The notes under the pieces: model-generated
Database searches by the model: none
Told to the model about the DNA's origin: nothing
The model's input: the letters and a program-made list of their open reading frames with translations, nothing else
Origin: a virus
DNA length: 37,540 bases
Strand: one strand, 5' to 3'
Virus record (IMG/VR): IMGVR_UViG_3300010299_002627
Coordinates: 1-37,540 of that record
Translations under genes and position numbers: made by a program
Part shown: piece after piece, positions 1-37,540 of the stretch
Position numbering within the stretch: the first letter of the stretch is position 1
Layout of the letters: every line of letters starts with the position of its first letter

Positions 1-1055
1 AAGATCTGCGAGCTCGCAGAGGCACGTTCAACACGCCATGGAACGCACCTAGCAATCCATTGTATGCCATGCCCGAATTGAAATTCATCAACGACACGCT
101 GTCAGATCTAATGGACGAGAGGGCCATGGAGTTGTACAACGAGGCCAAGAACTCCAACAAGAAACTGGCAGTGATGTGGAGTGGTGGAATTGATTCCACA
201 GCAGTGCTGACATCGTTATTGAAAAACATACCCAACAACGAACACGACATGATAGAGGTCATCATGACAACTTCCTCGATATATGAGAATGTTGAATATT
301 GGAAAAAATACATCAATGGAAAGATCAAACAATCTTTTTATCTTGATATAAGTTTGAACACACACTTTCTTGACAAATACATTTTACTACACGGCGACCC
401 GGGTGACTGCTTGTTTGGTCCCAGTATGCCCATGTATAAAGATTATTTTCTCAAAGGCCTGCACAAACAACCGCATAGCATATACAAAATAAAAATTAAA
501 AACTATTTGACAGACGATCTAGCAGTAGATTTCAATCAATGGTACTATGACAAAATAAGTCAAAGCATAGGCGAGATTGAACAGCAAGATTATGTATCAA
601 CTGTTGCAGATTTCTGGTGGTGGACCTATTTCAACTTCAAGTGGGAATTCAGTTGCCAACGTCCATTCTTTTATATGAGAGCTACCAGCGACAAAGACGG
701 AATGCTCTTGTACAAGAAACCAATATCATATGAGCATCAACAACGGTTTGCAAAAAATACTTTTTTCAACACAGACAAATTCCAGCAGTGGTCCTACACC
801 AATTTAAAAAGATTAATTCCTGACAATGACCAGTCACAACACAAAATAGATGTAAAAAGATATGTGTATGAGTTTGATCACAATGAAATTTATTTTGTTG
901 AAAAACCAAAGGTGGGAGTCAAGAATCCCACACAACACATAGATATCGATAGACCAGTTTATTATGACAACAACTGGATAGGTTATAGTGGAAACGAAGA
1001 CAACAGCACTGTTGATAAAAGTATGAGATATCTCATAGAAAGGTACGAGGGTTAG
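1..1055 (+). CDS. Asparagine-synthase-like PP-loop protein, copy 1 (5' partial)
   Basis: The reading frame is open from base 3, and the residues before the first possible start (DLRARRGTFNTP...) match the interior of copies 2 and 3. The gene therefore begins outside the window and the TTG at 60 is not its start. It carries the PP-loop ATP-pyrophosphatase motif SGGIDST and later GDPGDCLFGP, which corresponds to the AsnB motif GEGADELFGG. AsnB-type enzymes adenylate a carboxylate and replace AMP with ammonia. No glutaminase domain is visible here, so free ammonia, or another nucleophile, would be needed. A Trp-rich stretch (ADFWWWTYFNFKWEF) and a TDKFQQWSYTNLK stretch are shared with copies 2 and 3. 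Copy 2 starts 15 bp downstream. The substrate is unknown. Confidence 0.75.
   Translation, partial: DLRARRGTFNTPWNAPSNPLYAMPELKFINDTLSDLMDERAMELYNEAKNSNKKLAVMWSGGIDSTAVLTSLLKNIPNNEHDMIEVIMTTSSIYENVEYWKKYINGKIKQSFYLDISLNTHFLDKYILLHGDPGDCLFGPSMPMYKDYFLKGLHKQPHSIYKIKIKNYLTDDLAVDFNQWYYDKISQSIGEIEQQDYVSTVADFWWWTYFNFKWEFSCQRPFFYMRATSDKDGMLLYKKPISYEHQQRFAKNTFFNTDKFQQWSYTNLKRLIPDNDQSQHKIDVKRYVYEFDHNEIYFVEKPKVGVKNPTQHIDIDRPVYYDNNWIGYSGNEDNSTVDKSMRYLIERYEG
13..293 (+). repeat. PP-loop copy 1 segment homologous to 1246-1526
   Basis: Aligned at a constant offset of 1233 to copy 2 with no gap. Bases 13-96, 128-199 and 219-293 are identical to copy 2, with clustered differences only in 97-127 and 200-218. 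The identical blocks include synonymous sites and encode the PP-loop region. Confidence 0.9.
711..810 (+). repeat. Near-exact 100-bp match to 1968-2067
   Basis: Ninety-nine of 100 bases match copy 2 (A780 versus G2037). It encodes the segment from YKKPISYEHQQ to WSYTNLK. Flanking sequence on both sides is diverged. Confidence 0.85.
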
Positions 1056-1070
1056 CAACACATTAAAGAT

Positions 1071-2333
1071 ATGGAAAACTATCACAGCAAAAAATATCCA
1101 GTTGATCATGTGAAAAAAATTAGATCATCTCGAATGGTCGATAACGGAGAGGTCCAACAATATCTAAATCAAATAAAAAAAAACAAGTTTGCCGTTGCTT
1201 GGGTTCTTATTCCGAGGATATTGCTAGGAATTCATGACACTCGTCCTCGCAGAGGCACGTTCAACACGCCATGGAACGCACCTAGCAATCCATTGTATGC
1301 CATGCCCGAATTGAAATTCATCAACGACAAAATGAGTGACTTGCTGGACGAGAGAGCCACGGAGTTGTACAACGAGGCCAAGAACTCCAACAAGAAACTG
1401 GCAGTGATGTGGAGTGGTGGAATTGATTCCACTGCGGTATTGGTTTCGTTGTTGAAAAACATACCCAACAACGAACACGACATGATAGAGGTCATCATGA
1501 CAACTTCCTCGATATATGAGAATGTTAATTTTTATTTTAAACACATCAGTAACAAGTTAAAACAAAAAAATTACATAGATATAAATCTAGATGTTGATTT
1601 CTTAGATCAGTACATTCTATTACACGGAGATCCAGCCGACTGCTTGTTTGGTCCCAATATGCCGTCGAGCAATAATCAAACTGTTAAAAATTATGAGTCA
1701 TCGGGCATCCATTTAAAATTACACAGCATACATAAAATAAACATCAAACACCCTTTGCTGTCAACATATCAATTAGGTTTTGATTTCAATCAATGGTACT
1801 ATGACAAGATAAATCAAACAATACAACAGGCTGGACAATCTGATTATGTATCAACTGTTGCAGATTTCTGGTGGTGGCAATACTTCAACTTCAAGTGGGA
1901 ATTCAGTTGCCAACGTCCATTCTTTTATATGAGATCTTTACAGCAAGATAGCAAAAGAATACCCATGTACAAGAAACCAATATCATATGAGCATCAACAA
2001 CGGTTTGCAAAAAATACTTTTTTCAACACAGACAAGTTCCAGCAGTGGTCCTACACCAATTTAAAAAATTTGATACCCAAGGATGTATCACAACACAAAA
2101 TAGATTTAAAAAAATATGTGTACGAGTTCGATCACAATGAAATTTACTTCAGGACAAAAACAAAAGTAGGAACCAAAACTCCGGTAAATGTTTTGAGAGT
2201 TGGCAATGTGAATGGTGCCATCACGATAAATCCTTTTTATTATGACGACGAGTGGGTAGGACACGCCTGGAATGAAGACGATCATATGGTCGCTAAAACT
2301 TCCAGATTGCTTCTGGATCGCTACACAGGATAA
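1071..2333 (+). CDS. Asparagine-synthase-like PP-loop protein, copy 2
   Basis: This is a complete 420-residue copy starting at ATG 1071. The PP-loop SGGIDS lies at residues 115-120 and the AsnB-like motif GDPADCLFGP at 187-196. The first 60 residues are unlike those of copy 3, whereas the region after RGTFNTPWNA is shared. Like its neighbours it lacks an N-terminal glutaminase (Ntn) domain, so it resembles only the synthetase half of AsnB. Blocks identical in DNA to copy 1 (1246-1329, 1361-1432, 1452-1526) alternate with diverged stretches of the same length. Amidation or ligation of a carboxylate on a small molecule or sugar is the family expectation. The actual substrate cannot be read from sequence. 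No clear ribosome binding site precedes the ATG, so coupling to copy 1 is likely. Confidence 0.8.
   Translation: MENYHSKKYPVDHVKKIRSSRMVDNGEVQQYLNQIKKNKFAVAWVLIPRILLGIHDTRPRRGTFNTPWNAPSNPLYAMPELKFINDKMSDLLDERATELYNEAKNSNKKLAVMWSGGIDSTAVLVSLLKNIPNNEHDMIEVIMTTSSIYENVNFYFKHISNKLKQKNYIDINLDVDFLDQYILLHGDPADCLFGPNMPSSNNQTVKNYESSGIHLKLHSIHKINIKHPLLSTYQLGFDFNQWYYDKINQTIQQAGQSDYVSTVADFWWWQYFNFKWEFSCQRPFFYMRSLQQDSKRIPMYKKPISYEHQQRFAKNTFFNTDKFQQWSYTNLKNLIPKDVSQHKIDLKKYVYEFDHNEIYFRTKTKVGTKTPVNVLRVGNVNGAITINPFYYDDEWVGHAWNEDDHMVAKTSRLLLDRYTG
1246..1526 (+). repeat. PP-loop copy 2 segment homologous to 13-293
   Basis: Partner of the copy 1 segment. Blocks 1246-1329 (84 bp), 1361-1432 (72 bp) and 1452-1526 (75 bp) are exact matches. 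The block 1361-1432 is also identical to copy 3 at 3491-3562. Confidence 0.9.
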
Positions 2334-2344
2334 TAATTAACGTT

Positions 2345-3193
2345 ATGTCAAATGAGTTATATGGATTAATAGACCCGGCCGCTAATAAATTTGTCGTGGT
2401 GTCAACAAATTTTTCTGCTATTAAACAAGTACAATTTGTCATAATGCAAAAATACTTCTATCCGGTATTAAACATAACCCAAACAATAGATTACCAAAAA
2501 AAATATAACACTGAGTATAGAGATATAATATTAGATAACATAGACAATACCAATTGTGTAAAATATGGTGCCAACACGACCATGATTCAAAGTCTAGAGC
2601 AAACAGTGTCACTGCATAATGCCAAAGAATCCGGTATCATGATTTCACCAACTGACATAGATATTTCCTATAAATTGAAAGATGTATTAGAAATAATATT
2701 AGAAATTTTTGAAATTGTTCAAATACAGATAGATTCAATAAAAAAATTTAAAATAGATTCAACCAGAGATAAAGATAATGGAATAAAAGAATTTTTTAAT
2801 TTTTTAAAACTATTAGTGGACACACCAGATCATGGTGAGGAATTAAAAAAAATATTTGAACAAGAGCTAAATTTAAACGATCTTTCCGGTGCAGATTTGC
2901 ACGACTACCAAAAATGTGTTACAAGATTTTTAATCGACTCTTTTAATAAAATAGACATTTCAAACAACAACTGTGTTCTAGACTTTATCAACGACATGAT
3001 AGATAAAACATCAAAAATAAAAAACACAATGAGTCCGCGTTATCGATATTTTACATTAGAAGACGGATTTGACAATTTGAGTTCTTTTCAAAAAAATCCA
3101 AATCTATATAAAGATTTACTCAAAGATCAAAGCATGATAGAACATATAAGATTTTTTTTGAGCAAGAAATTAAATGAAATTACAGCTCGTTAA
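2345..3193 (+). CDS. Hypothetical protein between PP-loop copies 2 and 3
   Basis: I do not recognise this 282-residue protein. It is acidic, Ile/Asp/Asn/Lys-rich and mostly predicted helical in its second half, with repeated hydrophobic/charged alternation near residues 113-150 (LKDVLEIILEIFEIVQIQID). There is no signal peptide, membrane segment or cysteine cluster. It starts at ATG 2345, 11 bp after copy 2, and its last 20 bp overlap the start of copy 3. It therefore sits inside one transcription unit with the PP-loop genes and is probably translationally coupled to copy 3. A partner or accessory role for the PP-loop proteins is possible from context only. Base composition is markedly more AT-rich than the conserved blocks of the adjacent copies. 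Confidence 0.6.
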   Translation: MSNELYGLIDPAANKFVVVSTNFSAIKQVQFVIMQKYFYPVLNITQTIDYQKKYNTEYRDIILDNIDNTNCVKYGANTTMIQSLEQTVSLHNAKESGIMISPTDIDISYKLKDVLEIILEIFEIVQIQIDSIKKFKIDSTRDKDNGIKEFFNFLKLLVDTPDHGEELKKIFEQELNLNDLSGADLHDYQKCVTRFLIDSFNKIDISNNNCVLDFINDMIDKTSKIKNTMSPRYRYFTLEDGFDNLSSFQKNPNLYKDLLKDQSMIEHIRFFLSKKLNEITAR

Positions 3194-4439
3194 GTTCCGA
3201 AATTCTCCATTACCCAAATCTGTCAAAGACAAATTTGCAAAATCTAATACAGTATCAAATTGGTTAAGCATGGGACATGATCTTCCTTTGAGTAGGTCTG
3301 TGTATCCAGAAAATCCTTATGGTATGTACTGGAGTCAGATTTATAAATTAATGCAAGGTATTTCAGACTGGCGAGCCCGATCGGGTACTTTTAATAATCC
3401 ATGGAACGCACTCAGCAATCCACTGTATGCCATGCCCGAATTGAAATTCATCGATGATAAATTAGAGGACATTTATGATTCACGAGCCACGGAGTTGTAC
3501 AACGAGGCCAAGAACTCCAACAAGAAACTGGCAGTGATGTGGAGTGGTGGAATTGATTCCACGTCGGTATTGGTCTCGTTGTTGAAAAACATACCCAACA
3601 ACGAACACGACATGATAGAGGTCATTTGTAATACCGATTCTATTTTTGAACATCCAGAATTTTTTATGAAATTTATTTACAGAAAACTAGCAATTCGAAG
3701 TTCTGTTTTCTTTTTAGTCACAAACGAGTTCCTAGATCAGTACATTCTATTACACGGAGATCCAGCCGACTGCTTGTTTGGTCCCAGCATAAGCAGAATG
3801 AAAATGGCTATACGTCAAGGAGTTCACCACGAATCCTGGCAAAAAAATATGGATCTGATAAAAAAACCATTGATACAAATTCTAGAAAACAAAAACAATT
3901 TTTATACAACTCATTTGCCAGAAAACTATCTTTCTGACGAGCATATCCCGGAGTTTTCGAAAAACTGCGTTGATTGGTTTTGTGAAAAACTCTCAAATAA
4001 TATTATTGAAAACAAACACAATGATTATCTCACTAGTATAGCAGATTGGTATTGGTGGACATATTTCAATTTCAAATGGGAGTTCAGTTGCCAACGACCG
4101 TTTTTATACAATAACAGCGGAGAACATATATCTTTTGAAAAACAAAAATTTTTCTCTAAAAATACTTTTTTCAACACAGACAAGTTTCAGCAGTGGTCCT
4201 ATACTAATTTAAAGTCACTTATTCCAACAGCAGACATGACCAAACACAAATCTTTAGTTAAAAAATATATTTTCGACTATTCTAAGATGACCGAGTATTA
4301 CAAGTATAAAAATAAGATTGCTGGACAACAACCGGGATTAAAAATAACACAACCGGACCTCTTATTTGATCAATATTGGCAACCAAACCATGATGTTGAT
4401 AATTTTTATGATAAAATGCTGAGCGAGTACAAAGGATAG
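3174..4439 (+). CDS. Asparagine-synthase-like PP-loop protein, copy 3
   Basis: A complete 421-residue copy. The PP-loop SGGIDST is at residues 124-130 and is followed by GDPADCLFGP. The gene is colinear with copy 2 from 3491 to 3786 without net insertion or deletion. Bases 3491-3562 and 3582-3625 are identical in all three copies and 3733-3786 is identical to copy 2, while the 107 bases at 3626-3732 are strongly diverged. The middle (about residues 205-280) is unique to this copy and longer. The start at ATG 3174 lies inside the end of the preceding gene. The expected chemistry is ATP-dependent activation and amide formation as in the AsnB synthetase domain. The N-terminal 60 residues differ completely from copy 2, which may reflect different partners or substrates. 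Confidence 0.8.
   Translation: MKLQLVKFRNSPLPKSVKDKFAKSNTVSNWLSMGHDLPLSRSVYPENPYGMYWSQIYKLMQGISDWRARSGTFNNPWNALSNPLYAMPELKFIDDKLEDIYDSRATELYNEAKNSNKKLAVMWSGGIDSTSVLVSLLKNIPNNEHDMIEVICNTDSIFEHPEFFMKFIYRKLAIRSSVFFLVTNEFLDQYILLHGDPADCLFGPSISRMKMAIRQGVHHESWQKNMDLIKKPLIQILENKNNFYTTHLPENYLSDEHIPEFSKNCVDWFCEKLSNNIIENKHNDYLTSIADWYWWTYFNFKWEFSCQRPFLYNNSGEHISFEKQKFFSKNTFFNTDKFQQWSYTNLKSLIPTADMTKHKSLVKKYIFDYSKMTEYYKYKNKIAGQQPGLKITQPDLLFDQYWQPNHDVDNFYDKMLSEYKG
3491..3625 (+). repeat. PP-loop copy 3 conserved blocks
   Basis: Bases 3491-3562 (72 bp) and 3582-3625 (44 bp) are identical to copies 1 and 2, and the sequence diverges abruptly after 3625. Confidence 0.9.
3733..3786 (+). repeat. Exact 54-bp match to 1603-1656
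   Basis: Encodes DQYILLHGDPADCLFGP. It is identical to copy 2 at every base, whereas copy 1 differs at several synonymous and non-synonymous sites in the same region. Confidence 0.85.
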
Positions 4440-4553
4440 TTATATGTGTATATTATTTAAAACTAGCCAGAAAACACATATTATCATTGATTTAATTGGT
4501 AAATATCAGCAAGTCAAGAATGTAAACACAGCCTTGATTTAACGTTAAATAAA

Positions 4554-4560
4554 AAGGAAG
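4554..4560 (+). promoter_or_regulatory. Shine-Dalgarno site for the DctP first half
   Basis: AAGGAAG lies 7 bases before ATG 4568. An in-frame TAA at 4550-4552 rules out an upstream extension, so no signal peptide can be encoded. The intergenic region 4440-4567 also holds an 8-bp inverted repeat (4442-4449 with 4474-4481) of uncertain meaning. Confidence 0.6.
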
Positions 4561-4567
4561 AAACACA

Positions 4568-5038
4568 ATGACAAAAACAACTAAAATCAGATGGGTTATT
4601 GCACACGAGCCTTTATCTTTATTCGTAAGAGCGGCTAAAGATTTCCAAGATTTCGTGAACAGAGCTCAGACTGCAGAAAAAATCGAAGTTGAAATCATGA
4701 CATTAAGAGAGTACAGTGACAAATACAACAACGGTGTATTAGTTACTAAACACGACTTATTAGACTTGATGGAACAAGGTAAAATTGAAATGTCTCAAAT
4801 GTACACTACATGGTTAGCAGAGCATTATGAACAAGATATGTTAGCATTAGAAATGCCTTTCATATTTGCAGATCATGATCATGCAACTAGAGTGTTAGAA
4901 GGCGAAGTAGGTGAAGAATTATTAAACAAAATCACTGAAAAATCTAACGTTAGAGGTATGGCATTTACTTACTCAGGTGGTTTCAGAAACGTAGTTTCTA
5001 ACAAAAAAGTTAGCAAACTAGGTGACTTAACTGCGTAA
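4568..5038 (+). CDS. TRAP transporter solute-binding protein (DctP-like), N-terminal half
   Basis: 156 residues matching the first half of DctP-family periplasmic binding proteins. It runs from the first beta strand (IRWVIAHEP) through the region of PFIFADHDHATRVLEGEVG to RNVVSNKKVSKLGDLTA. In the family the next residues are normally GxKxR. Here they are two in-frame stops, TAATAA (5036-5041), followed at once by the ATG of the second half in the same frame. There is no signal peptide, although DctP proteins are normally exported. Leucine is almost always TTA here, while the second half uses a mixture of leucine codons, so the two halves may have different histories. The product would need the second half to bind ligand. 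The likely ligand class is organic acids, by family only. Confidence 0.75.
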   Translation: MTKTTKIRWVIAHEPLSLFVRAAKDFQDFVNRAQTAEKIEVEIMTLREYSDKYNNGVLVTKHDLLDLMEQGKIEMSQMYTTWLAEHYEQDMLALEMPFIFADHDHATRVLEGEVGEELLNKITEKSNVRGMAFTYSGGFRNVVSNKKVSKLGDLTA

Positions 5039-5041
5039 TAA

Positions 5042-5530
5042 ATGAAACTTAGAACTAACAGAAATCCGGTTGCTCAAGAAACCTTCAAAGCACTAGGTGT
5101 CACGGATAGACACGTTTGTGAAATAGAAGATCTAAAAGGTGCAATCGAAGAAGGAAAATGTGAAGGCGGAGAAGGAGTTTACTCTAGAGTTTACCCTTTG
5201 GACCAGAACGAAGTGACCAAATCGGTTATTGATACGAAACACAGTTTGTTCTTAACAACCATGATCATGCGTAATGATTTCTATGAGAAATTATCTCCAG
5301 AAGTCAGGGCTGTTTTAAAAGCGGCCGCAATTGATGCCGGAAGAAAAGAACGTGAAACAACGATCGCTGATGGAGAAGAAGCCAAGGCTAGATTGAAATC
5401 AGAGGGTGTTAACGTTCACGAGCTTACCCCGGAAGAAACAGCAGAGTTCAAGGAAAAGACTAAAACGGTGTACGAAAAGTTCGAACCAACATTTTCACCT
5501 GGATTACTTGATAGAATCAAGAAAGCCTAG
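5042..5530 (+). CDS. TRAP transporter solute-binding protein (DctP-like), C-terminal half
   Basis: 162 residues that begin MKLRTNRNPVAQETFKALGV, the DctP region that normally follows DLxG and includes the ligand-carboxylate-binding arginine (here R4). It then contains the region around LKGAIEEGKCEGGEG and ends with a charged helical tail. Together with the first half the length (318) equals a mature DctP. The ATG follows TAATAA directly, which suits termination-reinitiation. There is no independent ribosome binding site. It could be a two-chain binding protein, or a decaying gene in which the second half is read by reinitiation. No membrane subunits (DctQ/DctM) lie in the window, so any transport role would rely on host subunits. 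Confidence 0.75.
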   Translation: MKLRTNRNPVAQETFKALGVTDRHVCEIEDLKGAIEEGKCEGGEGVYSRVYPLDQNEVTKSVIDTKHSLFLTTMIMRNDFYEKLSPEVRAVLKAAAIDAGRKERETTIADGEEAKARLKSEGVNVHELTPEETAEFKEKTKTVYEKFEPTFSPGLLDRIKKA

Positions 5531-5555
5531 TTAGTTTTAAATCAACTTTTAAAAA

Positions 5556-5582
5556 GGGTCGCTTCGGCGGCCCTTTTTTTTT
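5556..5582. terminator. Rho-independent terminator, probably bidirectional
   Basis: The stem GGGTCGC/GCGGCCC (5556-5562 with 5567-5573, one G-U pair) has a TTCG loop and is followed by nine T. An A-run precedes it, so it also works for the convergent minus-strand gene ending at 5585. Confidence 0.9.
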
Positions 5583-5584
5583 GA

Positions 5585-6436
5585 CTAAATTTTTAATATT
5601 GTTCTTGCTTCAGAGACGGAAGCCACAGAGCCATTTGTTTTTTCTATCGAAGATACGCATTGTTCTACTAGCTCTGCATTTGATTTCGCGAGCACATTTT
5701 TTTCGAGGTAGATGTTATCTTCCATGCCAACCCTAACATGGCCACCTTTTTGATGAACATATTCTGCTATAGGCAAAGACATCTTGCCTACTCCCAGAGC
5801 ACACCAAATTGAGTCTTCCGGTAAAATTTTTAACGCATAATCAATTGTGTTGATGGAAGACTCCCATCCGTATTTGACTCCTGTCACTATTTGCCATATG
5901 GGTTGTCTGCTCGTAAGTCCGTCACTAATGAGTTTTTTTGCAATTCTGAGATCACCGCTGTCAAAAATTTCAAATTCCGGAAGTGTGCCATATGACTGTA
6001 TTTTCAAAAGCATCTCAGCAACGACAGGGATAGAGTTTATTCTAACACCGTCGTCATCTTGCATCATGGTGTTAAAGTCTAGACTACATATATCAGGACG
6101 TATACTATCTATGTGTTCCACTCTTGTTTGAGCATCCATTAATCCAGAATTATCATTTGTTAATGGCTTATACACAGCACCCGGGCCTGTGGTGAGATTA
6201 ATAATAAGATTTTCGTTCTTGTTTCTTATCAAGTCAACAGTTTTTTGGTAAAGATCTTTGTCCATAGACGGTTTACCGTTATCTGGATTTCGAACGTGTA
6301 TGTGTACTATGGAAGCACCCGCCGCCGCGGCATCCAACGAGGATTGTGCAATTTGTTCCGGTGTTATTGGCAAGTATGGTGTGGAGTTTGGATCAGTTTT
6401 ACCACCAGTTACAGCACAGGTTATAATTGTTTTCAT
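5585..6436 (-). CDS. Beta-keto acid cleavage enzyme (BKACE/DUF849 family)
   Basis: A 283-residue TIM-barrel protein of the BKACE family. These enzymes use acetyl-CoA and a zinc ion to cleave beta-keto acids such as 3-keto-5-aminohexanoate or dehydrocarnitine. Zinc ligands are visible as HIH (H45, H47) and E239 in RVGMEDNIY. The N-terminal KTIITCAVTGG and the LTTGPGA strand are typical, and the length is normal for the family, so the gene looks intact. It converges on the split TRAP gene and diverges from clpP. In bacteria these enzymes serve catabolism of carnitine, lysine or similar compounds. In a phage it would be an auxiliary metabolic gene. The exact substrate is not readable. Confidence 0.88.
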   Translation of the reverse strand: MKTIITCAVTGGKTDPNSTPYLPITPEQIAQSSLDAAAAGASIVHIHVRNPDNGKPSMDKDLYQKTVDLIRNKNENLIINLTTGPGAVYKPLTNDNSGLMDAQTRVEHIDSIRPDICSLDFNTMMQDDDGVRINSIPVVAEMLLKIQSYGTLPEFEIFDSGDLRIAKKLISDGLTSRQPIWQIVTGVKYGWESSINTIDYALKILPEDSIWCALGVGKMSLPIAEYVHQKGGHVRVGMEDNIYLEKNVLAKSNAELVEQCVSSIEKTNGSVASVSEARTILKI

Positions 6437-6460
6437 TAGTAGTTATATTTAAGTTGTGTG

Positions 6461-6489
6461 TTGACAGGTGAGAAAAAAAATGTTACAAT
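6461..6489 (+). promoter_or_regulatory. Sigma70 promoter for clpP
   Basis: TTGACA (6461-6466), a 17-base spacer and TACAAT (6484-6489). The predicted transcription start, about 6496-6497, is only two or three bases from ATG 6499, so the mRNA would be essentially leaderless. Confidence 0.8.
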
Positions 6490-6498
6490 TAGAGTATT

Positions 6499-7104
6499 AT
6501 GCCACTTACACCAATTGTTATTGAACAAACATCAAAAGGCGAAAGAAGTTATGATATTTTTTCTCGTCTTTTAAAAGATAGAATTATAATGTTGGACGAT
6601 GTAGTTGATGAAAGACTAGCATCGGTGCTAACAGCACAACTTTTATTTCTAGAGTCACAATCAGCAGACAAAGATATTACACTGTATATCAATTCTCCCG
6701 GAGGATCAGTTACAGCCGGTATGGCAATTTATGATACCATGCAATACATCAGATGTGATATAAGAACTGTGGTTTTAGGACAAGCCTGTTCCATGGGATC
6801 ATTGTTAGCCCAAGCAGGCACGACCGGTAAACGTTTTATTCTGCCACACGCAAGACACATGATACATCAACCATTAGGTGGAGCAAGAGGACAAGTAACA
6901 GATCTACAGATACACATCAATGAAATATCTAGAATGAAAAAGTATCTTACTGAAATCTATGTTAAGCACAACACCAAAAATAAAACTTATGAAATGTTGG
7001 CCGCGGACATGGAAAGAGATAATTTTATGACACCCGAACAATCAGTAGAATACGGACTTGCCGACGAAATAGTAACAAAGAGACCAAGTCCAGAAACAAT
7101 TTAA
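6499..7104 (+). CDS. clpP: ATP-dependent Clp protease proteolytic subunit ClpP
   Basis: 201 residues, full family length, starting with the classic [20 protein letters not shown]. The catalytic triad is Ser98 (GQACSMGS), His123 (MIHQP) and Asp174 (MERDNF). This is a bacterial-type ClpP rather than the ClpP-like prohead protease of other phages. It would assemble as a tetradecamer and need a host ATPase (ClpX/ClpA) or adaptor. No Clp ATPase is visible in the window. It may redirect host proteolysis during infection, which is inference. It has its own strong promoter with almost no leader, and no ribosome binding site. Confidence 0.93.
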
Positions 7105-7116
7105 AAATTTTGATTT

Positions 7117-7503
7117 ATGGATAGTATTCCAGTTGTTCTAGAAATAGATGCACAACAAAATTCTAAATACAGTATATTGTTTAATGAAAAAAAACTATTC
7201 GAAGACATAACATCAGATGTTAAGGTTAATAAATTTGACGTTCATGCAATCAAACATAAATTTAATTCAATAACTATAAAAGGTAACGTTGTAGTAAATC
7301 GTTTGGAACTTGATGGTATAGACACTCGTTATTTTATTCATCATGGATTCACTAGTAATAAAAATAGAGGAAATGCAGATTCCATTTTCGTAAAATTTTA
7401 TTTTTATACACCCATATGGAAATGGTATATAGATTGGATAAACAATGACAATTCATCTTTCAGACAAATATCCAAAGATCATTCGGGATTTATTCCGTTA
7501 TGA
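7117..7503 (+). CDS. Hypothetical protein upstream of the AspH-like oxygenase
   Basis: 128 residues, not recognised. It has beta-rich alternation and an aromatic C-terminal part (FYFYTPIWKWYIDWI). It starts 12 bp after clpP and its end overlaps the next gene by 59 bp, so either the next gene starts later or the two are tightly coupled. No signal peptide or metal-binding cluster is seen. A small binding partner of the following oxygenase is possible from position only. Confidence 0.5.
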   Translation: MDSIPVVLEIDAQQNSKYSILFNEKKLFEDITSDVKVNKFDVHAIKHKFNSITIKGNVVVNRLELDGIDTRYFIHHGFTSNKNRGNADSIFVKFYFYTPIWKWYIDWINNDNSSFRQISKDHSGFIPL

Positions 7504-8086
7504 CAACAATTTTGGACCATCGAATAGTTTCAAAAATTTAAACTTCCCGTTTGATTATGATCTATCTAAACTTTATGAAGAAGCATCTAGTTTTGATTGG
7601 ATCGGGCCCGGAAAAACAAAGAGTTTAGAAAAAATTGATCGCATTCTATTATACAAATCTAAATCAGAAAGTAATATCATAGGTATTCCTATTGTACAGC
7701 AGAAGCATGACGAAAAAGAAGAGGTGTGTTTCAATACAGAATCATATCCTGAATGGAATAATTTTTTAAAAAACATAAAATTATTAGGCGGTGTTCTACT
7801 TATAACTATGAGTAAAATGAGTCCGGGTGGATTCATATATCCACACAAAGATTCAAATTTTGTTGCACACAAAATATATTTTCCGTTGAATTGGCCACGT
7901 GGTTGTTATTTTAAAATTTACAAAAACGGATTAGTAGACTTTTCTGATCTTAAACCAAAAATTATAAATTCTGGAGAGTATATACATTCGGTCATTAATG
8001 ACAGCAAAGAAGAAAGAATTATTGTCAGTATCTTTGTTGATTGGAATGTAGAACCATGGAAAAAGATATTTGAAGAAGAATTTTAA
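7445..8086 (+). CDS. Aspartyl/asparaginyl beta-hydroxylase-like Fe(II)/2-oxoglutarate oxygenase
   Basis: 213 residues with a jelly-roll oxygenase core near the C-terminus. The iron triad would be H134 and D136 (YPHKDS) with H181 (EYIHSV), and R191 (EERIIVSI) would bind 2-oxoglutarate. The segment FPLNWPRGCYFKIYKNG between them matches the usual spacing of Asp/Asn hydroxylase-type proteins. Predicted reaction: hydroxylation of a peptide side chain or small molecule. The stop overlaps that of the convergent gene at 8083 through a shared TTAA. Start 7445 is the longest ATG, and since it overlaps the preceding gene it is not certain. Confidence 0.65.
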   Translation: MTIHLSDKYPKIIRDLFRYDNNFGPSNSFKNLNFPFDYDLSKLYEEASSFDWIGPGKTKSLEKIDRILLYKSKSESNIIGIPIVQQKHDEKEEVCFNTESYPEWNNFLKNIKLLGGVLLITMSKMSPGGFIYPHKDSNFVAHKIYFPLNWPRGCYFKIYKNGLVDFSDLKPKIINSGEYIHSVINDSKEERIIVSIFVDWNVEPWKKIFEEEF

Positions 8087-8358
8087 TCTTTATGATGTTT
8101 AAAATCTAATTCTAATATCTTGATAATTTGTTTATTAATATTTTCTCGCATCACAGTTATTTCATCCTTCACAACCGAACGTTGTTCTCCGTGTGTGTAT
8201 TCCAGTTGTTGTAATAACTCCCACAAGTTTATTTGAAAAGTCATGAGCTCTTCTCGTGCCAGAAACTCCTCAAATTCTAATTCAAATTTTTTATGATCGG
8301 TATGTCCGATCGACATATATATAATAGCAGTTATAATAATAACAAAAAAATAACGCAT
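8083..8358 (-). CDS. Small membrane-anchored coiled-coil-like protein
   Basis: 91 residues from ATG 8358, chosen because it begins directly with the hydrophobic segment MRYFFVIIITAIIYMSIG. A longer frame upstream would overlap the divergent lipoprotein gene. The rest is charged and helical (KKFELEFEEFLAREEL, then EITVMRENINKQIIKILEL), which suggests a single N-terminal membrane anchor with a helical soluble domain. This layout is like an inner-membrane spanin (Rz type), and a lipoprotein gene lies head-to-head beside it, but spanin pairs are usually co-directional. The function is therefore open. Confidence 0.55.
   Translation of the reverse strand: MRYFFVIIITAIIYMSIGHTDHKKFELEFEEFLAREELMTFQINLWELLQQLEYTHGEQRSVVKDEITVMRENINKQIIKILELDFKHHKD
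8310..8337 (+). promoter_or_regulatory. Probable promoter for the 66-residue lipoprotein
   Basis: TCGACA (8310-8315), 16 bases, then TATAAT (8332-8337). It lies inside the divergent gene. A Shine-Dalgarno-like AGGAAAG (8359-8365) sits 7 bases before ATG 8373. Confidence 0.45.
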
Positions 8359-8372
8359 AGGAAAGTATTTAC

Positions 8373-8573
8373 ATGAAACATTTGATAATGATAGCAACCG
8401 CGGTAATGCTCGTGTCATGCACGGCTATACCGACTTCACCAAAAGTTTCTTTTGGTAAAAAATGTTTGGCGTCTACAGATAAGGTCACGTATTCATATGT
8501 ATGGATATATGACAAAAATTCTGGTTTGCCGGCCAACACCGAAGATTGTAAATTGATAGAAAAAAAGAAGTAA
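8373..8573 (+). CDS. Small lipoprotein
   Basis: 66 residues with a type II signal peptide: MKHLIMIATAVMLVSC, with the lipobox LVSC at Cys16, so the mature chain is about 50 residues. The mature part has two more cysteines (KKCLAS, EDCKLIE) that could form a disulfide. It has its own promoter-like sequence and ribosome binding site. Its length and lipobox would fit an outer-membrane spanin or a superinfection-exclusion lipoprotein, but no motif decides between these. Confidence 0.7.
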   Translation: MKHLIMIATAVMLVSCTAIPTSPKVSFGKKCLASTDKVTYSYVWIYDKNSGLPANTEDCKLIEKKK

Positions 8574-8578
8574 TACTA

Positions 8579-8827
8579 TTATTTTGATGAGCTTGTTGCT
8601 TTGTCAACCTCTTCAAAATCTTTGGTTATCTCGTCTTGTTCAACCTGTTGCTTGAATTTGTTACATTCAGCCGGGTTGAACATACAACCTAGGACCAATC
8701 CAATAGATCCGTCATATATGTTCGGCTCTTTGTTACTTGCTACGTCTTTGTTTTTAGACGCACAACTTGTCAAAAGAATGGCGAATAAAAATAATATCAA
8801 TATTTTTTGAATTTTTAAAAATTTCAT
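8579..8827 (-). CDS. Small lipoprotein
   Basis: 82 residues from ATG 8827. The upstream in-frame ATG at 8863 is rejected because it lies within the promoter. The signal MKFLKIQKILILFLFAILLTSC ends in the lipobox LTSC. The mature part is polar and has a CMFNPAEC segment whose two cysteines may pair, and a charged helical end. Transcribed from the promoter at 8840-8868, it faces the 66-residue lipoprotein gene with a 5-bp gap between stops. Cell-envelope location is confident; its role is not known. Confidence 0.7.
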   Translation of the reverse strand: MKFLKIQKILILFLFAILLTSCASKNKDVASNKEPNIYDGSIGLVLGCMFNPAECNKFKQQVEQDEITKDFEEVDKATSSSK

Positions 8828-8839
8828 AATTACGCCATA

Positions 8840-8868
8840 TTTATAATAGATTGATATCGACATGTCAA
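8840..8868 (-). promoter_or_regulatory. Promoter with sigma70 and T4-late features
   Basis: On the minus strand, TTGACA (8868-8863) and TATAAA (8845-8840) are 17 bases apart. The -10 region also reads TATAAATA (8845-8838), the T4 late promoter octamer. Transcription would begin about 6 bases before ATG 8827. Confidence 0.65.
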
Positions 8869-8877
8869 TACAATTTC

Positions 8878-8908
8878 AACCGGTGAACAAATCTGCTCAC
8901 CGGTTTTT
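8878..8908 (+). terminator. Hairpin with T-run
   Basis: A perfect 9-bp stem AACCGGTGA/TCACCGGTT (8878-8886 with 8897-8905) is followed by TTTTT on the plus strand. It also lies 3' of the minus-strand gene at 8925-9125 but has no good U-run in that direction. Confidence 0.6.
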
Positions 8909-8924
8909 ACCATACACAAATAAT

Positions 8925-9125
8925 TTAGAAGTTGGACGGATCTACTTTGATGTGTTTTAATATTTTGCCAGCATTTGATCCATGCTTGATCATGTAGCCA
9001 GTTGTTCCGTTTCCGTATGTGTCAACGGATTGAACTGCTCTTTTCATAGCGTTCTCTTTGTGCTCGATGTCTTTCTTTTTGTAATATGAGGACATCATAT
9101 AAGTGTGTCTATCTTTGGTGTACAT
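8925..9125 (-). CDS. Small basic protein with strong ribosome binding site
   Basis: 66 residues, basic and Tyr/Met-rich at the start (MYTKDRHTYMMSSYYKKKD), then a Gly-rich centre (TYGNGTTGYMIKHGSNAG). Not recognised. It is likely real because AAGGAGG lies 6 bases before the ATG, a T4-type late promoter octamer lies further upstream at 9206-9213, and the leader between them carries two direct repeats with hairpin potential. This arrangement predicts strong, controlled late expression. A small virion or DNA-binding protein is possible. Confidence 0.65.
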   Translation of the reverse strand: MYTKDRHTYMMSSYYKKKDIEHKENAMKRAVQSVDTYGNGTTGYMIKHGSNAGKILKHIKVDPSNF

Positions 9126-9131
9126 AAGTAA

Positions 9132-9138
9132 CCTCCTT
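9132..9138 (-). promoter_or_regulatory. Strong Shine-Dalgarno site
   Basis: Minus-strand AAGGAGG, 6 bases before ATG 9125. It is the most canonical ribosome binding site in the window. Confidence 0.85.
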
Positions 9139-9153
9139 TTTTCTTTAAGTTGG

Positions 9154-9198
9154 CCACTTTTAACTGATGTGGATCAGCCACTTTATGTCCATGTGGAT
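9154..9198 (-). repeat. Two 21-nt direct repeats in the leader of the 66-residue gene
   Basis: The unit CCACTTT-N6-ATGTGGAT occurs at 9154-9174 and 9178-9198 (period 24). In the minus-strand transcript, 9177-9164 and 9200-9189 form perfect 5-bp and 4-bp stems, both with the loop CCAC. CCAC and GTGG in each unit are also complementary to each other. Confidence 0.75.
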
Positions 9199-9205
9199 GG
9201 TTCAG

Positions 9206-9213
9206 TATTTATA
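9206..9213 (-). promoter_or_regulatory. T4-type late promoter
   Basis: An exact TATAAATA octamer on the minus strand, followed by C as often seen in T4 late promoters. It would give a leader of about 75 bases that contains the direct repeats and the ribosome binding site for the 66-residue gene. Confidence 0.65.
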
Positions 9214-9277
9214 TGCAAATAGCACATATCACCTATGTTTATATTACAACCCAAAACAAAAAAAGTCAAGTTGATCG

Positions 9278-9306
9278 TTGACCGAATTTGTTTGATAGTG
9301 TATAGT
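9278..9306 (+). promoter_or_regulatory. Sigma70 promoter for the iron permease
   Basis: TTGACC (9278-9283), a 17-base spacer and TATAGT (9301-9306), giving a leader of about 40 bases. The transcript would continue into the three tRNA genes. Confidence 0.65.
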
Positions 9307-9353
9307 GTGCTATAAGTAAATGCAAATAATAACTATTCGCAACTAATAAAATT

Positions 9354-9959
9354 ATGATTACCACTCTACTAGCAACCACGTTTGTAATAGCCAGAGAAGG
9401 ACTTGAAGCATGGCTGATAGCGGTGCTGGCCATCACAGCGGCCAACAACAATCCCAAACATATAAAAGTCATTATATGGGCAGTTTTAGGGTCTATTTTG
9501 GCCACTATTGCTTTGGGCACTACAACTGCCCAGTTATTAGGCAATCACGCAAATACAGAGCGATTTGAAGGGTTTATAGGGGTCATTACAGGTGTTGTAC
9601 TAGCCTGGGTAGCATGGTTCTGCCATAGTGCCAGCCAGCACGTTAAAGCCTTGCCTTTTGGAAACTCTTTGTTATTAGGACTTGCTGTTTTTGGTATAAT
9701 GTTTCGAGAAGGAGTCGAAGTGGTTATATTCCTTACAGGCATAATCATCGATAGTCAGGACATTCAAATGGTATATTTGGGTATTTTGGCTGGTTTGGTA
9801 ATATTGGTGACTGTATCAAAAATTATGTATAATCAAATAACAAAATTACCCATCAAAAATATTTTTAAAATTAGTCGTTGGATTTTTAGCATACTTGCTG
9901 TATACTTTCTATATACAGGTATTTCAGAAATAATTGAATACGGTATTTGGCCCCAATAG
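9354..9959 (+). CDS. FTR1/EfeU-family iron permease, C-terminally short
   Basis: A 201-residue membrane protein with about six hydrophobic segments and both signature motifs of the family: REGLE at residues 14-18 and REGVE at 118-122, whose glutamates carry iron through the membrane. Family members such as EfeU are about 275 residues with seven segments, so this one is short at the C-terminus. The last codons (WPQ-stop) lie in the 5' end of the tRNA-Thr gene: the TAG at 9957-9959 is tRNA bases 8-10. No EfeO/EfeB partners are present. A role in raising host iron uptake during infection is plausible but inferred. Confidence 0.88.
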   Translation: MITTLLATTFVIAREGLEAWLIAVLAITAANNNPKHIKVIIWAVLGSILATIALGTTTAQLLGNHANTERFEGFIGVITGVVLAWVAWFCHSASQHVKALPFGNSLLLGLAVFGIMFREGVEVVIFLTGIIIDSQDIQMVYLGILAGLVILVTVSKIMYNQITKLPIKNIFKISRWIFSILAVYFLYTGISEIIEYGIWPQ

Positions 9960-10025
9960 CTCAGTTGGTAGAGCAACTGATTTGTAATCAGTAGGTCGTC
10001 TGTTCGAATCGGACTTGGGGCACCA
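9950..10025 (+). tRNA. tRNA-Thr (UGU)
   Basis: A complete cloverleaf: acceptor GCCCCAA/TTGGGGC, D-arm GCTC...GAGC, anticodon loop TTTGTAA (anticodon TGT) and T-loop TTCGAAT, with encoded CCA at 10023-10025. The first ten bases overlap the end of the iron permease gene. Confidence 0.95.
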
Positions 10026-10034
10026 CATCGATGT

Positions 10035-10110
10035 GGGGGTATAGCTCAGTTGGGAGAGCACTTGATTTGCATTCAAGGGGTCGTGGGTTCGAATCCCTCT
10101 ACCTCCACCA
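10035..10110 (+). tRNA. tRNA-Ala (UGC)
   Basis: Acceptor GGGGGTA/TACCTCC with one G-U pair, anticodon loop TTTGCAT (TGC), T-loop TTCGAAT and encoded CCA. The T-stem GTGGG/CCCTC has one T-T mismatch. Confidence 0.93.
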
Positions 10111-10113
10111 AAC

Positions 10114-10188
10114 GGTCCCTTCGTCTATCGGTTAGGACACGTGGTTTTCATCCTCGAAAGAGGGGTTCGATTCCCCTAGGGACCGCCA
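10114..10188 (+). tRNA. tRNA-Glu (UUC)
   Basis: Acceptor GGTCCCT/AGGGACC, anticodon loop TTTTCAT (TTC), T-arm GGGGTTCGATTCCCC, discriminator G and encoded CCA. The anticodon stem CGTGG/CCTCG has a T-T mismatch at its middle pair. Confidence 0.93.
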
Positions 10189-10203
10189 ACATTAAATACA
10201 AAC

Positions 10204-10917
10204 ATGAAATACGGACATTATTCAGATAATCAATTTCCGACATTTAATCACAAAGATTACAAAACAAATTCACACGGTTTTAGATGTCCAGAATTTTCTC
10301 CTCTGCCGGACGGAGGAAAAAATATAGCAGTTCTAGGATGTTCTCATACTTTCGGCGAAGGTCTGGAACAACCCGAAATTTGGATCTCACAGTTAGAAAA
10401 ATTATTGAATAATAAAAGGTTAAGATTTTGGAATCTGGCACAACCCGGAGCATCTCCCGATATGTGTGTAAGGATGTTGTATGCATCTGAAAAAGTGTTG
10501 TTTCCTAAAATTATTATAGTGTGTTGGCCAGCATGGAGCAGAAGAGAACGTTTAGACATATATCCAATTTCTATAACAAGCGATGACAATTCCCTGAAAT
10601 ATGAAACCAGTGTCACAGATCAAAACAATTTTTTAAAGTGTGTGTTTCAGGTTGAGAAATTTGCCGAATATAATAATGCTGTTGTGTTTCATTGTTTTGC
10701 TCAAGATATCTACATGATACCCGATACTAGATATGTCCTCGACGACAGTTCATTGAGATCTTGTTGGCCTGTGTGGGACAATCACCATGGTGCCGATGCT
10801 AGGAGAACCATTGAAGAAAAACCAGATCTGGCCAGGGATGGAATACACTATGGCACAAAACATCACCGTACATTTGCTGAGAATATCTATAATCGTTTTA
10901 GTAGTAAAATAAAATAA
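10204..10917 (+). CDS. SGNH/GDSL-like hydrolase
   Basis: 237 residues. The nucleophile block is IAVLGCSHTFGEG (Ser47; GCSxT replaces GDSxT, a common variant) and the C-terminal block is RDGIHYGTKHH (Asp212, His215). Between them is a Rossmann-like core with the strand KIIIVCWPAW. The family removes acyl groups (often acetyl) from lipids or polysaccharides. There is no signal peptide, so it acts in the cytoplasm or as part of the virion. It starts 16 bp after tRNA-Glu and converges on a radical SAM gene. Substrates could be O-acetyl groups on the surface glycan whose genes lie further right; this is inference. Confidence 0.7.
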   Translation: MKYGHYSDNQFPTFNHKDYKTNSHGFRCPEFSPLPDGGKNIAVLGCSHTFGEGLEQPEIWISQLEKLLNNKRLRFWNLAQPGASPDMCVRMLYASEKVLFPKIIIVCWPAWSRRERLDIYPISITSDDNSLKYETSVTDQNNFLKCVFQVEKFAEYNNAVVFHCFAQDIYMIPDTRYVLDDSSLRSCWPVWDNHHGADARRTIEEKPDLARDGIHYGTKHHRTFAENIYNRFSSKIK

Positions 10918-10919
10918 TT

Positions 10920-11924
10920 TTAGGTCAATGCCCACAAACGGCTTTTGGTATCTTTCTTTATTTTAGAATATATTTTTTTAAACTCTTCCATGTCTGTAAA
11001 TTGTTGTTCAGAAAAATTTAGAGCGGTGTTCCAGTTTTGTATTTTGTTAAAATAAACTTTATCAACATCATATCTATGAGCGATATCTAACATCAAAGGC
11101 ATTTCGTGCCAGTTGTCTTTCTGTACGACCATGTGCAAATTAAAAATAAATTTGTCTTTGATGTGCTTGATAAATTCGAGGTTCTCTAGAATTTTTTCAA
11201 AGTTGCCTCCCAGTCGAAGTTTTTCGTATGTATTTTTAGTGGCACCATCGATGCTGATGCCTAGCACAGTCAATCTATCAAACATCTCTTTGTTTTTTAT
11301 ATACATTTTTTTAACAAGCAGTCCGTTAGTTTGAAGGCTAAATTTCAGATGCTCAAGGTGTTTGGTGTTTTTTATAAAATATCTATAGACCAAACTTGCG
11401 AAAGGATCGCCGTCGCTACCGATGTGTACATTTGTATTAGTCTGTTGTTTTTTCAAATAATCTATAATCTTATCTGCTATAGACATTCTTTTTTTGAGTT
11501 CGGGTCCGGATTTGTAAAATATCTGTTTGTTCCTACAACTTGGACAAAATAAATTACAACTTTCATCGATGGCCAATCTAATATTTTTTATTTTCACATT
11601 TGGTACTGTTTCCGGCCATCCTAGGTCTCTGTCTTTTAACAAAAATGTGCATTGATGATTATTGCAGTAACGGTACGATCCGTCTGCAATAGATTCCTGA
11701 AGTATTTTTGCTGTGTTTGAAGTAATAATTTTTTCCAAAGGTTGTACTTGTATATTACCAACACTCTGTGGTAACCAAGCCTGGCATTCGCAAAGATAAC
11801 AGGAACCGTTTTTATCAATTAAAACAGTATCAAAAGGTCTAGTACAGTAAGAGTTAAACTTAAGATCTTTGCTTGTATCTATGTTATACCAGTCAAATAA
11901 ACGTTGATTTATCATGATGCACAT
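10920..11924 (-). CDS. Radical SAM protein with N-terminal SPASM-like cysteine region
   Basis: 334 residues. The radical SAM cluster motif is CNLFCPSC (C123, C127, C130). It is preceded by another cysteine set (C27, C42, C45, C47, C87, C92) resembling a SPASM/twitch auxiliary iron-sulfur site, here N-terminal rather than C-terminal. Later strands (SLQTNGLL, LGISIDGATKNTYEKLR) match SPASM-type enzymes that act on peptides. The substrate is unknown. It diverges from the TauD-like gene and shares the 50-bp intergenic region. The start at 11924 is the longest; ATG 11915 is an alternative three codons in. Confidence 0.8.
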   Translation of the reverse strand: MCIMINQRLFDWYNIDTSKDLKFNSYCTRPFDTVLIDKNGSCYLCECQAWLPQSVGNIQVQPLEKIITSNTAKILQESIADGSYRYCNNHQCTFLLKDRDLGWPETVPNVKIKNIRLAIDESCNLFCPSCRNKQIFYKSGPELKKRMSIADKIIDYLKKQQTNTNVHIGSDGDPFASLVYRYFIKNTKHLEHLKFSLQTNGLLVKKMYIKNKEMFDRLTVLGISIDGATKNTYEKLRLGGNFEKILENLEFIKHIKDKFIFNLHMVVQKDNWHEMPLMLDIAHRYDVDKVYFNKIQNWNTALNFSEQQFTDMEEFKKIYSKIKKDTKSRLWALT

Positions 11925-11940
11925 TTAATTAGTCACAAAA

Positions 11941-11969
11941 TTAACAGCCATTTATTTTTGTAATTAAAT
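11941..11969 (+). promoter_or_regulatory. Probable promoter for the TauD-like gene
   Basis: TTAACA (11941-11946), 17 bases, then TTAAAT (11964-11969), ending 6 bases before ATG 11976. If used, the transcript is leaderless. Confidence 0.45.
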
Positions 11970-11975
11970 AAGAGT

Positions 11976-12800
11976 ATGGAACTTGAAAATTTAGAAAACA
12001 GTAGTTACGGTGTAAAAATTAAAACATCATATGATGAGATGATCGAGAACTTTGACGAGATAGTTCAACTGCAAGATCAGTATAAATTGCTTATTTTTAA
12101 GAACATTGATCTTTCAGCAGATCAACTGGTATCGATTATAAAAAAAGTGGGTGAGCCAGTCAGACATGCAAAATGGAGAACCAATGCATTGCAGAGTCAT
12201 CCAGAAATATATGTGCTCACAAATGACAAAACCAAAGGACAATTGAGTCCAGAGATTTGGCATATCGATCAATCATTTTTACAAAATCCTCCTACGCATA
12301 GTTTTTTATATTCATTAAAAGTGGCTCAGGAAGGTGGAACGACTGTGTTCTCTGATCAATCGGCTGTGTATAGAGATCTTCCCCTAGATTTAAAAAAGAA
12401 AATTACAGGAAAAGTTTGTATACACGAACACGCTACTGACTATCATCTAGCGGCTGTACCCAATCCGGATGAACTAAAAGGAATTGGTGGAGGGGAACCT
12501 GTATATCATCCACTGGTTATGCCACACTGGACGACAGGTGAAAATTGTTTATTTTCTGTGTTTGGTCATATTAGAAAAATATTGGGAATGGAACAAGACA
12601 AAAGTGATGCACTCATGAAGACGTTACAAGAACACGCAATAAACGAAAATTATGTTTATGAGCACCATTGGGAAGAAAAAGATTTTTTAATGTGGGATAA
12701 TATTTCTTTACTACATTCGGCTAGAGGAACAGTAGATAGCCTAGACCCAAAACACGAACGATTAATCTGGCGTTTGAATGCCAGACACACACTTGCCTAA
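11976..12800 (+). CDS. TauD/TfdA-family Fe(II)/2-oxoglutarate dioxygenase
   Basis: 274 residues, normal for the family. Iron ligands are H96 and D98 (IWHIDQSF) with distal H247 (SLLHSARG), and an arginine near the end (RLIWRLNAR, R262 or R266) should bind 2-oxoglutarate. The GGTTVFSDQ segment is typical of TauD-like enzymes. The family hydroxylates taurine, carnitine-type compounds, phenoxyacetates and others, so the substrate cannot be named. Five bp separate it from the convergent cupin gene. It has no ribosome binding site, but a promoter ends right before the ATG. Confidence 0.87.
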   Translation: MELENLENSSYGVKIKTSYDEMIENFDEIVQLQDQYKLLIFKNIDLSADQLVSIIKKVGEPVRHAKWRTNALQSHPEIYVLTNDKTKGQLSPEIWHIDQSFLQNPPTHSFLYSLKVAQEGGTTVFSDQSAVYRDLPLDLKKKITGKVCIHEHATDYHLAAVPNPDELKGIGGGEPVYHPLVMPHWTTGENCLFSVFGHIRKILGMEQDKSDALMKTLQEHAINENYVYEHHWEEKDFLMWDNISLLHSARGTVDSLDPKHERLIWRLNARHTLA

Positions 12801-12805
12801 AAAAA

Positions 12806-13351
12806 TTATTGTTGTCCGTCGACTAGTGTGAATGCTATCACACAAGGTTCATTAAAAGGATTATACCAGGCATGGCGAGCTCCTCGCTGTACTAAAACAT
12901 CTCCCTGTGATAATTCAACTTCTTCGTCTCCTTCGTCGAGCAGTAGTTTTATTTTTCCAGAAATAACATATCCATAATCAACAGTTGGTGTTGTGTGCAT
13001 ATAAGGATGTCTCTTGCTAGGCTTAAGATTTTCTAAGGCATTCATTTTTTTAAAACCGTCCTGGGGATTTAATTTTTTCAGTACTTCGTCGTCTTGTGGA
13101 TCAAACTGTACAACCAAAAAAGTTGTACCTCCCGGTGCCGGAAAGGTTTTGAAATTAGAATCAATTGGATCGTTGAATCCTGTGAAATCTTGTTTTTCGT
13201 TTTTGGTTTTCCAGAGATACGTGTGCGTATGGAACGGTCGGTCGTCGCCAAAATCTAAAACTCCCTTGGCAATATCGTTTGACATTACTGTTGATTTGCC
13301 TTGTTCGTTGATTCCTGTTACTATTCTTTTAAATGTTTTAATTGTTTTCAT
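12806..13351 (-). CDS. Cupin-domain protein
   Basis: 181 residues with one C-terminal cupin. Motif 1 is read from HPYMHTTPTVDYGYVISG and motif 2 from GDVLVQRGARHAWYNP, with histidines suited to bind one metal. The N-terminal 70 residues (around FGDDRPFHTHTYLW) may form a second, degenerate strand set. Such proteins include dioxygenases, isomerases and ligand-binding regulators, so function is not assigned. It is preceded by a leaderless-type promoter at 13357-13385. Confidence 0.75.
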   Translation of the reverse strand: MKTIKTFKRIVTGINEQGKSTVMSNDIAKGVLDFGDDRPFHTHTYLWKTKNEKQDFTGFNDPIDSNFKTFPAPGGTTFLVVQFDPQDDEVLKKLNPQDGFKKMNALENLKPSKRHPYMHTTPTVDYGYVISGKIKLLLDEGDEEVELSQGDVLVQRGARHAWYNPFNEPCVIAFTLVDGQQ

Positions 13352-13356
13352 AATTC

Positions 13357-13385
13357 ATTATATAATATTTTTAATAATTAAACAA
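13357..13385 (-). promoter_or_regulatory. Promoter for the cupin gene
   Basis: Minus-strand TTGTTT (13385-13380), 17 bases, then a perfect TATAAT (13362-13357), five bases before ATG 13351. There is no ribosome binding site. The -35 lies in the end of the upstream gene. Confidence 0.6.
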
Positions 13386-14657
13386 CCGTTTTAATTCCGG
13401 AACATGATCTTGTATTGCAATACCACGTTGTTTGTTAAAAAAATCAGTCCACAGTTTGGCTTGGTGTAATTTTTGTTGATAGAAAATTTCCGTTTCTCCT
13501 TGTGTCATTTTAAGTACATCCGCCAGTGTGTTAACACATCTAACGTTGTAAAAATTTCCCAATTCGTAAAACTTCATTCCTTTTTGGGTATAATGATTTA
13601 CTGCATCCACGGTGCGAGATTTTTGTTCCTCTAACATGGGTTGAGGTATCAAACGATTAGAAGTATACATGGGCGACGTCACAAGTCCTATATCCATGTC
13701 TCTTATGTCTGTGTTGTCATGTATTACTTGTATCTGTTCCGGAACGTTAAAAGACGAGTGTAACGTCAAGGATGTACGTACACATATACTGTGTCCACTC
13801 TTACACAACCTTTCTATGTTTTTCATAGTATTAGAATAATCACCGCCCCTGATCCATTCATATTGCTTACCTATACCGTCTAGGCTGATGTTGATTCTTA
13901 ACTTTCCTCGAGGATATTCTTCAACGGCTTTCCATGCATCCTTTGATATCAAACTGAGGTTTGTGGTCATGACTATATGAGGTGGTCTTTTTTGCCTGGC
14001 CGCTTCGGACATTACTATAAAGTTTCTTTTTTCTACCAACGGTTCTCCACCTTTCAATTGTATTACTTCCACAGTAGGCAACACTTTTAAAATTTTTTGG
14101 AAATCTTCTTCGGACAATTTGTTCATAAACAATCTCTTTCCCTCGATCAGTCTTCCTTCTCTGCCTTCTATGGTTTCTATTCCTGTTTGTTCCTTTTGTA
14201 TCTTTTTTTCTAGATCATACCATTTTGAACTATAAAGAGGACCACACATGATACAAGTTTGATTGCAAACATTTGATAACGAAAGATCTAAATACAGTAT
14301 TGGCATATCTTTGTTAGATAAGTTTTTGGGAGGATTGTTGTTTGGAACAACGTCCGCAGTCCAGGTATCAATGGGTGCAGAAAGTCCTCTACTTTTTTTA
14401 AATTCACATGTGAAACAATATTCAGGAAATACGTTGTTTTTAAATTGCTGTCTCATACTATTATACTCGATGGAGTTAGTAAAAAACTTTTGTAAGTCGT
14501 CGACCTTGCTAATATGTTTGATTACAGGATTTACGGAAGAACAGCACACAACCAAATTTCCGTCCGGGTTGATCGTGAGACCCGACCATGGCAACTCGCA
14601 AAGTTTTCCTGGCTTCGAAGAGATGTTTAGTTCGTGTTTGTACTGATTTTGATTCAT
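13371..14657 (-). CDS. Radical SAM protein with N-terminal twitch/SPASM-like region
   Basis: 428 residues from ATG 14657. A longer frame opens with a TTG at 14696 and an ATG at 14687, but the TTG is part of a TTGACC -35-like sequence and the extension is hydrophobic and untypical. The radical SAM motif is CNQTCIMC (C131, C135, C138). Additional cysteines C20, C38, C39, C81 and C84 before it suggest an auxiliary cluster, the same order as in the gene at 10920-11924. KGGEPL, TTNLS and ISLDGIGKQYEWIR are standard core strands. Similar proteins occur in marine T4-like phages, and their substrates are unknown. Confidence 0.82.
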   Translation of the reverse strand: MNQNQYKHELNISSKPGKLCELPWSGLTINPDGNLVVCCSSVNPVIKHISKVDDLQKFFTNSIEYNSMRQQFKNNVFPEYCFTCEFKKSRGLSAPIDTWTADVVPNNNPPKNLSNKDMPILYLDLSLSNVCNQTCIMCGPLYSSKWYDLEKKIQKEQTGIETIEGREGRLIEGKRLFMNKLSEEDFQKILKVLPTVEVIQLKGGEPLVEKRNFIVMSEAARQKRPPHIVMTTNLSLISKDAWKAVEEYPRGKLRINISLDGIGKQYEWIRGGDYSNTMKNIERLCKSGHSICVRTSLTLHSSFNVPEQIQVIHDNTDIRDMDIGLVTSPMYTSNRLIPQPMLEEQKSRTVDAVNHYTQKGMKFYELGNFYNVRCVNTLADVLKMTQGETEIFYQQKLHQAKLWTDFFNKQRGIAIQDHVPELKRLFNY

Positions 14658-14703
14658 CTTGATAGATATATTTAATGGTAAAAACATAAAGGTCAAATAA
14701 ATC

Positions 14704-14751
14704 TTACGCTAATTTACGCTTCGCTAAAATAATTTTTTGTAAATTTTACGC
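14704..14751 (+). repeat. Three TTACGC repeats in the intergenic region
   Basis: TTACGCT at 14704-14710 and 14714-14720 and TTACGC at 14746-14751. The spacings of 10 and 32 bases are near whole helical turns. They lie between divergent radical SAM genes and could be regulator sites. Confidence 0.4.
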
Positions 14752-14771
14752 AATAAGTAAAAAGATAATCA

Positions 14772-16328
14772 ATGACAAATCTTATAATTTTAAATGATTT
14801 ACCAACTTACGATGTACCATCAAAAACTGCTGGTGCATATAGGATAGCCTCATCTTGCAGACAGCACGGACACTCTGTAAATGTTTTAGATCATTTCAGT
14901 TATTTTGTAGATAAAGACCCGGTATCTTTTTTCAATATCTTATCCAAGCAAATTACCAAAGAAACTTATGCTTTAGCAATTAGCGGAACTTGGTTTTCTA
15001 GTTTAGACTTTGATCACAAAAAAGTCACAATAAATGATAGCATCACATATGAAGGTACCGGACAATATTCAGATGCCAAATGGTTCAATTGTTTTTACAA
15101 ACTTTTTACATACATCAAAAAAAATCATCCAAATCTAAAAATATTGTTGGGAGGACACAGTTCCGGGTCTGTCGCCATTTATAACATTTTTGGAAATTTG
15201 CCTTTTAACTTTATTGATTACTGGATAAAAGGTTTTGGTGAAAGTTCTATGATTCAATTTTTAAATAATTGTAAATCAAATAAATCAAATCCTGTTGAAA
15301 AAATATTACCCGGAGATCCTTTAGGTTTATTATATGATTTTCATAATTGTCCACCCATGTTTTCAAAAAACGATGTAATACTTCCAAACGAAACATTACC
15401 TTTAGAATTAAGCAGAGGTTGTAGATTCAAATGTAAATTTTGTTCATATCCTCTGTTAGGAAAAAATCCAAAAGAACATAGATATCTAAGAAGTAAAAAT
15501 AGTATTAAGGAAGAACTTAAATTTAATTACGACACATGGGGAGTTACTAATTATTTTGTCTTGTGTGATACTTTTAATGAAACAACTGAAAAATTACAAA
15601 CACTTGCAGATGTTGTTGACGATCTCAAACTTGAATTAAATTTGACTGCATATATTAGATTAGATCTAGTTCATGCACATCAAGAAAAACAAATACCGTT
15701 GTTAAAAAAGGTTGGATTACGTTTCGCCAATTTTGGAATAGAAAGTTTACACGATCCCTCATCTAAAGCAATCGGAAAAGGTTTGGGTAAAGAAAAAACA
15801 ATAAAAGCGTTGTCTCTCATGAAGAAAGAATGGCACAATGACATACACCTACACGGAAATTTTGTTGTGGGATTACCTCATGAAACAATAGACACCATTG
15901 AACAAAATAATAAAGAATTGTTGGATGGTACAATAGGATTAGACAGTTATACATGGCATAGCCTAAGCATAGTCAGAAACAGGGGTAAGTCTAGAAGTTT
16001 TTCAAGTGAGTTTGATAGGAATTATAAAGATTACGGTTACGATGTATTTGAAAATAATATACCTGGTAGAAACGGAGATGCTTGGAAGAACGAACACTGG
16101 GACAGTTTTATGACAGACAGGTTAAGTAGACAATGGAACGAATACGCTAGAACAAATAATAAATCTAAATTAGATGCTTGGCGTATGGCTTCGATTTTAA
16201 ATTATGGTATATCGTATAAAGAAGCATTGACAAAATATCATACAGATCTACTGTCAGATGAGTATAAGAATTATAAAAAAGTTTTTTTGGATGATTATAT
16301 TAAGAAAGTAAAAGAAAAATTCTTATAA
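14772..16328 (+). CDS. B12-binding-domain radical SAM protein
   Basis: 518 residues. The N-terminal part (about 1-170) has the Rossmann-like layout of the cobalamin-binding domain found before radical SAM cores (SCRQHGHSVNVLDH, then LKILLGGHSSG). The radical SAM motif is CRFKCKFC (C217, C221, C224), followed by FVLCDTFNET and FGIESLHD. Family members methylate unreactive carbons or carry out ring rearrangements. No substrate can be assigned. It is the third radical SAM gene in 6 kb and ends beside a strong hairpin. Confidence 0.85.
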   Translation: MTNLIILNDLPTYDVPSKTAGAYRIASSCRQHGHSVNVLDHFSYFVDKDPVSFFNILSKQITKETYALAISGTWFSSLDFDHKKVTINDSITYEGTGQYSDAKWFNCFYKLFTYIKKNHPNLKILLGGHSSGSVAIYNIFGNLPFNFIDYWIKGFGESSMIQFLNNCKSNKSNPVEKILPGDPLGLLYDFHNCPPMFSKNDVILPNETLPLELSRGCRFKCKFCSYPLLGKNPKEHRYLRSKNSIKEELKFNYDTWGVTNYFVLCDTFNETTEKLQTLADVVDDLKLELNLTAYIRLDLVHAHQEKQIPLLKKVGLRFANFGIESLHDPSSKAIGKGLGKEKTIKALSLMKKEWHNDIHLHGNFVVGLPHETIDTIEQNNKELLDGTIGLDSYTWHSLSIVRNRGKSRSFSSEFDRNYKDYGYDVFENNIPGRNGDAWKNEHWDSFMTDRLSRQWNEYARTNNKSKLDAWRMASILNYGISYKEALTKYHTDLLSDEYKNYKKVFLDDYIKKVKEKFL

Positions 16329-16359
16329 TATGTTTGCCTGCATTACACAGGCAAACATA
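16329..16359. terminator. Perfect hairpin between convergent genes
   Basis: A 12-bp stem built on TGTTTGCCTG/CAGGCAAACA (16331-16340 with 16348-16357, extended two pairs) with a 7-base loop. No clear U-run follows on the plus strand, so it may act as a transcript-end or processing structure for both genes. Confidence 0.6.
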
Positions 16360-16370
16360 AAAAATAACAA

Positions 16371-17309
16371 TTAGAATGTAAATTTCATTCCTACTGCCAT
16401 GTCGTTTGTGTCTGTACCTGATGGTACGTCAGTGATTTCGTAACCGGCGTACATACTAAAGTTGCTACCAATTTTTTTCTCGGCACCATACGTATGATAC
16501 TTGTTACCATCTTCGATCTCACCGTAACCTGCTGAAAATGTTGTTTGTCCAATGGTGTATGAACCAACTAGTTCATTCGCAGTAGTGTCTAATGATGTTG
16601 ACTCGACTGATTTAATTGTATAATTGTAACCAAGTGTAACAGCATCGTTTAAATCAAAATTTAAACCCGCACCTTTGTACTCGATCGAATTTACTTTGTC
16701 ATCTGAGTAAGCAATACCTACATTTAGTTTATCACTTACATCCATAGAAGCCGCAGTTTCATAAACATCAACACCTGATTTACCAGTTGTTCCGTCAACT
16801 TTGATCAAGTTATCTAACTGTATTGCACCAAATGTGTTAGAGTAGATTACTGTGTGTGAATCTCTACTGAACAGTTTTTGTGATGCACTATTACCATATT
16901 CTGGAAACACATCTGTTTTAGATGTTACTGCACCTTTGAATACAGAGTTTTGTCTACCTGCTGACAGCATACCTGCATCGCCCATGTCAACACCAGCATA
17001 TGCTAGTTTTGAATCAAATGGTGTTGAGCCAGAATCATCTGCATCGATGTCCACTTCTAATTTGGCAAAGCCGTCGATACCTTCTGATAGGTTGCTCGAG
17101 AAATCAACACCGATAGAAGAACCGTTGTTCTCCGCTTTCGATGTTGCCACGCCGTTAGCGTCCTCGTTATTAGAAAGCATATAGTTTAATGAACCATAAA
17201 CTTTCATATCAGCCGCTTCTGCTGGAGCCGGTTTTAAAACCGACCATAATATGCCAAGTGCAATAATAATCGCTACACCTAGGCCTATTTTTTTCTTTGT
17301 TATTTTCAT
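16371..17309 (-). CDS. Outer-membrane porin
   Basis: 312 residues from ATG 17309, chosen for AAGGAG 6 bases upstream. The N-terminus is a signal peptide (KKKIGLGVAIIIALGI, cleavage near APAEA-AD). The mature part begins DMKVYGSLNYML, consists of alternating beta strands, contains a porin-like LSAGRQNSVFKG segment and ends MKFTF with the C-terminal Phe needed for outer-membrane assembly. It resembles general trimeric porins of Gram-negative bacteria, though slightly short. A phage-made porin may change host permeability or mask the receptor. It is likely expressed late and strongly. Confidence 0.87.
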   Translation of the reverse strand: MKITKKKIGLGVAIIIALGILWSVLKPAPAEAADMKVYGSLNYMLSNNEDANGVATSKAENNGSSIGVDFSSNLSEGIDGFAKLEVDIDADDSGSTPFDSKLAYAGVDMGDAGMLSAGRQNSVFKGAVTSKTDVFPEYGNSASQKLFSRDSHTVIYSNTFGAIQLDNLIKVDGTTGKSGVDVYETAASMDVSDKLNVGIAYSDDKVNSIEYKGAGLNFDLNDAVTLGYNYTIKSVESTSLDTTANELVGSYTIGQTTFSAGYGEIEDGNKYHTYGAEKKIGSNFSMYAGYEITDVPSGTDTNDMAVGMKFTF

Positions 17310-17315
17310 AGTTTT

Positions 17316-17321
17316 CTCCTT
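17316..17321 (-). promoter_or_regulatory. Ribosome binding site of the porin gene
   Basis: Minus-strand AAGGAG, 6 bases before ATG 17309. It decides this start over the upstream in-frame codon at 17345. Confidence 0.85.
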
Positions 17322-17438
17322 ATTTTTGTGTGGCTGTAAAGCCATTCACAAATTCTTTAAACTTCTGGGAATTTTAATTGATTTTTTCTATATGGTAACT
17401 TTTATGAAATGTTGTTTTTTCATTTTTTTTACAGACAC

Positions 17439-17446
17439 TATTTATC
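17439..17446 (-). promoter_or_regulatory. Late-promoter-like octamer upstream of the porin
   Basis: GATAAATA on the minus strand matches seven of eight bases of the T4 late octamer and would leave a leader of about 120 bases. It is weak evidence alone. Confidence 0.35.
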
Positions 17447-17460
17447 ATAAACTATGTCTA

Positions 17461-18891
17461 TTATTGCTCTTCATCTGAGTGTAAATCATTTAATAATTGT
17501 CTCAATTTGGCCCCTTCAACTGTGGCTTTAACTTTACCTATATCGTTTCCTTTTGTAGGATCGATAGTAATATTTTTGTTACTATCATTAATAATTTTAC
17601 TTTTTTGTTTTAAAGAATCGTACATTGCTGTTGCTGGTTTTTTAAATTGTGAATGATCGCCTTCCTCTTCGATTAAATCTTTTATTCTAAGAGTATCTAA
17701 ATCAAATTCTAAATCCACTTTTTGTCCCACACCGCTTGAACTTCTTGTTTTCATAAACTGTATTTGATAACGTCCACGCTCTTTCATTGCACGACTTGTA
17801 AAGATACCAATCACGTTATCTGCTGTTTGAATCTTACTCAACCCGCCCGAAATATGTGAATGGTCAAACTCGATTTCTTCAACCGATGCTCTATTCAATT
17901 GTGATGCCGTTACCATGATCATCTGAGATTCAGTTGCGAAATTTCTAAGTTCTTCCGATACATATTTGTCTTTTATAAAAAGATCTGCAGGACTGATACG
18001 TTTACTTTTAGGCATCATCAGATCCAAATAATCAATCAATATACAATCAAATTTCTTTTTATTTTTCAATTCAAGTTCTTTGAGATACGCTTTAATGTCA
18101 TTTACGTTACTGCCACTTGGTAGATATTTTATCTGTAAAGCACCGGATTTTTTCTCAATCATTTTTACTTTCATTTCCACGTTGTCAATTTCTGGAAATA
18201 TTCTTCTTGTTGCTATGCCAGACATCATGGCATCGAGTCTCATTGCCACCAATGATTCACTTAATTCAAATGAAAGATAGCAAGTATTCAACCCGGCAGT
18301 TGCCCAATTCACAGCAAGATTCTGTAGGAAAATAGATTTACCTGCACCCGATCCTCCAGCAAAAATGTTTAATTCTCCTTTATTAAATCCACCAAACAAT
18401 TTTTTATCTACGTTTATCCATCCTGTGCTAACCTGTCCGTTGGCACTCTTAAGATCCTCTAATCTTTTTTTAGGGTTTTCAAAATAGTTTGTTCCTAGAT
18501 CTTTAGTAAGACTTATACTAACAGCCGCTCTGATCTTGTCTTCTACTGGATTATAATCTCCCTTTTCGAGCAAATCTGCAGACTCCAATATTGCTCTCTC
18601 CATTGATTTGTGCCTAGAAAATGTTTCAAATTCATCTAGTAGCCAATTAAAATGTGCCGGATCTAGATCCTTTGCAGTTTTTAATTTTGTATCATGTACA
18701 GCATTAATTTGTTCAACGTCGGGCATGACTTTATACTCGTCAACATAATCCTTAACAAATTTTGCAATTGGTTGTAGTTTCCTGTCAAAATTTGCAGGTT
18801 CAAAAATATTTTGTGCCCTAGCAAATGATTCAGCATCTGCCATTAGCATTTCTAAATAAAGTTTTTGTACGTCAAATGTATATTCAGCCAT
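17461..18891 (-). CDS. gp41: Replicative DNA helicase, T4 gp41-like (DnaB family)
   Basis: 476 residues, essentially the T4 gp41 length. Walker A is GGSGAGKS (179-186) and Walker B is CILIDYLD (283-290). Other DnaB motifs include LSFELSE, MVTASQLNR and HISGGLSKIQTADN. The hexamer unwinds the lagging strand at the fork and works with the primase encoded just upstream, whose gene overlaps this start by 8 bp. The C-terminal 70 residues are polar and probably flexible, as expected for loader and primase contacts. The gene is transcribed from the promoter at 19908-19936. Confidence 0.93.
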   Translation of the reverse strand: MAEYTFDVQKLYLEMLMADAESFARAQNIFEPANFDRKLQPIAKFVKDYVDEYKVMPDVEQINAVHDTKLKTAKDLDPAHFNWLLDEFETFSRHKSMERAILESADLLEKGDYNPVEDKIRAAVSISLTKDLGTNYFENPKKRLEDLKSANGQVSTGWINVDKKLFGGFNKGELNIFAGGSGAGKSIFLQNLAVNWATAGLNTCYLSFELSESLVAMRLDAMMSGIATRRIFPEIDNVEMKVKMIEKKSGALQIKYLPSGSNVNDIKAYLKELELKNKKKFDCILIDYLDLMMPKSKRISPADLFIKDKYVSEELRNFATESQMIMVTASQLNRASVEEIEFDHSHISGGLSKIQTADNVIGIFTSRAMKERGRYQIQFMKTRSSSGVGQKVDLEFDLDTLRIKDLIEEEGDHSQFKKPATAMYDSLKQKSKIINDSNKNITIDPTKGNDIGKVKATVEGAKLRQLLNDLHSDEEQ

Positions 18892-19900
18892 TTATTTTTC
18901 TTTTTAAATCGATCTTAAGTTTATTAGTTTCTGTTCCTTTTAGTATCGACTGTATTGTATATAATCTTCCATATTGTAACACAGATTCGGCCACATCATC
19001 AACTCCTTTTTGCCATTCTGGAAAAGATACAGACCACCCAAACTCTATTGCTTGGTCTATTAGTTTTTCTCCGGCTTTGTCCTGATCCGGCACTACAATT
19101 ACCTGTCTATTCAAACTGTTTATAATATCTTTCTGCGTATCATTGACCTCTGAACCTAAAATGCTCACACCCGAAACAGTGATAGCATCAAAAGGACCTT
19201 CGGTCACAATCACAAACTTTCTTTTCCAATCCTGGACATCTATGTTAAACACATAACCCGGTTGTGTTTCTGTCCAATATTTAACTTCCTTGTTTCTTGT
19301 ATCAAAAATTCTTCCTGTGTGTCCTACTATATTATTTTTCCAATAAAAAGGCACAATTACTCTTCTATGGAAATCTCCTGTTTGATCCGGACTATAATAA
19401 AATTTATACCAATCGGGAGAAATACCTCTTTTTTTTAAGTAGTTCAATAATTGATCAATTCTACTATATTGTATATCGGTTAAATCTTTAGCAATGTATT
19501 TTTCTAACCAGTAATCTAATGTATGAGAATTTTTTGGTAGACCCTTTGTAACAAAATTTATATTTTTTTTCTGTTGTATGTCTTTATCGCCTTCTTCGTA
19601 TCGCATGGCTTCGATTGATAATTTTCTTATAGTTTCTTGGCTGATGCCCAACCAACTCATCAATTGCCTTGTTTTAGCATTAAGTTTTCTTCCAACCACG
19701 TAAGACGTTTTATAACCACAATTAAAACAATGATAACTTAAAGTGCCATCAGCAGAAGTCATTATTCCACCACGTTTTCTTTTATCTGCACCAGTACCAT
19801 TGTGTATACAACACGGAGCATTAAAAGATAACCATCCAGAGGGTGTTTTCTTTTTTCCACCAGGCAGTGAATTCAGAATAGTAGACTGAATTAAATTCAT
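18884..19900 (-). CDS. gp61: DNA primase, T4 gp61-like
   Basis: 338 residues (T4 gp61 is 342). The N-terminal zinc-binding region has C30/C31, H33, C58 and C61 (CCIH, HCFNCGY). The TOPRIM domain shows the acidic motifs EGPFDA (234-239) and PDQDKAG (271-277). It synthesises RNA primers for lagging-strand synthesis together with the gp41 helicase, to which it is translationally coupled. The ATG lies 7 bases after a predicted -10 box and has no ribosome binding site, so translation is probably from a leaderless transcript. Confidence 0.92.
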   Translation of the reverse strand: MNLIQSTILNSLPGGKKKTPSGWLSFNAPCCIHNGTGADKRKRGGIMTSADGTLSYHCFNCGYKTSYVVGRKLNAKTRQLMSWLGISQETIRKLSIEAMRYEEGDKDIQQKKNINFVTKGLPKNSHTLDYWLEKYIAKDLTDIQYSRIDQLLNYLKKRGISPDWYKFYYSPDQTGDFHRRVIVPFYWKNNIVGHTGRIFDTRNKEVKYWTETQPGYVFNIDVQDWKRKFVIVTEGPFDAITVSGVSILGSEVNDTQKDIINSLNRQVIVVPDQDKAGEKLIDQAIEFGWSVSFPEWQKGVDDVAESVLQYGRLYTIQSILKGTETNKLKIDLKRKING

Positions 19901-19907
19901 ATTCTAT

Positions 19908-19936
19908 ATTTTACTGTCTATATAGGATTTTGTCAA
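19908..19936 (-). promoter_or_regulatory. Promoter for primase-helicase inside the preceding gene's end
   Basis: Minus-strand TTGACA (19936-19931), exactly 17 bases, then TAAAAT (19913-19908). Seven bases separate the -10 box from ATG 19900. The stop codon of the structural gene lies in the -10 box. Confidence 0.75.
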
Positions 19937-20726
19937 TCACACCGTTGTTACTGCCGGTGTTTTGCCAACTGAATCTGATGTTTTCCCAAACTCCAATGAA
20001 ATTAAAGTATTTGACTCCGGTTGAATTGGTAAATGTAATTGGGTTGGTTTGATCAGTTGCTGTGATGTCTGCGAAGTCCGAGTCTTGTACTGCTGTTGTG
20101 ACCAATGTGCCTTGTATCTTAAATGTTCCAGTAAATCCGTTGGTATAAACAGCGATCGTGTGCAAAGAGTTATTACCATTTTGACTAGACTTACCGTCGA
20201 TGTAAGCAGATGTTTTTGAATATGGTCCTGTTGTTACAGGCCATGTGATTGTTTCATTGCTAGGCACAAATTTTGGAAATGCACCGTCTAGTATCTCAAG
20301 TGTACCTTCAGAATTATATGAGGTATTAGCATAGGTCACAGTATAAGTCACAGTAGAATCATCTCCTATTGCAATTTCTCTAATACTGTAATTGTAAAAT
20401 CCCGGCTCTAGATCTAATAAATCTCCGTCGGTTAATGTTACTGTTGCTTTTCCTCTCGTGCTAACAGTTGACCCGTCGTCTACAAGTGTTAATGTTTTTT
20501 TAATGACTGATCTGTCGTTTTTTGTGTCGATCAGATCAAATTCAAATTCTTTGGTCGTAATGCTTTGTACTGCTTGATCTTCGTTTTTGAATACAAATGT
20601 TATTGGATTTGATACACCTTTATACACTTTTAGACGTCTATCGTACACTTTTGAGTTCCTTCCATTATAACCATTAATGTAGGCTATTACCACATTGTTT
20701 ATTAAATACCTTGTAACTGTTTGCAT
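19911..20726 (-). CDS. Probable virion structural (tail-fibre or adhesin-like) protein
   Basis: 271 residues, rich in Thr, Ser, Gly and Val with alternating beta pattern and no cysteines. The first 25 residues (TRYLINNVVIAYINGYNG) are followed by a domain around residues 35-130 (NPITFVFKNEDQAVQSI, DLEPGFYNYSIREI) that resembles baseplate/fibre upper-domain folds, and then by Thr/Asn-rich repeats. I cannot name a family with certainty. A late-promoter-like octamer precedes it. As a beta-rich protein in a T4-like phage, a host-contact or tail decoration role is the best guess. Confidence 0.6.
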   Translation of the reverse strand: MQTVTRYLINNVVIAYINGYNGRNSKVYDRRLKVYKGVSNPITFVFKNEDQAVQSITTKEFEFDLIDTKNDRSVIKKTLTLVDDGSTVSTRGKATVTLTDGDLLDLEPGFYNYSIREIAIGDDSTVTYTVTYANTSYNSEGTLEILDGAFPKFVPSNETITWPVTTGPYSKTSAYIDGKSSQNGNNSLHTIAVYTNGFTGTFKIQGTLVTTAVQDSDFADITATDQTNPITFTNSTGVKYFNFIGVWENIRFSWQNTGSNNGVIDKILYRQ

Positions 20727-20742
20727 AACACATATTTAACAG

Positions 20743-20750
20743 TATTTATT
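20743..20750 (-). promoter_or_regulatory. Late-promoter-like octamer for the structural gene
   Basis: Minus-strand AATAAATA (7 of 8 bases of the T4 late octamer), about 17 bases before ATG 20726. Its match is imperfect. Confidence 0.4.
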
Positions 20751-20757
20751 GAAACAT

Positions 20758-21132
20758 ATGAATGAAATTTTTGAAACATTAAGAAAGAAATTTCCATTTT
20801 TATCTCTTATACGAAAGGGAGATATGGAGTTTGTGGGGATCGTGCAAAACCAAGACAATCAAGTGACAAGTTTTTATGATTATGGTAGAATCATGTCTCC
20901 AGAAGATAAAATGGATTTTTTGAAATATGGTGAAATATGGTGGTGGGAATCAAATAGAAAAATACCTATTAACATATTTTTAAAAAAAGATTTCCAATAC
21001 TTTAGATCTACACTGGTAACACTTACCACTAAAGATATCGAAGTTGTACACGGTCCTGTGCTTAGGCTCGATGAGATATCTAAAAAACGAATTAAAAGAA
21101 GAACAATTCAATTAATGAGAAGACCTAGTTAG
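20758..21132 (+). CDS. Hypothetical phage protein
   Basis: 124 residues from ATG 20758, with a TTG three codons upstream as an alternative. Basic, with an N-terminal helix (NEIFETLRKKFPFLSLI), a central beta part (MEFVGIVQNQDNQVTSFYDYGRI), a WWWES segment and a Lys/Arg-rich tail (KKRIKRRTIQLMRRPS). Not recognised. It is the only plus-strand gene in the replication block. The basic tail and size would fit a small nucleic-acid-binding protein. The 100 bp after it hold no gene or clear site. Confidence 0.55.
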   Translation: MNEIFETLRKKFPFLSLIRKGDMEFVGIVQNQDNQVTSFYDYGRIMSPEDKMDFLKYGEIWWWESNRKIPINIFLKKDFQYFRSTLVTLTTKDIEVVHGPVLRLDEISKKRIKRRTIQLMRRPS

Positions 21133-21233
21133 GTTTTTTCTCAATGTATTTCAAGTAATATATAGTCAGTGGATTATTTGGCTGATACGAACTATACTCT
21201 ATTGATGTTTGTTGATTTCTTTTTTTTGATTTT

Positions 21234-21833
21234 TTAAGTTTTTTCTTTTTTTGATGGTGCATCAAAAATGTATTTATCATTTGAAATTAGATTCATCTGC
21301 ACAACTATCAACTGGGCATAAGCAATCGCATGAGATTTTTTAAAAAAATAACTACCGTCTGTTGGACGTGTCCAGACCTCGGTTAATATCGTGTTCCAGT
21401 CTTTATACATCAATCCTCTTTTTGCTGGTCTTATAATTGCCAATACAGCCGCAAGTTGTTCAATATTTTTAGGCTCAAGTTTTGAGACAATGTCAAAATG
21501 TCCGTTCAAATGGAACAATTGATTTACAACATTTATATCTAATAACATATTCCAGTCGGGCTCTGTCAACATTAATTCAATTAAGTGTTCTTCGGATTTA
21601 ACTTTTTCGTAAACACTAACATTTAAACAATCAATCTTAAAATATTTTCTATCTTCTGCTCTTTTATAATCTAAACTACAAAAACCTCTCAATGGGTCAA
21701 CCGGAGCATCGTGAAAATATATTCCTGTTTTATGTTTCTCGGCATTTTCTTTTTTTATTATAGAAGCCGGAATATGTTTGAATAACTTCAACGCATTTTC
21801 TCTATCAAAAAAATCTATATCTACATCAGGCAT
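21234..21833 (-). CDS. Miniature DnaE-like (C-family DNA polymerase core) protein
   Basis: 199 residues that keep, in order, the conserved pieces of the bacterial Pol III alpha catalytic core: PDVDIDF (D3, D5; E. coli PDFDVDF), KIDCLNV (D68; E. coli KFDFLGL, third catalytic Asp), LAAVLAIIRPAKRG (ALFRPGP motif) and KKSHAIAYAQ (NKSHSAAYA motif). The PHP nuclease, most of the fingers and the OB/beta-binding regions of the roughly 1,160-residue DnaE are missing. It starts with the stop-start TAATG shared with the upstream gene and is the last gene of the UvsW operon. Its activity is unknown; it could be a reduced polymerase or a regulator. Confidence 0.65.
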   Translation of the reverse strand: MPDVDIDFFDRENALKLFKHIPASIIKKENAEKHKTGIYFHDAPVDPLRGFCSLDYKRAEDRKYFKIDCLNVSVYEKVKSEEHLIELMLTEPDWNMLLDINVVNQLFHLNGHFDIVSKLEPKNIEQLAAVLAIIRPAKRGLMYKDWNTILTEVWTRPTDGSYFFKKSHAIAYAQLIVVQMNLISNDKYIFDAPSKKEKT

Positions 21834-22057
21834 TAGTGTAATTTTCCTTTATTATAATCGTTAAACTTTTCTTTGATCCCGGGTTTAAGTAAGTCTAAAA
21901 CTTGTAACATTTTTTTATAACCTTTGCTGTATTGAGTTTCTTGATTCATTTCGGGTAAAATTACTTTGCCTACCGACCCGTCGGCTTTTATTACAACAAC
22001 ACTGTCGCCCGCTTCAATATCTAAATGATCATCAATAGCAATATCTACTTTACTCAA
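21833..22057 (-). CDS. Small hypothetical phage protein
   Basis: 74 residues, acidic N-terminal half (DIAIDDHLDIEAGDSVVVIKADGSVGKVI) that reads like a short beta barrel, then a basic helical tail. It overlaps the zinc-finger-like gene upstream by 8 bp and the DnaE-like gene downstream by 1 bp (TAATG), so it is co-translated with them. No family is recognised. Its position suggests a small accessory factor for the replication operon. Confidence 0.6.
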   Translation of the reverse strand: MSKVDIAIDDHLDIEAGDSVVVIKADGSVGKVILPEMNQETQYSKGYKKMLQVLDLLKPGIKEKFNDYNKGKLH

Positions 22058-22736
22058 TTTTTGCCTCCTTGGCTGTTTCGTTTACAAAAATTGCATCGGC
22101 CGGATTTGATCTAAATTTGTTAGACCAAAATTCGGGATTTATAAATCGTTGCACCATTTGTAATTGTTCATCCGAAAAAGATTTCAACATTTTTTTACCC
22201 GCAGGACATCCGAGGATCAACCATGGAGATATACTGCCTTTTTGTATATGTGAAACTGCTCTATTGGTACTAACTAAACGAAAATAATCTGCCCATTGTA
22301 CTTTTTGTTCGTCGGCCCATTCCATCATTGTTTTAATAGATCTTTGTAGAGCAGATTCTAAAGGTTCTGTTTTTAAAGTTTCAATCAAGTAAGATTCATA
22401 TAGTTCATCTCTTGCCCAATGATCTAATTTAACTTTTGATCTTACAATAAAATCTATATATTTGTCTGGATATAAAGGATTGATGTACATAAGATACCTA
22501 CCAAATTTTACAAATGCATTATAATAGGACGAGTCACAAAATTGTTTATATGTTTTTGGCTTTCCGGTATTTTGATGAACTTCATAAAATTTTTGAAAAA
22601 CAAGGAATCCATTTTTAACCCATTTTTCGTCCTTTTGCAAATGTCTTCTTTTGGGTTCGCATACATGAACTTGTAATGTTCTTTCTTTTTGAAAAGTTTT
22701 ATTACAGTATGTACAAGTATTAAGATTGTTTTCCAT
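22050..22736 (-). CDS. Zinc-finger-like phage protein of the replication operon
   Basis: 228 residues. The N-terminus holds a C2H2/C2HC-like finger (C8, C11, H24, C26 or H32: CTYCNKTF then LQVHVCEPKRRH), followed by a helical domain with many Trp and Tyr (WADEQKVQWADYFRL). There is no signal peptide or membrane segment. It overlaps the gp62-like gene by 17 bp and the next gene by 8 bp. Nucleic-acid binding is likely from the finger, but the specific role in replication is unknown. A small DNA-repair or clamp-loader accessory protein is possible. Confidence 0.6.
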   Translation of the reverse strand: MENNLNTCTYCNKTFQKERTLQVHVCEPKRRHLQKDEKWVKNGFLVFQKFYEVHQNTGKPKTYKQFCDSSYYNAFVKFGRYLMYINPLYPDKYIDFIVRSKVKLDHWARDELYESYLIETLKTEPLESALQRSIKTMMEWADEQKVQWADYFRLVSTNRAVSHIQKGSISPWLILGCPAGKKMLKSFSDEQLQMVQRFINPEFWSNKFRSNPADAIFVNETAKEAKIE

Positions 22737-23172
22737 ATGATTCTAATATTTCTTCGAGCTCGGCATCGGTTAATATCTTGTCAAGAGTTTCAATATCGTC
22801 TTCCTTCATATGAGGATATATTTCTAATAGTTGTTGCATACTTTTATTAACTGTCTTCTTCATTGGTTTGACCCATGGATGAAACTGTTGTTTTAATCCA
22901 CCGCACATGGCAGTCAATATCCAGCAGAGTTTTTTGTGTTTGCTGGACAACGTAAAAAGATGTTTGTTAACACACTCGTTAATCATCTCAACATAGTGTT
23001 CTTGATAAAATTTATCGCCGGATACAGAACTAGCATATCTCATGATCATATATGGAGAATATAAACTTTTTTCTTTATCATCGATACGATCATAATAATC
23101 CTTATTACGAAAATCAACGGCTTTCATGCCATTCCTGAGCTCAAAAAATTTTCTATTTTTTTCTTTTACCAT
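22720..23172 (-). CDS. Candidate clamp-loader small subunit (gp62-like)
   Basis: 150 residues, all-helical. The pattern YSPYMIMRYAS, a Tyr/Asn helix (YVEMINECVN), FHPWVKPMKK and a C-terminal DDIETLDKILTDAELEEI matches what I know of gp62 subunits in marine T4-like phages, which are shorter than T4 gp62 (187). gp62 joins gp44 to load the gp45 clamp. Neither gp44 nor gp45 is in the window, so the call rests only on pattern and operon position among replication genes. It overlaps both neighbours by a few bases. Confidence 0.45.
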   Translation of the reverse strand: MVKEKNRKFFELRNGMKAVDFRNKDYYDRIDDKEKSLYSPYMIMRYASSVSGDKFYQEHYVEMINECVNKHLFTLSSKHKKLCWILTAMCGGLKQQFHPWVKPMKKTVNKSMQQLLEIYPHMKEDDIETLDKILTDAELEEILESYGKQS

Positions 23173-23669
23173 ACCGATCCATAATCCAGTTGTTCAGACT
23201 GTCTTGATATATCTTTAACAAAATAAGCACACTGGGGATCCTTGCCGTCCTCCAACGGAACTGCTAATATCTGTCCTGATTTTAACTTTGGAAAGTACCA
23301 TTTTACTTCTTGATAGATATCTTCTATATCAACTAGCATAAACTCGGGTTTGGCACTAGTCATGGGATTAAACACAAATGCTTCAAAGCCTCTATCATTT
23401 AAACTAGTGATAGGCATAACAAATAATTCGCCTTCCTCTGGATCACCTACAATCATTTTCCAATCTAACGGCATTTTGATCTTGTAGTTTCCGATAGACA
23501 AAACAGCCGCCGGAGCATTAAAAGATTCTAAAAAAATTAAAGGCACATAAAAATAATCTGGATCAGCAGGATTGCTATTATCTAAAACTGCAAATCTCAA
23601 ATTATCGTCAACATACTCTGGTATTTTTTCTAAGGTATATGTTCTATTTTCTAATGTAAGGATTTTCAT
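23166..23669 (-). CDS. Hypothetical protein next to UvsW
   Basis: 167 residues, acidic, beta-rich, with short repeats of hydrophobic strands (FAVLDNSNPADPDYFYVPLIFL, NYKIKMPLDWKMIVG). It has no recognised domain. It overlaps the UvsW gene by 26 bp and the following gene by 7 bp, which implies translational coupling within the replication operon. A structural helper for a replication or recombination complex is possible from position only. Confidence 0.6.
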   Translation of the reverse strand: MKILTLENRTYTLEKIPEYVDDNLRFAVLDNSNPADPDYFYVPLIFLESFNAPAAVLSIGNYKIKMPLDWKMIVGDPEEGELFVMPITSLNDRGFEAFVFNPMTSAKPEFMLVDIEDIYQEVKWYFPKLKSGQILAVPLEDGKDPQCAYFVKDISRQSEQLDYGSVW

Positions 23670-25113
23670 AATTTATTTTATCTATATTATAAGGGTAATT
23701 TGCCTCTTTGTAAAACTTTTTTCTTTCAGTTAAATGTCTTTTTGCAAATTTACACGAACTGGTTATATCCCAGATTTGTACTGAATCTTTATCTTCGGCT
23801 TTTCTTATTCCTCGTCCTATCGATTGTATTACTCTGACAAACGATTTACCAGGTTCTATAAGAACCAAATTAAAAATACGAGGGATATTAATGCCAACAC
23901 TGGCAACTCCATATGTGGCAATAATAATTTTATTTGTTGCAGTAGATACTTCATCATAGTGTTCCTTTCTATCTATATTTTTTGTTGCTCCCGAAATAAA
24001 AGTTGATCCTTTCAATTTTTTTTCTAAAATCTCTCCAGCAGATATTCTATCAACTAAAATTAATGTATTACCTGAACTTGCTATACTGTCAACAGTTTTA
24101 GCAATCCATTCCATTCGTGTTTCATCTGTTGTCAGCCATTTTAATTCTTCTTGATAATTTTTAAATGCAGGATGATCTTGTGTTTGTAAAATATTTACAT
24201 CACATTTTGCTAACACTCCTTTATCTTGTAATTCTTTAGCGGGTATTTTATTTACAACTTCACCAATTGAACATTTTAATCCATAAAATTCAAAATCTGC
24301 TTTAGGCACTGTTCCTGTGAGACCCCAACGTATACCACAATGAGCAAATGGTCCCGTCAACATTCTTTTTAAAACATCGGCCTTGGCCATATGTACCTCG
24401 TCAACTATAATTGTATTGACATTTTGTATTGCTTCTAAAAATTCAGTAGAGTGATCGTCTTTACTTCTTTTTTCTAGCACATTAAGAGATTGCCAAGTGG
24501 CTATTGTGTTTTGTCTTCCTAGTTCTTTGCGATCTCCATAATAAACTCCCACATCTAAATTACAAGCAAGAAAATCGTCCTCGGTTTGTGTTACTAAACT
24601 TTTATTTGGAACTATTGTTAATGTTCTTCCGTAATCTTCGACTAGTTTACATAGTGCGGCAGTGATAATTGTTTTACCTGCACCAGTGGCAACTTCTTGT
24701 ATACACTGAGGATTTTCTAAAAATTTATTAATTATTTCGACTTGATAGTCTCGTAATTCTATCGGTTGTCCTCCACACGGATGATTTGTGGGCCAAGTAA
24801 TATCACTTAAATAATTTTTGTCTATCAGTTTAAATTCAAAATTATGATTTTCACGCTCGTCGTTAAGGTCGACATAAACATTATGTTCTTCGAGTATTGT
24901 TAAAATTTGAGGCACTAATGCTAGATAACTGGTGCCCCCCAAACCAAAAAAACTAACTTTTCCATCCCATCTTCCTAATTTCACTGCCGGTAGATGACGG
25001 GCATACGGAATCTCAAATTTAAATTTATTGTGTAATTTTTTACGAAACTCTAATGATAAATCTTCAAATTTAACATTCACTTCATCCTTAATTACTAATT
25101 TACATGAACTCAT
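23644..25113 (-). CDS. uvsW: UvsW-like superfamily 2 DNA helicase
   Basis: 489 residues (T4 UvsW is 503). SF2 motifs: Q-like ELRDYQ (119-124), Walker A ATGAGKT (142-148), DEVH (238-241), GLTGT (264-268) and motif VI QSIGRGIRK (430-438). The N-terminal 100 residues contain the small UvsW-specific domain (HLPAVKLGRWDGKVSFFG). UvsW unwinds R-loops and branched DNA, helping the switch from origin to recombination-dependent replication. It follows a 441-residue gene by 18 bp and overlaps the next gene by 26 bp. Confidence 0.93.
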   Translation of the reverse strand: MSSCKLVIKDEVNVKFEDLSLEFRKKLHNKFKFEIPYARHLPAVKLGRWDGKVSFFGLGGTSYLALVPQILTILEEHNVYVDLNDERENHNFEFKLIDKNYLSDITWPTNHPCGGQPIELRDYQVEIINKFLENPQCIQEVATGAGKTIITAALCKLVEDYGRTLTIVPNKSLVTQTEDDFLACNLDVGVYYGDRKELGRQNTIATWQSLNVLEKRSKDDHSTEFLEAIQNVNTIIVDEVHMAKADVLKRMLTGPFAHCGIRWGLTGTVPKADFEFYGLKCSIGEVVNKIPAKELQDKGVLAKCDVNILQTQDHPAFKNYQEELKWLTTDETRMEWIAKTVDSIASSGNTLILVDRISAGEILEKKLKGSTFISGATKNIDRKEHYDEVSTATNKIIIATYGVASVGINIPRIFNLVLIEPGKSFVRVIQSIGRGIRKAEDKDSVQIWDITSSCKFAKRHLTERKKFYKEANYPYNIDKINYENPYIRK

Positions 25114-25131
25114 AATTGTTTTATATCAGTT

Positions 25132-26457
25132 TTAAAAACTTGGTTTTGTACTAATATAATACAATCTTTTTGGAAGGTTATCAACCATTCTCTTAATAGA
25201 TTCCGACGATGTTGGCCAAAATACGGTATCTTGTAAAGCAAAACTACATTTTATTTTTACTTTTGATTTGATTAGTGTTCTTGGTATTCTGTTTCGAATG
25301 ATTATAATTTTGGTATTTTTATCTATGTATTTTGATGCCTTGGATTCTAACACTATATTAAACCATCTATCCTGCATCGACATTCTATCGCTCAATGATG
25401 TATCTTTACCATAAATGTAATCCGGGTCTCCAGCATACACAAAATCTTTTTCTCTTTCTGAATTATAAACATCTGGTGGATCTTCTAGTGTTACCCCCCA
25501 GGCTATTTGATTTACATCATAGTTCATTTTATAAAATGCTTCATACCATTCTTCAAATTCGGTTACTTGTTTAAAATTTTCAAGAAGTCCGCTCATGGGT
25601 GCTATTGCTGGAAACATATCTAATTCTTCTAATGCTTTTAAAAAATCTACTTTTGAATATTTTGTTCTATCTATCCACAAATCTGTTTTCATCGATAAAG
25701 CAATTTTTTCTGATAATTTGTTATCGGTTAAATCAATTTTAGGTATTAAGGAATCGATTTGTAAGTTTTTTATTACGTCAAATTGATGTAAAATATTTTT
25801 CTTTTGATATTCATTCCACCAGTCTACTAAATTTTCATTACCGTTTACTATAGATAATTCTTTATTTTCAAATTTAATACAAGGAGTTTTATATAAAATT
25901 TTTTCTTTTTTTATTTCCTCGTAGTCGTCTAGTAAAACAGTATTCAAAATTTTGAAGTCATATCTCACTGCTATCAATGTTACATAATAACAAGTAACTT
26001 CGGTGTAAGGTATGATCCATTTTTTTGATTCTCCGTCATAACTCATTGGTAATAAACTTTCTGTTTTATGATTTTTTAAGCACCTTATCAGTCTAATAAT
26101 CTTTTCATCGTACGGAAATTTTAATTCAATAATTTCTTTCTTTAATTCTTCATCGACATAAACATCAACTGATTTAACAAAGTCAATTATTCTAAAAGGA
26201 TTTTCGTATATGGGATTGTTTAATAAGTCAGAAAGGTCAATTTGGTATTTTTGAAAAAGTGTGTGATATCTTTTTAGTATTGCCAAAGCCAGTTTTGCCT
26301 GTTTCTCTGTCCAAGTATAAGGCGAGTCGGCTAAACTTATCACCGTTTTTTTGTCTTTATGATGAGGTTGAAATCCTTCCCAAAAATACTCATTATACGC
26401 TAAAACACGTATAGCGGCTTCAATTGTTGATATAGAAATGTTAGTTGTTTTACGCAT
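25132..26457 (-). CDS. Hypothetical protein heading the UvsW operon
   Basis: 441 residues, Lys/Asp/Ile-rich, not recognised. It has several Trp-rich motifs (EYFWEGFQPHH, VDWWNEYQKKN, FEEWYEAFYKMNY) and a basic C-terminal beta region. No Walker motif, zinc site or membrane segment is visible. It is the first gene after the promoter at 26477-26504 and precedes UvsW, so an early role in DNA metabolism is likely. A helicase partner or nuclease-like activity can neither be shown nor excluded from sequence. Confidence 0.65.
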   Translation of the reverse strand: MRKTTNISISTIEAAIRVLAYNEYFWEGFQPHHKDKKTVISLADSPYTWTEKQAKLALAILKRYHTLFQKYQIDLSDLLNNPIYENPFRIIDFVKSVDVYVDEELKKEIIELKFPYDEKIIRLIRCLKNHKTESLLPMSYDGESKKWIIPYTEVTCYYVTLIAVRYDFKILNTVLLDDYEEIKKEKILYKTPCIKFENKELSIVNGNENLVDWWNEYQKKNILHQFDVIKNLQIDSLIPKIDLTDNKLSEKIALSMKTDLWIDRTKYSKVDFLKALEELDMFPAIAPMSGLLENFKQVTEFEEWYEAFYKMNYDVNQIAWGVTLEDPPDVYNSEREKDFVYAGDPDYIYGKDTSLSDRMSMQDRWFNIVLESKASKYIDKNTKIIIIRNRIPRTLIKSKVKIKCSFALQDTVFWPTSSESIKRMVDNLPKRLYYISTKPSF

Positions 26458-26476
26458 GGTAATTTTTGATAATTAT

Positions 26477-26504
26477 ATTATAGCACATATGGTAATAAAG
26501 TCAA
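26477..26504 (-). promoter_or_regulatory. Sigma70 promoter of the UvsW operon
   Basis: Minus-strand TTGACT (26504-26499), 16 bases, then perfect TATAAT (26482-26477). The leader would be about 12 bases and lacks a ribosome binding site. Confidence 0.7.
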
Positions 26505-26513
26505 CCACCCATT

Positions 26514-27005
26514 ATGTGCGTACTTTATATGAAGTTAAAAAAACAAAAAAAAGTATCAAAATTAGCACTCAAAAAAGTGCGATATCAGGTAAAAAATGCT
26601 CTAGAAAAAAGAGCCAAAGTAACGGATCATAGACCAACAGTGGCACAATGTCAGAGTTGGTTCAATATATTAAACAAAGGACTATTTGAGAACTCATTAA
26701 AAATGCCTCCTTTTTACATAAGAAGATTAAAGGATTGCTGGGGGCAGTGTATCTGTGCCTGGGACGCTCGGATAGTAAAAGTACCGGAAGGAAACATACC
26801 TCATATAGAACATCATTCTATCGAGTATTATATAGACATGAATTATAAGTATCCTACCTGGAAAGATTTTGTTGAAACACTAGCACACGAAATGATTCAT
26901 TTATGGCAAATGACCATAAAAAAAGACAAGACAGCAAATCATAATAAATCCTTTTACAGTTGGCGTAGCAAACTACAAAAACTTAATTTAGGATTGACTC
27001 TGTAA
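26514..27005 (+). CDS. SprT-like zinc metalloprotease
   Basis: 163 residues. The zinc-binding motif HEMIH is at 125-129 with the third ligand likely H143 (NHNKSFYSWRSKL), the layout of SprT/SPRTN-type domains. The N-terminus is strongly basic (MKLKKQKKVSKLALKKVRY), which fits DNA association. An alternative start is ATG 26529 (residue 6). Relatives occur in marine T4-like phages; SPRTN cleaves DNA-bound proteins, so a role at replication forks is reasonable. It diverges from the UvsW operon and its 3' end overlaps the convergent glycan gene by 23 bp. Confidence 0.85.
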   Translation: MCVLYMKLKKQKKVSKLALKKVRYQVKNALEKRAKVTDHRPTVAQCQSWFNILNKGLFENSLKMPPFYIRRLKDCWGQCICAWDARIVKVPEGNIPHIEHHSIEYYIDMNYKYPTWKDFVETLAHEMIHLWQMTIKKDKTANHNKSFYSWRSKLQKLNLGLTL

Positions 27006-27726
27006 ATTCTCTATAAGTTATTAATTTAGTATTGCCTAGATCTGTTCCTGTTTGAGTATTGTACAAGTAGTTTGGAGGATTGTCATGAACAATTATAAAA
27101 TTACAATAAGGTCGTTGTTTAATTATTTTTCGAAAAGTACTGTACCATTCGGTAAAGATCATATCACTATTTCTTTCTCCATAGTTTTTTGAATCTTGAT
27201 AAATGTTGTTTAGTTCTCCCTTACCGTATTCTCTAAAATCAAATCCAATTAGGTAGATATTTTTATGACCGTGTATGGCCGCTGTCCATATGGCTTGATT
27301 ACCACTGGTATAGTGTTGGTTGTACGGGATAAGATTTAATTTTGCTTCTGGATATGCATTTACTTCCAAACTAGGAGCATAACACACAGTTTTTTTATCA
27401 ACTTCATTTTCTACAATTTCTTTTGTCATTTGTCTATCAACTGTAAACAAATAGTCTGGAGTAAAATCTCTATATAATGCATTACACCCATATGTTTGTC
27501 CGGTAGATTTTAATAAGGTTAAATCAAAATTTTTACGACTTGGTCCGTTACCGATACAATAAGCATTTCCCGTTGGAACCGCTTTGACTTTGTCCTCAAA
27601 AAAAGCAGTTTCTTGAGTTTTCTTTCCACCTTTTATCACGGTCCTCACAATAACTGTCTCACCTGTATAAGGTTCCCATTCAATCGGATCAATAACACCT
27701 TTTCTTTTATCATGTACTATTTTCAT
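26983..27726 (-). CDS. DUF115/GT42-like glycan protein
   Basis: 247 residues. A nucleotide-sugar-type signature CIGNGPSRKNFD is followed by YGCNALYRDFTPDYLFTVDR and later TSGNQAIWTAAIHGHKNIYLIGFDF. The order and wording parallel GT42 sialyltransferases (NGPS, CN-x-(F/L)Y, TSG...G-x-IYL-x-G-x-DF) and the related DUF115/MptE-like group. It could transfer a nonulosonic acid or similar sugar, but the donor is unknown. The first 50 residues are an extra beta segment. It ends the leftward glycan gene run. Confidence 0.6.
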   Translation of the reverse strand: MKIVHDKRKGVIDPIEWEPYTGETVIVRTVIKGGKKTQETAFFEDKVKAVPTGNAYCIGNGPSRKNFDLTLLKSTGQTYGCNALYRDFTPDYLFTVDRQMTKEIVENEVDKKTVCYAPSLEVNAYPEAKLNLIPYNQHYTSGNQAIWTAAIHGHKNIYLIGFDFREYGKGELNNIYQDSKNYGERNSDMIFTEWYSTFRKIIKQRPYCNFIIVHDNPPNYLYNTQTGTDLGNTKLITYREFTESILN

Positions 27727-27730
27727 AATT

Positions 27731-28606
27731 TTATTTAATGTATTTTTCTAACAACCTTTCTCTAATTCTTCTCCATGGTATACCGTCTCTAATTTCGTCA
27801 GTTGTCCATTCTGTATATGCTAATTTATTTGCCCATTGTTGTCTGTTTGGCATAGCCGGATGTTCTATATCTGTGATTGAACTATTTCCTACGTCATAAC
27901 ATAAACTAGATTCCGATACAAACACAGGTATACCATTGAATACAGATTCCATGGCAGGATTAGAAGAATGATTAATAACTGCCCACGTGGATGTCAACGT
28001 TTTTTTAAAATCTGTATCGTCGTATGTTGATAAATCTCTTATAGGACGTTTGATTCTTACAGCGGGCCATGTTTTATTTTTTAATTCAAAAGGATTTCTA
28101 GGATGTGGTCTAACCAAGATCGGGCGTTGTGTATATTTTCTTATTTCTTTTATTTGTTGTTCAACCCACACATTCATTTTGGGTTGCCCTACCCATTGGT
28201 TACTAGTATCGTGTTGTCCACATATTACAATGACATTTCCAGTTTTGTTCCATGGTTTCATTTCTATATTAAATTTTGGCCATCTCTTGTCATCAAAAAC
28301 ATGATTGGCAAAATCGGCGTCTCTATTAATTCCGTTTATTCCCATTTTCCATGTGACATTTCTTTTGATTCCACCCACTTCTAATACTACTATTGGCTTA
28401 TTATGTTTTTTAAAAAAATCCCAAACTTCCTTGTTTTTTTCCATTCTTCCCCGCCAAAGCACACTCCATATAACAGCAATATCACAAGTGTTATCGTACT
28501 TGTTAATCATAATCTTTTCATTTTTTTCTTGTAGATGTTTTATGAATGCATCAAACACAGGCTTTGAATTTAAACTACCGTATTCTGGAAAGATTGCTAT
28601 TTTCAT
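27731..28606 (-). CDS. Capsule-synthesis-like (KpsC/KpsS-type) protein, paralog A
   Basis: 291 residues with a two-lobe GT-B-like layout. The second lobe has RPILVRPHPRNP and then AVINHSSNPAMESVFNGIPVFV. The C-terminal part (IEHPAMPNRQQW, LAYTEWTTDEIRDG) is shared in pattern with three other proteins of this island (B, C, D). KpsC/KpsS-type enzymes add Kdo-like or other sugars to capsule anchors. The precise donor is not evident. It overlaps the GT-A gene upstream by 4 bp. Confidence 0.6.
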   Translation of the reverse strand: MKIAIFPEYGSLNSKPVFDAFIKHLQEKNEKIMINKYDNTCDIAVIWSVLWRGRMEKNKEVWDFFKKHNKPIVVLEVGGIKRNVTWKMGINGINRDADFANHVFDDKRWPKFNIEMKPWNKTGNVIVICGQHDTSNQWVGQPKMNVWVEQQIKEIRKYTQRPILVRPHPRNPFELKNKTWPAVRIKRPIRDLSTYDDTDFKKTLTSTWAVINHSSNPAMESVFNGIPVFVSESSLCYDVGNSSITDIEHPAMPNRQQWANKLAYTEWTTDEIRDGIPWRRIRERLLEKYIK

Positions 28607-29511
28607 TTTAATGTTGGTGGAACTTTTGTCCAGTATTCTATTTCTGTTAAGTTTTTTACATCTGTTAATTTTTGTTGTCTAAAATCATTTTTGGCACTGC
28701 TCCCTAATTTTTTTCTTTTTCCTTTCATGTGATCCATGTAAAGTCCAAGTTCGCTATTAACAAAAACATGATGACCTTTTATGCCTTTCCAGTATCCTAT
28801 ATCGTTGACTGCTATGTGTTTTTCTTTTTGATATTTTTTTACAAGATGCCAAAACACATATGAATCATGCCATTCCAATAATTTAAATACTTCGTCGGTC
28901 ACATAAAGTTGTTCCCATTCGTTTACGAAATTTTGTATCTCATGATGTTTTAAATTATAACCAACAAAACCACATTCCGGATATTTTCCGCCATCCTTTA
29001 AATTGGGATTTTCTCTTCCTAGGTAAGTGACCATGGTGTTTTCTGGTAATAAAGATTCAAAAAAGTTTTTTGGTACAGGTCTAAATGTGAAAGTATCTGC
29101 ATCGACCCATATGACATAATCGTAATCTTTAGAATTTCTTACACCGTTAATAACACAGAACACTTTGTTAGCAAATCGAACAGCCGCCCATAAAAATGAT
29201 CCTTTGGTAGCATCTTTTCCACCTTTGTCTTTCAGCTCAATTGGTCTTCTTACACCGCCTGGTATTTCTTCTAGTTCTCCGTTGGCGACAGGATCGTGTT
29301 TGTGTTTGTTTTTAAAATTAAATAATTCTGGTTCAGCGGAGTTTAAATCAATCCATTTTATTCTTTCATAACTGCATTGAGGCTTTGGTTCTTCTGCATA
29401 TACTACTATATCAACGTCTGCCGGGAAATTCTGAGCCATACTTTCAATTCCTTTACGAGAATATTGTTCCCAGGTACCCGGTTTGTACGATGTTATTACT
29501 TTAATTTTCAT
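28603..29511 (-). CDS. GT-A-fold glycosyltransferase with DxD motif
   Basis: 302 residues. The core strand YVIWVDADTFTFRPVP holds a DAD metal-nucleotide-sugar motif. Downstream PECGFVGYNLKHHE and LLEWHDSYVF fit the acceptor side of GT8/GT32-like enzymes. The N-terminus, MKIKVITSYKPG, is the first strand of the nucleotide-binding fold. No membrane segment is present. The sugar donor is unknown. It overlaps the next gene by 4 bp and sits between the sulfotransferase and the KpsC/S-like paralog A. Confidence 0.7.
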   Translation of the reverse strand: MKIKVITSYKPGTWEQYSRKGIESMAQNFPADVDIVVYAEEPKPQCSYERIKWIDLNSAEPELFNFKNKHKHDPVANGELEEIPGGVRRPIELKDKGGKDATKGSFLWAAVRFANKVFCVINGVRNSKDYDYVIWVDADTFTFRPVPKNFFESLLPENTMVTYLGRENPNLKDGGKYPECGFVGYNLKHHEIQNFVNEWEQLYVTDEVFKLLEWHDSYVFWHLVKKYQKEKHIAVNDIGYWKGIKGHHVFVNSELGLYMDHMKGKRKKLGSSAKNDFRQQKLTDVKNLTEIEYWTKVPPTLK

Positions 29512-29525
29512 TATGATTTTTATAT

Positions 29526-30305
29526 TTAACTTATATTTTTTATATTATTTTTAATTTGATTTAGTCCCGGCCAACTTTTTAAAATTTCTTGTTGTGATAT
29601 TGGTAATTCATTAATATAGTTTGAACCTCCGCGTCTATAAAATCTTATATCTTCTGGCTTATTTTTATCATTTTTTTCTTGCATTTTAGAAAATTTCGTT
29701 TGTTCGTTGGCATAGAGAAATATATTTTTATCAAAATCCCCAAAAATAAAAGTGATTAATTTTTCCCATTCGGTGTCTTTGTTTTTCATATTTTCGTAAT
29801 TGATAACAAGTTTATTATTGGTATTTTGTTTATAGTGTTCAACTTGCATATTCATAAAATTTATTATGATATTCAAACCCCATTTTTTATCGTGTGCGAA
29901 GTCTAAAATATTTTCATATTGTGGTGGTGTAAAATTTTTATATGGAATACTTTGCAAGTAAGGCCAATAACTGAATAACACATCCAACGGATCTCTAAAA
30001 AGATAAACAATTTTATTATGTTTCATACTGTCCGTAAAAATAAATTTTTTATTATCTTGTATTTCAAAATACACGTCCCATGGAATATGTCCTGTGGTGC
30101 TCATAAAATCGTGTCGAAAACTAATACGAGGTATTCCTTTCCTAGGTCTATCTAACCATTTAGTAAAAGGGACTTCGTATTTTTTTTCAATATAATAACC
30201 AAGTAAATGTTTCATCCATGTTCTTCCACAACGAGGAAAACTTAAAATTAAGAAAGCACAACTTTCTAATTCCTGTTCTATTCTAGTGAATCTAGCAAAT
30301 TTCAT
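29526..30305 (-). CDS. PAPS-dependent sulfotransferase
   Basis: 259 residues. The 5'-phosphosulfate loop reads SFPRCGRTW (22-30) and the 3'-phosphate-binding element is VYLFRDPLDVLFSYW (100-114), both in family order. The C-terminal region contains FYRRGGSNYINELP, like the RKG(x)xGDW region that also contacts PAPS. It transfers sulfate to a hydroxyl or amine, here probably on a glycan because its neighbours are glycosyltransferases. No PAPS-synthesis genes are visible in the window, so PAPS would come from the host or from elsewhere in the phage. Confidence 0.85.
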   Translation of the reverse strand: MKFARFTRIEQELESCAFLILSFPRCGRTWMKHLLGYYIEKKYEVPFTKWLDRPRKGIPRISFRHDFMSTTGHIPWDVYFEIQDNKKFIFTDSMKHNKIVYLFRDPLDVLFSYWPYLQSIPYKNFTPPQYENILDFAHDKKWGLNIIINFMNMQVEHYKQNTNNKLVINYENMKNKDTEWEKLITFIFGDFDKNIFLYANEQTKFSKMQEKNDKNKPEDIRFYRRGGSNYINELPISQQEILKSWPGLNQIKNNIKNIS

Positions 30306-31285
30306 AATCCTAATTTTTCCTTGAATCTTTTAAAAACTTTTCCACTTTTGATTTCTTCAGTACTCCATATCTTATAGCCTATATCATATACCCATTGCGT
30401 TCGATCAGGAAGTTCTGGGGTTTCTATCATTGTTAGATCTTTATTTGCTACAGGCCAACATAATGCTAAATCCGAAGTACAGAATGTTGGAATTCCTCTA
30501 ATACAACTATCAACAGTTGCAGTTGAGTTATGACTTATTACTGCATGACAGTTTGCAATTACGTCTTGAAAATTAAATCTATAATATTTTTTATTATCTC
30601 CAGACCAACTAGTCGGTCCACTTAATAGTTCTACATCTTTAGGTAGTTCGTTTTTTCTTTTGATCATTTGTGCCATATGATTTGGATGTGGCCTAGCCAT
30701 CAACGGTCGATTTGTTAACGGTCTGATTTTATTATACACGTCATTAAGCCATTTAATAGGATCTAATTCGTTCATCGACCAGTTGTCTTGTGGCTGAAGA
30801 ACAAACAATATTGGATCGTTTGTATTAGATTTTCTCCATGGTTCGTATTTGACATTCCAAATTTTACACATATTTTCCCATCTGTCCTTTGGTGAATTAT
30901 CCGATAAAAAATTTCCATTATTCATTGGACTGAATAAAGATACTCGCCAATGATGTTCGGGGTGTGTTATAGTATTTCCAAAACTAGAAAGAATTCCTCC
31001 ATCGAATGTTATAACATAAGATCCTTTAGATTTTGCATTATTAACAAGTTCGAGACGTCTTCCTTTTGTGTGATGTTTTTGATTTGTGCCACCATAGCCA
31101 AACATACAACAGATTTTTGTGGTTGGAACCATTTCTCCCGGTTCTGTGGGTCCTTCTTTATTTTTGTTTATAATAATTGGATTATCTCCACAAGCACGAA
31201 TTCCGTCGGCCATGTCTTCTAGTAATTTCCAACTGGCTCCTCTTTTCCTATCTTTTACTGTTCTTCTAAAAATTTCAACATCCAT
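30302..31285 (-). CDS. Capsule-synthesis-like protein, paralog B
   Basis: 327 residues, the longest of four paralogs. It has RPLMARPHPNHMAQ and AVISHNSTATVDSCIRGIPTFC, then IETPELPDRTQWVYDIGYKIWSTEEI. The N-terminal lobe starts MDVEIFRRTVKDRKRG and is otherwise distinct. It overlaps the sulfotransferase by 4 bp and paralog C by 11 bp. Function by family: sugar transfer to a surface polysaccharide. The donor cannot be read. Confidence 0.6.
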   Translation of the reverse strand: MDVEIFRRTVKDRKRGASWKLLEDMADGIRACGDNPIIINKNKEGPTEPGEMVPTTKICCMFGYGGTNQKHHTKGRRLELVNNAKSKGSYVITFDGGILSSFGNTITHPEHHWRVSLFSPMNNGNFLSDNSPKDRWENMCKIWNVKYEPWRKSNTNDPILFVLQPQDNWSMNELDPIKWLNDVYNKIRPLTNRPLMARPHPNHMAQMIKRKNELPKDVELLSGPTSWSGDNKKYYRFNFQDVIANCHAVISHNSTATVDSCIRGIPTFCTSDLALCWPVANKDLTMIETPELPDRTQWVYDIGYKIWSTEEIKSGKVFKRFKEKLGL

Positions 31286-32090
31286 TTAATGTTCTCCATG
31301 CTGTTCCATCCGACATTTCATTTGCATTAAACTGACCATAAGCAAGACTGTAAAACAACGGCCTGGGATCTTGATACAATGGTTTTTCAATTTTTGAAAA
31401 GTTTTTTTCTGCTATTGGAAAAGCACAATTGTTTTCATCTGTAAATACCGGAACTCCATTAGCCAATGCCTTGAGTGTTATTGAACTATTAAAAGTTACC
31501 ACAGCATGGATGTCATTCCAGTTGATCTTTTCCTTGTCTGTCATAGTGGTATTTTTTCCTGTGTGTATTATTCCGTCTTTTCCTAAAAATGCTGACGGGT
31601 TGTAAGGCTTATCTCTAATTAAAATTTCTCTATCGGTATGCTGTCTAAGAATTTTCAACGTATCATCTAGCCAGTTCGTACAATTAAAAAAAATACCAAT
31701 TGATTCGGTTGGCGGACAAACTAATATTTTTTTACCGCTTTTATGATAAGGTTTTATATCTCCTTTATACGATTGTTTAAAACGGTCATCGGGTCTTTGC
31801 TCTAACATATTTTTAACATGGTTATTTTTTACTATCCTTAGCCAGTAAGGTGATGTTCTGCTTTCTCCCCAATACGGTCTATCCATGTAAAAGAAATTGA
31901 TTTTATTCTTTTTACAAAATTCCCAAATTAAATTTGTTCCTCTTAAAATACCAAAAAAACAAATAGCGTCGATATCTTTCTTTGACGATATCTCGTTGGT
32001 TGGAATTATTAAGGAATCTTTTATTCCTTTATGAAAAAATTCAATATACTTTTCAGTAACTTTCCGGTTGGTATTGCTCAAGTAAATCAT
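31275..32090 (-). CDS. Capsule-synthesis-like protein, paralog C
   Basis: 271 residues. The GT-B-like second lobe has AVVTFNSSITLKALANGVPVFTDENN and IEKPLYQDPRPLFYSLAYGQFNANEM. The N-terminal lobe includes FYMDRPYWGESRTSPYWLRIVKNN, the region where paralog D has WWYTDAPYFGRFNNK, so C and D are the closest pair although encoded on opposite strands. Coupled to the upstream GT61 gene by a 4-bp overlap. Confidence 0.6.
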   Translation of the reverse strand: MIYLSNTNRKVTEKYIEFFHKGIKDSLIIPTNEISSKKDIDAICFFGILRGTNLIWEFCKKNKINFFYMDRPYWGESRTSPYWLRIVKNNHVKNMLEQRPDDRFKQSYKGDIKPYHKSGKKILVCPPTESIGIFFNCTNWLDDTLKILRQHTDREILIRDKPYNPSAFLGKDGIIHTGKNTTMTDKEKINWNDIHAVVTFNSSITLKALANGVPVFTDENNCAFPIAEKNFSKIEKPLYQDPRPLFYSLAYGQFNANEMSDGTAWRTLNGC

Positions 32091-33166
32091 TGATTTATTT
32101 TTTCTAACACATCTTTTACATTTATTCTAATATTTCCGTCGTTTCTCAAACGTTTTATATTAGAAGGTTTTTTGTCAAAATTAAGTTTAACTAATTCACC
32201 TAATATTAGTTTATGCTTCAAATGTAAGCAATAACTTAATACTGGATAAACTTTTTTTGTTATCTGTTCTGGAACACCTAATTCGTATACTTTGGTTCCG
32301 GGTTGACACCATAAAAGATTTGTCAAACCGGCACCGTGTGTGCTCATTACGTGTGAAGCCTCTGCGAACACTTTCATCTGTTCTTTGATAGTTAATTTTG
32401 ATAAGGTCACTATTTCCCATCCTTTCAAGAAAACGAACAACTCCTCGGAATTTGTTAATTTTCTAATAACTGCATCATCTCTCGATATAAAAATTTTTCT
32501 GTTGTTAGCACTACTTTTAATTTGTATATTTTTTCTAATCCAGGTCGCCATGTCGGGCACAAGTATGCCGTCTTTGTGATTGCTCATTGTTGGTACTATC
32601 AAATGTTTAAATTTCCAAACTGATTGTTTAGGCATCACATGATATTTTATATTGGGAAAAATTTCTTTTACAACACGATTAAAATACTTGCTTTCATTAC
32701 TTAAAATGAAAACAAAATCTTTTAAGGGTTTGTTACAAACATTTAACACCAATCTAAATTTAGATACAACATCTATCCAGATGTGCCATGGATTTTCTGA
32801 ACTGGGTTCGTCGATAGGCAACCACACATAGGTTTGCTCTTCGTTGAAAACTTTTGAGACCGACGGAAGATCTATATCAACATTGTCTCCCCATTTTGTC
32901 CATAAATTATGTGATTTATTTGGTTTGTTCCTTACTTTATCCAATAAAGGCCATACATGATTTGTGATCAGATGGTTATCATTTGTAATCAAAAAAGGCA
33001 AACTATGTACAACACAGTCATTGAACGACCCCACAAATGTTGGATTTGAAACAAACTCTGTTTGTGGTGCTTGTTCGTGATAGTTTACCGAGTAACTTAT
33101 TGCCGAGTCGTATTTTTGAAATCGTTCTTCAAAATACTTTATGCTGGTAATATTTTTATAAATCAT
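32087..33166 (-). CDS. GT61-family (DUF563-like) glycosyltransferase
   Basis: 359 residues from ATG 33166. A longer frame from TTG 33208 is rejected because that TTG is the -35 box of the promoter. The GT61 core is clear: KIFISRDDAVIRKLTN (about residues 225-240), then GWEIVTLSKLTIKEQM, and HGAGLTNLLW (about 277-286), ending GTKVYELG. The family transfers xylose, GlcNAc or similar sugars onto glycans. It is the first gene of the leftward glycan operon and so probably sets the operon's expression. Confidence 0.82.
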   Translation of the reverse strand: MIYKNITSIKYFEERFQKYDSAISYSVNYHEQAPQTEFVSNPTFVGSFNDCVVHSLPFLITNDNHLITNHVWPLLDKVRNKPNKSHNLWTKWGDNVDIDLPSVSKVFNEEQTYVWLPIDEPSSENPWHIWIDVVSKFRLVLNVCNKPLKDFVFILSNESKYFNRVVKEIFPNIKYHVMPKQSVWKFKHLIVPTMSNHKDGILVPDMATWIRKNIQIKSSANNRKIFISRDDAVIRKLTNSEELFVFLKGWEIVTLSKLTIKEQMKVFAEASHVMSTHGAGLTNLLWCQPGTKVYELGVPEQITKKVYPVLSYCLHLKHKLILGELVKLNFDKKPSNIKRLRNDGNIRINVKDVLEKINQ

Positions 33167-33179
33167 TGTATTTCTGTTA

Positions 33180-33208
33180 ATTATACTATAAAATATACAA
33201 ATGTCCAA
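33180..33208 (-). promoter_or_regulatory. Promoter of the leftward glycan operon
   Basis: Minus-strand TTGGAC (33208-33203), 17 bases, then TATAAT (33185-33180). The start is about 7 bases before ATG 33166 with no ribosome binding site. Confidence 0.65.
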
Positions 33209-33237
33209 GATAATATTTTTAATAAAAGATTAAATTA

Positions 33238-34053
33238 ATGTTAACAATTTACGCACCGTTTAGTAATCCCAAGAGTAAGGCGTGGGAAGTCTTTAACGGT
33301 GTTAAAAAAACATGGCCAACAAAGGTATTTGTGGCCGATAACAGCGTCGAGCAATCTCCTGATACTCCGTGTATGTTTTGGGGATTGGTAAATCATAATC
33401 TTGACATGATCAAATACCTAAAAATGTATGGCAAACAAGATTGGTGGTATACAGATGCACCATACTTTGGAAGATTTAATAATAAGAATTTAAAACCAGA
33501 TAATCATTGGTGGAGGATTTCAAAAAACGGAATACACGTTCCTTTGATTGAAGGTTGTCCTTCGGATCGTTTTAAAAAATTTGACGTTAAGATAAATGAC
33601 ATTAGAAAAAAAGGCGAGCACATACTGATATGTCCGAGCAGTTATAATATGCAAAATTGTTTTGGCGAAAATAATTGGCATGTTAATACTATGCACGAAC
33701 TTAGTCAGTATACAGACCGTCCGCTTAAATGGAGAGAAAAACCTAGAGGTAGAGGAACCAGTGGTCCGAGTGAAGCAGATGTGCCATTGTCCGAGGATCT
33801 TAAAAATGCTTGGGCAGTTGTGACTAGTGTAAGCACAGTTGCCGTTGAAGCAATAGCAATGGGTATACCGGTTTTTTGTCATCCTAGTAGTTTTGCGGCA
33901 CCGATTACTAATACGAATTTAGCAGATATCGAAAATCCCAACTGGCAAGACCCTACGGACTGGTTCAACAGTCTTTGTTATCAACAGTTCACTCCGGAAG
34001 AATTTGACAATGGTGTTGCAGTAAAGATTTTACAGGATCTTAAAATATTATGA
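33238..34053 (+). CDS. Capsule-synthesis-like protein, paralog D
   Basis: 271 residues. First lobe: TIYAPFSNPKSKAWEVF, then WWYTDAPYFGRFNNK. Second lobe: HILICPSSYNMQN, RPLKWREKPRG, AVVTSVSTVAVEAIAMGIPVFC and IENPNWQDPTDWFNSLCYQQFTPEEF. The C-terminal half aligns well with paralog C and less well with A and B. It heads the rightward half of the glycan island. The start at ATG 33238 is about 70 bp from the divergent GT61 start. Overlaps the FkbM gene by 4 bp (ATGA). Confidence 0.62.
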   Translation: MLTIYAPFSNPKSKAWEVFNGVKKTWPTKVFVADNSVEQSPDTPCMFWGLVNHNLDMIKYLKMYGKQDWWYTDAPYFGRFNNKNLKPDNHWWRISKNGIHVPLIEGCPSDRFKKFDVKINDIRKKGEHILICPSSYNMQNCFGENNWHVNTMHELSQYTDRPLKWREKPRGRGTSGPSEADVPLSEDLKNAWAVVTSVSTVAVEAIAMGIPVFCHPSSFAAPITNTNLADIENPNWQDPTDWFNSLCYQQFTPEEFDNGVAVKILQDLKIL

Positions 34054-34688
34054 AGATAGAGAAAGTTAATAATTTATGGGTACCATCTAATGATGTACAC
34101 ATCGAGCAATGGAAAAACGGACAACCTTTCACACAAAATAAATGTTTGAATAGTTTTATTGAATGGTGCAAGTCTCAACATCAAACTTTTAGAACTGTGT
34201 TAGACATCGGAGCATGGTGTGGAACGTGGTCAATAGCAATAGCCAAATATAGTCAGCGGGTTCATGCTTTTGAACCAGATAAAACTCATTTTACTTGTTT
34301 GACCAGAAACGTTGCTCCATATGTAAATGTTGATCCAAAAATGATTGCGTTAGGTGATAGTAATGACATGGTATCTCTATCTAATGATGATTTTACACAA
34401 GCCAAAAGAATAATCGAAAATGGTAATATACAACTACAAACAATTGACGATTTTAATTTTGATAATGTTGATTTAATCAAAATTGATGTGGAAGGCTTTG
34501 AAATGAAAGTTTTAAAAGGTGGTGAAAAAACTTTAAAAAAATGTAAATTTTTAATGATAGAATTGAATAATAATTCTAAAAAATATCAATCGAGTAATAT
34601 TGAGATTGAAAAATATCTAGAAGATCTAGGATTTAGAACACTAATTAATATTTGGCCGGATAAGGTATTTGTAAATAATCGTATATGA
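34050..34688 (+). CDS. FkbM-family methyltransferase
   Basis: 212 residues with the SAM-binding core: VLDIGAWCGTWSIAIAK (motif I), HAFEPDKTHF (acidic end of strand 2) and LIKIDVEGFEMKVLKGG, the FkbM-typical IDVEGxE. FkbM proteins O-methylate sugars or other metabolites. It is coupled to paralog D and the epimerase by 4-bp overlaps. A role in methylating a sugar of the surface glycan fits the context, but the acceptor is not known. Confidence 0.88.
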   Translation: MKIEKVNNLWVPSNDVHIEQWKNGQPFTQNKCLNSFIEWCKSQHQTFRTVLDIGAWCGTWSIAIAKYSQRVHAFEPDKTHFTCLTRNVAPYVNVDPKMIALGDSNDMVSLSNDDFTQAKRIIENGNIQLQTIDDFNFDNVDLIKIDVEGFEMKVLKGGEKTLKKCKFLMIELNNNSKKYQSSNIEIEKYLEDLGFRTLINIWPDKVFVNNRI

Positions 34689-35689
34689 AAATTTTTATAA
34701 CTGGAGTTGCAGGATTCCTTGGATCTCATTTAGCAGACCTGATGTTATCAAACGGACACACTGTTGCTGGTAATGATAACATGATTGGTGGGTATGTTGA
34801 TAATGTACCACAAGATGTGGAGTTTCATCAAATAGATTGTTGCGATTTAGAAAATTTGACTAAAGCAATGAAAGACTGCGATATTGTCTATCATACAGCG
34901 GCCACGGCATACGAAGGTCTATCGGTATTTTCTCCAGTTTTAGTTACTAGAAATATTTTTGAAGCCTCTGTAACTACAATTACTGCGGCTATTAGAAATA
35001 ATGTCAAAAGGATTGTATATTGCTCGAGTATGGCAAGATATGGACATCATGACGAATTACCTTATAAAGAAACTTACGAATGTCGACCACAAGATCCATA
35101 TGGTATTGCAAAAAAAGCCGGTGAAGACGTTTTAAAAAATCTATGTGAAACACACGGTGTGGAATATGTTATTGCTGTGCCTCATAATATTGTAGGACCT
35201 CGACAGAAATATGATGATCCTTTTAGAAATGTAATGAGTATAATGTTGAACAGGATGTTGCAAGGTAAACAGCCGATCATATACGGAGATGGCGAACAGA
35301 AAAGATGTTTTAGTTATATCGACGATTGTTTGTATTGTTTAAATGCATTGGCATTTAATGATAATGTAGTAGGTGAAGTAGTTAACATAGGACCCGACGA
35401 AGAACCTGTTACCATAAATCAATTGGCGGAAGCGTGTGCCAATGAAACAGGTGTAAATCTAAATCCTATACATCATAAAGATAGACCAAAAGAAGTAAAA
35501 TTAGCAACGTGTTCTTCTGACAAGGCTAGAACACTCCTAGGATATAAAACAACAACAAATATGAGACAGTCTGTTAAAAAAACAGCAGAATATATCAGAT
35601 CTAGAGGAACAAAAAAATTTCAATATCATTTACCTTTAGAAATTATTAATGAACACACACCCGATACTTGGAAAAATAAATTAATATGA
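34685..35689 (+). CDS. NAD-dependent nucleotide-sugar epimerase/dehydratase (extended SDR)
   Basis: 334 residues. The dinucleotide site is GVAGFLGSHL (7-16), and the active site has Ser114/115 (CSSMARYG) with Tyr139 and Lys143 (YGIAKK). The RCFSYIDDCLYCL region and VVNIGPDE are typical of UDP-glucose 4-epimerase and relatives. It should change stereochemistry at a nucleotide sugar such as UDP-glucose or UDP-GlcNAc; the exact substrate is not clear. It would supply precursors to the glycosyltransferases around it. Confidence 0.88.
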   Translation: MKIFITGVAGFLGSHLADLMLSNGHTVAGNDNMIGGYVDNVPQDVEFHQIDCCDLENLTKAMKDCDIVYHTAATAYEGLSVFSPVLVTRNIFEASVTTITAAIRNNVKRIVYCSSMARYGHHDELPYKETYECRPQDPYGIAKKAGEDVLKNLCETHGVEYVIAVPHNIVGPRQKYDDPFRNVMSIMLNRMLQGKQPIIYGDGEQKRCFSYIDDCLYCLNALAFNDNVVGEVVNIGPDEEPVTINQLAEACANETGVNLNPIHHKDRPKEVKLATCSSDKARTLLGYKTTTNMRQSVKKTAEYIRSRGTKKFQYHLPLEIINEHTPDTWKNKLI

Positions 35690-36414
35690 TTTCGTTTTGT
35701 TGTCCTTCTAGAGGAAGACCCGAATTGGCCAAACGTTTAATTGATACAGCAACGGCTAATCAAAAAAACGAAACTGAATTTCTTTTTTATTTAAATGATG
35801 ATGATGAAAAGTTAGAGCATTATCGTGATATCATTGATGAAAAACACTATACGATAGGTCCCAACCAATCAACGTGTTACAGTTGGAATTTGATGTGTGA
35901 AAAAGCAACCAACGACATTGTGATGCTCATGGGAGACGATGTACAAGTTAAAACTAAAGACTGGGATCAATTAATAATAGAACAATTTAATAATTTTGAT
36001 GATAAAATTTTAATGGTCGTACCAAACGATGGCAGGAATAAAGGAACAAAACAATTAAGTAATGAAACACAATTATGGGGAGACGAACCTTTGCCAGCGG
36101 CACATTTTGCTGTTCATAAAAATTGGACAAACACATTAGGGTATCTTGCTCCTGTTTATTTTTGGCATTGGCATGTCGATTCCTACACTCAAAAAGTTGC
36201 ACGTAAGTTAAACAGATGTCTTTATTTGCCGACAGTTGAATTCAAAGCAAAAAAAATATTGGATGACAATGCAGGACAGCAAATAAGAAAAAATTTCAAT
36301 ATATCCAACAGAGATCAATATGTTTGGGAAAAAGTGAGATCACGACATCTAGAAAATGATGTGATTGCTCTACAAAAATTTATTGAAGATTTTAATTTGA
36401 AAAAAGATTTATAA
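35686..36414 (+). CDS. GT2-like glycosyltransferase
   Basis: 242 residues. It opens MISFCCPSRGRPELAKRLIDT, typical of GT2-type folds, and the metal motif is MLMGDDVQV. Late in the chain FWHWHVDSYTQKVARKLNRC may hold the acceptor-side acid. Length is short for GT2, so only the catalytic domain is present. Coupled by a 4-bp overlap to the epimerase. Its 3' end overlaps the convergent GT8-like gene by 23 bp. Confidence 0.68.
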   Translation: MISFCCPSRGRPELAKRLIDTATANQKNETEFLFYLNDDDEKLEHYRDIIDEKHYTIGPNQSTCYSWNLMCEKATNDIVMLMGDDVQVKTKDWDQLIIEQFNNFDDKILMVVPNDGRNKGTKQLSNETQLWGDEPLPAAHFAVHKNWTNTLGYLAPVYFWHWHVDSYTQKVARKLNRCLYLPTVEFKAKKILDDNAGQQIRKNFNISNRDQYVWEKVRSRHLENDVIALQKFIEDFNLKKDL

Positions 36415-37072
36415 CTTCTTTCTTCCATACATCGGCATATTCACATTCTCGATAACCATCAAACCATGGCCCGCCTTCTGTGTAATGTAATATTTTTGGT
36501 TTGCCGTCTTCGGGTTCTTTGTACCAACCAACTAACCAATTGTAATGATGTGGTAAAGAGCCTATTTCTGAATCTTCCAACCAACTAAATCTGTGTAAGA
36601 ATTTTGGAGTTTGTTCGTTTAAAAAATCTGTGGTTAGTATTTTATTTTTTGGATGACCACAATTCCATAATACCATAGAACTCCAATTTTTTCTAGGATA
36701 CACTGTTTGTAACTGTCCATCCATTTTTGTTGTTTCTTTTGGTTGGTAATCGTGTTGTACGCACACTACCGCTTTTGAATCATCGCAGTATTGTTCTAGT
36801 TCTTTTGTAGATACACGCCATACAAAATCACAGTCACAAAATACTGCCCAACCCTTGTAGTCGTTTAAGTAAGGTACAAAAAATCTTGTAAATGTAAATT
36901 CTGTAGAGGCAAGTTTATCTTTTTCTCTGGTGTAAATTCCTTGTGCTCTCATCTCATTTTGTTTAAGAGGAATTACTTCTGCCAAAGAATCTCTTCTTTT
37001 AATGGAATGCTCACATACCTGATATGCTATATCTTCTCGAGAATCCCAACCCACATATACTTTTAAACTCAT
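36392..37072 (-). CDS. GT8-like glycosyltransferase
   Basis: 226 residues with the GT-A fold. LKVYVGWDSREDIAYQVCEHSI at the start and FTRFFVPYLNDYKGWAVFCDCDFVW give the DxD site (CDCDF). A C-terminal HYTEGGPWFDGYRECEYADVW resembles the substrate loop of GT8/GT32-like proteins. A sugar donor cannot be named. It begins 4 bp after the partial gene at the window's right edge, with which it forms a leftward operon. Confidence 0.7.
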   Translation of the reverse strand: MSLKVYVGWDSREDIAYQVCEHSIKRRDSLAEVIPLKQNEMRAQGIYTREKDKLASTEFTFTRFFVPYLNDYKGWAVFCDCDFVWRVSTKELEQYCDDSKAVVCVQHDYQPKETTKMDGQLQTVYPRKNWSSMVLWNCGHPKNKILTTDFLNEQTPKFLHRFSWLEDSEIGSLPHHYNWLVGWYKEPEDGKPKILHYTEGGPWFDGYRECEYADVWKKEVINLFSN

Positions 37073-37076
37073 ACTA

Positions 37077-37540
37077 TTATATATCTAAATAAGGATAGAC
37101 TTCTTTCCAGTTTGTGTTTCTTCTACGATCTAATTGATCTAAAAAATATTTTAATTCTTGTATTAACTTTTTATTTTGTTCATCTGGTAAAGAGTTTAAA
37201 CAACCTGCCATATATTTTTTGGCATTTTTATTATTTTCATTGTCTTCTGGCATGATATCTAATATTTTTTTAATATCGTTTTCCCAAAATTTTTTCCCAA
37301 AAATTTTAGGATGCATCCATTCTCTTCCATCAACAAATGTAATTTCTTGATTTATAGTTCTTATTTTTCTATATTTTTGTATTATATTAATTAAATCCGG
37401 AATAGTACGCATGGTTAAAGCAGTAATGACTTGATTGGTATTCAAAAAAATCCATTTTTGATTGACCGTATATTGGAATAGTTTTTCCCAATGATCCAAC
37501 TTCAAACCAAATCTAGCGAGCCCGGCTTCCTTGCCCCAAC
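37077..37540 (-). CDS. C-terminal end of a radical SAM/twitch-like protein (partial)
   Basis: The frame is open to the window end (WGKEAGLARFGLKLDHWEKLF...), so the gene begins outside and the TTG at 37505 is only an internal codon. The visible about 154 residues end LDQLDRRRNTNWKEVYPYLDI. That tail, and strands such as IFLNTNQVITALTMRTIPDL, resemble the C-terminus of phage radical SAM/twitch proteins. No cluster cysteines are visible, as they would lie upstream. The call is therefore tentative. Confidence 0.4.
   Translation of the reverse strand, partial: WGKEAGLARFGLKLDHWEKLFQYTVNQKWIFLNTNQVITALTMRTIPDLINIIQKYRKIRTINQEITFVDGREWMHPKIFGKKFWENDIKKILDIMPEDNENNKNAKKYMAGCLNSLPDEQNKKLIQELKYFLDQLDRRRNTNWKEVYPYLDI

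Follow-up and report, generated by a model that had tools for sequence, protein, structure and literature searches.

Patchwork identity among ligase-like paralogues of a phage suggests short-tract gene conversion

How can three genes of one phage be identical, base for base, in some stretches and strongly diverged in those between? The question is raised by the start of a viral record of 37,540 nt (IMG/VR IMGVR_UViG_3300010299_002627, here termed the window over its full length), in which genes for three PP-loop proteins, c1, c2 and c3, form an array (Table 1). A preliminary description of the sequence had read the pattern as gene conversion or recombination that homogenises the catalytic blocks. 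This reading was upheld by comparison with the unconverted relative L007, by a lineage-specific tract in c2 and by 22 of 24 other pairs with p >0.05. Judged from the sequences, the pattern very probably arose in a single phage lineage through short-tract gene conversion among paralogues of ancient origin.

Table 1 Positions of the array genes, shared blocks and recombination features in the window.
Feature	Position	Strand	Details
c1, AsnS-like PP-loop gene	3-1055	+	5' end truncated at window edge
c2, AsnS-like PP-loop gene	1071-2333	+	420 aa
Partner ORF	2345-3193	+	282 aa; overlaps c3 start
c3, AsnS-like PP-loop gene	3174-4439	+	421 aa; L007 orthologue at 8044-9309
Block B1	13-96	+	84 nt; = 1246-1329 (c2)
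Block B2 (PP-loop motif)	128-199	+	72 nt; = 1361-1432 (c2) = 3491-3562 (c3)
Block B3	219-293	+	75 nt; = 1452-1526 (c2)
Block B4 (HGDP.DCLFGP motif)	1603-1656	+	54 nt; = 3733-3786 (c3); diverged in c1
Further c1 blocks matching c2	588-623, 630-680, 709-778, 780-810		missing from the preliminary description
Probable recent conversion tract in c2	1977-2021	+	45 nt; within a 70-nt identical run, 1966-2035 = 709-778
Exchange island	1-4495		~50-80% identical to L007; flanks mostly 94-100%

The three PP-loop genes were all present as described, but they are not strictly adjacent, because a different ORF separates c2 from c3. The orthologue of c1 is complete in the related contig L003 (6762-7985, 407 aa). 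More copies had been thought possible upstream of c1; L003, a 40-kb record with three copies, contains none there and carries a different gene upstream of its c1, so this suggestion is unsupported. The intervening ORF belongs to a partner family, 63 of whose 65 profile hits directly precede a PP-loop gene of the family. Conversely, 63 of 82 core ligase genes have the partner ORF immediately before them (5 of 87 were dropped for want of upstream sequence, and the 82 include the repeats L021, L022 and L024, like L019, and L027, like L026). A supposed partner-ligase fusion in L062 (598 aa) was discarded, as the partner profile does not list L062. The relatives compared came from the best 80 of 143 (73 loci); contigs L005, L006 and L030, repeats of L002, L003 and L004, were left out.

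Residues W114, S115, G116, G117, D119 and S120, comprising the PP-loop SGG.DS, were invariant in all 75 sequences aligned. An AF2 model of c2 built from 75 sequences reached a pLDDT of 90.9 and superseded a poor first model from four sequences (pLDDT 47.8). In a VIA fold comparison the c2 model matched TsnB9 (Z 12.1), asparagine synthetase (10.5) and beta-lactam synthetase (10.5). The eleven best rows (Z 9.6-12.1) were all asparagine, beta-lactam or carbapenam synthetases or TsnB9, aligned over 182-283 residues at 9-12% identity, with GMP and NAD synthetases ranking next (Z at most 8.3). The likeness to these proteins of the PF00733 fold class comprises the PP-loop WSGG.DS and the fold of the synthetase domain. 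Glutamine-hydrolysing asparagine synthetase, however, has an N-terminal glutaminase domain, which is absent from the window proteins: 113 residues precede the PP-loop motif of c2, and in none of the eleven best rows does the alignment start before residue 151 of the target.

Known-family sequence profiles gave matches mainly near the PP-loop and below cut-off. The three window copies missed the curated PF00733 cut-off of 21 bits (13.6, 11.3 and 11 bits), and the window had no match at E 0.001. At E 0.01, 52 of the 75 members were matched by the profile phrog_1550 (QueC / PAPS reductase-like), with 7.8e-6 as the best E; the match in the window copies spans 28 residues at the PP-loop. Where the SGEGSDE motif and the catalytic lysine of asparagine synthetase were sought, a default alignment to AsnB aligned the PP-loop region alone; a forced alignment, of low confidence, placed HGDPADCLFGP against AsnB SGEGSDEVFGGY and TDKFQQWSY against QKEQFSDGVGYSW. 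The copies are predicted, with reasonable confidence, to be ATP-using, AMP-forming amide ligases. Three core members, when searched against annotated phages, gave no match, and a distant member matched Pseudomonas phage Cygsa01 alone. A Polynucleobacter MAG contig (L161) that ends in 268 nt of c2 looks chimeric and was discarded as host evidence.

All five blocks first reported between the copies were confirmed as exact repeats, although their size range of 44-100 nt was too wide at its upper end, exact identity in the window extending over 84 nt at most. Part of B1 (61-89, 29 nt) is also identical to c3 3424-3452, and the first 44 nt of B3 equal c3 3582-3625, a match common to all three copies that the preliminary description had also missed. 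Throughout the window, exact direct repeats of at least 30 nt were confined to the three PP-loop genes. Block borders were sharp, with synonymous differences close to zero inside and near saturation outside (c2-c3 and c1-c3), as the mosaic first described would have it. The blocks were also said to be GC-richer than their surroundings, which is true on average (41.7% GC and 56.8% GC3 in exact matches of at least 25 nt; 34.8% and 35.3% in the remainder of the three genes) but not of each block (219-293 has 37.3% and 709-778 has 31.4% GC).

L007 supplied the comparison with a related genome that the preliminary description had called for. Across B2 and B3, synonymous differences numbered 1.0/24.7 between window c2 and c3 and 0/24.2 between c1 and c3 of L003, as against 25.2/25.8 between the c1 and c3 orthologues of L007 itself (Fisher 2.7e-12). 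Window c3 differed from its own orthologue, L007_8044, at 26.0/25.0. Window c3 carries DNA of the c1/c2 type in B2 and B3 and then passes at once into CNTDSIFEH, the peptide of L007_8044. The block peptides of the L007 orthologues are similar, with saturated synonymous change (15.5/25.5 against window c2). Synonymous divergence was not uniform along the genes. At the c1-c2 run columns, which were chosen for identity, pS was 0.06 between c1 and c2, and 0.61 when those columns were compared with the L007 orthologue. GC3 of B2 and B3 was 65-73% in copies from the window and from L003, and 25-53% in those of L007.

These data bear on the idea that the blocks are held identical by constraint on the DNA or RNA itself, whether through selection at codon level or because a site for regulation or recombination lies there. 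The blocks do overlap those motifs of the protein that are conserved best, and they are on average GC-rich, but synonymous sites change freely in L007, both between its own copies and against window c2. Which copies match also changes from block to block, B4 showing synonymous differences of 1.0/12.3 for c2-c3 versus 10.0/12.2 for c1-c2. Since the pattern is, in addition, absent from 22 of 24 pairs in other phages, we regard such constraint as exceedingly improbable.

Nor do the blocks look like the part left unchanged after genes had duplicated recently and selection had then rapidly diversified their variable segments. Other arrays, too, show variable segments more diverged than the blocks, as that history would predict; however, synonymous sites of c2 and c3 outside the blocks are near saturation (110.2/130.3), and the positional copies have L007 orthologues. 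In the tree, copies group by array position into old separate clades with those orthologues, and outside the blocks the likelihood strongly preferred orthology (delta logL 168-190). As a point against conversion, AU tests on single blocks, which are short and gave the tests little power, left the orthology tree standing (p-AU 0.103 for B2+B3, 0.083 for B4, 0.149 for B1 and 0.342 for B6). Outside the run columns c1-c2 pN (0.325) exceeds c1-L007 pN (0.255), and the c1/c2 duplication therefore looks older than the split from L007. Recent duplication has, in our view, almost nothing to recommend it.

The segments between blocks might instead be varied actively by a retroelement, an inversion system or some other diversity-generating system, in favour of which stands a strongly variable block flanked by conserved sequence. 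The c1-c2 mismatches, however, fell into all six classes without adenine bias (AG 63, CT 59, AC 43, AT 42, CG 19, GT 17), and synonymous sites were diverged as much as the proteins. Judged by these mismatches and synonymous sites, we consider such a system highly improbable.

Breakpoint testing pointed to a recent, lineage-specific tract in window c2 with c1 as donor (Table 1). Within it, window c2 matched window c1 at 15/15 sites differing from c2 of L003 and at 16/16 sites differing from c2 of L002, with a 3SEQ-like p of 5e-5, which is the permutation floor. A second candidate, in L002 c1 (codon columns 101-109), falls where that contig begins and where its sequence is the same as L002 c2; since it is probably an assembly effect, one recent event alone is well shown. 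Short-read assembly might more generally collapse similar paralogues into falsely identical blocks: both the window contig and L002 end within the repeat region, and the start of L002 c1 equals its c2. Yet the identity recurs inside the L003 contig, where c1 is whole and internal, and between c2 and c3 of L002, under different metagenome ids. Moreover, just 11 nt common to c1 precede the switch at the left border of the c2 tract, fewer than usual assembly k-mers, and GC3 of the blocks is unlike that of the rest of c3. An assembly artefact is thus very unlikely.

Pairs within other phages provided a further control. A silent-run test gave p up to 0.041 in all nine pairs of the window lineage and a nominal p <0.05 in 2 of 24 within-genome pairs of other multi-copy phages, whose longest identical run was 26 nt; its p values were modest (0.005-0.025 for six pairs). 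Blocks B1-B6 were 86-100% identical in the window lineage versus 38-58% elsewhere. At both termini and in segments 143-176 and 196-262, identity was 26-36% versus 23-37%. The 9 and 24 pairs underlying both the test and these identities are not independent, as the contigs are related. Identical proteins were counted once in the silent-run test and the tree alike, neither of which included copies of <300 aa (the first of L017) or the distant groups L059-L077. Two less conserved stretches, 286-313 (44 versus 19%) and 333-350 (57 versus 34%), were also raised in the window lineage, so homogenisation is not strictly limited to catalytic motifs. Uniform synonymous divergence, or the same pattern in related phages, had been named beforehand as grounds for abandoning conversion; neither was found.

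The account we favour, and consider very likely as a whole, is conversion within an ancient ligase-fold array that is itself exchanged as a block. The locus would be an array of ancient paralogues that share the fold of asparagine synthetase, reduced to its synthetase domain, with one partner ORF. Conserved catalytic segments, namely the PP-loop, HGDP.DCLFGP, FFNTDKFQQWS and flanking motifs, have very probably been copied from one gene to another, c3 receiving c1/c2-type sequence in the PP-loop block. The N-terminus, 143-176, 196-262 and the C-terminus have meanwhile stayed as diverged as in conversion-free phages. Conversion may occur where the DNA is similar enough for pairing, tracts extending into variable segments being either lost by selection or never formed, and the retained differences may represent substrate-facing parts. 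Misaligned exchange between co-infecting phages would leave the same traces as conversion inside one genome and cannot be told apart from it.

The block exchange is suggested by a sharply bordered island holding the upstream ORF, c1, c2, the partner ORF and c3, all strongly different between the window lineage and L007. Its right border lies at ~4495 and its left border beyond the window, at ~5980 in L003. From these sequences, the whole gene block appears to have been replaced by recombination in the near-identical flanks.

In the specificity genes of type I restriction systems (HsdS) and others like them, variable recognition segments are framed by conserved blocks at which recombination takes place. 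The array resembles HsdS in its alternation of alike and variable segments and in block exchange between genomes, but no shuffling of variable segments among copies was seen, and the protein class is unrelated.

Paralogues are known to evolve in concert through gene conversion, for example in the rRNA operons of E. coli (PMC8022953). The likeness lies in patchy overwriting that leaves paralogues closer than orthologues within tracts. Here, paralogues were closer than orthologues in the tracts, orthology held outside them, and a lineage-specific tract had an identified donor. The present case differs in involving a phage and ancient protein-coding paralogues, in being centred on catalytic motifs and in leaving most of the variable segments untouched. 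Among the titles listed in a literature search, none concerned conversion in phage ligase arrays.

The locus would represent orthologue-controlled concerted evolution in a phage gene array, in a family of predicted ligases present in many IMG/VR contigs. Identity blocks in phage paralogues may, as a caution, mislead gene trees and short-read assembly. Because the positional copies form old separate clades and most of their variable segments are still diverged, distinct specificities are plausible, and we put the chance that the copies act on different putative substrates at about even. Conversion and the sharply bordered block exchange coincide at this locus, which would link recombination to specificity. 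We suggest, quite tentatively, that the array might be a phage specificity locus with the homogenised blocks as recombination handles; if so, recognition segments and whole blocks would swap between copies and phages, giving each phage its own modification or ligation specificities against the host.

Three genes encoding AsnS-like PP-loop proteins, predicted ligases designated c1, c2 and c3, lie at the left end of this 37,540-base IMG/VR virus record. The repeat blocks quoted in the preliminary description were recovered as exact repeats at the positions given there, together with several further exact blocks in c1-c3; elsewhere in the window, no exact direct repeats of at least 30 nt were found. 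The most conserved protein motifs coincide with the blocks (B1-B6), including the PP-loop motif in B2 and HGDP.DCLFGP in B4, and the copies are strongly different in between.

Features of the ligase array and its right-hand neighbourhood (window coordinates)
Feature	Position	Remark
c1	3-1055	cut at window edge
c2	1071-2333	
Partner ORF	2345-3193	between c2 and c3; unlike the ligase copies
c3	3174-4439	
DctP, N part	4568-5038	156 aa
DctP, C part	5042-5530	162 aa
Second exchange patch	5042-6436	
tRNA genes	9950-10188	three consecutive: Thr, Ala, Glu

A structure model of c2 built from 75 sequences (pLDDT 90.9, pTM 0.92) had TsnB9 as its top structural neighbour (Z 12.1, 283 residues), followed by human asparagine synthetase, beta-lactam synthetase, E. 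coli AsnB and carbapenam synthetase (Z 9.8-10.5). With Foldseek on its own, E-values were weak (best 0.0038); six BFVD phage proteins had E <0.001, three being asparagine synthases by name. The window copies score under the PF00733 cut-off and, judging from the c2 model and structural neighbour alignments, have no glutaminase domain; they were therefore not classed as asparagine synthetases. The predicted ligases probably work in the same manner as these enzymes, by ATP activation of a carboxylate and amide formation.

All three genes are also present in two close relative contigs, L002 and L003, whose DNA is 96-99% identical over the compared window parts. L003, whose record contains three ligase copies, extends upstream to a complete c1 of 407 aa preceded by a different ORF. 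The more distant L007 possesses c1 and c3 orthologues and lacks c2. The wider family is present in many viral contigs; after removal of three repeated contigs, at least two copies occurred in 20 of 54 core loci (L002-L058); several of these 20 are near-identical contigs, and many of the loci are fragments.

The proposal that gene conversion or recombination homogenises the catalytic blocks proved right: synonymous change is near zero within shared blocks, and close to saturation both between L007's two copies and, for c2-c3, outside the blocks. Across B2+B3 (42 codons), synonymous differences were 1.0/24.7 for window c2-c3 and 0/24.2 for L003 c1-c3, against 25.2/25.8 between L007's own two copies (Fisher 2.7e-12) and 110.2/130.3 for c2-c3 outside the blocks. 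The L007 value indicates that the DNA likeness is not forced by the peptides. Window c3 has c1/c2 DNA in B2 and B3, and its peptide directly after B3 is that of its L007 orthologue, L007_8044. At B4, hardly any synonymous difference separates c2 from c3 (1.0/12.3), while c1-c2 differ at 10.0/12.2; thus, the copies involved vary from block to block. In the unmatched parts, pN is 0.325 for c1-c2 versus 0.255 for c1-L007, and the c1-c2 separation looks older than the L007 split. In the matched parts, c1-c2 synonymous difference is 0.06 versus 0.61 to L007 in the same columns, which were chosen for c1-c2 identity.

In c2, positions 1977-2021 bear the mark of a recent conversion event: all sites differing from c2 of L003 (15/15) or L002 (16/16) match window c1. 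At the second base of codon column 346, one allele occurs only in window c1 and c2. A 3SEQ-like test returned a permutation p of 5e-5, the lower limit of the test. L002 c1 has a comparable tract, which was discounted as an effect of the contig end. In a silent-run test, p was at most 0.041 in 9/9 pairs of the window lineage, compared with p <0.05 in 2/24 pairs from other arrays (L013, 0.0135; L018, 0.041); the longest identical runs were 72-84 nt and 26 nt, respectively. Counting against conversion, single-block AU tests did not reject orthology (p 0.083-0.342), although outside the blocks orthology was favoured by 168-190 log units. Segment by segment, homogenisation lifted the blocks, and segments 286-313 and 333-350 somewhat, leaving both termini and segments 143-176 and 196-262 untouched.

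Mean paralogue identity per segment
Segment	Window lineage (9 pairs)	Other arrays (24 pairs)	Remark
N-terminus	26	23	
B1	86	38	
86-95	56	49	
B2+3	96	50	
143-176	36	37	
B4	93	57	
196-262	33	29	
B5	86	58	
286-313	44	19	partly under recent c2 tract
B6	100	50	
333-350	57	34	
C-terminus	31	29	

The GC3 of B2/B3 is 65-73% in window and L003 copies, versus 25-53% in the L007 homologues, 29% in window c3 outside the blocks and 19-36% in the window's other genes of at least 120 aa. Because GC3 is high in B2/B3 and low in the rest of c3, base composition points to c1/c2-type sequence having moved into c3. The high GC3 may stem from GC-biased conversion or from a source richer in GC. Upstream of the array, L003 and L007 (1-5000 in each) have 51-54% GC versus 29-46% in the rest of the loci. 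Gene conversion is already known in other genomes; a title-level literature search found no report of it in phage ligase arrays.

The array itself is also a probable exchange island. Against L007, synonymous differences are 0.70-0.85 for c1, c2, c3 and the partner ORF, 0.184 and 0.066 for the two DctP ORFs adjoining c3, and 0.025-0.052 for the BKACE, ClpP and hydroxylase ORFs. Measured in 30-nt steps, identity drops from 90-100% to 37-77% at about 5980 in L003, where the upstream ORF starts, and recovers to 87-100% at about window 4495, some 55 nt past the c3 stop. With steps of 250 nt, most of the upstream flank shows 94-100% identity, with weaker stretches at 1751-2500 (86, 78 and 58%) and no matching L007 DNA at 4501-5000; the block itself is 50-80%. 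Since synonymous change is saturated between near-identical flanks, we infer that the block was replaced rather than evolving fast in place.

Within the second exchange patch, synonymous differences to L003 are 0.24-0.27, and in the five compared ORFs beyond it 0.00-0.04. The splitting of the TRAP solute-binding protein DctP into two adjoining ORFs recurs in L003 and L007; in L034, two ORFs resembling the C part are accompanied by a 349-aa relative. The names ClpP, BKACE, FTR1, DNA polymerase and 2OG-like for neighbour genes are presumptive, being read from the sequence; the domains that searches identified among neighbours were limited to DctP, Asp_Arg_Hydrox, cupin and PP-binding.

Among distant family members, Pseudomonas phage Cygsa01 (L078 4688-6837) has two genes annotated MnmA approximately 4.5 kb past a baseplate gene; at least one matches the family distantly (30%), and the annotation may be wrong. 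A cupin-domain gene lies near distant bacterial or phage members in L162, L166, L172, L068 and L059, and L177 has a carrier-protein domain gene as well. A Polynucleobacter MAG contig end (L161 4965-5267) matching c2 at 99% is probably an assembly chimera and at most a habitat hint.

The partner ORF (282 aa) directly precedes 63 of 82 core ligase genes with enough upstream sequence, most commonly with a 4-nt overlap (27/63); exceptions include L003 c1, c2 of all three close relatives and the L007 c1 orthologue. Conversely, 63 of 65 partner profile matches are followed by a ligase gene, a statement of position rather than independent co-occurrence, as loci were picked for the ligase. In L011, L013, L019, L020 and L037, a small ORF (84-89 aa) comes after the ligase cassette, and beyond it a large ORF, presumably a DNA polymerase; L011 and L020 have one extra ORF between the two. 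In other arrays the partner-ligase unit occurs up to three times, and copies at different positions fall into separate old clades, which fits the copies having different roles.
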